Positions 1 to 36,727 of a stretch of 36,727 nt of DNA are shown here, piece after piece. This stretch comes from a virus. The position numbers and the translations under genes are program-made. The stretch covers positions 1 to 36,727 of the IMG/VR virus record IMGVR_UViG_3300047322_000893; one strand, written 5' to 3'. Below the pieces are notes generated by a model, which saw only the letters and a list, made by a program, of their open reading frames with translations, was not told the DNA's origin and searched no databases. Numbering within the stretch: the stretch's first letter is position 1; the number at the start of each line of letters is the position of its first letter.

Positions 1-205
1 GCAGGAAACGCTCGTGATCACCATTGAGCAGAGCACCGGTAGTGACCATTTCGGTGTAGAGCAGGGCGTTTTTTGAGAGTAGGCGCAGGAAGAAACGGCA
101 GTGGCGGTCGGTCCAATCCATCATCGGCGCCACACTGAATCGGCGTGATGGCTCAGAGCGGGCGGGGCTAGTGTTTGCGGGCGCTTCAGGTTTTTCGAAA
201 TTCAT
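1..205 (-). CDS. dusA: tRNA-dihydrouridine synthase A, N-terminal fragment (window edge)
   Basis: Reading the minus strand from an ATG at 205 gives an open frame running off the window edge (about 68 codons). It contains the hallmark DusA start [17 protein letters not shown] followed by [20 protein letters not shown]. DusA is an FMN enzyme that reduces uridine to dihydrouridine in the tRNA D-loop; VAPMMDWTD begins the FMN-binding TIM barrel. The first 24 or so residues before RRFS are poorly conserved in the family and may be supplied by the integrated element. The 5' end of dusA is a known integration site for many tyrosine integrases, which fits the integrase starting 100 bp away on the other strand. 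Seen: the sequence match. Inferred: that this is the left attachment junction. Confidence 0.93.
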
Positions 206-263
206 TGATACTGATCTTTTATACAGCGGTTTTTACCCATTTTTCCTTGTTTTTCGAAGTCGG

Positions 264-301
264 TTGCTACAATGTAGCAAGCGTATTCGGCAATGTAGCA
301 A
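264..301. promoter_or_regulatory. Palindrome plus direct repeat before the integrase
   Basis: TTGCTAC (264-270), AAT, GTAGCAA (274-280) form a perfect 7-bp inverted repeat. A second GTAGCAA follows at 295-301, six bases before the integrase ATG at 308. The sites sit between divergent dusA and int, where an int operator, a repressor site or integrase/excisionase arm-type sites would be expected. Which protein binds is unknown. Confidence 0.5.
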
Positions 302-307
302 CTGAAA

Positions 308-1399
308 ATGGGCACGATCACATCACGCAAGCGCAAGGACAACTCGACGGCCTACACGGCGCAGATACGGATCAATCGGGACGGGAAAACAGTTTATCAG
401 GAAAGCCAGACCTTCGACCGCAAGCAGGTGGCCCAGGCCTGGATCAAGCGTCGCGAAACGGAGCTGGCCGAGCCTGGTGCCATCGAGCGTGCGAATCGTA
501 AGGGCGTGACGATCAGGAAGATGATCGAACAGTACCTGGACGAGTACGAAAAGATCCGGCCGCTGGGGAAGACCAAGAACGCCACGTTGAATGCGATCAA
601 GGATACCTGGCTAGGTGAGCTCGACGACTCGGCGCTGACCAGCCAGAAGTTGGTGGAGTTTGCACAATGGCGGATGAGCAAAGATGGCGGTGGCGTTCAG
701 GCGCAGACGGTCGGCAACGATCTATCGCACCTCGGCGCGGTGCTGTCGGTGGCGCGGCCGGCCTGGGGTTATGAAGTCGATCCGCTGGCGATGCCGGACG
801 CACGCAAGGTGTTGCGCAAGCTCGGCATGGTCAGCAAGAGCAAGGAACGCAACCGCCGGCCGACTCTGGAAGAGTTGGACAAGCTTATGGTTCATTTCTT
901 CGAAATGCAGACGCGCCGCAAAGCCCAGATCGACATGCCGAAGCTGATCGCGTTCGCGCTCTTCTCGACCCGCCGGCAGGAAGAGATCACGCGGATGCGC
1001 TGGGACGATCTCGATTGCGAGCGGCAGGCTGTGCTGGTGCGGGACATGAAAAACCCCGGGCAGAAGTTCGGCAACAACGTGTGGTGTCATCTGCCCGATG
1101 AAGCGTGGGCGATCATTCAAGCTATGCCCAAAGTTGCCGATGAAATCTTTCCATACAACGGCAAGTCGGTGTCGGCCTCGTTCACGCGGGCGTGCCCACT
1201 GCTGGGTATTGAGGACCTGCATTTTCATGACTTGCGGCATGAAGGGGTGAGTCGGCTGTTCGAGATGGACTGGGATATTCCCAGGGTGTCGAGTGTTTCA
1301 GGACATCGGGATTGGAACTCACTTCGGCGATATACGCATTTGCGCGGGAGAGGGGACCAGTACGCGGGATGGAAATGGTTGAAACAGGTATTGGCTTAG
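308..1399 (+). CDS. int: Phage tyrosine-type site-specific integrase
   Basis: A 363-residue tyrosine recombinase that would integrate and excise the prophage at dusA. Catalytic residues are visible in family order: R223 in the STRRQEEI stretch followed by MRWDD, K248 in the beta-hairpin (DMKNPGQK), H307-x-x-R310 (HDLRHE), H333 (SGHRDW) and the nucleophile Y342 (RRYTHL). Residues 1-60 resemble an arm-type DNA-binding region and about 70-150 the core-binding SAM-like domain. Length is normal for phage integrases. No strong Shine-Dalgarno precedes the ATG at 308; the start is chosen because MGTITSRKR is a typical integrase N-terminus. It lies divergent to dusA and next to it, the usual place for an integrase beside its attachment site. 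Confidence 0.95.
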   Translation: MGTITSRKRKDNSTAYTAQIRINRDGKTVYQESQTFDRKQVAQAWIKRRETELAEPGAIERANRKGVTIRKMIEQYLDEYEKIRPLGKTKNATLNAIKDTWLGELDDSALTSQKLVEFAQWRMSKDGGGVQAQTVGNDLSHLGAVLSVARPAWGYEVDPLAMPDARKVLRKLGMVSKSKERNRRPTLEELDKLMVHFFEMQTRRKAQIDMPKLIAFALFSTRRQEEITRMRWDDLDCERQAVLVRDMKNPGQKFGNNVWCHLPDEAWAIIQAMPKVADEIFPYNGKSVSASFTRACPLLGIEDLHFHDLRHEGVSRLFEMDWDIPRVSSVSGHRDWNSLRRYTHLRGRGDQYAGWKWLKQVLA

Positions 1400-1442
1400 T
1401 CAGTAGCTTTACTATTTTGGTTTTTTATCGAGTGAGTGGGAC

Positions 1443-2051
1443 ATGGATTTCAGGAATGCTCTTAAAGTCATTAAGCACCATCTTGCTGTTTTTCTAGTCG
1501 TAACGGGGATGTTTGCAGGTGTTACAGGGACAGTGGGAGCTTGGTTGTGGAAGGAATACCGGGATCTACAGCAACAAATAGCCCAGTTCGAACAGCGTAA
1601 ATCTGAGGTGGCCGAGGTTCAGAACAACCGTGAACTGGAGTTGAAGAATCGTGAGTATATAGCGGGGCAAATTGAATCAAATTATACCGAGCGAGCGAAG
1701 GCGCTGAAGGCTCGTGAACTCGAGTTGTAGCGTTCCTCAGAACAACTCAAGCTGGATCAGCAGGCGCTCATTGCTGAGCATGGCGAAAAAGCTGCCGAAA
1801 TGAAGCTCCAAGCCCTCATGTCTGAGTTTTCTGCACTCGGTGTCAATTTAAACTCCAATCCCTTTTGCGGAGACAAGGAAGAGCAGGCAAGGTATTACAG
1901 TGCCAAAGCCAAGTACGACGAGATCTATTCTTGGGCTGAGGCCCATTCGCTGCAGAAGAAATACAGGAATTTTCTTTTCCATAATCAGCAGTCGATGATT
2001 AGTTTCGGTTGTGCGAAAGGTGAAAAAGGGGCTTTCGCCCCTAGTGCGTAG
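1443..2051 (+). pseudogene. Membrane-anchored coiled-coil protein interrupted by an in-frame amber codon
   Basis: One reading frame runs from ATG 1443 to the TAG at 2049-2051 but carries a TAG at 1728-1730 (codon 96). Upstream are a hydrophobic segment (about residues 14-36, LAVFLVVTGMFAGVTG then VGAWLW) and the start of a Glu/Gln/Lys-rich coiled coil. Downstream in the same frame the coiled coil continues (SSEQLKLDQQALIAEHGEKA) into a soluble C-terminal part ending about codon 202. The heptad-like composition is seamless across the stop, so a point change such as CAG to TAG is the simplest explanation. The first half could still make a 95-residue protein. Function is not recognised. The gene converges on the leftward operon and overlaps its last gene by 11 bases. 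Confidence 0.7.
2022..2042 (-). terminator. Rho-independent terminator of the leftward operon
   Basis: On the minus strand, AGGGGC-GAAA-GCCCCT (2042 to 2027) is followed by a run of T (2026-2022). A perfect 6-bp GC stem with a GAAA tetraloop and U-tract is a textbook intrinsic terminator. It overlaps the stop of the PrtN-family gene and so ends the leftward operon. It also lies inside the 3' end of the convergent broken gene. Confidence 0.85.
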
Positions 2052-2313
2052 CCCTTCCCATTAGCTGGTTTTGCTCTTTCGCGGCTTTCTCCCGCTGTCG
2101 ATCGATGTAGTCGGAAAGGTCTTTCAGGTGGATACCCAGCCCGGCCTTCTGGCTATTGGCGCCCAAGCGCACCACCGGAATGTCGATCTCGCCTGCGAGG
2201 CGCTTCTGTTTGAACTTTTCCACGGTTAGATTCATGTAATCGGCACACACGCGATCCAGGGGAATGACCGCTTGCCCGTTGTACTGGGCCATTAGCAAAA
2301 AAAGAGTATTCAT
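2041..2313 (-). CDS. PrtN-family pyocin/prophage activator, copy 1
   Basis: A 90-residue protein starting MNTLFLLMAQYNGQAVIPL and continuing with DRVCADYMNLTVEKFKQK. It matches P. aeruginosa PrtN closely in the MAQYNGQAVIPL start, a central VEKFKQKRLAGEIDIPVVR stretch and a C-terminal LKDLSDYIDRQR. PrtN is a DNA-binding activator of pyocin genes that is itself repressed by PrtR. Here it is the last gene of the leftward operon and overlaps the upstream gene's stop by ATGA, so translation is probably coupled. A PrtR-like repressor lies in the same element, suggesting a prophage version of the PrtR/PrtN circuit. Whether this copy activates phage genes or host pyocin genes cannot be told from the sequence. 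Confidence 0.85.
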   Translation of the reverse strand: MNTLFLLMAQYNGQAVIPLDRVCADYMNLTVEKFKQKRLAGEIDIPVVRLGANSQKAGLGIHLKDLSDYIDRQREKAAKEQNQLMGRATH

Positions 2314-2816
2314 ACGTCCTCCACTTGTCGCTGTACCAACTGTGCATGTTTCCAGGCTCTACGCTTCCATGCTGTGAAGCCCGCCCGGTAGGCGTAATGC
2401 TCACGAGCGGACCAGTCGGATGTCTTCGCACCAGGTACGTTGATGTATGTGCCGCGCTGGGCGCAGTACTGCAAGCCTTCTGGCACTGGAAACTCTTTTT
2501 CGAACTCGGCGCGCTCGTCGATTTGTACTTCATTGACGACTACCTCGAGCGGACTTTTGGGGATGAAGTCAGGGTGTTTATACCCCTCAACAGGCTGCGC
2601 GAGCGGGCCATTCTGAGCGCTTAGCGTTGCATCGGGTGACGCCGCCTCGCGCAGCTTTTCGTGGGGCATAAGTGCCTCGGTGGTGCTGCTGGAAGGAGCA
2701 GTAATGCCTGCTGCTACGCAGCAGAGGCTGTTTGTTTCCTGCGCGTCGAGGCTCGTTTTGGCGTTTGGGCCGTTCAAGTCGAAGCGCTTACCGGTAGTGG
2801 TGAGGTTCTGGCTCAT
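2310..2816 (-). CDS. Hypothetical phage protein (168 aa)
   Basis: The product is not recognised with certainty. The N-terminal third is low-complexity (Ser/Thr/Ala-rich). The C-terminal half, from about residue 70, is more ordered: HPDFIPKSPLEVVVNEVQ, then EFPVPEGLQYCAQRGTYI and a basic tail with WKRRAWKHAQLVQRQ. No membrane segment or catalytic motif is visible. The start is supported by a 4-base ATGA overlap with the gene upstream, and its own stop overlaps the PrtN-family start in the same way, so it is a real operon member. It was probably acquired with the early-left cassette common in Pseudomonas phages. Confidence 0.75.
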   Translation of the reverse strand: MSQNLTTTGKRFDLNGPNAKTSLDAQETNSLCCVAAGITAPSSSTTEALMPHEKLREAASPDATLSAQNGPLAQPVEGYKHPDFIPKSPLEVVVNEVQIDERAEFEKEFPVPEGLQYCAQRGTYINVPGAKTSDWSAREHYAYRAGFTAWKRRAWKHAQLVQRQVEDV

Positions 2817-3229
2817 GCGGCCTCCTGTTCTACTGGCTCCAGCAGGGCGGCTATGGCGAGCGCTTGATCGCGGAGTGCGACAGATTCACGCTCGAGCTTT
2901 TTGCCGGTGCGGAATGCGGCAAATGTCTCGGCGGCGATCCTCAGTTTTTCCGCGATGGCCAGCAGGGTTTGGCGTTCTGGTTCGCCCAGTTTCGCAGTGG
3001 TCAGTGCGCGCTCGTAGCGCGCGTAAAGCTGCTGGTGGTGTTCCCGGGCCTGCTTAAGTGAAAACTCCAGGTTTCGGACGGTTTGCGTATGGTCGGAATG
3101 CTGAATGGCCATTCCTTCATCAATGCCCTCAACGCGTCCGTCGCTGAGGCCGCCGCGGTAGCCGGCCCAATAGGTGAGGCCGACGAGCAAGATGAGGACG
3201 ATCAGTGCGCAGATCTGTATTTCGGTCAT
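2813..3229 (-). CDS. Small membrane protein with coiled-coil tail (138 aa)
   Basis: The start is set at ATG 3229 (MTEIQICALIVLILLVGLTY) because AGGAG lies 8 bases upstream; an in-frame extension to 3328 has no such signal. One N-terminal membrane segment (about residues 7-24) is followed by a Gly-rich turn (AGYRGGLSDGRVEGIDEG) and a long helical, charged C-terminal region (about 45-130) likely to form a coiled coil facing the cytoplasm. It overlaps the next gene by ATGA. No family function is recognised. Membrane-anchored coiled-coil proteins in phage left operons may affect the host envelope or exclude other phages, but that is only a possibility here. Confidence 0.75.
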   Translation of the reverse strand: MTEIQICALIVLILLVGLTYWAGYRGGLSDGRVEGIDEGMAIQHSDHTQTVRNLEFSLKQAREHHQQLYARYERALTTAKLGEPERQTLLAIAEKLRIAAETFAAFRTGKKLERESVALRDQALAIAALLEPVEQEAA

Positions 3230-3287
3230 GTGGTGTGCTCCTAGTGATGTCATCGGCTGGTGGTGGCAGCCGTTCGATTTGTGGGTG

Positions 3288-3605
3288 TTACTCGTTGGTC
3301 TCTTCCTGGTGTCGCTGCATGTCTTCATCGGCCTTATAGGCGCGGATGTCGATCAATGAGGCGACGTGCCGGATGTGTGCGTACTTCGGTGCCTTGCGGC
3401 TGGTGTCCAGCGTGGTGATGGGAAGCTGGATGCGGCCGCTGCTAATCTCGGCGACGAACGATTGCTCGTTGAGGTTGCGAAAGTACTGCTCGCGCACTTT
3501 GTCCAGCGGGATCAGGACGTCACCGAAGATGCGGTAGAGCAATTCGACTGTGGCTGACTCCGGTGCAGGGTGCAGGCGCAGCGGGTTTTGTGCTGTGTTA
3601 CTCAT
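3288..3605 (-). CDS. PrtN-family regulator, copy 2
   Basis: A 105-residue protein from ATG 3605 (MSNTAQNPLRLHPAPESA), supported by AAGGAGG about 13 bases upstream; an earlier ATG at 3656 would overlap the neighbour more. The core LLYRIFGDVLIPLDKVREQY, then FVAEISSGRIQLPITTLD and YAHIRHVASLIDIRAYK, has the PrtN-like layout: a short start helix, V(L)IPL, then a DNA-binding-like helix and a 'lPvtrld' strand. It is diverged from copy 1 rather than a recent duplicate. Two family members in one operon suggest different targets or heteromer formation (inference). Its start overlaps the upstream small gene by 8 bases. Confidence 0.75.
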   Translation of the reverse strand: MSNTAQNPLRLHPAPESATVELLYRIFGDVLIPLDKVREQYFRNLNEQSFVAEISSGRIQLPITTLDTSRKAPKYAHIRHVASLIDIRAYKADEDMQRHQEETNE

Positions 3606-3777
3606 GGCTTTGTTGGGCCTCCTTGCGTTGTTTTCTGGCTGGGTGGTTCCAGGCATTCAGGCAATGCGTTTTGGTCAGCTCGCGCAGATGTTCGGGCACT
3701 TCGAGGAGCGCGGCGTTGCGCTCCTCGCGTGTGCGCATGGCGATGATCTGGCGGGCGTATTCCCTAGGCCACGTCAC
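3598..3777 (-). CDS. Small basic phage protein with GTG start (59 aa)
   Basis: A short reading frame opens at GTG 3777 and ends at TAA 3600-3598. It reads (V/M)TWPREYARQIIAMRTREER then NAALLEVPEHLRELTKTHCL and ends with a basic tail. The amphipathic helical content, the 14-base overlap with the KilAC-like gene upstream and the 8-base overlap with the PrtN-like gene downstream place it firmly in the operon. It fills what would otherwise be a gap. The pattern 'REYARQI...R..AL..VPEHLR..V..H' resembles small proteins from other Pseudomonas prophages, as far as I recall. Function is unknown. An ATG at internal residue 14 is an alternative start. Confidence 0.7.
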   Translation of the reverse strand: MTWPREYARQIIAMRTREERNAALLEVPEHLRELTKTHCLNAWNHPARKQRKEAQQSHE

Positions 3778-4048
3778 GGTTGTCTACCGGGATGGCGGGT
3801 GGCGCCAATCCCAGTTTCTCGGCCAGCCAGCTGATGCCGGGTTGTTTGACCCGGGTTGATTGGCTGTACTGCATGCCGAGCTGGTCGTGATACCAGTGGC
3901 CGTCCTTGACCCGCAGATAGTCGCGATCACGGGTGGGGTAGGCCGGCAGATTCCGATCGTTGAGCAGGCCCTTTTCAAGCATCAATTTGATGAGCTTTGG
4001 CCGGGGCAGGCCTAGTTGGCTGGCAGCTTGAGCGAGCGTGCGTTCCAT
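3764..4048 (-). CDS. KilAC-like antirepressor C-terminal-domain protein (94 aa)
   Basis: It starts MERTLAQAASQLGLPRPKLI and continues with LNDRNLPAYPTRDRDYLRVK and YSQSTRVKQPGISWLAEKLG. This is the pattern of the KilAC domain found at the C-terminus of phage antirepressors: a winged-helix-like 'T.a.AA..LG.....L...L...g....n.p...y...gyf' followed by 't.vT.kGi.wl...l'. Here the domain stands alone without the usual N-terminal BRO or Rha part. It probably binds DNA and may counter the repressor or control early genes; that role is inferred. It lies in the leftward operon 10 bases after the 196-aa gene and overlaps the next small gene by 14 bases. Confidence 0.7.
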   Translation of the reverse strand: MERTLAQAASQLGLPRPKLIKLMLEKGLLNDRNLPAYPTRDRDYLRVKDGHWYHDQLGMQYSQSTRVKQPGISWLAEKLGLAPPAIPVDNRDVA

Positions 4049-4058
4049 GGCATCCCCC

Positions 4059-4649
4059 TCATGCGGCGTGTGCGGCAGGTGTCGCCGCAGCCGCCAGGTG
4101 GTTGATGGACTCGACGACCTTGTTGTAGATCTTGACGTCAGAGCCGCACACGGTGAAGCACTTGGTGCGGGGGCTTTTGATGCCGATGCTCAAGATGGTG
4201 GTGACGCCGGGGCGGGTGTGGGTGCGATGGATTGCGACGTGGAGGGGCAGATCGAAACCCATGTCGAGGCTCAAGATACCGCCGGTGATCACCCGTTCGA
4301 AAACACGCTGCCTGTCCCGCACATCAAGCCGGCCGTATTCGCGGCCGGCGTGGGGCAGGGGTATCAGGTCTCCGGTGTTGCTTGGGTCGAACGGGCCGTT
4401 GGCGATTTCTTCAATGAAGTCGGCCAGCTTGAGGTGCATCTTCTTGTCGTTGTTCAAGGTCAGCGTGTGGCGTTCGCTGCCCAGTTCAACGACGAAAACG
4501 GTCGTGGTTGTGCCGCGTTCAACTCTTAAGCGAAACGGCAGCGCTTTACGCTTGGGGGCTGACCGCAGGACGTGGTTGAAGGTCTCGGTCAAATTAACCT
4601 GAGCGTTGAGCAACTGCAGGGTGCGGTTGTCGATTTTGTACTTGATCAT
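4059..4649 (-). CDS. Hypothetical phage protein (196 aa)
   Basis: Not recognised. It starts MIKYKIDNRTLQLLNAQVNL. Its middle is strand-rich (FRLRVERGTTTTVFVVELGS, then HTLTLNNDKKMHLKLADFIE). It ends in a helical tail (YNKVVESINHLAAAATPAAH). No membrane segment, Cys cluster or nuclease motif is visible. The start is supported by a 4-base ATGA overlap with the first small gene of the operon. It is the second gene after the operator-controlled promoter, so it would be expressed early on induction. Confidence 0.75.
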   Translation of the reverse strand: MIKYKIDNRTLQLLNAQVNLTETFNHVLRSAPKRKALPFRLRVERGTTTTVFVVELGSERHTLTLNNDKKMHLKLADFIEEIANGPFDPSNTGDLIPLPHAGREYGRLDVRDRQRVFERVITGGILSLDMGFDLPLHVAIHRTHTRPGVTTILSIGIKSPRTKCFTVCGSDVKIYNKVVESINHLAAAATPAAHAA

Positions 4650-4822
4650 GCTGCTTGCCCTCCGCCGTTCGGATTGAATGGGGCTGGAGTGGTGCGAGCT
4701 GTCAGCTTCGGTTTACTGATGGCGAACACGCAGCCGTACTCGCGGGCTAGACGCCGGATCTCAAAGATGTGGAAGGGGTTAGCAGCGGCCGGGTGGACGT
4801 GCAGGGTAGCCGTGGTGTGCAT
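4646..4822 (-). CDS. Small hypothetical protein, first gene of the leftward operon (58 aa)
   Basis: A short frame from ATG 4822 reads MHTTATLHVHPAAANPFHIF then EIRRLAREYGCVFAISKPKL and ends at TGA 4648-4646, overlapping the next gene's ATG. GAGG 7-8 bases upstream serves as ribosome binding site. Helix-like EIRRLAREYG suggests a small DNA- or protein-binding fold, but there is no assignable family. It is the promoter-proximal gene of the leftward operon, about 40 bases after the operator. Confidence 0.65.
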   Translation of the reverse strand: MHTTATLHVHPAAANPFHIFEIRRLAREYGCVFAISKPKLTARTTPAPFNPNGGGQAA

Positions 4823-4862
4823 GGTTATGCCTCGCTCTGTGGTGGAAGAGTGAGGTATAAAA

Positions 4863-4887
4863 TTAACCTAAAGGGTTAACATGTCAA
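4863..4887 (-). promoter_or_regulatory. Leftward early promoter with repressor operator
   Basis: The minus strand carries a perfect -35 box TTGACA (4887-4882). Two bases later comes the 17-bp palindrome TTAACC-N5-GGTTAA (4863-4879). The operator therefore occupies the -35/-10 spacer (a -10 such as TAATTT would follow), so a bound repressor would block polymerase directly. The same palindrome occurs at the cro/repressor promoter region. A further half-site GGGTTAA lies at 4904-4910, towards the divergent membrane-protein gene. Confidence 0.75.
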
Positions 4888-4926
4888 GAGGTTCGTCCGT
4901 CTTGGGTTAATTTTCGTTCATCAAAT

Positions 4927-5781
4927 GTGCTGTTTGACCCAATGGAATGGGTAGAATGGGCTTATCTACCACCGGATTTAATGGATTATATGAACTTTAA
5001 AGAGTTTCTTACGAAGGAAAGTGTGATTATTGCGGCGCTGCCAGTATTCGGATATGTAGTAGCAATAGCATATGAGTACGGATATGCAGTTTATTTCGGA
5101 TATCCACTCTCATTAATCGTGGTGGATCTAAGGATGACCCTTACTTCGATGATTTTTGGAGTTCTCTATATATATGTGCTATTGAAGGTGTTCGATTCTA
5201 TAAGTGTCATGTCTTTGGGGGAGGGAAATTTCGCAAAATTTCTAAGGGTAATGCTCCCTAATTATCTTATGGCTGGGGTTCTTGTTTTTGCTTCTGGCTT
5301 CAGTGGCGCCTTCTTCAAGTTTGGTATATCTCTAAGTGCTATATATACAGTGATCTATGGAGTTGGTGTTTTGATAGATGCGAGAAAGATGGGAATTTCT
5401 GCTGCTGTAGATAAATTGGCAAAAGAAGAGGAGCCTAAACCATCCGTAGCGAAAGTCAGATATAGAGGTCAGGTTTTAATTAATCTTTTTAATGAGTATG
5501 GGATTATGGTTCTCATAGTCCTCGGGCTTGTATTTGGGGCGGGAAGATTGGCGGCCACTTCCAAAAATCAGTTTTCTTCCTTTGAGATAGATAACGAGAC
5601 TTATGCAATCGTGGCAATTTATGCTGACAGCGTCATTGGGGCAAGGCTGAAGGATGAGGCGATCGTTGAGGAGTTCGCTGTCATATCAAAGGGCAACGAC
5701 GCAATGACGAAAGTTGGCCTGCTGAATCTGAAAAAGCCAAAAGTTAAAGAGAATGTATCTCCTGTTCCGATTCCGTATTAA
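4927..5781 (+). CDS. AT-rich polytopic membrane protein (putative lysogenic-conversion moron)
   Basis: About 284 residues if started at GTG 4927; ATGs at 4942, 4981 and 4990 are alternatives, and no upstream signal decides. Hydrophobic segments lie around residues 33-50, 58-92, 108-150 and 192-208, giving roughly five or six membrane spans. A charged loop about 158-180 and a soluble C-terminal domain of about 75 residues follow. Codons are clearly more A/T-ending than in the phage genes around it, a sign of separate acquisition. It sits between the leftward operator and the convergent repressor gene, the position where many phages keep genes expressed in the lysogen, such as exclusion proteins. 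No family is recognised, so exclusion is a hypothesis. Confidence 0.75.
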   Translation: MLFDPMEWVEWAYLPPDLMDYMNFKEFLTKESVIIAALPVFGYVVAIAYEYGYAVYFGYPLSLIVVDLRMTLTSMIFGVLYIYVLLKVFDSISVMSLGEGNFAKFLRVMLPNYLMAGVLVFASGFSGAFFKFGISLSAIYTVIYGVGVLIDARKMGISAAVDKLAKEEEPKPSVAKVRYRGQVLINLFNEYGIMVLIVLGLVFGAGRLAATSKNQFSSFEIDNETYAIVAIYADSVIGARLKDEAIVEEFAVISKGNDAMTKVGLLNLKKPKVKENVSPVPIPY

Positions 5782-5809
5782 CTATTTTAACAAAAGGGGG
5801 GTGTTGCTT

Positions 5810-6457
5810 TTACAAGTCTGAAATTTTCCAGCGAGCACGCCCGCATATAGTCCACTCTTCCGTCATTCGAATGATGCGATCTGGCCAGTCGGGGTTCAAT
5901 GCATACAGATAAAGTTCACTTCCTTCCTGCTTTAGTTGTTTCAGTGTCGCCGCTTCGTCCCGAGTTCTTTTCGCGGCAACAAAATGTCCTGGTAGTGCAT
6001 CTAAAGAAGGGTCAATAACAATCTTGTCGCCTTCCATAAACTTAGGCTCCATGCTTATGCCTTCTACCCGAAGTATAAATGCGCGTGGGCCTACAGGGCC
6101 GGGGGCATCGATCCATTCCTCAGCATCGTTGTAGTCAAATATTCCGTGAGAGTTACACCAAGCACCTGCTGCTATCGACCCAATGACAGGAAGCTTACGA
6201 CCTGTATGACTTAATACGGTGGCGTTATTAAATTCCCCTAATCCGTACGGCATATCTAAATATCCGCTGTGGAGATCAAGTGCCTTTTCAATCTCACGGG
6301 CGATTTGATTTCCAATACCTTTGGTAGGGTTTTTTCCTCCAAAGGCGCTCACCTGAGCAGGAGCCTTGCCCAGCATTTCGGCGATGTCAGTAGGCCGTAG
6401 CTTCCTCTCAGCGAGGATCCGTCGGAAATTTTGGAGGCGGGTATCTGAAATTTTCAT
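5810..6457 (-). CDS. PrtR/CI-type phage repressor with LexA-like S24 peptidase domain
   Basis: A 215-residue repressor. The N-terminal HTH (about 8-60) includes LRPTDIAEMLGKAPAQVSAF. The C-terminal LexA/S24 part has cleavage dipeptide A97-G98 (SIAAGAW), nucleophile S135 (VEGISMEPKF) and general-base K173 (ATLKQL). Such proteins maintain lysogeny and are cut with RecA help after DNA damage. PrtR of the pyocin regulon is the closest functional analogue because the element also encodes PrtN-family proteins. It is divergent to the Cro-like gene with two operators between. No Shine-Dalgarno precedes ATG 6457, so it may be translated from a short or leaderless transcript. Confidence 0.92.
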   Translation of the reverse strand: MKISDTRLQNFRRILAERKLRPTDIAEMLGKAPAQVSAFGGKNPTKGIGNQIAREIEKALDLHSGYLDMPYGLGEFNNATVLSHTGRKLPVIGSIAAGAWCNSHGIFDYNDAEEWIDAPGPVGPRAFILRVEGISMEPKFMEGDKIVIDPSLDALPGHFVAAKRTRDEAATLKQLKQEGSELYLYALNPDWPDRIIRMTEEWTICGRARWKISDL

Positions 6458-6475
6458 CAGTCAATATTGGCGCGA

Positions 6476-6492
6476 TTAACCTTCAAGGTGAA
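6476..6492. promoter_or_regulatory. Repressor operator, repressor-proximal site
   Basis: TTAACC-TTCAA-GGTGAA matches the 17-bp palindrome TTAACC-N5-GGTTAA except for one base. It lies 18 bases before the repressor start codon, so occupancy could autoregulate the repressor. Confidence 0.75.
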
Positions 6493-6500
6493 TATCCTTT

Positions 6501-6532
6501 TTGGTATTGCAAAAATTAACCCATATGGTTAA
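6501..6532 (+). promoter_or_regulatory. Rightward early promoter overlapped by a perfect operator
   Basis: TTGGTA (6501-6506), a 17-base spacer and TATGGT (6524-6529) form a reasonable sigma-70 promoter reading towards the Cro-like gene. The perfect 17-bp palindrome TTAACC-CATAT-GGTTAA (6516-6532) covers its -10 box. Together with the sites at 4863 and 6476 this defines the repressor's binding motif. Confidence 0.75.
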
Positions 6533-6556
6533 TTTTGTTGTTTCGGAGGTGCATCC

Positions 6557-6787
6557 ATGAGGCTAAGAGATTACATCGATGGGCTCAATGACGAGGAATT
6601 GCCAGCCTACGCATCACGATGCCGTATCGCAGTGAGTTACCTGCGATTACATGTCAAATATGCGAGCAAGGATCCTAGTGTTTCGTTAATCAAGTCGCTA
6701 GCTCGGGAAAGTGAAGGATCCGTAAGTATTTTTGAGGTGCTGGAGCACTTCGGTATTACTGATCGCCCTCGGGTCAAAGCAGCATAG
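6557..6787 (+). CDS. Cro-like small DNA-binding regulator (76 aa)
   Basis: A 76-residue protein preceded by a strong GGAGGTG site and transcribed away from the repressor. The sequence MRLRDYIDGLNDEELPAYAS, with a helix pattern around SRCRIAVSYLRLHVKYASKD and the ending EVLEHFGI, fits a compact Cro/YdaS-type helix-turn-helix protein. By position it should compete with the repressor for the 17-bp operators and commit the phage to lytic growth. The family assignment is by layout more than by motif. It is the first gene of the rightward early transcript. Confidence 0.7.
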   Translation: MRLRDYIDGLNDEELPAYASRCRIAVSYLRLHVKYASKDPSVSLIKSLARESEGSVSIFEVLEHFGITDRPRVKAA

Positions 6788-6791
6788 ATAG

Positions 6792-6815
6792 AAAAAAGGC
6801 GACCTTAGGGTCGCC
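6792..6815 (-). terminator. Intrinsic terminator (minus-strand orientation)
   Basis: GGCGACC (6798-6804) pairs with GGTCGCC (6809-6815) across a 4-base loop. The adjacent A-run 6792-6797 is a T-run only when read on the minus strand, so it would stop leftward transcripts, consistent with the minus-strand gene ending at 6805. On the plus strand the hairpin has no U-tract and could at most pause transcription after the Cro-like gene. Confidence 0.65.
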
Positions 6816-7122
6816 CAGTTCCTCCCGACACGCACCACCACAGCGCTGTCGGGTCGCGGTAAAGGTAGGCGGGCACACCACATGCTAACCACCTCCCTTT
6901 ACCGCGCTTTTCCAAGGCACGGAATGCCTTGGTGTTGCTGCCTTTTCCACCACAGATTGGGCAGCGGTTGCGCCAGGGGTGAACAACGGATTGTTCGCCC
7001 CGGCACGGTGCCGGTGTCGATCCTGAAGATCTAGCCGGCGTTTTGGCCCTTTCAAGCCACGCGGCAAATGTATCACCACTGCATGTCGCGCGGCACTGGC
7101 AACTGTTAAGGATTAATGCCAT
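6805..7122 (-). CDS. Doubtful Cys-rich small protein between cro-like and cII-like genes (105 aa)
   Basis: An open frame of 105 residues runs opposite to its neighbours. Its middle has RCPICGGKGS and a later RGKGRWLAC, which together look like half a zinc-ribbon or CxxC knuckle. Other Cys residues at the start (CQCRATC) lack clear spacing. Support: it fills a 333-bp stretch with no plus-strand gene, and a terminator oriented for it overlaps its stop. Against: no ribosome binding site is evident, and the start overlaps the CII-like gene's ATG. If not coding, the region would hold only the early transcript leader. Confidence 0.35.
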   Translation of the reverse strand: MALILNSCQCRATCSGDTFAAWLERAKTPARSSGSTPAPCRGEQSVVHPWRNRCPICGGKGSNTKAFRALEKRGKGRWLACGVPAYLYRDPTALWWCVSGGTGRP

Positions 7123-7639
7123 GAGCCGAATTGCTCTGAGTTCTGTTGAGCGGGCGCAGCGGGAAGTGCTGCCGCTCGACCTCGCGCTTTACCATGCCGC
7201 TCGGGACTACCCCGGCGGCGCCGCAGCCATCGCCGCCACCACCGGCAGAAACGCCACCACGCTGCAGCACAAGCTTTCCCCAACCCATCCCAGCCATACG
7301 GTCAACATTCAGGAATTCGGCGAGATCCTGGAGTTGACCAAGGATCGCCGCATTCTGGATGCGGTGCATTCGTTGGTTGCTGACACGACGTGGCAGGAAC
7401 TGGCCGAGGCGTACACCAATGACATGCCCGAGACGTTGACGACCGGCATTGCCGAGTACTTTCGGCAGGTGGCGGACCTGGCTGATACCTGGGCCAAGAG
7501 TATTGGCGATGGGGTGGTGTCCGATGAGGAGTTGGGGGCGATTCGCCTGCAGGTGTTTCGCGGGATTCGGGGGTTGCTGGGGATGTTCAACCGCGCCACG
7601 TACGTTAACCAGACGACGCGGGGTGCTGATCGTGGCTGA
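7121..7639 (+). CDS. Phage regulatory protein CII family (CP76-like, 172 aa)
   Basis: Start ATG 7121 is backed by AAGGA seven bases upstream. The sequence LYHAARDYPGGAAAIAATTG, then LQHKLSPTHPSHTVNIQEFG and the Leu-rich helical C-terminus, match the phage CII/CP76 regulatory family. In that family the helix-turn-helix lies in 'GG...iA...g....L.hkl.p..p.h.l...e...i...t.d'. Such proteins influence the lysis-lysogeny choice by activating repressor or integrase promoters. Position after the Cro-like gene matches that role. Its end overlaps the next gene's GTG by 8 bases. Confidence 0.85.
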   Translation: MSRIALSSVERAQREVLPLDLALYHAARDYPGGAAAIAATTGRNATTLQHKLSPTHPSHTVNIQEFGEILELTKDRRILDAVHSLVADTTWQELAEAYTNDMPETLTTGIAEYFRQVADLADTWAKSIGDGVVSDEELGAIRLQVFRGIRGLLGMFNRATYVNQTTRGADRG

Positions 7640-7859
7640 TATCGCTGATTTCGCTAACGACCTGGTGCAGGAGCGGATTGATCAGGCGCTGGCAGCACGT
7701 AAGGCCGCCAAGTCTATGTCGATAGTCCGGTCGTTTTTGTTCTGTGAAGAGTGCGACGACCCGATTCCTGAAGCACGCCGAGTCGCATCACCGGGTTGCA
7801 CGCAGTGCGTGCAGTGCCAGTCTGTTGATGAACAACGGGAGGCTCGCCATGCTCGATGA
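7632..7859 (+). CDS. DksA/TraR-like C4 zinc-finger protein (75 aa)
   Basis: It starts at GTG 7632 (ADIADFANDLVQERIDQALA follows), overlapping the CII-like gene by 8 bases; an upstream GTG at 7623 is possible. A coiled-coil-like N-terminal helix leads to FCEECDDPIPEARR and then GCTQCVQCQS. This gives the four-cysteine zinc finger of the DksA/TraR family (CEEC plus CVQC). Phage and plasmid TraR proteins bind RNA polymerase's secondary channel and mimic DksA with ppGpp, adjusting host promoters. It is about half the length of DksA, as expected for TraR. Its end overlaps the primase start by 11 bases. Confidence 0.88.
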   Translation: MADIADFANDLVQERIDQALAARKAAKSMSIVRSFLFCEECDDPIPEARRVASPGCTQCVQCQSVDEQREARHAR

Positions 7860-10065
7860 GGTGTTGGGGCAATTCGCAGACTACGGCCTTGAGCCTGAGC
7901 AGCCGCTGAGTTTTGGCAAGCTGACCCGCTGTAAAACGGCGCAGGACAAGGGCAAGGAAAAGAACGGTTGGTACATCGTTCATGAGCATCACACCGAGAA
8001 GGGCGAGACGCTGATTTTTGGCAGCTTCGGTGATTGGCGCTCGGGTGAGACACAAAAGATCAAAGTCAAAGCCGGGCGGATGTCACCGGAAGAGCGTGAG
8101 GTGATGCGTGCTCGGCAGGAGGACGCCAAGCGCCGAGCTGCCGAGATCGCTGCCAACGCGGCGCGTCGTGCAGCGAATCGGGCGGCGGGGCTGTTCAAGC
8201 GCATGCCGGAGAAGGGCCGCAGCGATTATCTGGATCGAAAGCAGATCGTGGGTTTCGGCGTTCGTTATGCACCGCGTTCCGGCGCGTTTTTGGTGCCCAT
8301 GTGCAACGTACGCGATCAGATTGTCGGCCTGCAGGTGGTGTTTCCAACCAAGCAAGAAGACACCGGCCGGGACAAATCCTATTGGCCTTACGGCATGTCG
8401 AAGGAGGGTGCTTTCCACCTGATCGGCCCCCACCCTGAGCCGGGTGAGCCGGTATTGGTATGTGAGGGCTACGCCACCGGCGCCAGCCTGCACATGGCGA
8501 CCTCGCTGACGGTGGCCATCGCCTTCGATGCGGGCAATTTGCTGGTGGTGTGCAAGGCCATGCGCGAGCGCTTCCCTGGTTGCCCGCTGATTGTGTGCCG
8601 GGACGATGACTGGAAGACCAAGCGGCCGAATGGCGAGCCATGGAACCCCGGTGAAGAGAAGGCGAACAATGCCGCGCTGATCGTTGGTGGTCAGGTGGTT
8701 GCGCCGATCTTCTCTGGTGAACGGGAAGACAAGTGGACCGACTTCAACGACCTGCATATTGCCGAGGGTTTGGAGGCAGTGCGTCGCCAGGTGTTGGCGG
8801 TGGTCAAACCACCGGCTGCGGGTGGTTGGAAGGACATGCTGGCTCGCAGTGAGAGCGGTGCCTTGATTGCTCACATGCAGAACGTCGAGCTGATCCTGGC
8901 CAACGACGAGCGCTGGGCTGGGGTGATCAGCTACAGCGCGTTCAGCTCGAAGATCGTGAAGCTGCGTGCGGCGCCGTATGGCGGTGGCACGGGTGATTGG
9001 GCGGACATTGATGATGTGCGGGTGATGAAGTGGCTCGCGCAGCAGTACAACTTGCGGGTGAAAGCCTCGCATGTGATCGAGGCGGTGAGCGTCGTTGCGC
9101 ATGACCATGCGTTTCATCCAGTGCGTCAGTACCTGCGCAAGCTGGAGTGGGATCGGGTGCCACGTCTCGAAAGTTGGCTGACGGATGTGATGGGCGTTAA
9201 GGCCAGTGATTACTCTTCGAAGGTCGGCAAGCGTTGGATGATGTCCGCCGTGGCCCGGGTGATGAAGCCAGGCTGCAAGGCTGACTCGGTGATGATTCTG
9301 GAAGGCGCTCAAGGCGCCGGTAAATCGACGGCGATGAGCATTCTCGGCGGAGAGTGGTTTATGGATACGCCGTTTGCACTGGGTGACAAGGACGGCTTTC
9401 AGGCAATCCGGGGCAAGTGGATTGTTGAGCTGGGGGAGCTGGATAGCTTCAACAAGGCTGAAAGCACTAAGGCCAAGCAGTTTTTCTCGGCGTCCACCGA
9501 CACCTATCGCGAGAGTTATGGCCGCAGAACCATGGACGTGCCACGCCAGTGTGTGTTTGTGGGTACGACTAACCAGGACGAGTATCTGAAAGACGCCACG
9601 GGTAACCGGCGTTATTGGCCTGTGGCCTGTACCAAGGTGGATCTGGAGTTGTTGCGCTCGATGCGCGATCAGCTGTGGGCCGAGGCGGTGTTCTGTTATG
9701 ACGCGGGTGACCTCTGGTGGGTGACGCTGGATGAAGCAGCAATGTTCGGCGAGGAGCAGGACGAGCGCTTTGTGGTGGATGAGTGGGAAGGGCCGATTCT
9801 GACCTGGCTCGAAGAGTCGCAGATCGGCGAGACCACCACCGGCAGTGATGTGCTGGCCAATGCGTTGAAGTTGGACTTCGGGCATTGGGGCAAGCCGGAG
9901 CAGATGCGGGTGGGGGCGATCATGCATCGGTTGGGGTGGCGGCGAGTGCGTTTGCCGGCGTTGGTTAAGAGTGGGCAGCGGCCTTGGGCTTACAAGAAAC
10001 CGGCAGGGTGGGGTGGTGCCTCGGCGTTGCAGCGAGAAGCGTTCGAGGAGCCGTGCTTTGATTAA
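7849..10065 (+). CDS. Toprim primase fused to VapE/P4-type helicase
   Basis: 738 residues from ATG 7849, preceded by GGGAGG; an earlier in-frame start at 7744 lacks one and buries the DksA-like gene. Residues about 1-150 are basic and helical. A Toprim module follows (LVCEGYATGAS with E206, then acidic VCRDDDW at about 252-254), the signature of bacterial and phage primases. The C-terminal half is a VirE/VapE-type SF3-like helicase with Walker A GAQGAGKST (486-494) and Walker B VELGELDS (526-533), then an arginine-finger-like GNRRYWPV. It should start and unwind phage DNA at the origin. No zinc-binding primase domain is visible at the N-terminus. Confidence 0.9.
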   Translation: MLDEVLGQFADYGLEPEQPLSFGKLTRCKTAQDKGKEKNGWYIVHEHHTEKGETLIFGSFGDWRSGETQKIKVKAGRMSPEEREVMRARQEDAKRRAAEIAANAARRAANRAAGLFKRMPEKGRSDYLDRKQIVGFGVRYAPRSGAFLVPMCNVRDQIVGLQVVFPTKQEDTGRDKSYWPYGMSKEGAFHLIGPHPEPGEPVLVCEGYATGASLHMATSLTVAIAFDAGNLLVVCKAMRERFPGCPLIVCRDDDWKTKRPNGEPWNPGEEKANNAALIVGGQVVAPIFSGEREDKWTDFNDLHIAEGLEAVRRQVLAVVKPPAAGGWKDMLARSESGALIAHMQNVELILANDERWAGVISYSAFSSKIVKLRAAPYGGGTGDWADIDDVRVMKWLAQQYNLRVKASHVIEAVSVVAHDHAFHPVRQYLRKLEWDRVPRLESWLTDVMGVKASDYSSKVGKRWMMSAVARVMKPGCKADSVMILEGAQGAGKSTAMSILGGEWFMDTPFALGDKDGFQAIRGKWIVELGELDSFNKAESTKAKQFFSASTDTYRESYGRRTMDVPRQCVFVGTTNQDEYLKDATGNRRYWPVACTKVDLELLRSMRDQLWAEAVFCYDAGDLWWVTLDEAAMFGEEQDERFVVDEWEGPILTWLEESQIGETTTGSDVLANALKLDFGHWGKPEQMRVGAIMHRLGWRRVRLPALVKSGQRPWAYKKPAGWGGASALQREAFEEPCFD

Positions 10066-10417
10066 GGAAGTCGATTCGCTGCTCAGGTTGTGGGCGCAGG
10101 AGCTGCATTCCGAACATTCGAAAGGGGGGCTGGCTGGGGGAAACATGGTTGCCATGATGATGGAGAGCAATGGGCAACTGATCAGGGGGCGGCGTGCCTT
10201 CCGTGCGCCGCTGGAGAGTTCGTTGGACATTGAGCTGATCGTGAGCAAGCACTTGGCACCGGAGCTGGTGACGGTAGTGCGGGAGCATTACTGCACGCTC
10301 GATGTGGAGATGCGCTTGCGGTATGCCCACTGCGGTTGTGGCCGCGACACGTACTACCAGCGTTTGCATGATGCGCATCTGCAGATCTACTGGGTGCTGA
10401 TGGGGAAGGCTGCGTGA
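10058..10417 (+). CDS. Q-like late-gene regulator with TTG start (119 aa)
   Basis: GAGGAG at 10045-10050 lies seven bases before TTG 10058, which gives (M)IKEVDSLLRLWAQELHS and overlaps the primase stop by 8 bases. The C-terminal part (VVREHYCTLDVEMRLRYAHC, then GRDTYYQRLHDAHLQIYWVL) has the layout of a sigma-4-like helix-turn-helix used by phage ArpU/RinA/Q-type late regulators, where 'lg.s..tyy..l..A' is the recognition part. It sits at the end of the early operon just before the non-coding late control region and a terminator, as an antiterminator would. The antitermination role is inferred from family and position. Confidence 0.7.
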   Translation: MIKEVDSLLRLWAQELHSEHSKGGLAGGNMVAMMMESNGQLIRGRRAFRAPLESSLDIELIVSKHLAPELVTVVREHYCTLDVEMRLRYAHCGCGRDTYYQRLHDAHLQIYWVLMGKAA

Positions 10418-10442
10418 CCCCAGGCATCGCTCCGGTTGTGGT

Positions 10443-10711
10443 TGTCCCACTGGCCCGTCTTGTCTTGCTGCGTTTTGACGCAGTGGGACAGGTGCGGGCC
10501 TTGTCGTTGTTGGGTTGTCCCACCGTCCCGCCTAGAAGTGCCTCCCGCCCGTGTGAGCGTAGCGGGCGAGCATTACGCGCTTACGCGCGAACGCGTGTTC
10601 TTTAAATTTCTTCCTTTACACGAGAAAGTAGAAAGATAAGTAGGACAGTGGGGCGAAGCCCCGAATTTACGCGCTCTCAGGCGTCCCACTTCGATTCCGA
10701 AAAGTGGGACG
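10443..10711. repeat. Repeated GTGGGAC palindromes in the late control region
   Basis: TGTCCCACTG (10443-10452) pairs with CAGTGGGACA (10481-10490). TGTCCCAC recurs at 10516-10523. CGTCCCACTT (10682-10691) pairs with AAGTGGGACG (10702-10711). A small GGGGC-GAA-GCCCC hairpin lies near 10649-10661. The 528-bp stretch 10418-10945 holds no convincing gene; it contains these repeats and the terminator at 10902-10927. Candidate roles are a replication origin for the adjacent primase-helicase, regulator binding sites, or a structured leader. Confidence 0.6.
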
Positions 10712-10901
10712 TATGGGACACCACCGAAACAACAGAATGCCGTGGTGGTGTATTCGCCGACATTCGCTAGGCGTTCACCCTGTGTTACCCACTTATTCAC
10801 CGGGTGGCATTAAAACAGGGTTGCTGCCACCGGAATCGACCTGTAAAAAGTAGTCATCTTCGATAGGTGCGACCGCAGAGAGCGGCAGGCACCACACCAC
10901 C

Positions 10902-10927
10902 AAACCCGGCCATTGCGTCGGGTTTTT
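10902..10927 (+). terminator. Terminator ahead of the holin gene
   Basis: AAACCCG (10902-10908) and CGGGTTT (10919-10925) form a 7-bp stem with a 10-base loop, followed by more T. It stands 18 bases before the holin start, so late transcripts from upstream would need to read through it, consistent with control by the Q-like protein. Confidence 0.75.
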
Positions 10928-10945
10928 GCGTTTATGGGGAAGGCG

Positions 10946-11284
10946 ATGACGAATGAGCAACAAGCACTGGCAGAGATGCCGATCTGGTTAGTGATCGTCC
11001 TGGCCCTGGTCGGCGGCGTGTCGGGTGAGATGTGGCGAGCCGATAAGGATGGGGCGCGAGGCTGGGCATTGTTACGCCGTCTCGCGTTGCGATCCGGTGC
11101 CTGTATTGCCTGCGGTGTGACAGCGATGATGTTGATGATCGCCGCCGGCATGTCGATCTGGACAGCGGGAGCCTTGGGTTGCCTGACAGCGATGGCCGGC
11201 GCTGATGTCGCGATTGGCTTGTACGAGCGCTGGGTTGCCAAGCGCCTAGGTGTCATCGAGTCAGTCTCGACTGATAACACCTAG
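10946..11284 (+). CDS. Phage holin-like membrane protein (112 aa)
   Basis: Start ATG 10946 (MTNEQQALAEMPIWLVIVLA) with GGGGAAGG directly upstream; ATG 10934 is a close alternative. Three hydrophobic segments (about 12-30, 55-76 and 78-96) with a short basic C-terminus fit the LydA-type phage holin family seen in Pseudomonas prophages. Holins form inner-membrane lesions that time lysis and release the endolysin. It is far from the endolysin and Rz genes (33-34 kb), opening the late region rather than sitting in the lysis cassette. This is unusual for lambda but, to my recollection, known in Pseudomonas phages. Confidence 0.8.
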   Translation: MTNEQQALAEMPIWLVIVLALVGGVSGEMWRADKDGARGWALLRRLALRSGACIACGVTAMMLMIAAGMSIWTAGALGCLTAMAGADVAIGLYERWVAKRLGVIESVSTDNT

Positions 11285-11299
11285 GCAATCCGCTACGGG

Positions 11300-12226
11300 T
11301 TAAGATGCTTTATCTATCAGCCAGCCCACCAGCCCGTTCCGTACTGCTTGCAATGCCAGTTTCTCTGGTCCCCAGAAAATGAATGAACCGTCAGTGCTTT
11401 CTTCGGCCAGTGACTTCAGACTCGAATCTGGTGAGTGGGTTACAAAGTAGAAGTGTGAAAAGCCGCTCATGTCGGCAAATTTGTCTTGGTAGGATCGATA
11501 AACCGAAGCTGACGCTCTCGATTTCACTTGGATGCCAATTCTCTCATCTGTGATGGGAGATAAAAGTTCCAGGTCAATGTCTTTTTCGACCTCGCCGGCG
11601 ACTCCTGTCCTTTGCCAACCTGCTTGCCGAAAAATGAGATCGGTCAGTGTTTCCAGGTCTTTGGGATGCAGGTTTTTTATGATCGGAGTGACTGCCGTAA
11701 CCAGCTTGTCTAGTGCGAGTTGGGCCTCGGCAACATGGGGTTCGGATGTTCCCATGATTTTGTGAATCAAATAACCGAGCTGTCTAACCTTGCATATGGT
11801 GCCTTGGAAGCTTTGAACAGCTAAGAGTTTACCGCTCAGATGTCCCTTGATGAGGGTTTTCCCGTTCATGTCTGTGTCACGCCATTTGCCGGAGACTAAC
11901 CGTACTTTGGTGGCATCTGGCAGTTGTCTGATCTCTGGTGTCGCAAAGCACCACCACAGCCGGTCAGAGAAAAAAGTGATCCAGAGGGTTGTTTCTGGCT
12001 CTTCGTAGAATCGCCGCACTTGGTTGATGTGCCGCGTCACGCTGCCTGGGTCAGAGGTTGTAGAAAAAGAGTTTCGCGCTGCCTTCCAATCCGAATCTAC
12101 GCATTGCTGATGGGGCACCTTGCGATAGCCAATCCTCAGGGTTCCATTCTCGATGCATTCTTTTTCCCATTCTCCTTTTTCGCCCAGTTTGATGAAAAAA
12201 GCCTTGGTGGGTTTGTTGTTGAACAA
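11300..12226 (-). CDS. Mrr-like restriction-endonuclease-fold protein (moron)
   Basis: 308 residues on the strand opposite to the late genes, with less GC-rich codons. The C-terminal half has a recognisable PD-(D/E)XK core of Mrr type: a helix LETLTDLIFRQAGWQRTG (191-208), D218 in KDIDLEL, then Q233-x-K235 in IGIQVKSRAS. A strand FSHFYFVTHS and a closing helix (KLALQAVRNGLVGWLIDK) follow. The N-terminal half (FFIKLGEKGEWEKECIENGT, then LRIGYRKVPH and LWITFFSDRLWWCF) is strand-rich and may be a DNA-recognition domain. Mrr-family enzymes cut modified DNA. A stand-alone protein inside a prophage late region is typical of defence cargo. Activity and target are unproven. Confidence 0.75.
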   Translation of the reverse strand: MFNNKPTKAFFIKLGEKGEWEKECIENGTLRIGYRKVPHQQCVDSDWKAARNSFSTTSDPGSVTRHINQVRRFYEEPETTLWITFFSDRLWWCFATPEIRQLPDATKVRLVSGKWRDTDMNGKTLIKGHLSGKLLAVQSFQGTICKVRQLGYLIHKIMGTSEPHVAEAQLALDKLVTAVTPIIKNLHPKDLETLTDLIFRQAGWQRTGVAGEVEKDIDLELLSPITDERIGIQVKSRASASVYRSYQDKFADMSGFSHFYFVTHSPDSSLKSLAEESTDGSFIFWGPEKLALQAVRNGLVGWLIDKAS

Positions 12227-12388
12227 TTCGAGACCTCTCCTTGGTGAAATTCAGACGAGTTTAATTGGATATTGCCTGAGTCTTGGCTGAACTGCCGAGG
12301 GACCCTCAGACTTTCTATCTGACACGGGGTCGGAAACCCGCGGGAAAGTGTTAGCGGCAGGGTTGCCAGCTTACTGAAATTCAATCCA

Positions 12389-12427
12389 TTGAAATTGAAA
12401 GGTTTGCATTGAAAAGCCGTTGAAAAG
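12389..12427 (+). repeat. TTGAAA repeats just before the terminase genes
   Basis: TTGAAA occurs at 12389, 12395, 12409 and 12420, the last two as TTGAAAAG, ending immediately before the small terminase's ribosome binding site. The stretch 12247-12435 has no gene. In lambda-type phages the terminase small subunit binds repeats near cos next to its gene, so these could be part of the packaging site. It could also simply be AT-rich leader. Confidence 0.4.
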
Positions 12428-12435
12428 GAGGGCTT

Positions 12436-13038
12436 ATGACAGAACCAATGTACCTGTCAAAGAGCGCCTTCGCGGCTCGCATTGGCAGGGCGCCCAGTTA
12501 CATCACCTGGTTGAAAAACAACAACCGACTGGTGCTCACCGCTGATGGTAAGCAGGTAGATGTCACGGCCAGCGAAGCATTGATTCGCGACACCGCTGAC
12601 CCGAGCAAAACCGCTGTTGCGGATCGGCACCACCAAGATCGGCTTCAGCGTGACGTGTACAGCCAACTGTCCAGCCAGGTCGAACCGACTTCAACGGCTG
12701 CGCCGCCGCCAGTGATTGCCCCCACCGGGCAGTTACCGGACTTCCAGAAGGCCCGCGCCCTTCGCGAACACAACCTGGCACAGCTCGCCGAGATCGAGTT
12801 GCACAAGGCCAAGGGCTCACTAGTGTTCGCGTCGGCGGTGCAGACGGGCGCTTACAACGCTGGGCGCATGCTGCGCGATCAACTGCTGGGTATGCCTCCG
12901 CAGCTGGCTCCCGAATTGGCTTCCATGACTGACCCTTGGGAAATCGAAAAACACCTGACGGCGGCGATCCGTCGCTCGCTGGAGGATGCCGAGCGCATGT
13001 CTTCAGCAGACCTTGAACACGCACTGACCACGAGTTGA
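12436..13038 (+). CDS. Terminase small subunit (Nu1/gpNu1-like)
   Basis: 200 residues after a strong AGGAGGG. An N-terminal winged-helix-like segment (MYLSKSAFAARIGRAPSYIT followed by WLKNNNRLVL) resembles the gpNu1 DNA-binding start, in which the protein recognises the packaging site. A Pro/Ala linker lies about residues 75-98. The C-terminal helices (FQKARALREHNLAQLAEIEL, then AVQTGAYNAGRMLRDQLLG) should bind the large subunit. It lies 4 bases before terL, the canonical order. Confidence 0.88.
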   Translation: MTEPMYLSKSAFAARIGRAPSYITWLKNNNRLVLTADGKQVDVTASEALIRDTADPSKTAVADRHHQDRLQRDVYSQLSSQVEPTSTAAPPPVIAPTGQLPDFQKARALREHNLAQLAEIELHKAKGSLVFASAVQTGAYNAGRMLRDQLLGMPPQLAPELASMTDPWEIEKHLTAAIRRSLEDAERMSSADLEHALTTS

Positions 13039-13042
13039 CCTT

Positions 13043-15061
13043 ATGCCTACGGATATTCCTGATGGTGCAGAGTTGTACCGTGAGGCGTATTTCCGTGGGC
13101 TGCGGCCCGACCCGGATGTCTGGATCGATCAGTGGGCCGATGAGTACATGCGCATTCCGCGTGACACCGGTGCCGCTGAGCCCGGCCAGTACCGCACTTC
13201 ACGTACACCGTACGCCCGCGAGCCCATGCGCTGCCTGTCGCCGGCTCACCCCTGCAAGCGAGTGATCACCATGGTCGCGTCGCAGCTAATGAAAACCCAG
13301 ATTGGTCTCAACTGGATTGGCGGCCTGATGCACATGGCGCCGTCGAACATCCTGGCGCTGTTGCCCAGCTTGGGCCTGGCCAAACGCGTGTCGTCGCGGA
13401 TCGGAAAAACCATCAAGGCGACACCGGTGTTGCGTGAGCGTGTGGCGGCCAGCCGTTCACGGGATTCGCGCAACACCATGGACACCAAGGAGTTCGAGGG
13501 CGGTACCTTGTATGTCACCACCGCCGGCTCAGCGGCCAACTTGTCGGAGCTGTCTGCGCGCTACATCTACGGCGACGAGATCGACCGCTGGGAAGTGGAT
13601 ATCGGCGAGGAGGGCGACCCCATTGAGCTGGCGGAAACGCGGGGCAGTACCTTCGGCCGCAACGCGAAGTTCTATTTCTCCAGCTCTCCCACGATCAAGG
13701 GCGCCTCGCGAATCTCCGATTTGTTCGAGGGCAGCGATCAGCGTCACTACTACGTGCCGTGCCCGTATTGTGGTCACATGCAGACACTTGAGTGGGAAAA
13801 CCTTCTCTACTCGGCCGACTTCAGCGTAGTGCATTACAAGTGCGCGGCGTCCGGGATGGACTGTGACGTACTGATCGATGAATACCACAAGGGTGAAATG
13901 CTCGCCAAAGGCGAGTGGCGCGCCCATGCCGAGGGCGACGGCGAGACGGTGGGCTTTCACCTCAACGCACTGTATTCACCCCTCGGCTGGATGGACTGGA
14001 AGTCGCTGGCCAAGCAATTCGAGAAGGCCAAAAAAGCCCAGGCCAAAGGCGATCTTGAACCCATGCAGGTGTTTTACAACACCCGGCTGGCGAAGGTTTG
14101 GGACGCCGCTCAAGAGCAAACCAAGGCCAATGTGCTGCGAGCACGGGCGCGCTTGGAGCTCTTCGGATTGGGTTCGATGCCAGCGACGGTGTTGATGATC
14201 ACCGGTGCCGTCGACGTTCAGGCCAATCGCCTGGAGTTTATGGCGATGGGCTGGGGTGTCGGCATGGAGCGCTGGGTCATCGATTACCAGATCGTCTCGG
14301 GCGACCCCGCCGATGAACGCACCTGGGCCGCGCTGGACGAGTTACTCAAAGCCAAGTATCGCCATCCGTGTGGTGTCGGCCTCGGCATTCTAGCGGTGGC
14401 GGTTGACTCCGGTGGCCACCACACCGACGAGGTCTATCAGTTCTGCCGCGTCCGTCGCTGGCGCAATGTCTTCGCCATCAAGGGCGCGAGCAAGCCTGGC
14501 AAGCCGGTGATTGCTCAGCGCCCATCGATGGTGGACGTCACCTGGAAAGGTCAGACCGAGCGCAACGGCGCCGAGCTGTGGTTCGTCGGTACCGATACCG
14601 CGAAGGACTGGATTTACAACCGCTACCCATTCGAAGCCGGTCCAGGGGCATTGCACTTCGCCAATGACCTGCCCGACGATTTCTTCGATCAGTGTGTCGC
14701 CGAGCGTAAGGTCGCGCGTTACATCCGTGGTCACAAGCGTATCGAATGGGTCAAGGGCAAGACCGAACGCAACGAAGCGCTCGACCTGATGGTGTACTGC
14801 CTGGCCATGGCCCATTACCTGGGTCTTAATCGCTACAAGGAGCACGACTGGGAGCGGGTGCGCCAGTCGCTGGCACAGTCAGGTCTGTTCGACGAAGGCA
14901 TCAAGCCCGTGCAGGGCGAGCGCGTCAGTAATGCCGAGCAAAACGTACCCGCTGTTGTACCGCAACCAGCTCCGCAGCCACTTGCTCCTGTCGTGCAATC
15001 GCGACCCGCAGCACCACCTCAACGCCGCAGCTCCAGTAGCGGTTACCTGAAGAGACGCTGA
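13043..15061 (+). CDS. Terminase large subunit, lambda gpA family
   Basis: 672 residues, the normal size for the lambda gpA (GpA) family. The ATPase part has the deviant Walker A region MVASQLMKTQIGLNW (77-91) and Walker B IYGDEIDRW (175-183). A Cys pair CPYCGH (240-245) follows, as in relatives. The C-terminal half begins GAVDVQANRLEFMAMGWG, the start of the RNase-H-like nuclease that cuts concatemers at cos. This protein drives DNA packaging into the prohead through the portal. Membership in the gpA family argues for cos rather than headful packaging. Confidence 0.95.
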   Translation: MPTDIPDGAELYREAYFRGLRPDPDVWIDQWADEYMRIPRDTGAAEPGQYRTSRTPYAREPMRCLSPAHPCKRVITMVASQLMKTQIGLNWIGGLMHMAPSNILALLPSLGLAKRVSSRIGKTIKATPVLRERVAASRSRDSRNTMDTKEFEGGTLYVTTAGSAANLSELSARYIYGDEIDRWEVDIGEEGDPIELAETRGSTFGRNAKFYFSSSPTIKGASRISDLFEGSDQRHYYVPCPYCGHMQTLEWENLLYSADFSVVHYKCAASGMDCDVLIDEYHKGEMLAKGEWRAHAEGDGETVGFHLNALYSPLGWMDWKSLAKQFEKAKKAQAKGDLEPMQVFYNTRLAKVWDAAQEQTKANVLRARARLELFGLGSMPATVLMITGAVDVQANRLEFMAMGWGVGMERWVIDYQIVSGDPADERTWAALDELLKAKYRHPCGVGLGILAVAVDSGGHHTDEVYQFCRVRRWRNVFAIKGASKPGKPVIAQRPSMVDVTWKGQTERNGAELWFVGTDTAKDWIYNRYPFEAGPGALHFANDLPDDFFDQCVAERKVARYIRGHKRIEWVKGKTERNEALDLMVYCLAMAHYLGLNRYKEHDWERVRQSLAQSGLFDEGIKPVQGERVSNAEQNVPAVVPQPAPQPLAPVVQSRPAAPPQRRSSSSGYLKRR

Positions 15062-15062
15062 T

Positions 15063-15269
15063 ATGTCATTTACCCAGAAGCACCTCGACGCAGTTGAGGC
15101 GGCCATCGCTCGCGGTGAGAAAACCGTGCGCTACACCGACCGTACCGTGGAGTACCGTTCGGTCGATGAGCTGCTGAAAGCTCGTGACGAGATCCGCACC
15201 TCGCTGGTGAACTCAGCCGGACCGCGCTCCCGCGTGGTCCGGCTGTACCACGGAGGCAAAGGACTCTAA
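15063..15269 (+). CDS. gpW-type head-tail joining protein (68 aa)
   Basis: A 68-residue protein with MSFTQKHLDAVEAAIARGEK, then TVEYRSVDELLKARDEIRTS, the gpW fold pattern: an N-terminal helix, a beta-hairpin around VRYTDRTVEYRS, and a second helix. gpW sits at the connector and is needed for tail attachment. Size and position between terminase and portal match lambda exactly. Its stop overlaps the portal start by one base. Confidence 0.9.
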   Translation: MSFTQKHLDAVEAAIARGEKTVRYTDRTVEYRSVDELLKARDEIRTSLVNSAGPRSRVVRLYHGGKGL

Positions 15270-16750
15270 TGGCCCGCCACTATCCGACGCTCACCCGTAA
15301 CGGATTCGTGTTGCCGTCGAACATCAAGGCCAGTTACGAAGGCGCCGGAGAGGGCCGCCGATCCACTGGTTGGGATGCGCCGGACAACGGGATCAACAGC
15401 ATCAACACTCCGGCGCTGCGCAATCTGCGATCACGGTCGCGGGCAGCGGTTCGTAATGATCCGTATGCCTACAACGTCATCGACAAACGCGTCAGCAATC
15501 TGATCGGTACCGGCATCACGCCGCGACCGAAAACCGACAACGAAGCCCTGCGCAAACTGTTGCAAGAACTGTGGGACGACTGGGTCGATGAGTCGGATGC
15601 CGATGAGCGCACCGACTTCAACGGCCAACAGGCGCTGGTGGCTCGCACGGTGGAAACCTCAGGCGAATGTTTTATGCGGCTGCGTCCGCGTGGCCTGGAC
15701 GAAGGCCTCGCGGTGCCGTTGCAGTTGCAGATCCTGGCACCGGAGTTCGTGCCGCATGACAAGTTCGAAACCACCCGCGACGGCAACTTTATCCGCGCGG
15801 GGATCGAGTTCACGCCCGGCGGCAAGCGGGTGGCGTACTGGATGTACCTGGCGCATCCGCGCGATGCCTCGTCACTGAACGCCGGTTACAACCAACTGGT
15901 GCGGGTGCCTGCGGCGCAGGTGCTGCACATCTTTGAACCGGTCGAGCCGGGCCAGTTGCGCGGCGTACCGCGCTTGTCGCCGGTGTTGAAACGCCTGCGC
16001 AGTCTCGACAATTACGACGACGCGGTGCTGTTCCGCCAGGAGGTGGCCAACCTGTTTGCCGGGTTTATCAGCCGGCCAGCCCCGGACTCCGGCCCCGTGC
16101 CGAGAGACCCGGTTACCGGTCAACCGCTGAGCCTGGACGGCGATGGCTTCACGCCGATGGTCGCCTTGGAGCCCGGCACCATGCAGGAGTTGGGACCAGG
16201 TGAAGAGGTTGAGTTTTCCAAACCACCGGACGCCGGCAACAACTATCCGGACTTCATGCGGCAACAACTGATGGCGGCTGCCGCCGGTACCGGAACGCCC
16301 TACGAGATCCTCACCGGCGACATGCGCGAGGTTAACGACCGGGCGTTGCGGGTCGTGCTCAACGAGTTCCGGCGCCGCCTGGAGCAACTGCAATTCAGCG
16401 TGTATGTGCATCAACTCTGCCGTCCCGTGCGGGCAGCCTGGATGGACATGGCCGTGCTGTCGGGTGCCTTGGTGCTTGAGGACTACGCCCAGCGTCGCCG
16501 CGAATACCTGCGTACCCGCTGGGTGCCGCAAGGCTGGGCCTACATCCAGCCGGTACAAGACGTGCAGGCGCGGCGCATGGAAGTGCAGGCAGGCTTTGCC
16601 TCGCGCAGCGAGATGGTCCTGCGTACCGGTTACGACGCCGAAACGGTCGACGCCGAAAACGCGGCCGACCTGGCCCGGGCCACAGCCCTTGGCCTCAACT
16701 ACAACACCCTTGAAGCCGTCGAGCCGCTCGACGACAAGGAGCAACCATGA
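15269..16750 (+). CDS. Portal protein, lambda gpB family
   Basis: 493 residues beginning MARHYPTLTRNGFVLPSNIK, with family signatures RSRAAVRNDPYAYNVIDK near the start, VANLFAGFISRPA in the middle and the SPF/cos-type LTGDMREVNDRALRVVLNEF in the crown/stem part. The portal forms the dodecameric ring at one vertex through which terminase pumps DNA and to which the head-tail connector binds. Length is close to lambda gpB. The last four bases (ATGA) overlap the protease gene. Confidence 0.94.
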   Translation: MARHYPTLTRNGFVLPSNIKASYEGAGEGRRSTGWDAPDNGINSINTPALRNLRSRSRAAVRNDPYAYNVIDKRVSNLIGTGITPRPKTDNEALRKLLQELWDDWVDESDADERTDFNGQQALVARTVETSGECFMRLRPRGLDEGLAVPLQLQILAPEFVPHDKFETTRDGNFIRAGIEFTPGGKRVAYWMYLAHPRDASSLNAGYNQLVRVPAAQVLHIFEPVEPGQLRGVPRLSPVLKRLRSLDNYDDAVLFRQEVANLFAGFISRPAPDSGPVPRDPVTGQPLSLDGDGFTPMVALEPGTMQELGPGEEVEFSKPPDAGNNYPDFMRQQLMAAAAGTGTPYEILTGDMREVNDRALRVVLNEFRRRLEQLQFSVYVHQLCRPVRAAWMDMAVLSGALVLEDYAQRRREYLRTRWVPQGWAYIQPVQDVQARRMEVQAGFASRSEMVLRTGYDAETVDAENAADLARATALGLNYNTLEAVEPLDDKEQP

Positions 16751-17901
16751 GCAAAAAAGCGCGACCGAGCATTTACAACCGGGCGGGCCAGCGTGTGCCG
16801 GTGCAAGACAAGACCTGGTATGCCCTGCAGGCCAGCGGCGACGCCGCCGAGCGAGTGATCGAAGTGTTCGTCTATGGCGAGATCGGTGGCTGGGGAATTA
16901 CCGCCAATCAGTTTGTGCAAGACCTGCGCGCGATGGACGATGGCGTCTCGCCGGTGATTGCGGCCTTCAATAGCATCGGTGGTGATTTGTTCGACGGACT
17001 GGCCATGCACAATGCGCTGTCGCGTTTGGGGGAGCGTTGCACAGGTCGAATCGATGCGCTGGCGGCCAGTGCAGCCAGCGTGGCCGTGTGTGGTGCGCAC
17101 CGAGTGGTGATCGCCTCAAACGCCATGTTGATGATTCACAACCCTTGGACTTACGCGGCCGGGGATGCCGAAGATTTCCGTAAAGTGGCCGACGTTCTCG
17201 ATCAGACGATGGAAGCCATCATAGCGGCCTACAAGGCCAAGGCACCGGACATCGATGAGGTCGAGTTGCGACGCTTGGTCGCGAACGAAACATGGTTGAC
17301 CGCCAGTGAAGCGGTGGCCTTGGGGCTGGCTGATGAGGTCGGCGAAGGCGTCAAGGTCAAGGCCTGTCTCGGCCAAGGGGCCGTGTTGCAGCGGTACCAG
17401 CATGCACCGGCGGAATTGCTCGCGCAGCTTGATGAACCACCGGAGACAGGGTCGGATTTGGAGCCTGAGGATCCGCCGCCGATACCGCCCGTAGTCGACT
17501 CGGCAAAGTTAGCCCTGATGATTACCCAGCGCTGCGCTGAGGCGGGGATCAGCAATCTTGTCGATTCGCTTCTCAGCTCCACCAAACTCGAAAACGAGGA
17601 AATCGTCCAGGCCGAGTTGGTCCGTGCCAAGGCCGTGAATGACTTGTGTGTGGCTGCACGCTTGCCGGAGTTCAGCGCCGAGTTTGTTGCGGCAGGGCTG
17701 GACGTCGCAGCTGTTCGAGCGCGCCTGTTCGACAAAATCGTCACCAGCGGCAAGGGCTTCGAAATCGACAACAGCTTGCCGCTGGACGATGACCCAGCGC
17801 CAAAGGTGCGGGCCAAACAAATCGATCAACCATCCATCTGGTCTGCCCGCCAAGCCGCGCAGACCGGTAAATCCCGATCTGCGACAGGAGCAAGACGATG
17901 A
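16747..17901 (+). CDS. ClpP-type head maturation protease / scaffold
   Basis: 384 residues. The N-terminal 200 have the crotonase/ClpP fold: VFVYGEIGGWGITANQF, the oxyanion-type FNSIGGDLFDGLAMHNAL, the probable nucleophile S111 in LAASAASVAV, and H131 in MLMIHNPWTY. The C-terminal 180, after a Pro-rich linker (EDPPPIPPVV), probably acts as scaffold, as in lambda gpC/Nu3. The protease trims head proteins during prohead assembly. No internal scaffold start was identified with confidence. It overlaps both neighbours by 4 bases. Confidence 0.9.
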   Translation: MSKKARPSIYNRAGQRVPVQDKTWYALQASGDAAERVIEVFVYGEIGGWGITANQFVQDLRAMDDGVSPVIAAFNSIGGDLFDGLAMHNALSRLGERCTGRIDALAASAASVAVCGAHRVVIASNAMLMIHNPWTYAAGDAEDFRKVADVLDQTMEAIIAAYKAKAPDIDEVELRRLVANETWLTASEAVALGLADEVGEGVKVKACLGQGAVLQRYQHAPAELLAQLDEPPETGSDLEPEDPPPIPPVVDSAKLALMITQRCAEAGISNLVDSLLSSTKLENEEIVQAELVRAKAVNDLCVAARLPEFSAEFVAAGLDVAAVRARLFDKIVTSGKGFEIDNSLPLDDDPAPKVRAKQIDQPSIWSARQAAQTGKSRSATGARR

Positions 17902-18242
17902 CCATTCAACGCGAACCCATGCATGCAGGCGAGTTTCTCCTGTCTGAAGGGGCGGGTACCATTTCCCGCGAATCCATCAATGTTGCCGCCGGCCCAGCAC
18001 TGGAGCCGGGGCAGATCCTGGGATTGGTTACCGCAACCGCTGAGTTTGCCCCTTACGACCCGACTGCCGAAGACGGCACCGAAAACGCCATCGCCATTCT
18101 CTTCGGCCCCTTGGGCGAGTCGGATGTTGTGCGTCGCGGTCGCGCCGTGGTCCGCCTTGCCGAAGTCAGCGAAGTCCACCTGACTGGCCTTGATCCTGCG
18201 GCTGAAAAAGCACTGGCGACCCACTTCCTGATTGTCCGCTAA
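17898..18242 (+). CDS. Head decoration protein, lambda gpD family
   Basis: 114 residues: MTIQREPMHAGEFLLSEGAG followed by ISRESINVAAGPALEPGQIL and the ending ALATHFLIVR. The 'sr..vtva.G..l.aGtvLG..t..g.y.py' pattern is that of lambda gpD trimers, which bind at capsid three-fold axes and stabilise the expanded head. Its start overlaps the protease stop (ATGA). A terminator-like hairpin separates it from the major capsid gene. Confidence 0.93.
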   Translation: MTIQREPMHAGEFLLSEGAGTISRESINVAAGPALEPGQILGLVTATAEFAPYDPTAEDGTENAIAILFGPLGESDVVRRGRAVVRLAEVSEVHLTGLDPAAEKALATHFLIVR

Positions 18243-18265
18243 AGACGACCACCCTGATTCCCCAG

Positions 18266-18286
18266 CCCGCCCAGTGCGGGTTTTTT
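18266..18286 (+). terminator. Hairpin with T-run before the major capsid gene
   Basis: CCCGC-CCAGT-GCGGG followed by six T. The same 15 bases recur before 21404. It is followed by TCTGGAGA as ribosome binding site for the capsid gene, so it probably attenuates or protects transcripts rather than ending the operon. Confidence 0.75.
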
Positions 18287-18305
18287 GTTTTCTGGAGATA
18301 GCTAC

Positions 18306-19301
18306 ATGGCTGACATTGAAATCTTTAACGATGACGCGTTTTCGGTCTCTTCGCTGACCGCCGCCATCAACGAACAGGAATACCTCCCGGGCCGCATCAG
18401 TAGCCTCGGCCTGTTCCAGGAAGAGGGCATCAACACCCTGACCGTGCAGATCGAAAAAGACGGCGATACCCTGGCCCTGGTACCAGCGGGTGAGCGCGGC
18501 ACGTCCGGCCTCGTGGTCAGCGGCACAAAGCGCAACCTGATCCCTTTCAATACCGTGCACCTGCCGCAACGCTTTGCGATCAAGGCTGACGAGATCCAGG
18601 GCATTCGTGCCTTCGGCACCCGTTCTGAATTGCAGGCAGTGCAGGACGTGGTCAACAAGCGCCTGGCCAAAGCGCGTCGGCAGCTGGATGCCACGCACGA
18701 ATTCCAGCGCATGGGCGCGCTGAATGGCCAGATCCTTGATGCGGACGGCACCACCGTCTTGCTCGACATTTACAAAACCTTTGGCGTGACCCGCAAGAAA
18801 ATGTCCATGGGGCTGAACAGTCCGGACACCGAACTTCGCGTCAAGTGTGGTGATGCGCTGGACCTGCAGGAGGAAGCCCTGGGCAGTATCACCAGCACCG
18901 GCTCGCGGGCCCTGTGCGGTAAGAATTTTTGGAACAAGCTGCTGGTCCACACGTCGGTTAAAGAAACCTACCTCAACAGTCAGCAGGCGGCGGCATTGCG
19001 CGGCGATGCCCGCGAAAGTTTCGAATTCGGCGGCATTGTGTGGGAGCGTTATCGCGGCAAGATCGCCGGCGTGACCTTCATCCACGACGACAAGGCGCTG
19101 CTGATTCCCGAAGGCGTGCCGGACCTGTACATCTCGGTGTTCGCGCCGGCCGACTACATGGAAACGGTCAACACCGAAGGCGTGCCGTACTACAGCAAGA
19201 TCGAGCCGATGCCCTTCAATAAAGGCATGGCCGGTGAAGCGCAGTCGAACCCACTGCACCTGTGCACTCGACCGCTCGCGCAAATTCTGCTGGAACTCTG
19301 A
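18306..19301 (+). CDS. Major capsid protein, lambda gpE family
   Basis: 331 residues from ATG 18306 (MADIEIFNDDAFSVSSLTAA), supported by CTGGAGA; an upstream in-frame start at 18285 lies over the hairpin and is unlikely. Family features include the N-terminal 'F....L.....l...p..p..l...glF' pattern, LIPFNTVHLPQRFAIKADEI and the C-terminal PFNKGMAGEAQSNPLHLCTR. It forms the HK97-fold shell. Position after gpD is as in lambda. Confidence 0.94.
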   Translation: MADIEIFNDDAFSVSSLTAAINEQEYLPGRISSLGLFQEEGINTLTVQIEKDGDTLALVPAGERGTSGLVVSGTKRNLIPFNTVHLPQRFAIKADEIQGIRAFGTRSELQAVQDVVNKRLAKARRQLDATHEFQRMGALNGQILDADGTTVLLDIYKTFGVTRKKMSMGLNSPDTELRVKCGDALDLQEEALGSITSTGSRALCGKNFWNKLLVHTSVKETYLNSQQAAALRGDARESFEFGGIVWERYRGKIAGVTFIHDDKALLIPEGVPDLYISVFAPADYMETVNTEGVPYYSKIEPMPFNKGMAGEAQSNPLHLCTRPLAQILLEL

Positions 19302-19303
19302 CC

Positions 19304-19624
19304 ATGGGCTTTCGCGATCTGATTGCCGAGGTCGATGCCGTGGTGTTCGAAACCCTGGGCGACAGCGCGCGGATCGAAGGCCGTGACGAACCGGTGCTCG
19401 GTATGTTCGCCGCACCCTGGCTTCAGCCGAAGTTCGGCAAGCTCAACACGGGCCTACGCGAACCGCGATTCGAGATCCGCGTCAGCGACTCAGCGGGCCT
19501 GCAACAGGGCATGTTGGTCAGTATCGACTTGCCCGCGCTGGACGGCGGTGGCGATTACGACCTGCTGCTGCTGGAGCCGAGTGGCGACGGCCTGGTCGCC
19601 TTGATCCTGAGGATGCGTGCATGA
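19304..19624 (+). CDS. Head-tail completion protein, FII/Gifsy-2-like (106 aa)
   Basis: 106 residues: MGFRDLIAEVDAVVFETLGD, then VLGMFAAPWLQPKFGKLNT and a C-terminal strand pattern YDLLLLEPSGDGLVALILR. This is the pattern of small prophage proteins (Gifsy-2 type, structurally like lambda FII) that form the head-tail interface. The start is the first ATG after the capsid stop, 2 bases on. Its stop overlaps the next ATG. Confidence 0.72.
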   Translation: MGFRDLIAEVDAVVFETLGDSARIEGRDEPVLGMFAAPWLQPKFGKLNTGLREPRFEIRVSDSAGLQQGMLVSIDLPALDGGGDYDLLLLEPSGDGLVALILRMRA

Positions 19625-20274
19625 ATGTCGGTAGCAACTTCAAGTCCTCGGCCGACGGCGGAATGATCTCGATTCAGTCTTCGTCGGCGGATCTGCAAGC
19701 GTTCCAGGAGCTGGCCAAACTAGTGCCCAAAGCGGCTGCCGCCGCGCACCGTCGCGCGATCAACAAGACGTTGGGTTGGTTGCGCACGCACATCGCCCGG
19801 GCGGTCAGTCGACAGGAACGCATCGCCGTCGCGGCAGTGCGTCAGCGGTTGCGCAGCTACCCGGTCACCGGTGGGGCCATGAGCGGTAAATTGTGGTTCG
19901 GATTGAACGCCATCGAGTCCATCCGGATCGGCCGCGCCAGACAGACCAGCAGCGGCGTGTCGGTGGCCGGGCGGCGGTATCAGGGGGCGTTCTTCAAGCA
20001 GGTCTACGGCAACAAGCCCGACATCTGGATTCGCACGGCGAGCAAACACTTCAACCCGGATGATTACCCCGACAGCACTGTCAGTGCGCGGGGTGGTGCC
20101 AGTTCGGGCTGGATTGCGGAGAACGACAGTCGCTTCCCGCTGGCCAAGGCCAAAGTCTCCCTGGAGCAGGCGCGTCCGCATTTCGACACTTGGGTGCGCA
20201 AGGCCGATGAACGCCTGCTGCAGATCCTGCAGCAGGAACTCAATTTTGAGCTGCAAAAGTACCTGAAGGGGTAA
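19621..20274 (+). CDS. Minor tail protein Z family (217 aa)
   Basis: 217 residues. FQELAKLVPKAAAAAHRRAI, then NKTLGWLRTHIARAVSRQER and a basic middle (VRQRLRSYPVTGG, KLWFGLNAIESIRIGRARQT) match the phage minor tail Z family (lambda gpZ). gpZ acts at the head-proximal tail end during tail completion. The C-terminal helix (DERLLQILQQELNFELQKYL) is typical. It lies between head completion and tail genes, as expected. Confidence 0.82.
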   Translation: MNVGSNFKSSADGGMISIQSSSADLQAFQELAKLVPKAAAAAHRRAINKTLGWLRTHIARAVSRQERIAVAAVRQRLRSYPVTGGAMSGKLWFGLNAIESIRIGRARQTSSGVSVAGRRYQGAFFKQVYGNKPDIWIRTASKHFNPDDYPDSTVSARGGASSGWIAENDSRFPLAKAKVSLEQARPHFDTWVRKADERLLQILQQELNFELQKYLKG

Positions 20275-20278
20275 TGAC

Positions 20279-20797
20279 GTGTCGGATGAGCCATTTAGCC
20301 TGGAGCAGTTCTATCGGGCCGTCGAGCAACAGCTGGTCGCGGAATTGCCGGGCGTACGTGCGGTGACGGCCTGGCCTAAAATCGAAGATCGTGTCGCGCT
20401 GCCGGCGGTGTTTCTGGAGATGGCCGAGTTCGAACCCGGTACCGACATCGGCACCGGAGAAACAACGCTGGTGTGCAAGTTCGAAGCGCGCATCGTCGTC
20501 GACCCGATCCAGCGACATCACCATCAGCAAGCCGTGCAACTGGCTACTCAGCTGGCGTTGATCCTTCGGGCGCAAACCTGGGGGCTGGAAGTCGAGCCGG
20601 CGGTGTTCATACAAGCCGGGCAGGACTGGACTCGGCCGGAACTGGATGGTTACACCGTCTGGCTGGTGGAATGGAGTCAGCAGATCTACCTCGGCCCGCA
20701 GCAGTGGCCGTGGCCCGATGAGCCGCCGGGCTCACTGTGGTTCGGTTTCAACAACGACACCAAAGAGCAGTTCTTTCCTGCGGATGAGGTGCCATGA
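20279..20797 (+). CDS. Putative tail terminator/completion protein (172 aa)
   Basis: It starts at GTG 20279 (SDEPFSLEQFYRAVEQQLV) five bases after gene Z. An alpha/beta layout with an N-terminal helix, LPAVFLEMAEFEPG, the strand TTLVCKFEARIVVD and the C-terminal VEWSQQIYLG resembles the fold of tail terminators such as lambda gpU or Mu gp37. Those cap the tube and join it to the head. The position before gpV supports this. No decisive motif exists, so the call is by layout. Confidence 0.55.
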   Translation: MSDEPFSLEQFYRAVEQQLVAELPGVRAVTAWPKIEDRVALPAVFLEMAEFEPGTDIGTGETTLVCKFEARIVVDPIQRHHHQQAVQLATQLALILRAQTWGLEVEPAVFIQAGQDWTRPELDGYTVWLVEWSQQIYLGPQQWPWPDEPPGSLWFGFNNDTKEQFFPADEVP

Positions 20798-21351
20798 GTT
20801 ACGCCCTGGCTGAACATGACCGCATGATCGCCGCGATGTTGATGCCGTGTGTCGTGGTCGGGGTGGATCTGGCGGCGGCCGCCGTTCGGGTGCAGTCCGG
20901 TGACTGGGTCAGCGCCTGGGTGCGTTGGCACAGTTTGGCGGCCGGCAAGGCCCGACACTGGCGGGCGCCGAGCCTGAATGAGCAGGGGGTGTTGTTCAAC
21001 CCCAGTGGTCAGGCCGGCATGGGCACCTTTATTCCCGGGCTGTACGGCGATGCCGGCGGGCAACCGGATAACCGTGATCATGTGGAAGTCTGGCGTTTCG
21101 AGGATGGTGGTTCGCTGGTGTACGACTGGGAAGCCAAGAGCTACACCATCACCCTGCCAAGCGGGACGGTATCGATCAAGGTCGGCAGCACCGAAGCGGT
21201 GGTGACTGACAGCGCCGTCAACGTCACCAGCGGGATGATCAACCTGAATGGCGCGGTGAATATCGACGGGCCGTTGCATGTCACGCAGGACATCACCAGT
21301 GATGCGGCCATTATCGACACGACGGGCAACACGCCCAACCAAAAGCATTAA
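20794..21351 (+). CDS. Baseplate spike protein gpV
   Basis: 185 residues: MSYALAEHDRMIAAMLMPCV, then an OB-fold part (VRVQSGDWVSAWVRWHSLAA, NEQGVLFNPSGQAGMGTFIP) and a repetitive beta-helix (VSIKVGSTEAVVTDSAVNVT, MINLNGAVNIDGPLHVTQDI) ending TGNTPNQKH. This is the P2 gpV/R-pyocin spike: a trimeric needle that pierces the outer membrane. It opens the contractile-tail block and overlaps the preceding gene by ATGA. Confidence 0.93.
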   Translation: MSYALAEHDRMIAAMLMPCVVVGVDLAAAAVRVQSGDWVSAWVRWHSLAAGKARHWRAPSLNEQGVLFNPSGQAGMGTFIPGLYGDAGGQPDNRDHVEVWRFEDGGSLVYDWEAKSYTITLPSGTVSIKVGSTEAVVTDSAVNVTSGMINLNGAVNIDGPLHVTQDITSDAAIIDTTGNTPNQKH

Positions 21352-21360
21352 TTTCAACCG

Positions 21361-21385
21361 AAAGCCCGCCCAGTGCGGGCTTTTT
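21361..21385 (+). terminator. Hairpin with T-run after gpV
   Basis: AAAGCCCGC-CCAGT-GCGGGCTTT followed by T; a 9-bp stem. Its central 15 bases are identical to the hairpin before the capsid gene, and it is likewise followed by CTGGAGA ahead of the next start. Confidence 0.75.
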
Positions 21386-21403
21386 CATGCCTGGAGAAAA
21401 CAC

Positions 21404-21631
21404 ATGGCCAAGCCCACTGAGGCGCCTGCCCCTGATGAACACTCGGTCATCGAACCGACGCCGGAATTCTCGACCTTCCGTGACACGGTTTACACCTCGC
21501 GTGTCCTGATCGTGCCCGAAACCGGCCGTGCGTTGGCCGTGACCAAAGGGCAGGTGCAGGTAAAAACTGCAGATGTCGAAGCCATCACCTTTCTGAAATC
21601 CCACCCGGACCTTCAGCCGCTCATGGAGTGA
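21404..21631 (+). CDS. Small hypothetical tail-region protein (75 aa)
   Basis: ATG 21404 follows CTGGAGA. The product begins MAKPTEAPAPDEHSVIEPTP and continues with DTVYTSRVLIVPETGRALAV. It has a disordered Pro/Glu N-terminus and a short beta-rich C-terminus. No known function; small genes between V and W are common in this phage type. Its dedicated hairpin and good ribosome binding site suggest strong translation. Confidence 0.75.
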   Translation: MAKPTEAPAPDEHSVIEPTPEFSTFRDTVYTSRVLIVPETGRALAVTKGQVQVKTADVEAITFLKSHPDLQPLME

Positions 21632-21636
21632 TGTCG

Positions 21637-21963
21637 ATGATCGGAATGGACCGCCACACCGGCCAACCCATTTCCGGCGTCGAGCACCTTCGCCAGTCCA
21701 TTGCGGACATTTTGGCCACGCCGCTGGGCAGCCGCCGTTATCGGCCGGAGTACGGCAGCACGCTCCGGCGCTTCGTTGACCTGCCGGTGAACGAAGGCTG
21801 GAAGAGCGCGGTACAGGCCGAAGTCGCCCGCGCCCTTGGGCGCTGGGAGCCGCGTTTGCGCCTGGAGCGCGTGCGCGTGCTGTCCGTCCTGAATGGCGTA
21901 ATCAATCTGCAAGTTAGCGGCGAATACGTCAGCGAAGGTGTGTTGCTGGAGGTGAGTGCATGA
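21637..21963 (+). CDS. Baseplate wedge protein gpW/gp25
   Basis: 108 residues from ATG 21637 (MIGMDRHTGQPISGVEHLRQ), preceded by GGAG 8 bases upstream. In-frame starts at 21628 and 21631 overlap the previous stop but are less well placed. The GP25-like core SIADILATPLGSRRYRPEYG includes the conserved 'l.T..G.r...p..G' and is followed by LRRFVDLPVNE. gp25 joins baseplate wedges to the first sheath ring. It overlaps gene J by 4 bases. Confidence 0.92.
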   Translation: MIGMDRHTGQPISGVEHLRQSIADILATPLGSRRYRPEYGSTLRRFVDLPVNEGWKSAVQAEVARALGRWEPRLRLERVRVLSVLNGVINLQVSGEYVSEGVLLEVSA

Positions 21964-22946
21964 GTGTCGTCAACCTGTCGGCATTGCCGGCGCCGGACGT
22001 GCTGGAGTCGCTGGATTTTGAAGACCTCTATCAGGAGGTGCTGGCCGACTTTCGTTTGCAGATGGGCGATAACTGGACGGCGGTGCTGGAGTCTGATCCG
22101 GTCGTCAAGCTGCTGGAGGTTGCGGCCTATCAGAAGCTGATGAGCCGGGCGCGGATCAATGACGCGGCGAAGGCCAGTCTGTTGGCCTATGCACGCGGCA
22201 CGGATCTGGACAATCGCGCGGCTGATTACGGGGTGGAGCGGCTGACGATCACGGCGTCCGACCCTGATGCCGTGCCGCCGATCGCGGCGGTGATGGAGAA
22301 AGACGACTCGCTGCGGTATCGCACTCAGCTATCCCTCGAGAGTCTGTCGGTGGCGGGCAGTCGCGGCGCGTATGAGTTTCACGCGCTGACCGCCTCGGCC
22401 AACGTTGCGAGTGTGTCGGTGGATTCGCCTACCTTCAAGGCGGCGGAGATCAGCCAGGCGGTGCGCGATCAACTGCCGGCCGGGGCAATTGTGGTCGTCT
22501 GCGACTACCCGGCCGGCCTGGTCAACCCATTGCCCGGCGACGTGTCGCTGGCGGTGCTGCCGGCACCCGAGAGCACGGTAGAGCCGGCCGCCCTGGTAGC
22601 CACCGTGCAAGCGGCGTTATCGGCCGAGGACGTGCGTCCGATCACGGATCGGCCGCGTAGCCAGCTCGGGCAGCCGAGCAACTTTAGTGTCGATGCCGAG
22701 CTGGAGATTTTAGACGGCCCGTCGAAGGTAGTCGTTCTGGCGGCGGCCAATGCGGCGCTGGTGGCAGCGATCAAGGCGGCCCGGCAGTTAGAGGGGGAAA
22801 TGTCGCTGTCGGCAATCTATGCCGCCTTGCACGTCTCCGGCGTGCGCCGGGTGGTGCTGAAACAGCCCACGGCCGACGTGATCTGTGACAAGCGGCATTA
22901 CCCCAACTGCACCTCGATCAAGGTCACAGGGACGGTCGTTCAATGA
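21960..22946 (+). CDS. Baseplate assembly protein gpJ
   Basis: 328 residues. PDVLESLDFEDLYQEVLADF and LLEVAAYQKLMSRARINDAA are followed by the 'llayA.G..LD.lA..ygv.R' signature (SLLAYARGTDLDNRAADYGV) and RYRTQLSLESLSVAGSRGAY. These define the P2 gpJ/T4 gp6 baseplate wedge family. It is flanked by gpW/gp25 and gpI and overlaps both by 4 bases. Confidence 0.95.
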   Translation: MSVVNLSALPAPDVLESLDFEDLYQEVLADFRLQMGDNWTAVLESDPVVKLLEVAAYQKLMSRARINDAAKASLLAYARGTDLDNRAADYGVERLTITASDPDAVPPIAAVMEKDDSLRYRTQLSLESLSVAGSRGAYEFHALTASANVASVSVDSPTFKAAEISQAVRDQLPAGAIVVVCDYPAGLVNPLPGDVSLAVLPAPESTVEPAALVATVQAALSAEDVRPITDRPRSQLGQPSNFSVDAELEILDGPSKVVVLAAANAALVAAIKAARQLEGEMSLSAIYAALHVSGVRRVVLKQPTADVICDKRHYPNCTSIKVTGTVVQ

Positions 22947-23671
22947 GCCAGTTATTACCACTGAACAGCACGCCCCTGGAGCGTGCGCTGGCCACGGCCT
23001 GCGACCTGGGCATTGACCCGGAAATCATCCGGGGCGTGGCCGACTCGGCGCGCTGTCCGGTGGATTTCTTGCCCTGGTTGGCCTGGGCCATGTCGGTCGA
23101 AGGCTGGGAGGCCGCCGAAACTGAAGAACAGCAACGCGCGTTGATTCGCGAGTCGATCCCGGTTCACAAGCGCAAAGGCACGGTCGGTGCGGTGCGCCGG
23201 GTGCTGAAGGCGGTCGGGGTGCGTGCCGAGTTCAAGGAGTGGACGCAAATCCCCGGGGCGGTGCCCTACACCTTTGAGTTGATTGCCTGGGCCAACGACA
23301 ACCGGGGTGGTGAGGGGTCGATTCTGTCCCCGCAACTGTTCCAGCGTCTGCGCGCCCTGGTCGATGCGACGAAGAACGAGCGCAGCCATTACGCGCTCAA
23401 GGTCGGCGCGCGGTTCGACGGTGGTTTTCGCTTGGCCAATGCCAGCCAGGTGCGGCAACTGGAGCGCCGCACGCTGGAGGCGCAAGGCGTGCCGATGGAC
23501 ACCGCCGAGCAAACCCTGGGGCTGGCCAACGCGTCCAGCGTTCGCTGTGTCCTTCATCAAAGCGCCGATCTGATGGGCGTTCCCGTTCAAGTAGAGCAGG
23601 GCTTTGCGGTCGCTAATGCGGCCCGCGCCCGTGTTGTCGTTCGCGCCACTATGGAGGCCGTTCTCATATGA
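22943..23671 (+). CDS. Tail protein gpI (baseplate)
   Basis: 242 residues. LPLNSTPLERALATACDLGI, then RCPVDFLPWLAWAMSVEGWE and RESIPVHKRKGTVGAVRRVL match P2 gpI, whose 'P..lLpwLAwa..vd.Wd' and 'hr.KGT..al' motifs are diagnostic. The extra C-terminal 100 residues contain two imperfect strands (RLANASQVRQLERRTL and GLANASSVRCVL, plus VANAARARVV), a short repeat that probably extends toward the fibre. gpI links baseplate and tail fibres. Confidence 0.93.
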   Translation: MSQLLPLNSTPLERALATACDLGIDPEIIRGVADSARCPVDFLPWLAWAMSVEGWEAAETEEQQRALIRESIPVHKRKGTVGAVRRVLKAVGVRAEFKEWTQIPGAVPYTFELIAWANDNRGGEGSILSPQLFQRLRALVDATKNERSHYALKVGARFDGGFRLANASQVRQLERRTLEAQGVPMDTAEQTLGLANASSVRCVLHQSADLMGVPVQVEQGFAVANAARARVVVRATMEAVLI

Positions 23672-24354
23672 GTACCCCGTTACAACCCCTGATCACCAAG
23701 GTCGGGCTGGCCGCCATCTGGCGCGCGGACAAGACCGGCCTGGCGGCTGAAATCACTCACATTGTGGTGGGCACCAGTGGCTATACCCCGGCCAACACAC
23801 AAACCGCCCTGCGCACTCAGGTAGCGAAATACGCCATTTCTGATGGCCAGCAACTGAGCGAAACCCTGCTGCACGTCACGGCGGTGGCCGACGACGGGAA
23901 AGCCTATTGGGTGCGCGAGGTCGGTTTTCTACTGTCGGACGGCACGCTGCTGGCGGTCTGGTCACACCCCACCGAGGCCCTGACTTACAAGTCGGCTACG
24001 GCCGAGTTGCTGCTGGCCTATGACCTGTCGCTGACCGCATTGCCGGCCAATAGCGTGAACATTACGTCAACCGGTGCGGGTTTGAACCTGACGCTGTCGG
24101 CTGAGCTGGCCGCGCTGGCGTCGGCGAGCATTGCCGAAATGCTGCGCGGCGTGAAACAGCAGGACGCGCTCGACAGCCAGGACAAGCTGCACCAGTTGGA
24201 AGGCCAACAAATCCTCAACCTGATGGACCGCATGCGGGCCGCCGAGCAGCGCCAGGACACGGACCGCGACAGCCTGTTGACGGCCATCGCGGCCAATGCC
24301 ACGGGGTTAATCACCCTACAAAACCTTTTCGCCAAAACAACCTTGGGAGCTTGA
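23668..24354 (+). CDS. Tail fibre N-terminal (baseplate-attachment) protein
   Basis: 228 residues. LITKVGLAAIWRADKTGLAA, then THIVVGTSGYTPANTQTALR and YWVREVGFLLSDGTLLAVWS are the phage tail-collar fibre N-terminal domain that attaches fibres to gpI. A helical, coiled-coil-like C-terminus (KQQDALDSQDKLHQLEGQQI, DRMRAAEQRQDTDRD) ends without a receptor-binding domain. The following separate protein may supply that domain, so the fibre could be split over two genes. It overlaps gpI by 4 bases. Confidence 0.85.
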   Translation: MSTPLQPLITKVGLAAIWRADKTGLAAEITHIVVGTSGYTPANTQTALRTQVAKYAISDGQQLSETLLHVTAVADDGKAYWVREVGFLLSDGTLLAVWSHPTEALTYKSATAELLLAYDLSLTALPANSVNITSTGAGLNLTLSAELAALASASIAEMLRGVKQQDALDSQDKLHQLEGQQILNLMDRMRAAEQRQDTDRDSLLTAIAANATGLITLQNLFAKTTLGA

Positions 24355-24358
24355 CCCG

Positions 24359-25123
24359 ATGAGTCTCGAATCTGTAATTGCTGACCTGACCAAGGCCGCA
24401 TCCGATCTTATTGCCACGTTTAACGGCAAGAAAAACGAAATCACGGCGGCAGTTAACGCGGCGATTGCCGCCGTCCCTGAAACGTCCCGTGGTTGGTGGG
24501 TGGACCCGGTCAACGGCCTCGATACCAATACCGGCACCAATACCAACTCCCCGTTTAAAACCATCGGCAAGGCGATGGCGTCGACGCCTTCGAGCGGTCA
24601 GTGCACGGTCTTCCTGATGGGTGACTACCCGATGACCGCGAACATCCCGGTCACCTGCGCCTACCTTTTGGTTTATGGCATTAACGCAGTGTCGTCGGGC
24701 ATTACGCCAAAATTTCGACCGCAGTATTTCCAGGGCACGGATGGGTCTACGCAGCTCGCGGGCTTTATCTGCTACAGCCAGGCCAACAATGTCGAGTTTC
24801 GCAACATTGACATTGTGTTGCCCTCGGTTGCGGGCGTGCTGCCGGCTCCAACGCTGACCCGCATCTGCAGCTTTATCAAGACCAACTCGTCTTCATCGTT
24901 GCCGCCTTGTGTGGGGGTCATGTTGCAGACGGTGGTCGTGACAAAAGCGGCAGACTTTTACGGCGCGCTGATTGGGCTGTCGGTTTCCACACTGGCGCTT
25001 GGCTGCTTCCAAGTGACGTTCCCGAGCGACATGGCGGGCAAATATGTCAGCACCGTGGGCTCGCCGGCTGGCACGGACACCAAAACACTGACGCAAATCA
25101 CCACCAACCTGGCCAGCCTTTAA
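24359..25123 (+). CDS. Beta-helix-type tail spike/fibre tip candidate (254 aa)
   Basis: The N-terminal helix (MSLESVIADLTKAASDLIAT) is followed by a pectin-lyase-like opening, GWWVDPVNGLDTNTGTNTNS then PFKTIGKAM. This is the common signature of right-handed beta-helix spikes ('vd..nGsDsn.Gts..Pf.TI..A'). The rest is strand-rich with many Thr/Ser. It is short for a complete depolymerase spike. It lies 4 bases after the fibre N-terminal gene, where the host-range module is expected. Whether it binds or degrades surface sugar cannot be told. Confidence 0.75.
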   Translation: MSLESVIADLTKAASDLIATFNGKKNEITAAVNAAIAAVPETSRGWWVDPVNGLDTNTGTNTNSPFKTIGKAMASTPSSGQCTVFLMGDYPMTANIPVTCAYLLVYGINAVSSGITPKFRPQYFQGTDGSTQLAGFICYSQANNVEFRNIDIVLPSVAGVLPAPTLTRICSFIKTNSSSSLPPCVGVMLQTVVVTKAADFYGALIGLSVSTLALGCFQVTFPSDMAGKYVSTVGSPAGTDTKTLTQITTNLASL

Positions 25124-25147
25124 CCTCGCTGAAACGGAGCGCATTTT

Positions 25148-25612
25148 ATGCAATTGCAAAACATCAACGTCGTGCATGGCGGCCAAAGCTATGTGGGCTT
25201 TTCCTTTTCGGCCTTGCCGTTGGCGGCTGCGCTGATCGTGGCTGCACAGCAAATTGATCAGGCGGCCGACGTGGCTCGTCGCGCGGTGCTGGGCGACTCG
25301 CTGCGCGCCCTGGAGTATGAGCGCGCCGCCGTCGAGGCCGAGGCCTTTGCCGCTGGTGGTTATACCGGTGACATGCCGCCCTCGGTGCAGGCCTGGGCCG
25401 ATGCGGCCGACCTGGAGCCGAAGGCGGCCGCCGACAGCATCATTGCCGAGGCCAAGGCCTGGCGAACGGCGCTTTATGCGATCCGTGAGGCTCGCCTAAT
25501 TGGCAAACAACGGGTGCTCAAGGCCACCAGTCACGACGCCGCCGAGGCGCTGGCTGACACTGCAATCGCGGCCATTCGCGAAAGCATTGCCGGGGTCGGT
25601 AACGCTGGCTAA
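25148..25612 (+). CDS. Tail-fibre-associated/assembly protein (154 aa)
   Basis: 154 residues: MQLQNINVVHGGQSYVGFSF, an Ala-rich helical middle, then AGGYTGDMPPSVQAWADAAD and a C-terminal helix (AKAWRTALYAIREARLIGKQ). The 'y.g..P..v.swa.a...s...Aad.Il..a..w...l..IR..RL.gK' pattern is common in Pseudomonas phages directly after the fibre gene and is thought to aid fibre folding or assembly. The role is inferred from position. Confidence 0.65.
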   Translation: MQLQNINVVHGGQSYVGFSFSALPLAAALIVAAQQIDQAADVARRAVLGDSLRALEYERAAVEAEAFAAGGYTGDMPPSVQAWADAADLEPKAAADSIIAEAKAWRTALYAIREARLIGKQRVLKATSHDAAEALADTAIAAIRESIAGVGNAG

Positions 25613-25634
25613 ACCCTGATTCAAACGCCTTGAG

Positions 25635-25693
25635 CGCCCCGACTGTCGGGGCGTTTTTGTTTGTGCAAATGACCGCGCCGGGCGCGGTCTTTT
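25635..25693 (+). terminator. Two tandem hairpins before the sheath gene
   Basis: CGCCCCGA-CTG-TCGGGGCG followed by TTTTTG (25635-25658). Then GACCGCGCC-G-GGCGCGGTC followed by TTTT (25671-25693). Both look like intrinsic terminators. The sheath gene's TCTGGAGA follows within 6 bases of the second. Confidence 0.8.
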
Positions 25694-25712
25694 GCTTTCT
25701 GGAGAATGCTAC

Positions 25713-26879
25713 ATGAGTGGATTTTTTCACGGTGTTACGACGACGTTGGTCGACACCGGTGCGCGGACCATTGCCTTGCCGTCGTCGTCGATCATTGGTC
25801 TGTGCGATACCTTCACCCCGGGCATCCTCGGCGGCGGTACCGCCAAAGCGGGTGACCTGGTATTGATCACCTCCGAGCGCGAAGCCATTGCCGCGTTCGG
25901 TGCTGACTCGGCCATTACCCGGGCGGCTCAAGCGATCTATGTCCGCGCCAAGGCGGTGATCGTCGCGGTCGGCGTGCCCAAGCTCGAAGATGCAGCGCTG
26001 CAAACCTCGGCCATCATTGGCGGTGTTTTGGCCTCGGGTCAGCGCACCGGCCTGCAGGCCTTGCTCGACGGCAAGAGCAAGCACAACGCTCAACCGAAAC
26101 TGTTGATCGCCCCGCGCCATTCGGCGACCCAGGCCGTGGCCACGGCAATGGATGGCCTGGCCGGCAAGCTGCGCGCCATGGCCATCGTCGATGGCCCGAA
26201 CACCACCGACGAGGCGGTGATGGCCTACGCCAAAAACTTCGGCAGTAAGCGGGTGTACCTGGTCGATCCGGGCGTCCAGTACTGGGATACCGTTCTCAGT
26301 GCCACGGTCGACGCTCCGGGTTCGGCCTGGGTCGCAGGGCTTTTTGCCTGGACCGACGCGAACTACGGTTACTGGGCCTCGCCGTCGAACAAGGAGTTTG
26401 TCGGCATCACCGGCACCACGCGCCCGATAGAGTACCTGGACGGCGACGAGACCTGTCGGGCCAACCTGCTCAATGGCGCGAACATCGCCACGATCGTCCG
26501 CGATGGCGGGTATCGCCTGTGGGGCAACCGCACCTGTTCCAGTGATGCGAAATGGGCGTTCGTTACCCGCGTGCGCACCTGCGACATCCTCATGGATGCG
26601 ATCCAGGCCGGGCACAAGTGGGCGGTCGACCGCTCGATCACCAAGACCTACGTCAAGGAAGTGACCGAAGGCCTGGATGCGTTCATGCGCGACCAGAAAA
26701 ACGCCGGGGCGATCATCAATTTTGAAGTGTTCCCGGACACCGAGCTCAACACTGCCAGCCAGATTGAGCAGGGCAAGGTGTATTGGCGCATTCGCTTCAC
26801 TGACGTGCCGCCGGCAGAAAACCCGAACTTCCTGATCGAAGTCACCAATCAGTGGCTGACCGAAGTCCTCGACGCTTAA
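25713..26879 (+). CDS. Contractile tail sheath protein (gpFI)
   Basis: 388 residues from ATG 25713 (MSGFFHGVTTTLVDTGARTI), after CTGGAGA. The family features are the N-terminal 'GV.v.e...g.r.i....ts.iG.vg' (ALPSSSIIGLCDTFTP), WVAGLFAWTDANYGYWASPS, the 'N.l..NGi.ti....g..lWG.RT' motif (LNGANIATIVRDGGYRLWGN) and the C-terminal NFLIEVTNQWL. It forms the contracting outer tube of a P2/R-pyocin-type tail. Its length is close to P2 gpFI. Confidence 0.95.
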   Translation: MSGFFHGVTTTLVDTGARTIALPSSSIIGLCDTFTPGILGGGTAKAGDLVLITSEREAIAAFGADSAITRAAQAIYVRAKAVIVAVGVPKLEDAALQTSAIIGGVLASGQRTGLQALLDGKSKHNAQPKLLIAPRHSATQAVATAMDGLAGKLRAMAIVDGPNTTDEAVMAYAKNFGSKRVYLVDPGVQYWDTVLSATVDAPGSAWVAGLFAWTDANYGYWASPSNKEFVGITGTTRPIEYLDGDETCRANLLNGANIATIVRDGGYRLWGNRTCSSDAKWAFVTRVRTCDILMDAIQAGHKWAVDRSITKTYVKEVTEGLDAFMRDQKNAGAIINFEVFPDTELNTASQIEQGKVYWRIRFTDVPPAENPNFLIEVTNQWLTEVLDA

Positions 26880-26891
26880 GGAGCACGCCAG

Positions 26892-27395
26892 ATGATTCCT
26901 CAAACTTTGTACAACACCAACCTGTTCGTCGACGGGGTCAACTTTGCCGGCGACGTACCGAGCCTGACCCTGCCCAAGCTGACCACCAAAACCGACGAGT
27001 ACCGGGGCGGTGGCATGGCCGGTGCCATCGAGATGGACCAGGGCCTGGAAAAAATGGAGGCGTCCTTTGTCACCAAGGGCGTGCGTCGCGAGTCGCTCAA
27101 GCACTTCGGTCTGGCCGATGGCTCGGCGTTCAACGCGTCGTTCCGTGGCGCCTTTCGCGGGCACAAGGGCACCGTCACCGCTGTGGTGGCCACCTTGCGC
27201 GGCCTGTTGAAAGAGGTGGACCTGGGTGACTGGAAAGCCGGTGATCCGGCGGAAATCAAACACGCCATCGCGCCGGTTTACTACAAGCTCGAAATCGACG
27301 GTCGGGTGATGTACGAAATCGACATGATCGCCGGGGTCCAAGTGATCGATGGCAAAGACCAGCTCGCCGAAGTGCGCTCCGCGCTTGGCCTTTAA
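26892..27395 (+). CDS. Tail tube protein (gpFII)
   Basis: 167 residues. MIPQTLYNTNLFVDGVNFAG, then LTLPKLTTKTDEYRGGGMAG and MYEIDMIAGVQVIDGKDQLA match the P2 gpFII tube family ('n.f.dG....g....v.lP.l......y.gaGm.gpi.v..G...me'). The tube is the rigid inner channel driven into the host when the sheath contracts. It sits 12 bases after the sheath gene. Confidence 0.95.
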   Translation: MIPQTLYNTNLFVDGVNFAGDVPSLTLPKLTTKTDEYRGGGMAGAIEMDQGLEKMEASFVTKGVRRESLKHFGLADGSAFNASFRGAFRGHKGTVTAVVATLRGLLKEVDLGDWKAGDPAEIKHAIAPVYYKLEIDGRVMYEIDMIAGVQVIDGKDQLAEVRSALGL

Positions 27396-27409
27396 GGGAA
27401 TAGATCCGC

Positions 27410-28009
27410 ATGACCATGCAAACCGCTGCAAATCTGCCGACCTGGTTGTTGCTTAATACCGATAATGCCGTCGTCACACTCACGCGCCCCAGCGAAGTCA
27501 ACGGCGTGAAGGTGGACTCCTTGATGCTGCGGGCGCCGCTGGTGCGGGAGGTCCGCGCCGCAGATCGGGCAGCCGGTGACGATGATGAGCAGCGCGAGCT
27601 GCAGTTGTTCGCCAGCCTGGCCGAGGCGGGCATCAAGGATCTGGAGGGCCTGAAGGTGGTGGACTATCGCCGCCTGCAGGCCGCCTATTCGCACATGGTG
27701 CCGCACGCGGATTATTCGAAATCACTCCCTGCGTGGTTGTCGGTCACCGCCGAAAACGCCGTGATCAGTCTGTCGCGTCCCAGCGAGATCAATGGCGTGC
27801 AGGTCGACAAAATGACCCTGCGTTCACCCACGGTGCGCGAAGTGCGGGCGGCTGATCGCGCGGCCGGTGGCGACGACGAACAGCGCGAACTGGTGCTGTT
27901 CGCGGACCTGGCCGGCGCCGCGATCACCGATCTGGAGGGCCTGAAGGTGGTGGACTACAACCGCCTGCAGGCCGGCTATTTTCGCCTGGAGCAAGACGAC
28001 GGGGTTTGA
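27410..28009 (+). CDS. Tail assembly chaperone with two tandem TAC domains
   Basis: 199 residues made of two homologous copies. Copy 1 is residues 9-93 (LPTWLLLNTDNAVVTLTRPS to VVDYRRLQAAY); copy 2 is 106-190 (LPAWLSVTAENAVISLSRPS to VVDYNRLQAGY), a period of 97 residues. By hand count about 70% of aligned residues are identical, and REVRAADRAAG and DLEGLKVVDY are exact. Each copy alone fits the usual 90-110-residue phage tail assembly chaperone (gpE/TAC) that keeps the tape measure soluble while the tube grows. A doubled version is unusual. It lies between tube and tape-measure genes, the canonical place. Confidence 0.85.
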   Translation: MTMQTAANLPTWLLLNTDNAVVTLTRPSEVNGVKVDSLMLRAPLVREVRAADRAAGDDDEQRELQLFASLAEAGIKDLEGLKVVDYRRLQAAYSHMVPHADYSKSLPAWLSVTAENAVISLSRPSEINGVQVDKMTLRSPTVREVRAADRAAGGDDEQRELVLFADLAGAAITDLEGLKVVDYNRLQAGYFRLEQDDGV

Positions 28010-28025
28010 TCCGGGGGTGATGAAG

Positions 28026-28121
28026 ATGGTGGCGAAACGACTCGCGGCGGACACCGGATTTTCCGCTGCTGAGATTCAGTCGATGCCATTTTCCGAGATG
28101 GTTTGGTGGCTCACGGATTGA
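28026..28121 (+). CDS. Small GpE'-like ORF after the chaperone (31 aa alone, or a frameshift extension)
   Basis: In the frame two back or one forward from the chaperone, ATG 28026 reads MVAKRLAADTGFSAAEIQSM and ends with FSEMVWWLTD. This resembles the short P2 GpE'-type tail ('f....ld.msl.el..w') made in many phages by ribosomal frameshifting. GGGGGTGA (28013-28020), close to the consensus ribosome binding site, gives an independent start at 28026 (ATG 28020 is also in frame). The frame stays open upstream into the end of the chaperone gene, where GGG GTT TGA (28001-28009) could allow a shift. It is 39 bases before the tape measure. Confidence 0.6.
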   Translation: MVAKRLAADTGFSAAEIQSMPFSEMVWWLTD

Positions 28122-28159
28122 GCCGCTTCCGGTAATGCTCTGTACAGGGGAGCCATGAC

Positions 28160-31030
28160 ATGGCGAACAAACTTTCCCTCGGGTTGGTGATCGGTGGAGC
28201 CGTCAGCCCTACGGTCGGCGCCGCGTTCAATGAGGTGACCGGGCGCATCAAGCGTTTGGAGGCGGAAGGGAACAAGGCGCGAATGCTGCAGCGCACGATT
28301 GGCGACACCATTCGCCTGCGCGATGAATGGAAAAAGGCCCACGACAGCGGCGCCGCTGGTGCGTCGAAGCTGCTGGGTCGCTTGAATTCCAACCTCGACA
28401 GCCTGAAAAAACAGGGTATCGAAGTCGGCCGGCTGGACAAAGCGTACCGATCCCTCGGCCAGGCGGCGAGCAAGGCCGAGTTCAAGGCCAAGGGGTACCA
28501 GCAGATCGATGCCGGCACGGCGGGGATGAAAAGCACGGTCGGTCAGGCCGTGGCCGGTGTGGCAACGGTGGGTATTGCGACCAAGGTCAGTGCCGACTTC
28601 GGGGCCATCGTCCGCGACATCGCGATCAAGGCCGGCATTGCCAACGATCCAAAAGAAAAACAGATGGCGCAGACGATCATCGAGACCTCGCGCGACACCG
28701 GTATGGCGCGCAATGACGTCGCCGACGTGGTCAACCAGTTGGTGGGCGCCGGAATGGATCTGGCCAAGGCGCTGGAGTACGCGCCGGTCGCGGCCAAGTT
28801 TGCCGTGGGTCAGGGTTCGAGCGGTGCCGACACGGCGAAGATGATCAATGCCCTCGGGCAGAACGCCAAGATTACCGACGCCAAACAGATGCAGCAGGCG
28901 CTGGAAGCGATCGCCTTTCAGGGGCAGGCCGGTAGTTTCGAGGCCGTCGACATGGCGCGTTGGTTCCCCGAGCTGCTGTCGAACATGGGCAATTTGAACA
29001 TCACCGGCATGGACGCGGTGACGCAGCTGGGCGCCATGCTCCAGGTGCAGATGAAGACTGCCGGCGGCGCCGATGAGGCGGCGAACAACCTGAAAAACTG
29101 GATGGGCAAGATCGGATCAACCGACACGGTGGAGGCCTACAAGAAGGCCGGTATCGATTACAAAGGCTCGATGCAGACCGGTTTGCAGAACGGACTATCG
29201 ACCCTGGAATCGAGCATGGCCTTGGCGCAGAAATACATCCAGGCCACCGACCCGAAACGTGCTGCGCAGATGGCCGAAGCCACGGCGAAGATCAGCCAGG
29301 AGGCGGATCCAGAAAAGGCTAAGGCGATGATGGCGTCGCTCGAAGAGGCCCTGCGTACCGGCGACCTGTTCGCCGACATGCAGGTCAAGGCGGCGCTCTC
29401 GGCGTACCTGCAGAACAAGGCGTTGTACAGCCAACTGAAAAACGATTCGCGTGAAGCGTCGGGCATCCTCGACAAAAACCTCGCCGAGCGGCGGGAAGCC
29501 TCGTCGCAGAAGTGGGCGGAGATGGCGCAGTCGATGGATGACGCCCTGCGCAGTGTCGGCGATGCCCTGCGGCCGGTGACCGATACCGTGGCCGAGGGGT
29601 TGACCAAAGTCACCAAAGGCATCACCGCGCTGTCGGACAGTTCGCCCGGGGTGGTCACCGGTATCGCGACGGTCGGCGGTGGCTTCCTGGCGCTGAAGAC
29701 GTTGTTCAGCTCGTACAAGATCGGCAAGGGCTTGTTCAACCTGGCGCGCGGGACCCTCGGTAAAGGCAAGTCTGACGAGGTGCAGAAAGTCTTCATCACC
29801 AACTCGCTGAAAGGTGATCGTGTCGTCCCGGGGGCGGAGCTCAAGAGCAAAGCGGGTAAGGCCTTGTCTTTGGTCGAGACGGGGCTGAAGGCGGTGGCAG
29901 CAGTCAAGGGCGCGTCTGAAGTTGGCGAGGCGGCTGATGGACAGGAGGGCAAGAAAGCCGGTGGTTTTGACTTGGTGTCGACCGGTCTCAAGGTGGTGTC
30001 GCTCGCTAAAGAAGCCAGCGAAGACGGTGATGTGCAGGCCGGACTAGAAGACGGCGCTGTCAGGAAGGTGTTTGTGGTCAACGCTGCCGCCATGGGCGGC
30101 GGAGGTGGACCGGTTGAGCGTCGGCGCCGTGGTCGTGGGCCCGCGCGACATTCCTCTCGGCGGCGTCGGTCTGCAGTGCCGCCACGCCCGGGAGGTCCAT
30201 CACGTCCACCGGTCCCCACGCCAAGACCGGCTGTTCCAGCACCGCGTCCACCCGTGTCACTACCTTCAACCGGCGGAGTATTGGCCAAGCTTGGGGTCGT
30301 GGCGGAAACGGTGGGGAAGGTCGGCAAGCTGGGCAAAGTGATCCCCGGCGGTTCGCTGATAGAAGCCGGTGGCATGGCATTCGAAACCTACCAGAACGCC
30401 AAGACCCGGCAGGAAAAGGCCGAAGGTTACGGCGAGGCGGCGGGTTCGCTGGCGGGCACCATGGCCGGTGCCGCCGCCGGGGCGGCCATCGGTTCGGTGG
30501 TCCCCATCATCGGTACCGCCATTGGCGGCATGGTCGGCGCGTACCTGGGTAGCCTGGGCGGGACTGCCTTGGGCGGTGTTGCGGGTAAGTCCTGGTTCGG
30601 CAGCGAAGAGCAAAAGCCAGCCACTGCGGTAACGCCTTTGCTGATGGCGCCTCGGCCGGGGCCGGTGGTGCCAAGTCTGGCCAGTATGGGACGTTCCTTC
30701 AACGGGGCGAACGAGCCTGGTGCATTGCTGATGGCAGGTCACGCCGCACCACCCAGCCCAGCGTTGGGTGATGTCGCGCGCGCGTTGGCGGCGCCAAACC
30801 CGACCAAGCCGGCGGCGGTGGTGATTCAGTCGAAAGAGCCTGGGAAACCAGTACCCACCAAAGTGGATCAGCAGTTTAAGTACTCCTTGAACATGCCAGT
30901 CACCGTGCAAGGCGATGTCAAAGATCCACAACGATTGGCGCAAGACCTGATGCCGTACATGCAGCGGATGATGGCCGATGCCGCGAAACAGAGTATGTCC
31001 AACCAACTGTTCGATGAACCCCACTTGTAA
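28160..31030 (+). CDS. Tail tape measure protein
   Basis: 956 residues, the largest structural gene; its length sets tail length. The N-terminal part is helical and coiled-coil rich (NEVTGRIKRLEAEGNKARML). The TMP-core family region follows (about 140-420, with VVNQLVGAGMDLAKALEYAP and FQGQAGSFEAVDMARWFPEL). A low-complexity Gly/Arg/Pro linker lies about residues 648-704. A glycine-zipper membrane-type segment is at about 755-805 (GAAAGAAIGSVVPIIG, then IGGMVGAYLGSLGG), likely to enter the host membrane during DNA delivery. It overlaps no neighbour; gpU follows 9 bases later. Confidence 0.95.
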   Translation: MANKLSLGLVIGGAVSPTVGAAFNEVTGRIKRLEAEGNKARMLQRTIGDTIRLRDEWKKAHDSGAAGASKLLGRLNSNLDSLKKQGIEVGRLDKAYRSLGQAASKAEFKAKGYQQIDAGTAGMKSTVGQAVAGVATVGIATKVSADFGAIVRDIAIKAGIANDPKEKQMAQTIIETSRDTGMARNDVADVVNQLVGAGMDLAKALEYAPVAAKFAVGQGSSGADTAKMINALGQNAKITDAKQMQQALEAIAFQGQAGSFEAVDMARWFPELLSNMGNLNITGMDAVTQLGAMLQVQMKTAGGADEAANNLKNWMGKIGSTDTVEAYKKAGIDYKGSMQTGLQNGLSTLESSMALAQKYIQATDPKRAAQMAEATAKISQEADPEKAKAMMASLEEALRTGDLFADMQVKAALSAYLQNKALYSQLKNDSREASGILDKNLAERREASSQKWAEMAQSMDDALRSVGDALRPVTDTVAEGLTKVTKGITALSDSSPGVVTGIATVGGGFLALKTLFSSYKIGKGLFNLARGTLGKGKSDEVQKVFITNSLKGDRVVPGAELKSKAGKALSLVETGLKAVAAVKGASEVGEAADGQEGKKAGGFDLVSTGLKVVSLAKEASEDGDVQAGLEDGAVRKVFVVNAAAMGGGGGPVERRRRGRGPARHSSRRRRSAVPPRPGGPSRPPVPTPRPAVPAPRPPVSLPSTGGVLAKLGVVAETVGKVGKLGKVIPGGSLIEAGGMAFETYQNAKTRQEKAEGYGEAAGSLAGTMAGAAAGAAIGSVVPIIGTAIGGMVGAYLGSLGGTALGGVAGKSWFGSEEQKPATAVTPLLMAPRPGPVVPSLASMGRSFNGANEPGALLMAGHAAPPSPALGDVARALAAPNPTKPAAVVIQSKEPGKPVPTKVDQQFKYSLNMPVTVQGDVKDPQRLAQDLMPYMQRMMADAAKQSMSNQLFDEPHL

Positions 31031-31039
31031 GGAGCACCC

Positions 31040-31885
31040 ATGGCCTACATGGAACAGCTACAGGCCGGCCTGAAGTACCTGGTTGAAGCGGGGGAAACCG
31101 GGCGTCGCAGTGCGGATGGCATGCTCGGTCCGGTTAACGGGGCGATCCGCGAAATCACCGGCGCGGCATCCGAGCTGGAAAACATCCCGTTCGTGGGGCC
31201 GGCGATAGGCGCCAAGCTGCAGCGAGTGATGCGCGGAGTCGATGCGGCACAGGCCAAGGTCGGCCAGGTGGTGGCCACCTACGGCCGGGCGACCCGTGCC
31301 GCCGCCGAGGTGCAGGAACGCATGGGGACGTTAAAGGAGCAGGCGGCCAAGGCATCGACGGCGATCAATTCGATTGCCGGCAAGGTCAGTCCATCCCTGG
31401 CCAACATCGTGCCGACCAGTGCGTTTGCCATCGATGGCACGCCGGCACCGGAGGCCGTGAAGCCGTTTCCGCACCTGCTGATCCTGCAGCCGCAGGATCC
31501 CAAGGCCCAACCGTACTACTTCAACTTGGATACGGCGGCCTTCGACGAGCTCACGCGCTCGAGCGAGTTTCGCTGGGCCTCGCAAGAACGCCTGTCGCGT
31601 CGGCCGGCGCAGCAAGCGGTCGGCATCGGCGAAGAAAAAATAAGCCTGAAAGGTACGATCTATCCCGGCTTCAAGGGCGGGCTCAAGCAGCTCGACACCT
31701 TGCGCAGCATGGGCGCGCAACTGAAGCCGTTAACCCTGACCACGGGCTATGGCGATGTCATGGGTACCTGGTGCCTGAAGAGCATCGCGGAAGAGCAGGG
31801 CGCGCTGATGCACGGCGGGATTCCGCGTAAACAAGGGTTCACTCTGGAGTTTTTGCGCTATGGCGACGACATGCAGAACGTCTGA
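31040..31885 (+). CDS. Tail protein gpU with long N-terminal extension
   Basis: 281 residues. The C-terminal half (about 140-281) is the P2 gpU family: HLLILQPQDPKAQPYYFNLD, RRPAQQAVGIGEEKISLKGT, IYPGFKGGLKQLDTLRSMG and the ending FTLEFLRYGDDMQ. P2 gpU is about 160 residues. Here an extra 130 residues at the N-terminus form Ala/Gly-rich helices (AAQAKVGQVVATYGRATRAA, VQERMGTLKEQAAKASTAIN). gpU caps the head-proximal or baseplate end of the tail. The extension may contact the tape measure encoded just before. Start ATG 31040 follows AAGGAG. Confidence 0.88.
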   Translation: MAYMEQLQAGLKYLVEAGETGRRSADGMLGPVNGAIREITGAASELENIPFVGPAIGAKLQRVMRGVDAAQAKVGQVVATYGRATRAAAEVQERMGTLKEQAAKASTAINSIAGKVSPSLANIVPTSAFAIDGTPAPEAVKPFPHLLILQPQDPKAQPYYFNLDTAAFDELTRSSEFRWASQERLSRRPAQQAVGIGEEKISLKGTIYPGFKGGLKQLDTLRSMGAQLKPLTLTTGYGDVMGTWCLKSIAEEQGALMHGGIPRKQGFTLEFLRYGDDMQNV

Positions 31886-32066
31886 CGGGGATCTGCTGGA
31901 CACCATCTGCCACAACTACTATGGCCACCTGAGTGGCACCGTTGAGGCTGTGCTGAATGCCAATCAGGGGTTGGCCGATGAGGCGCAGCCCTATCGTGCA
32001 GGTGTGGTGATCGCGCTACCGGATCTGGCGACGCCCGCACAGGAACAGGTCACACTTTGGGATTGA
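31860..32066 (+). CDS. Tail protein gpX (LysM-like)
   Basis: 68 residues, start inside the end of gpU (26-base overlap). The sequence CRTSDGDLLDTICHNYYGHL, then VEAVLNANQGLADEAQPYRA and VVIALPDL is the P2 gpX family, a LysM-type fold of the baseplate hub. Length matches P2 gpX (67). A hairpin with nine T follows before gpD. Confidence 0.9.
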   Translation: MATTCRTSDGDLLDTICHNYYGHLSGTVEAVLNANQGLADEAQPYRAGVVIALPDLATPAQEQVTLWD

Positions 32067-32112
32067 TGGTCTACACTCGAGCCGCTTGATTACTCAAGCT
32101 CCTTACTTTCTT

Positions 32113-32137
32113 ACCCGCCTTGTGCGGGTTTTTTTTT
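32113..32137 (+). terminator. Hairpin with nine T before gpD
   Basis: ACCCGC-CTTGT-GCGGGT followed by a nine-T run. The 15-base core differs from those at 18266 and 21365 only in two loop bases. A strong intrinsic terminator by shape, yet inside the tail operon, so read-through or an antiterminated polymerase is needed for gpD and lysis. Confidence 0.85.
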
Positions 32138-32148
32138 GAGCACAATCC

Positions 32149-33198
32149 ATGACGCCTATTTTTCGCATCGTTGCCAATGGCGCCGATATCACGGCGTTGA
32201 TCAATGATCGGCTGATCCAGCTGCGCACCCTGGACAAGCCCGGGATGGAATCCGACGAGTTCGAATTGCGGATCGATGACCGCGATGGCCAGGTAACCCT
32301 GCCGTCGCGCGGCAGTGCCATCGAGGTCTATCTCGGTTATGCCGAAACATCGTTGGCCCGCATGGGGCGCTACATGGTGGACGAGATCGAGGTCTCCGGA
32401 CCACCAGATACGCTGGTGATCAAGGGCAAGGCCAGTGACATGCGCGGCACGGGCAAGACCATCCGCAGCGGCAGTTGGGAGAACGTGCCGCTGTCGACCA
32501 TCGTGACCGACATTGCAGCGCGCAACAGCTGGCAGCCGGTGTGCCCGGTGGACACCAAGGTGGTCCGGGCCGACCAGCTCAGTGAGTCCGACTTTAACTT
32601 CCTCACTCGCCTGGCCAGGCAATACGACTGCACGGCCAAGGTTGGTGACGGCAAGCTGTTGGTGATGCCACGCCAAGGCGGGCAGAGCGCGAGCGGCAAG
32701 GCCTTTGGTGCGATCACCCTGACGCGTCGCGATGTCAGCCGGTGGCAGTTTCGTCTGGGGGATCGCAATGCGCACAAGGCTGTGGCGACCAAACATCAGG
32801 ACAAGAAGAACGGGACGCTGGTCGTGGTCTCCCTGGACAACGACGACGTGCCCGATGGCCTGCCGGCGGTGCACACCGACCGGCACATCTATCCCAATAA
32901 AACTGCCGCCGAGGCAGCGGCCAAGGCCCGCTTGGCCGCGTTCAATCGATCCGGTGCCGGTGTGCGTCTGGAAATGCCCGGGCGCACCGACATCTTTGCC
33001 GAGCGCTCGATCAATGCCCAAGGCTTCAAGGACGGACTCGACGGTGAGTACCTGACCGATTCGGTCGAACAGGTTTACACCCAGTCTGGTTGGTCGACCA
33101 CCGTCGAGTGCAATGGCGGCAAGCAAGGTAAAGCGAAGGCCAAGGGCAAGAAGAAAAAACAACCGAAGGACCTGAAGGTGGTCCAGCTAAATCAATAA
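32149..33198 (+). CDS. Late control/baseplate hub protein gpD
   Basis: 349 residues. MTPIFRIVANGADITALIND, then LRTLDKPGMESDEFELRIDD and MVDEIEVSGPPDTLVIKGKA match P2 gpD (T4 gp27-like hub). DFNFLTRLARQYDCTAKVGD is the typical central motif. The C-terminus is a basic run (KAKAKGKKKKQ region). The hub anchors the gpV spike. The ribosome binding site is weak, directly after a terminator-type hairpin. Confidence 0.93.
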   Translation: MTPIFRIVANGADITALINDRLIQLRTLDKPGMESDEFELRIDDRDGQVTLPSRGSAIEVYLGYAETSLARMGRYMVDEIEVSGPPDTLVIKGKASDMRGTGKTIRSGSWENVPLSTIVTDIAARNSWQPVCPVDTKVVRADQLSESDFNFLTRLARQYDCTAKVGDGKLLVMPRQGGQSASGKAFGAITLTRRDVSRWQFRLGDRNAHKAVATKHQDKKNGTLVVVSLDNDDVPDGLPAVHTDRHIYPNKTAAEAAAKARLAAFNRSGAGVRLEMPGRTDIFAERSINAQGFKDGLDGEYLTDSVEQVYTQSGWSTTVECNGGKQGKAKAKGKKKKQPKDLKVVQLNQ

Positions 33199-33208
33199 GC
33201 CGTGTCCG

Positions 33209-33227
33209 CTGACAGCGTCGCTGTCAG
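33209..33227. repeat. Perfect hairpin before the endolysin gene
   Basis: CTGACAGC-GTC-GCTGTCAG, an 8-bp stem with 3-base loop, 20 bases upstream of the endolysin start and without a T-run. The right arm also forms the left half of CTGT-N8-ACAG (33221-33236). It may affect endolysin translation or mRNA stability. Confidence 0.55.
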
Positions 33228-33247
33228 ACAAAACAGGAGTTACGCGA

Positions 33248-33811
33248 ATGCCGTTAACTGAATTACAGCTACAACGCATCATGCCGAACGCCCGCCGCCA
33301 AGCGGGCGTTTTTGTTTCCGCCTTAAACACAGCCATGGCCCGCCGGCAAATCAACACGCCAAAACGCCAGGCGGCGTTTCTCGCGCAGGTCGGGCACGAG
33401 TCCGGCCAACTGCAGTACGTGCGTGAACTGGGTGGCGAGCAGTACCTGGCCAAATACGACATCGGCAATCTGGCGGTGAAATTGGGGAACACTCCAGAAG
33501 CGGATGGTGATGGCCAGCGCTATCGCGGTCGCGGCTTGATCCAGATCACCGGCCACAGCAACTACCTGCGCTGCAGCCTGGCGCTGTTCAATGACGAGCG
33601 CTTATTGCGCACGCCCGAACTGCTCGAGCAGCCACAATGGGCGGCCGAGTCGGCGGCATGGTTCTGGTGGGTACGCGAGCTGAGCGCGTTAGCGGATCGA
33701 GACGAGTTCGAGGCGATCACCCGCAAGATCAATGGCGGGCTGAATGGCCTGGCGGATCGGCTGCAGCTGTGGGAGCGGGCGAGGGCAGTGTTATGCGTCT
33801 CTTCGACCTGA
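33248..33811 (+). CDS. Endolysin, glycoside hydrolase family 19
   Basis: 187 residues after AGGAG. LTELQLQRIMPNARRQAGVF, then AFLAQVGHESGQLQYVRELG with catalytic E51 and E60, and RYRGRGLIQITGHSNYLR, the GH19 substrate-groove signature. WAAESAAWFWWVRELSALAD completes the fold. These enzymes cut the glycan strands of peptidoglycan at lysis. There is no signal peptide, so release depends on the holin. Its end overlaps Rz by 19 bases. Confidence 0.93.
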   Translation: MPLTELQLQRIMPNARRQAGVFVSALNTAMARRQINTPKRQAAFLAQVGHESGQLQYVRELGGEQYLAKYDIGNLAVKLGNTPEADGDGQRYRGRGLIQITGHSNYLRCSLALFNDERLLRTPELLEQPQWAAESAAWFWWVRELSALADRDEFEAITRKINGGLNGLADRLQLWERARAVLCVSST

Positions 33812-34335
33812 TCCAGGCGCCATATCGAGTGATTGCTGTCGGTGGGCTGCTGGTCGCCATCGCGGGTGGTTTTGCAGCGTTGGCCTGGCAGGTCCAGGAC
33901 TGGCGCTACGGCCAACAGCTCGCTGAACAGGCTCGCCTGCATACCGACACTCTCAATCAACTGGCCCTGGCTTCGGCCGCGCAACAGCGTGCCGAACTAG
34001 ATAGGCGTCTGACCCTGGAGCAGAAGCTTTCAGCCAGCGAACAAACCCATTACCGAGCCCTGAGCGATGCCCAACGTGATCAAAGTCGCCTGCGCGACCG
34101 TCTTGCCACTGCTGATGTGCGCCTGTCAGTCCTACTCGACGCCACCGATTCAGCCAGCGGCTGCGCAATGTCAGCCACCACCGCCACCGGCGGCGTGGTT
34201 CATGGCCCCACAAGAGCCCAACTTGACCCAGCGCATGCTCAACGAATTATCGGCATCACCGATGCCGGCGACCAAGGACTGATCGCCTTGGCCGCCTGTC
34301 AGGCCTACGCCAAAGAAGTCTCAACAGCGAAGTGA
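33793..34335 (+). CDS. Rz-like inner-membrane spanin
   Basis: 180 residues from ATG 33793 (MRLFDLIQAPYRVIAVGGLL). One N-terminal membrane span (about 11-32), then a long charged coiled coil (residues about 40-115: YGQQLAEQARLHTDTLNQLA, RRLTLEQKLSASEQTH), and a C-terminal domain ending CQAYAKEV. This is the Rz architecture: it links inner and outer membranes with Rz1 to finish lysis. Rz1 is embedded in another frame at 34067-34282. Confidence 0.9.
   Translation: MRLFDLIQAPYRVIAVGGLLVAIAGGFAALAWQVQDWRYGQQLAEQARLHTDTLNQLALASAAQQRAELDRRLTLEQKLSASEQTHYRALSDAQRDQSRLRDRLATADVRLSVLLDATDSASGCAMSATTATGGVVHGPTRAQLDPAHAQRIIGITDAGDQGLIALAACQAYAKEVSTAK
34067..34282 (+). CDS. Rz1-like outer-membrane spanin lipoprotein (embedded in Rz)
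   Basis: 71 residues in the +1 frame of Rz. MPNVIKVACATVLPLLMCAC is a lipoprotein signal with lipid-modified Cys20 preceded by Ala. The Pro-rich mature part (QCQPPPPPAAW) is followed by NLTQRMLNELSASP. A short proline-rich lipoprotein nested in Rz is the hallmark of Rz1. Confidence 0.88.
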   Translation: MPNVIKVACATVLPLLMCACQSYSTPPIQPAAAQCQPPPPPAAWFMAPQEPNLTQRMLNELSASPMPATKD

Positions 34336-34341
34336 AAAAGA

Positions 34342-34379
34342 GCGACCGGGCTTGATGCGTCAACATCCAGCCCGGTCGC
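34342..34379. terminator. Long hairpin after the lysis genes
   Basis: GCGACCGGGCT (34342-34352) pairs perfectly with AGCCCGGTCGC (34369-34379) across a 16-base loop. No T-run follows on the plus strand; AAAAAG precedes, so the U-tract form exists only for leftward transcripts. Its placement just after the Rz stop suggests an end or 3' stabiliser of the late transcript. Confidence 0.6.
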
Positions 34380-34452
34380 CGTCCCTGCAGAACGTCCCTG
34401 CAAGTCCAGCCAAGGCTCTTGCTCCGTGCACAAAGCGCGGCGAGCCTAGCAC

Positions 34453-34468
34453 CTGTTTATATATACAG
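34453..34468. promoter_or_regulatory. LexA (SOS) box before the Dam-type methylase
   Basis: CTGTTTATATATACAG matches the LexA consensus CTGT-N8-ACAG exactly, with an entirely A/T spacer, and flanking AC...TA fits the extended consensus. It ends 17 bases before the methylase ATG and overlaps the likely -10 region (TATATA), so LexA would repress this gene until DNA damage. Confidence 0.85.
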
Positions 34469-34485
34469 TAAAGGTCTTGCTATCT

Positions 34486-35280
34486 ATGTCTACTCCCATC
34501 ATCCCTTGGATGGGCGGCAAACGCCGCCTGGCCGACCGCCTCATTCCGCTTTTTCCGCCACACGACTGCTACGTCGAAGTCTTTGCCGGCGGTGCCGCGC
34601 TCTACTTCATGAAGCCCCAGCCATCGCCCGTGGAAGTTCTCAATGACATCAACGGCGATCTGGTGACGCTTTACCGCGTCGTGCAGAACCACCTCGAAGA
34701 ATTCGTGCGCCAGTTCAAGTGGGCGCTCAGTTCGCGCCAGGTGTTCGAGTGGCAGAAGATGTCCCGTCCTGAAACCCTCACCGATATCCAGCGCGCCGCA
34801 AGATTTTTCTACCTGCAGCACCATGCCTTCGCCGGTAAGGTGACTGGGCAGACGTTCGGTACCGCCACCACGGGCCCGGCCATCAACTTGCTACGGATCG
34901 AGGAAAATCTCTCGGCTGCTTGGCAGCGCCTGTCTGGCACCTACGTGGAGAACCTACCCTGGCTCGAGTGCGCTGAACGCTACGACCGTCCTCATACCTT
35001 TCATTATATGGACCCGCCGTATTGGCAGACTGCCGGGTACGGGGTGGATTTTCCGTTTCAGAATTACGAGCGGATGGCCGACTTCATGCGCCGCTGCAAA
35101 GGTAAGGTAATGGTCAGCATCAACGACCACCCGGACATCCGCCGGGTTTTTGAGGGCTTTCATTTCGAAACACTGGACATCCGCTACAGCAACACCAATC
35201 AGCGCCAAGCAAAAGCAGAGGTAAGTGGGGAGTTGGTCATCACGAACTGGGAACCTTCCGCTCTGGGATGTCTGTTCTGA
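34486..35280 (+). CDS. DNA adenine N6-methyltransferase, Dam/D12 class
   Basis: 264 residues from ATG 34486 (MSTPIIPWMGGKRRLADRLI). It has the N-terminal 'W.GGK..l' and AdoMet-binding VEVFAGGAAL (30-39), NDIN (53-56), and the catalytic DPPY (176-179, HYMDPPYW), in the order of D12-class m6A methylases. The target is not predictable; GATC is common for Dam but D12 enzymes vary. No matching restriction gene of a known pair is adjacent, though a PD-(D/E)XK-like gene follows 138 bases later. It may protect phage DNA from host or rival nucleases. Its own promoter carries a LexA box, separating it from the lysis genes. Confidence 0.92.
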   Translation: MSTPIIPWMGGKRRLADRLIPLFPPHDCYVEVFAGGAALYFMKPQPSPVEVLNDINGDLVTLYRVVQNHLEEFVRQFKWALSSRQVFEWQKMSRPETLTDIQRAARFFYLQHHAFAGKVTGQTFGTATTGPAINLLRIEENLSAAWQRLSGTYVENLPWLECAERYDRPHTFHYMDPPYWQTAGYGVDFPFQNYERMADFMRRCKGKVMVSINDHPDIRRVFEGFHFETLDIRYSNTNQRQAKAEVSGELVITNWEPSALGCLF

Positions 35281-35418
35281 TTTGGCACATCTTTATGGAT
35301 AGGTTCATCGAAACGATGGCGTCTGTTTCTCTTCGTTCTGAACCTCAGGAAATCAGAGGCAGATAACCGCGTAAAACAAGCTCGTACTGTTCTGCCCTTG
35401 AACCTCTAAGTGATTACC

Positions 35419-36210
35419 ATGAACACTGAACTTATAAAGAAAATCATAGACGACCTTGAGAAATCCGGGTTTAGCACAGAATTACAGGCACGAAGAATAT
35501 TTCAAGATTCCGGTTGGTCAGTCAATGCAGGTTATGGATATCTTGACAAGGATGAAAACAAATCACGTGAAATCGATATCCTGGCGACTAAGGTTAAAAG
35601 CAGCAAGCATAATGGCAAGTCATTCGTGCATAGTGAGTTTCATGTTTGCGCTGAAGTAAAAAAAACCGAAAAACCTTGGGTGGTTTTTGATCAGCAAACT
35701 AATCCAGCTCTGCTTGGGTGCGCATGGAATAACTTGATATCGGCAATCAATCTACCAGCCGCTTCTCCAAAATTCGCGAGCACTCTACAAGAGTGGTCGC
35801 CAATTAAAATTAACGGCTGGGTTGCCAGTGGATTACATGAGTCTTTTAAGAATCCCGATCAACCGTCACGGTGGTATAGCTCATTTGTGTCAGCAGCCAA
35901 AGCCTCCGAATTCTTCTTTGAAAATTGCCCTGAAGGAGACAAGCAAACCGATGATATTCTTAAGAATCCATGTGAAATCCATTTCATTCAACCATTAGTA
36001 ATTCTGAGCGGGCAGCTTTATCGAGCAACTATGGCGCAGGATGGCGAAATTGAAATCACAGAGATAAAAACGGCATCGTTTCGATTTGACTATCGTTCTA
36101 AAAACTATGAACGTCAAAATTATCGAATTGACTTGGTTACACTTAGCGGATTGGAAGTCTATCTAGAAAACTTGAAAAATCGGCAAGACAATTTTTCGAG
36201 AAAGATCTAA
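35419..36210 (+). CDS. PD-(D/E)XK nuclease-like protein (AT-rich cargo gene)
   Basis: 263 residues from ATG 35419 (MNTELIKKIIDDLEKSGFST); an ATG at 35410 is in frame. An N-terminal helix and ARRIFQDSGWSVNAGYGYLD lead to E51-I-D53 (SREIDILATK) and E79-V-K81 (HVCAEVKKTEKPWVVF). This is a reasonable PD-(D/E)XK core with the 'E(V/C)KKs.kPWv.f' stretch seen in restriction-like proteins. The C-terminal half is strand-rich and unrecognised. Codons are much more A/T-rich than in the phage genes, indicating foreign origin. It lies after the SOS-controlled methylase. Function is inferred from motif spacing only. Confidence 0.65.
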   Translation: MNTELIKKIIDDLEKSGFSTELQARRIFQDSGWSVNAGYGYLDKDENKSREIDILATKVKSSKHNGKSFVHSEFHVCAEVKKTEKPWVVFDQQTNPALLGCAWNNLISAINLPAASPKFASTLQEWSPIKINGWVASGLHESFKNPDQPSRWYSSFVSAAKASEFFFENCPEGDKQTDDILKNPCEIHFIQPLVILSGQLYRATMAQDGEIEITEIKTASFRFDYRSKNYERQNYRIDLVTLSGLEVYLENLKNRQDNFSRKI

Positions 36211-36256
36211 GATGAATCTAAATTGACCTGATTTATCATTTGATTGACCTATCTAT

Positions 36257-36291
36257 CCTTAATCTGGTTTCCCGACTTAAAAAGATTAAGG
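36257..36291. repeat. Small inverted repeat after the right-end cargo gene
   Basis: CCTTAATCT (36257-36265) and AGATTAAGG (36283-36291), a 9-bp stem with a 17-base loop. No T-run follows, so it is at best a weak transcript end for the cargo gene. Confidence 0.4.
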
Positions 36292-36372
36292 GCGCGACGG
36301 TAATAGCTCCTAACTACATTATCTGACAGCCGCCATCTGGCCAACTGCTGGCTTCCACGAAGGGCAGCTTTT

Positions 36373-36558
36373 GGCCGATTCTGTTGAAAAAGTCCGCCTA
36401 GATTTCCATGGTAGAAAAGTACGCGCTTGAGATTGAAATCTTTACATTGAGCAGAGGATTCCGGGCTCAGATTTTGCGTAGCGGCGCGCAAATAACGCAT
36501 TTTCAGCTGTCAATACGCGGGCAGTCTGGAAGGATCGACTTTTTCAACAGCATCGGCC
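36373..36558. repeat. Long inverted repeat in the non-coding right end
   Basis: GGCCGATTCTGTTGAAAAAG plus TC at 36373-36394 is matched in inverted orientation by a 22-base block at 36537-36558, with one mismatch. GGCAG is also shared at equal distance outside both ends. The arms enclose about 140 bp with no convincing gene. The layout looks like the ends of a small non-autonomous element or an insertion-sequence remnant. The rest of 36211-36727 shows no gene and no recognisable attR. Confidence 0.6.
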
Positions 36559-36727
36559 GATTTCTGCCTATCGCGAAAGGCTAAAATCGACCCATAGCTG
36601 TCATTTAAAGTACCCAAAAACTCCCACCGATCACTCAGCTCAGTAGGACATTGCACCGGTTTGTTGATTTACATCAATTCCGTCTGTCCACCATCGTGAA
36701 AACTCAAACGGGGTCGAAAGACGTTGC

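Follow-up and report, generated by a model that had tools for sequence, protein, structure and literature searches.

This phage probably encodes a P2 gpE-type tail assembly chaperone (TAC) of a P2-like phage with kin among Pseudomonas prophages, which appears to have been fused in frame to a covalent tandem dimer with the E/E+E' frameshift kept; we give this reading a probability of about 0.78. The window, that is, the whole 36,727-nt stretch of viral DNA analysed here (IMG/VR record IMGVR_UViG_3300047322_000893), carries the tail genes in the order sheath, tube, E, tape measure, U, X, D, and the chaperone gene sits between the tube (FII) and tape measure (T) genes, as in the gpE type (Table 1). 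Pfam PF10109 (Phage_TAC_7), whose description reads 'E, or 41 or 14' and which has protein E among its names, matches the protein in two stretches (124 bits, cut-off 25), and NCBIfam gave no match to the chaperone. These two matches, together with the FII, tape measure, U, X, and D neighbours, thus indicate a gpE-type TAC of a P2-like tail module. A sequence-only reading had described two tandem chaperone domains of roughly 70% identity with a long identical DNA stretch around the DLEGLKVVDY codons, and both features were borne out. Residues 9-93 share 61 of 85 positions (71.8%) with residues 106-190, and the DNA of the two copies is the same at 189 of 255 (74%), with the longest identical run, 29 nt, at the DLEGLKVVDY codons. 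Self-comparison returned a single direct-repeat pair, 27434-27701 and 27725-27992 (74%), and shuffled second halves reached at most 21% identity to the first half (2000 ungapped trials). The end of the C-terminal domain, RLQAGYFR, resembles the end of the single-domain relatives.

Table 1. Positions in the window of the chaperone gene, its parts, and its neighbours
Feature	Positions	Strand	Basis or remark
FI-type tail sheath protein (context)	25692..26879	+	Pfam
FII tail tube protein (context)	26892..27395	+	Pfam
gpE-type tail assembly chaperone ORF, 199 aa, two tandem PF10109 domains	27410..28009	+	ORF listing, Pfam, repeat search, HMM
TAC_7 domain, N-terminal, aa 9-95	27434..27694	+	HMM; predicted strands and four helices
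29-nt identical stretch, copy 1 (DLEGLKVVDY codons)	27638..27666	+	Identical to 27929-27957
Linker, aa 96-105	27695..27724	+	Without the first copy's stop and shift site
TAC_7 domain, C-terminal, aa 106-192	27725..27985	+	HMM
29-nt identical stretch, copy 2 (DLEGLKVVDY codons)	27929..27957	+	Identical to 27638-27666
Predicted shift site GTT TGA, E stop and entry to the +1 frame	28004..28009	+	NTT-TRA in 99/99
E' extension, +1 (= -2) frame, 37 codons and stop, ...FSAAEIQSMPFSEMVWWLTD	28008..28121	+	Translation, codon analysis
Tape measure protein, 956 aa (context)	28160..31030	+	Profile matches
gpU-like tail protein, 281 aa (context)	31040..31885	+	Profile matches

The two-domain gene is widespread. 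All 80 loci kept from IMG/VR (the best 80 of 150 relatives) were two-domain, in a search whose two-domain query favours such genes in the ranking. Species genomes contributed 20 loci, all in Pseudomonas, of which 14 were two-domain, five single-domain, and one a broken remnant. With the window and four further loci from Pseudomonas genomes (L135, L147, L148, and L149), the 80 IMG/VR loci and the 14 genome loci make up a family of 99 places, whose two domain blocks fall into 93 different DNA sequences and 86 different protein sequences; the same strain may be behind some of the IMG and genome records. An assembly artefact, named in the sequence-only reading as what would refute the duplication, is ruled out by the 98 other places with the same two-domain gene in IMG/VR and Pseudomonas, and the duplication stands. 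A survey of 398 Pseudomonas genomes at a threshold of E 1e-25 gave matches in 97 of them, with at least 23 full-length places in 21 genomes and at least 90 half-length places; at most eight candidates were scored per genome, and two-domain status by HMM refers to the fetched loci. The full-length places comprise 20 of the window's family in 18 genomes, plus those in G111, G125, and G766. In a class-wide survey, three of 369 genomes matched at E 1e-5, and the sole full-length match was the already known G002. One- and two-domain forms thus both occur in Pseudomonas. L101 of Pseudomonas neuropathica (about 5001-5330) is a prophage remnant: its N domain breaks off at a junction that runs out of frame into the C domain, and little is left of the tape measure gene that follows; L144 is likewise a broken relative.

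The closest comparison is offered by the single-domain E proteins of Pseudomonas prophages and of an R-pyocin-like record (L096-L100, L266, L267, L269, and L102), which share about 50-70% identity with one half of the window's protein. Their E' tail is homologous to that of the window's family, but they have one domain in about 100 aa, whereas the window's protein has two in 199 aa. All of them carry an NTT-stop site, as in the window's family, except L102, which has a longer E end and a stop after CAT. In P2, E has 91 aa and E+E' 142 aa, with a -1 shift at TTTTTTG (PMC3091744). P2 gpE shares with the window's protein PF10109, the position between tube and tape measure, and the pairing of a short form with a long one that ends in a small E' tail; however, it has one domain per chain, and its E' lies in the -1 frame after T6G, whereas the E' of the window's family lies in the +1 (or -2) frame after NTT-TRA. 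The more distant phages Mica and ECO1230-10 have a single-domain E with a -1 tail. Lambda gpG/gpGT would work alike, the short form coating the tape measure and the long form recruiting the tube, but it is single-domain, as is HK97 gp13, and its shift is -1. The earlier statement that usual chaperones have one domain therefore needs to be narrowed: it fits P2 E and the nearest relatives, but the two-domain form is frequent in Pseudomonas and occurs in known phages, and a single domain per chain is customary for the gpE type without defining it.

Both copies have been maintained. Median dN/dS between the two subclades of the family was 0.216 for the N domain and 0.187 for the C domain, and within subclades it was 0.06-0.10 for either domain (about 300 sampled pairs each), values that show purifying selection on both; the 99 genes were chosen as two-domain and are uninformative on how often a domain is lost. 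These values bear on the foremost alternative, a neutral or near-neutral fusion that worked as well as two chains and that later drift made hard to undo, so that no functional gain is needed. We regard it as a serious possibility, though it falls short of even odds. Within Pseudomonas, single- and two-domain genes occur side by side, share their type of shift site, and overlap in the length of their tape measures, and two-domain forms recur in other lineages, as neutral fusion would allow; the purifying selection on both domains (about 0.2 between and 0.06-0.10 within subclades) argues against it, although a neutral start is still compatible with these values. We read the complete tape measure ORF after 80 of the 99 family genes; it encodes 838-1080 aa in 78 cases and less in two (595 and 731 aa), and those after 23 single-domain genes encode 520-1151 aa, with lengths taken from the first Met of the open frame. 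Behind the two-domain genes L260 (G111), L261 (G125), and the divergent L268 (G766), the tape measures have 837, 872, and 554 aa, the last being the whole frame. The one- and two-domain ranges thus overlap widely; we dropped a link between domain number and tape measure length, and the proposal that the fused dimer matches a modified tape measure gained no support.

Another alternative is that labour is divided between the halves, with the N domain binding the tape measure or neighbouring chains and the C domain keeping the ancestral role and presenting E'. In a 68-domain tree built on 87 columns, which resolves deep forks poorly, the C halves of the family group with support of 99/97 and the N halves with 95/84, the latter group including L146_N, which would suit such a division. 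So would the lower dN of the C half and the four of 87 positions that are fixed differently between the halves at 90% or more. However, the fixed differences are few; three of the four (R/N, A/G, and S/F) lie near the domain end, where they may merely follow from the fusion point, and the N group is weaker in later trees. We consider divided labour unlikely on this evidence, if only slightly more so than neutral fusion. When closer single-domain relatives were added, L146_C joined L269 (97/84), L146_N left the N group, and the N halves formed two unresolved sets; without L153 and L268, the N group had 77/84. Forcing L146_C to join the C halves of the family was rejected (p 0.0135), and forcing L146_N to join the N halves was not (p 0.46). 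The halves of L153, which lie on long branches, are sisters in both the 68-domain tree (98/89) and the tree with closer relatives (92/87), and the halves of the distant two-domain family described below are far apart.

Most likely, the window's family arose from one duplication before its two subclades split. The trees suggest at least one other, separate two-domain lineage, and perhaps three or four; L146, L153, and L268 are further two-domain genes of Pseudomonas whose tail lies in the +1 frame, and one or more of them seem to have been duplicated independently. A recent copy or wholesale gene conversion is out, as the halves of both subclades group by half and not by genome. At the 29-nt stretch, KVVDY stands in both halves of the window's subclade, and the usual readings in the other subclade are KLTDY, KLVDY, or KLADY for the N half and KLVDF for the C half; a short local gene conversion is possible there.

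The frameshift arrangement is retained behind the fused gene. In the window, the E' frame is open directly behind the E stop, encodes ...FDPGVMKMVAKRLAADTGFSAAEIQSMPFSEMVWWLTD, and ends at 28121. NTT-TRA stands at the end of E in all 99 genes of the two-domain family, with CTT (47), GTT (45), ATT (4), or TTT (3) before the stop, which is TAA in 55 and TGA in 44. The E' tail measures 37 codons in every one of the 96 loci long enough, the other three being cut by contig ends. Read in the +1 frame, the tail has a median dN/dS of 0.108, compared with 2.5 and 4.1 in the other frames (573, 446, and 360 usable pairs, respectively, of 600 sampled), which points to translation of E' in that frame. In 27 of the 96 loci, the first 14 codons past the E stop, the only ones counted, include neither ATG nor GTG nor TTG, so that E' is unlikely to be a separately started gene in this family. 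These data show E' to be conserved as coding sequence behind a fixed NTT-TRA site; slippage itself, its direction, its product ratio, and the ring geometry proposed below we infer. NTT makes up 3.4% of the codons in the 18 forward ORFs of the window, which is a partial control only, as a conserved Phe (TTT) in the E' frame partly dictates NTT. Pfam gave nothing of use on the E' peptides, which matched PHROG 10636, of unknown function, at E 0.0009 and 0.003.

The site varies more among the relatives. L266 and L269 have a TAG stop, so that across the family and these relatives the +1-frame residue varies (D, N, or S) and a stop is retained. NTT-TRA was present in 51 of 60 rows from other relatives with a +1-frame tail, found by a W[WL]L motif in the tail, with the remnant L101 included and some genes counted twice. 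The nine exceptions, CTG TAA (4), GAA TAA (2), CGC TAA (2), and CAT TGA (1), indicate that NTT-TRA is not universal outside the window's family. In L153 (G125), the site is GAA TAA and an ATG lies in the E' frame just before the E stop, and E' may be made there by restart instead of slippage. A GC-rich candidate hairpin, GCGGCGGA...UCCGCUGC, lies at 28044-28069, about 35 nt past the E stop of the window, and similar sequences occur in L030 and L085. The folding z-scores of the 120 nt around and behind the site, a region that is coding, were -2.4 (window), -1.3 (L030), -0.9 (L085), and -3.5 (L097), values that we do not take as evidence of a stimulatory RNA.

The simplest account of the site is that the P-site tRNA slips +1, from NTT to TTT, with the stop waiting in the A site. 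A Shine-Dalgarno-like sequence lies three bases upstream of the prfB shift site, and none was seen by eye near the present site in the 60-nt consensus before the stop, which ends in ...GAC GAC GGG NTT TRA. The likeness to the +1 site of prfB (CUU UGA; PMC10885494) lies in NUU followed by a stop and in the +1 slip expected there. UGA, however, is not required here, with TAA in 55 and TGA in 44 of the 99 genes and TAG in L266 and L269, and this use of several stops implies that RF2 autoregulation is not what is conserved. According to the PRFect paper, every CUU-stop +1 case in the RECODE data is prfB (PMC10885494), and in the literature searched, with few subscription papers in it, no tail chaperone was described as having a +1 NTT-stop site. 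A review states that tailed phages use -1, -2, or +1 shifts for the short and long pair, and that P2 and its relatives shift two- to threefold more often than lambda (PMC5009743). As the direction differs among tailed phages, the -1 shift of P2 is not required for membership in this group. The frame relation of E' is equally compatible with a slip of -2, known for phage Mu (PMC5009743), which would lead into the same frame. Such a slip is improbable, as the stop directly follows NTT in 99 of 99 genes and may, with the relatives, be TGA, TAA, or TAG, as expected of a +1 slip at a slow stop, and as no repeat of the right register was seen at the site by eye.

Two-domain chaperones are not unique to the window's family. 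A PF10109 search of 12 of the genomes behind our loci revealed further ORFs with two matches, mostly belonging to one distant family (L136-L140 and L162-L241, with L152 added from the genus survey), in which all 80 loci kept as the best of 301 IMG/VR relatives were two-domain. The last 66 nt of E contain TTTTTTA (85) or TTTTTTG (1) in all 86 members examined, and the -1 frame, counted from 60 nt before the stop, is open for more than 50 codons in 80 of them. Among the six shorter frames, the limiting stop lies before the slip site in L229 and L239, an intact tail lies behind it in L136, and L199 runs to the contig end; the remaining two are L172 and L188. Relatives of this family occur in 14 of 50,697 phage records, including Vibrio phage VP882, Halomonas phage phiHAP-1, and Aeromonas phages; nine of the 14 match over 80% of the query, and the annotations are tail, phage-related, or hypothetical protein. 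VP882, phiHAP-1, and one Aeromonas phage have T6G and a -1 tail, and PF10109 matches the VP882 protein in two stretches and those of phiHAP-1 and the Aeromonas phage in one, the second half. PHROG 166 (201 positions) aligns almost end to end with the VP882 protein, which means that the two-domain form is already in databases; we found no description of a tandem two-domain TAC in the literature searched, which left out most subscription papers. Like the window's family, the VP882/phiHAP-1 family has two tandem TAC_7 domains, the same gene position in the annotated phages, and a retained frameshift signal, but its domains are very divergent, its E' tail is another one, its site is the P2-like -1 site T6A/T6G, and, by the domain tree, its duplication is not the same as that of the window's family. 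The suggestion in the sequence-only reading that dimer fusion might take over from the frameshift in setting the short-to-long ratio is contradicted by the sequences and has next to no probability left, as the shift site stands in 99 of 99 genes with E' complete in 96 (three cut by contig ends), and T6A or T6G recurs in 86 of 86 members of the second family, with T6G in VP882, phiHAP-1, and the Aeromonas phage.

The two halves look alike in the best predicted structure. The best AlphaFold2 model (34 sequences) had a mean pLDDT of 85.7 and a pTM of 0.77, and in it three strands (3, 12, and 9 residues) precede four helices in each half; the pLDDT of the other four models was 80.5, 65.6, 49.7, and 48.1, so that the fold rests on the best two. 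The predicted fold of one half may resemble HK97 gp13: chain 2ob9_B aligned with 79 residues of the C half at Z 5.8 and rmsd 3.5, a middling score (Z below 8), with the next row at 2.6. Foldseek found no PDB match at E 0.001 (HK97 chaperone, E 1.8), and a sequence search of the PDB gave no match up to E 1. In the viral structure library BFVD, the top match, a tail assembly chaperone of 193 aa, covered both halves (TM 0.64, 15% identity), and the second was the Mica chaperone. Among the weak BFVD matches were several uncharacterised phage proteins of 200-270 aa and a small number of baseplate hub proteins of the T4 type. Comparing profiles with T4 gp26 and gp51, one side being a single sequence, gave nothing, and we left this lead. 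A 2022 paper reportedly, by its title, identifies the TAC genes of T4.

Researchers have found that TACs form rings or spirals of neighbouring subunits, and that HK97 gp13 subunits dock their N terminus into the one that follows (PMC9603447). The E-E protein may take the places of two neighbouring subunits in such an assembly, a step that leans on other TACs, whose contacts differ among themselves. We propose that a tandem duplication joined two copies of the chaperone domain in one reading frame; that most ribosomes would stop at the end of E and give E-E of 199 aa; and that E-E would coat the tape measure, each chain supplying two adjacent, covalently joined subunits of the chaperone ring or spiral. 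A minority of ribosomes would slip +1, from NTT to TTT with the stop in the A site, and give E-E-E' as the minor form, whose tail would recruit the tail tube, as in lambda gpG/gpGT and as is thought for P2 E/E+E'. The duplication would thus alter the number of domains per chain, and the two-product switch would not be replaced.

We regard the two-domain E with its retained frameshift as a modest variant of a known chaperone, with a prfB-like +1 site that tolerates any stop as the secondary interest. A broader and more tentative conjecture, somewhat less likely to be right than wrong, is that P2-like TACs became covalent tandem dimers more than once, with the frameshift kept in each lineage examined, because advancing by two subunits along the tape measure is advantageous; in the Pseudomonas clade, the ratio would be set by a prfB-type +1 slip at any waiting stop, used for virion assembly and not for RF2 sensing. 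Tail length and assembly in long-tailed phages depend on the ratio of short to long chaperone. The natural series of one- and two-domain forms within Pseudomonas, alike in their type of shift site and overlapping in tape measure length, allows a direct approach to the number of chaperone subunits that a tape measure carries and to how the ratio is controlled. The earlier reading, now corrected, would have sent the search after a frameshift-free chaperone.

Further observations concern the neighbouring proteins and other TAC-like proteins. In the gpU homologue, Pfam GpU covers residues 159-276, and the first about 155 residues are an extra part also found in PHROG 4094. The last third of the tape measure contains an Arg/Pro-rich low-complexity stretch, and residues 766-798 gave a weak glycine-zipper match (PF05433) below the cut-off. 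TAC-like proteins have also been noted in Burkholderia, where they are described as antifungal; Bm_67459 was assigned to Phage_TAC_7, and Bg_9562 forms spiral filaments (PMC9603447, PMC12029163).
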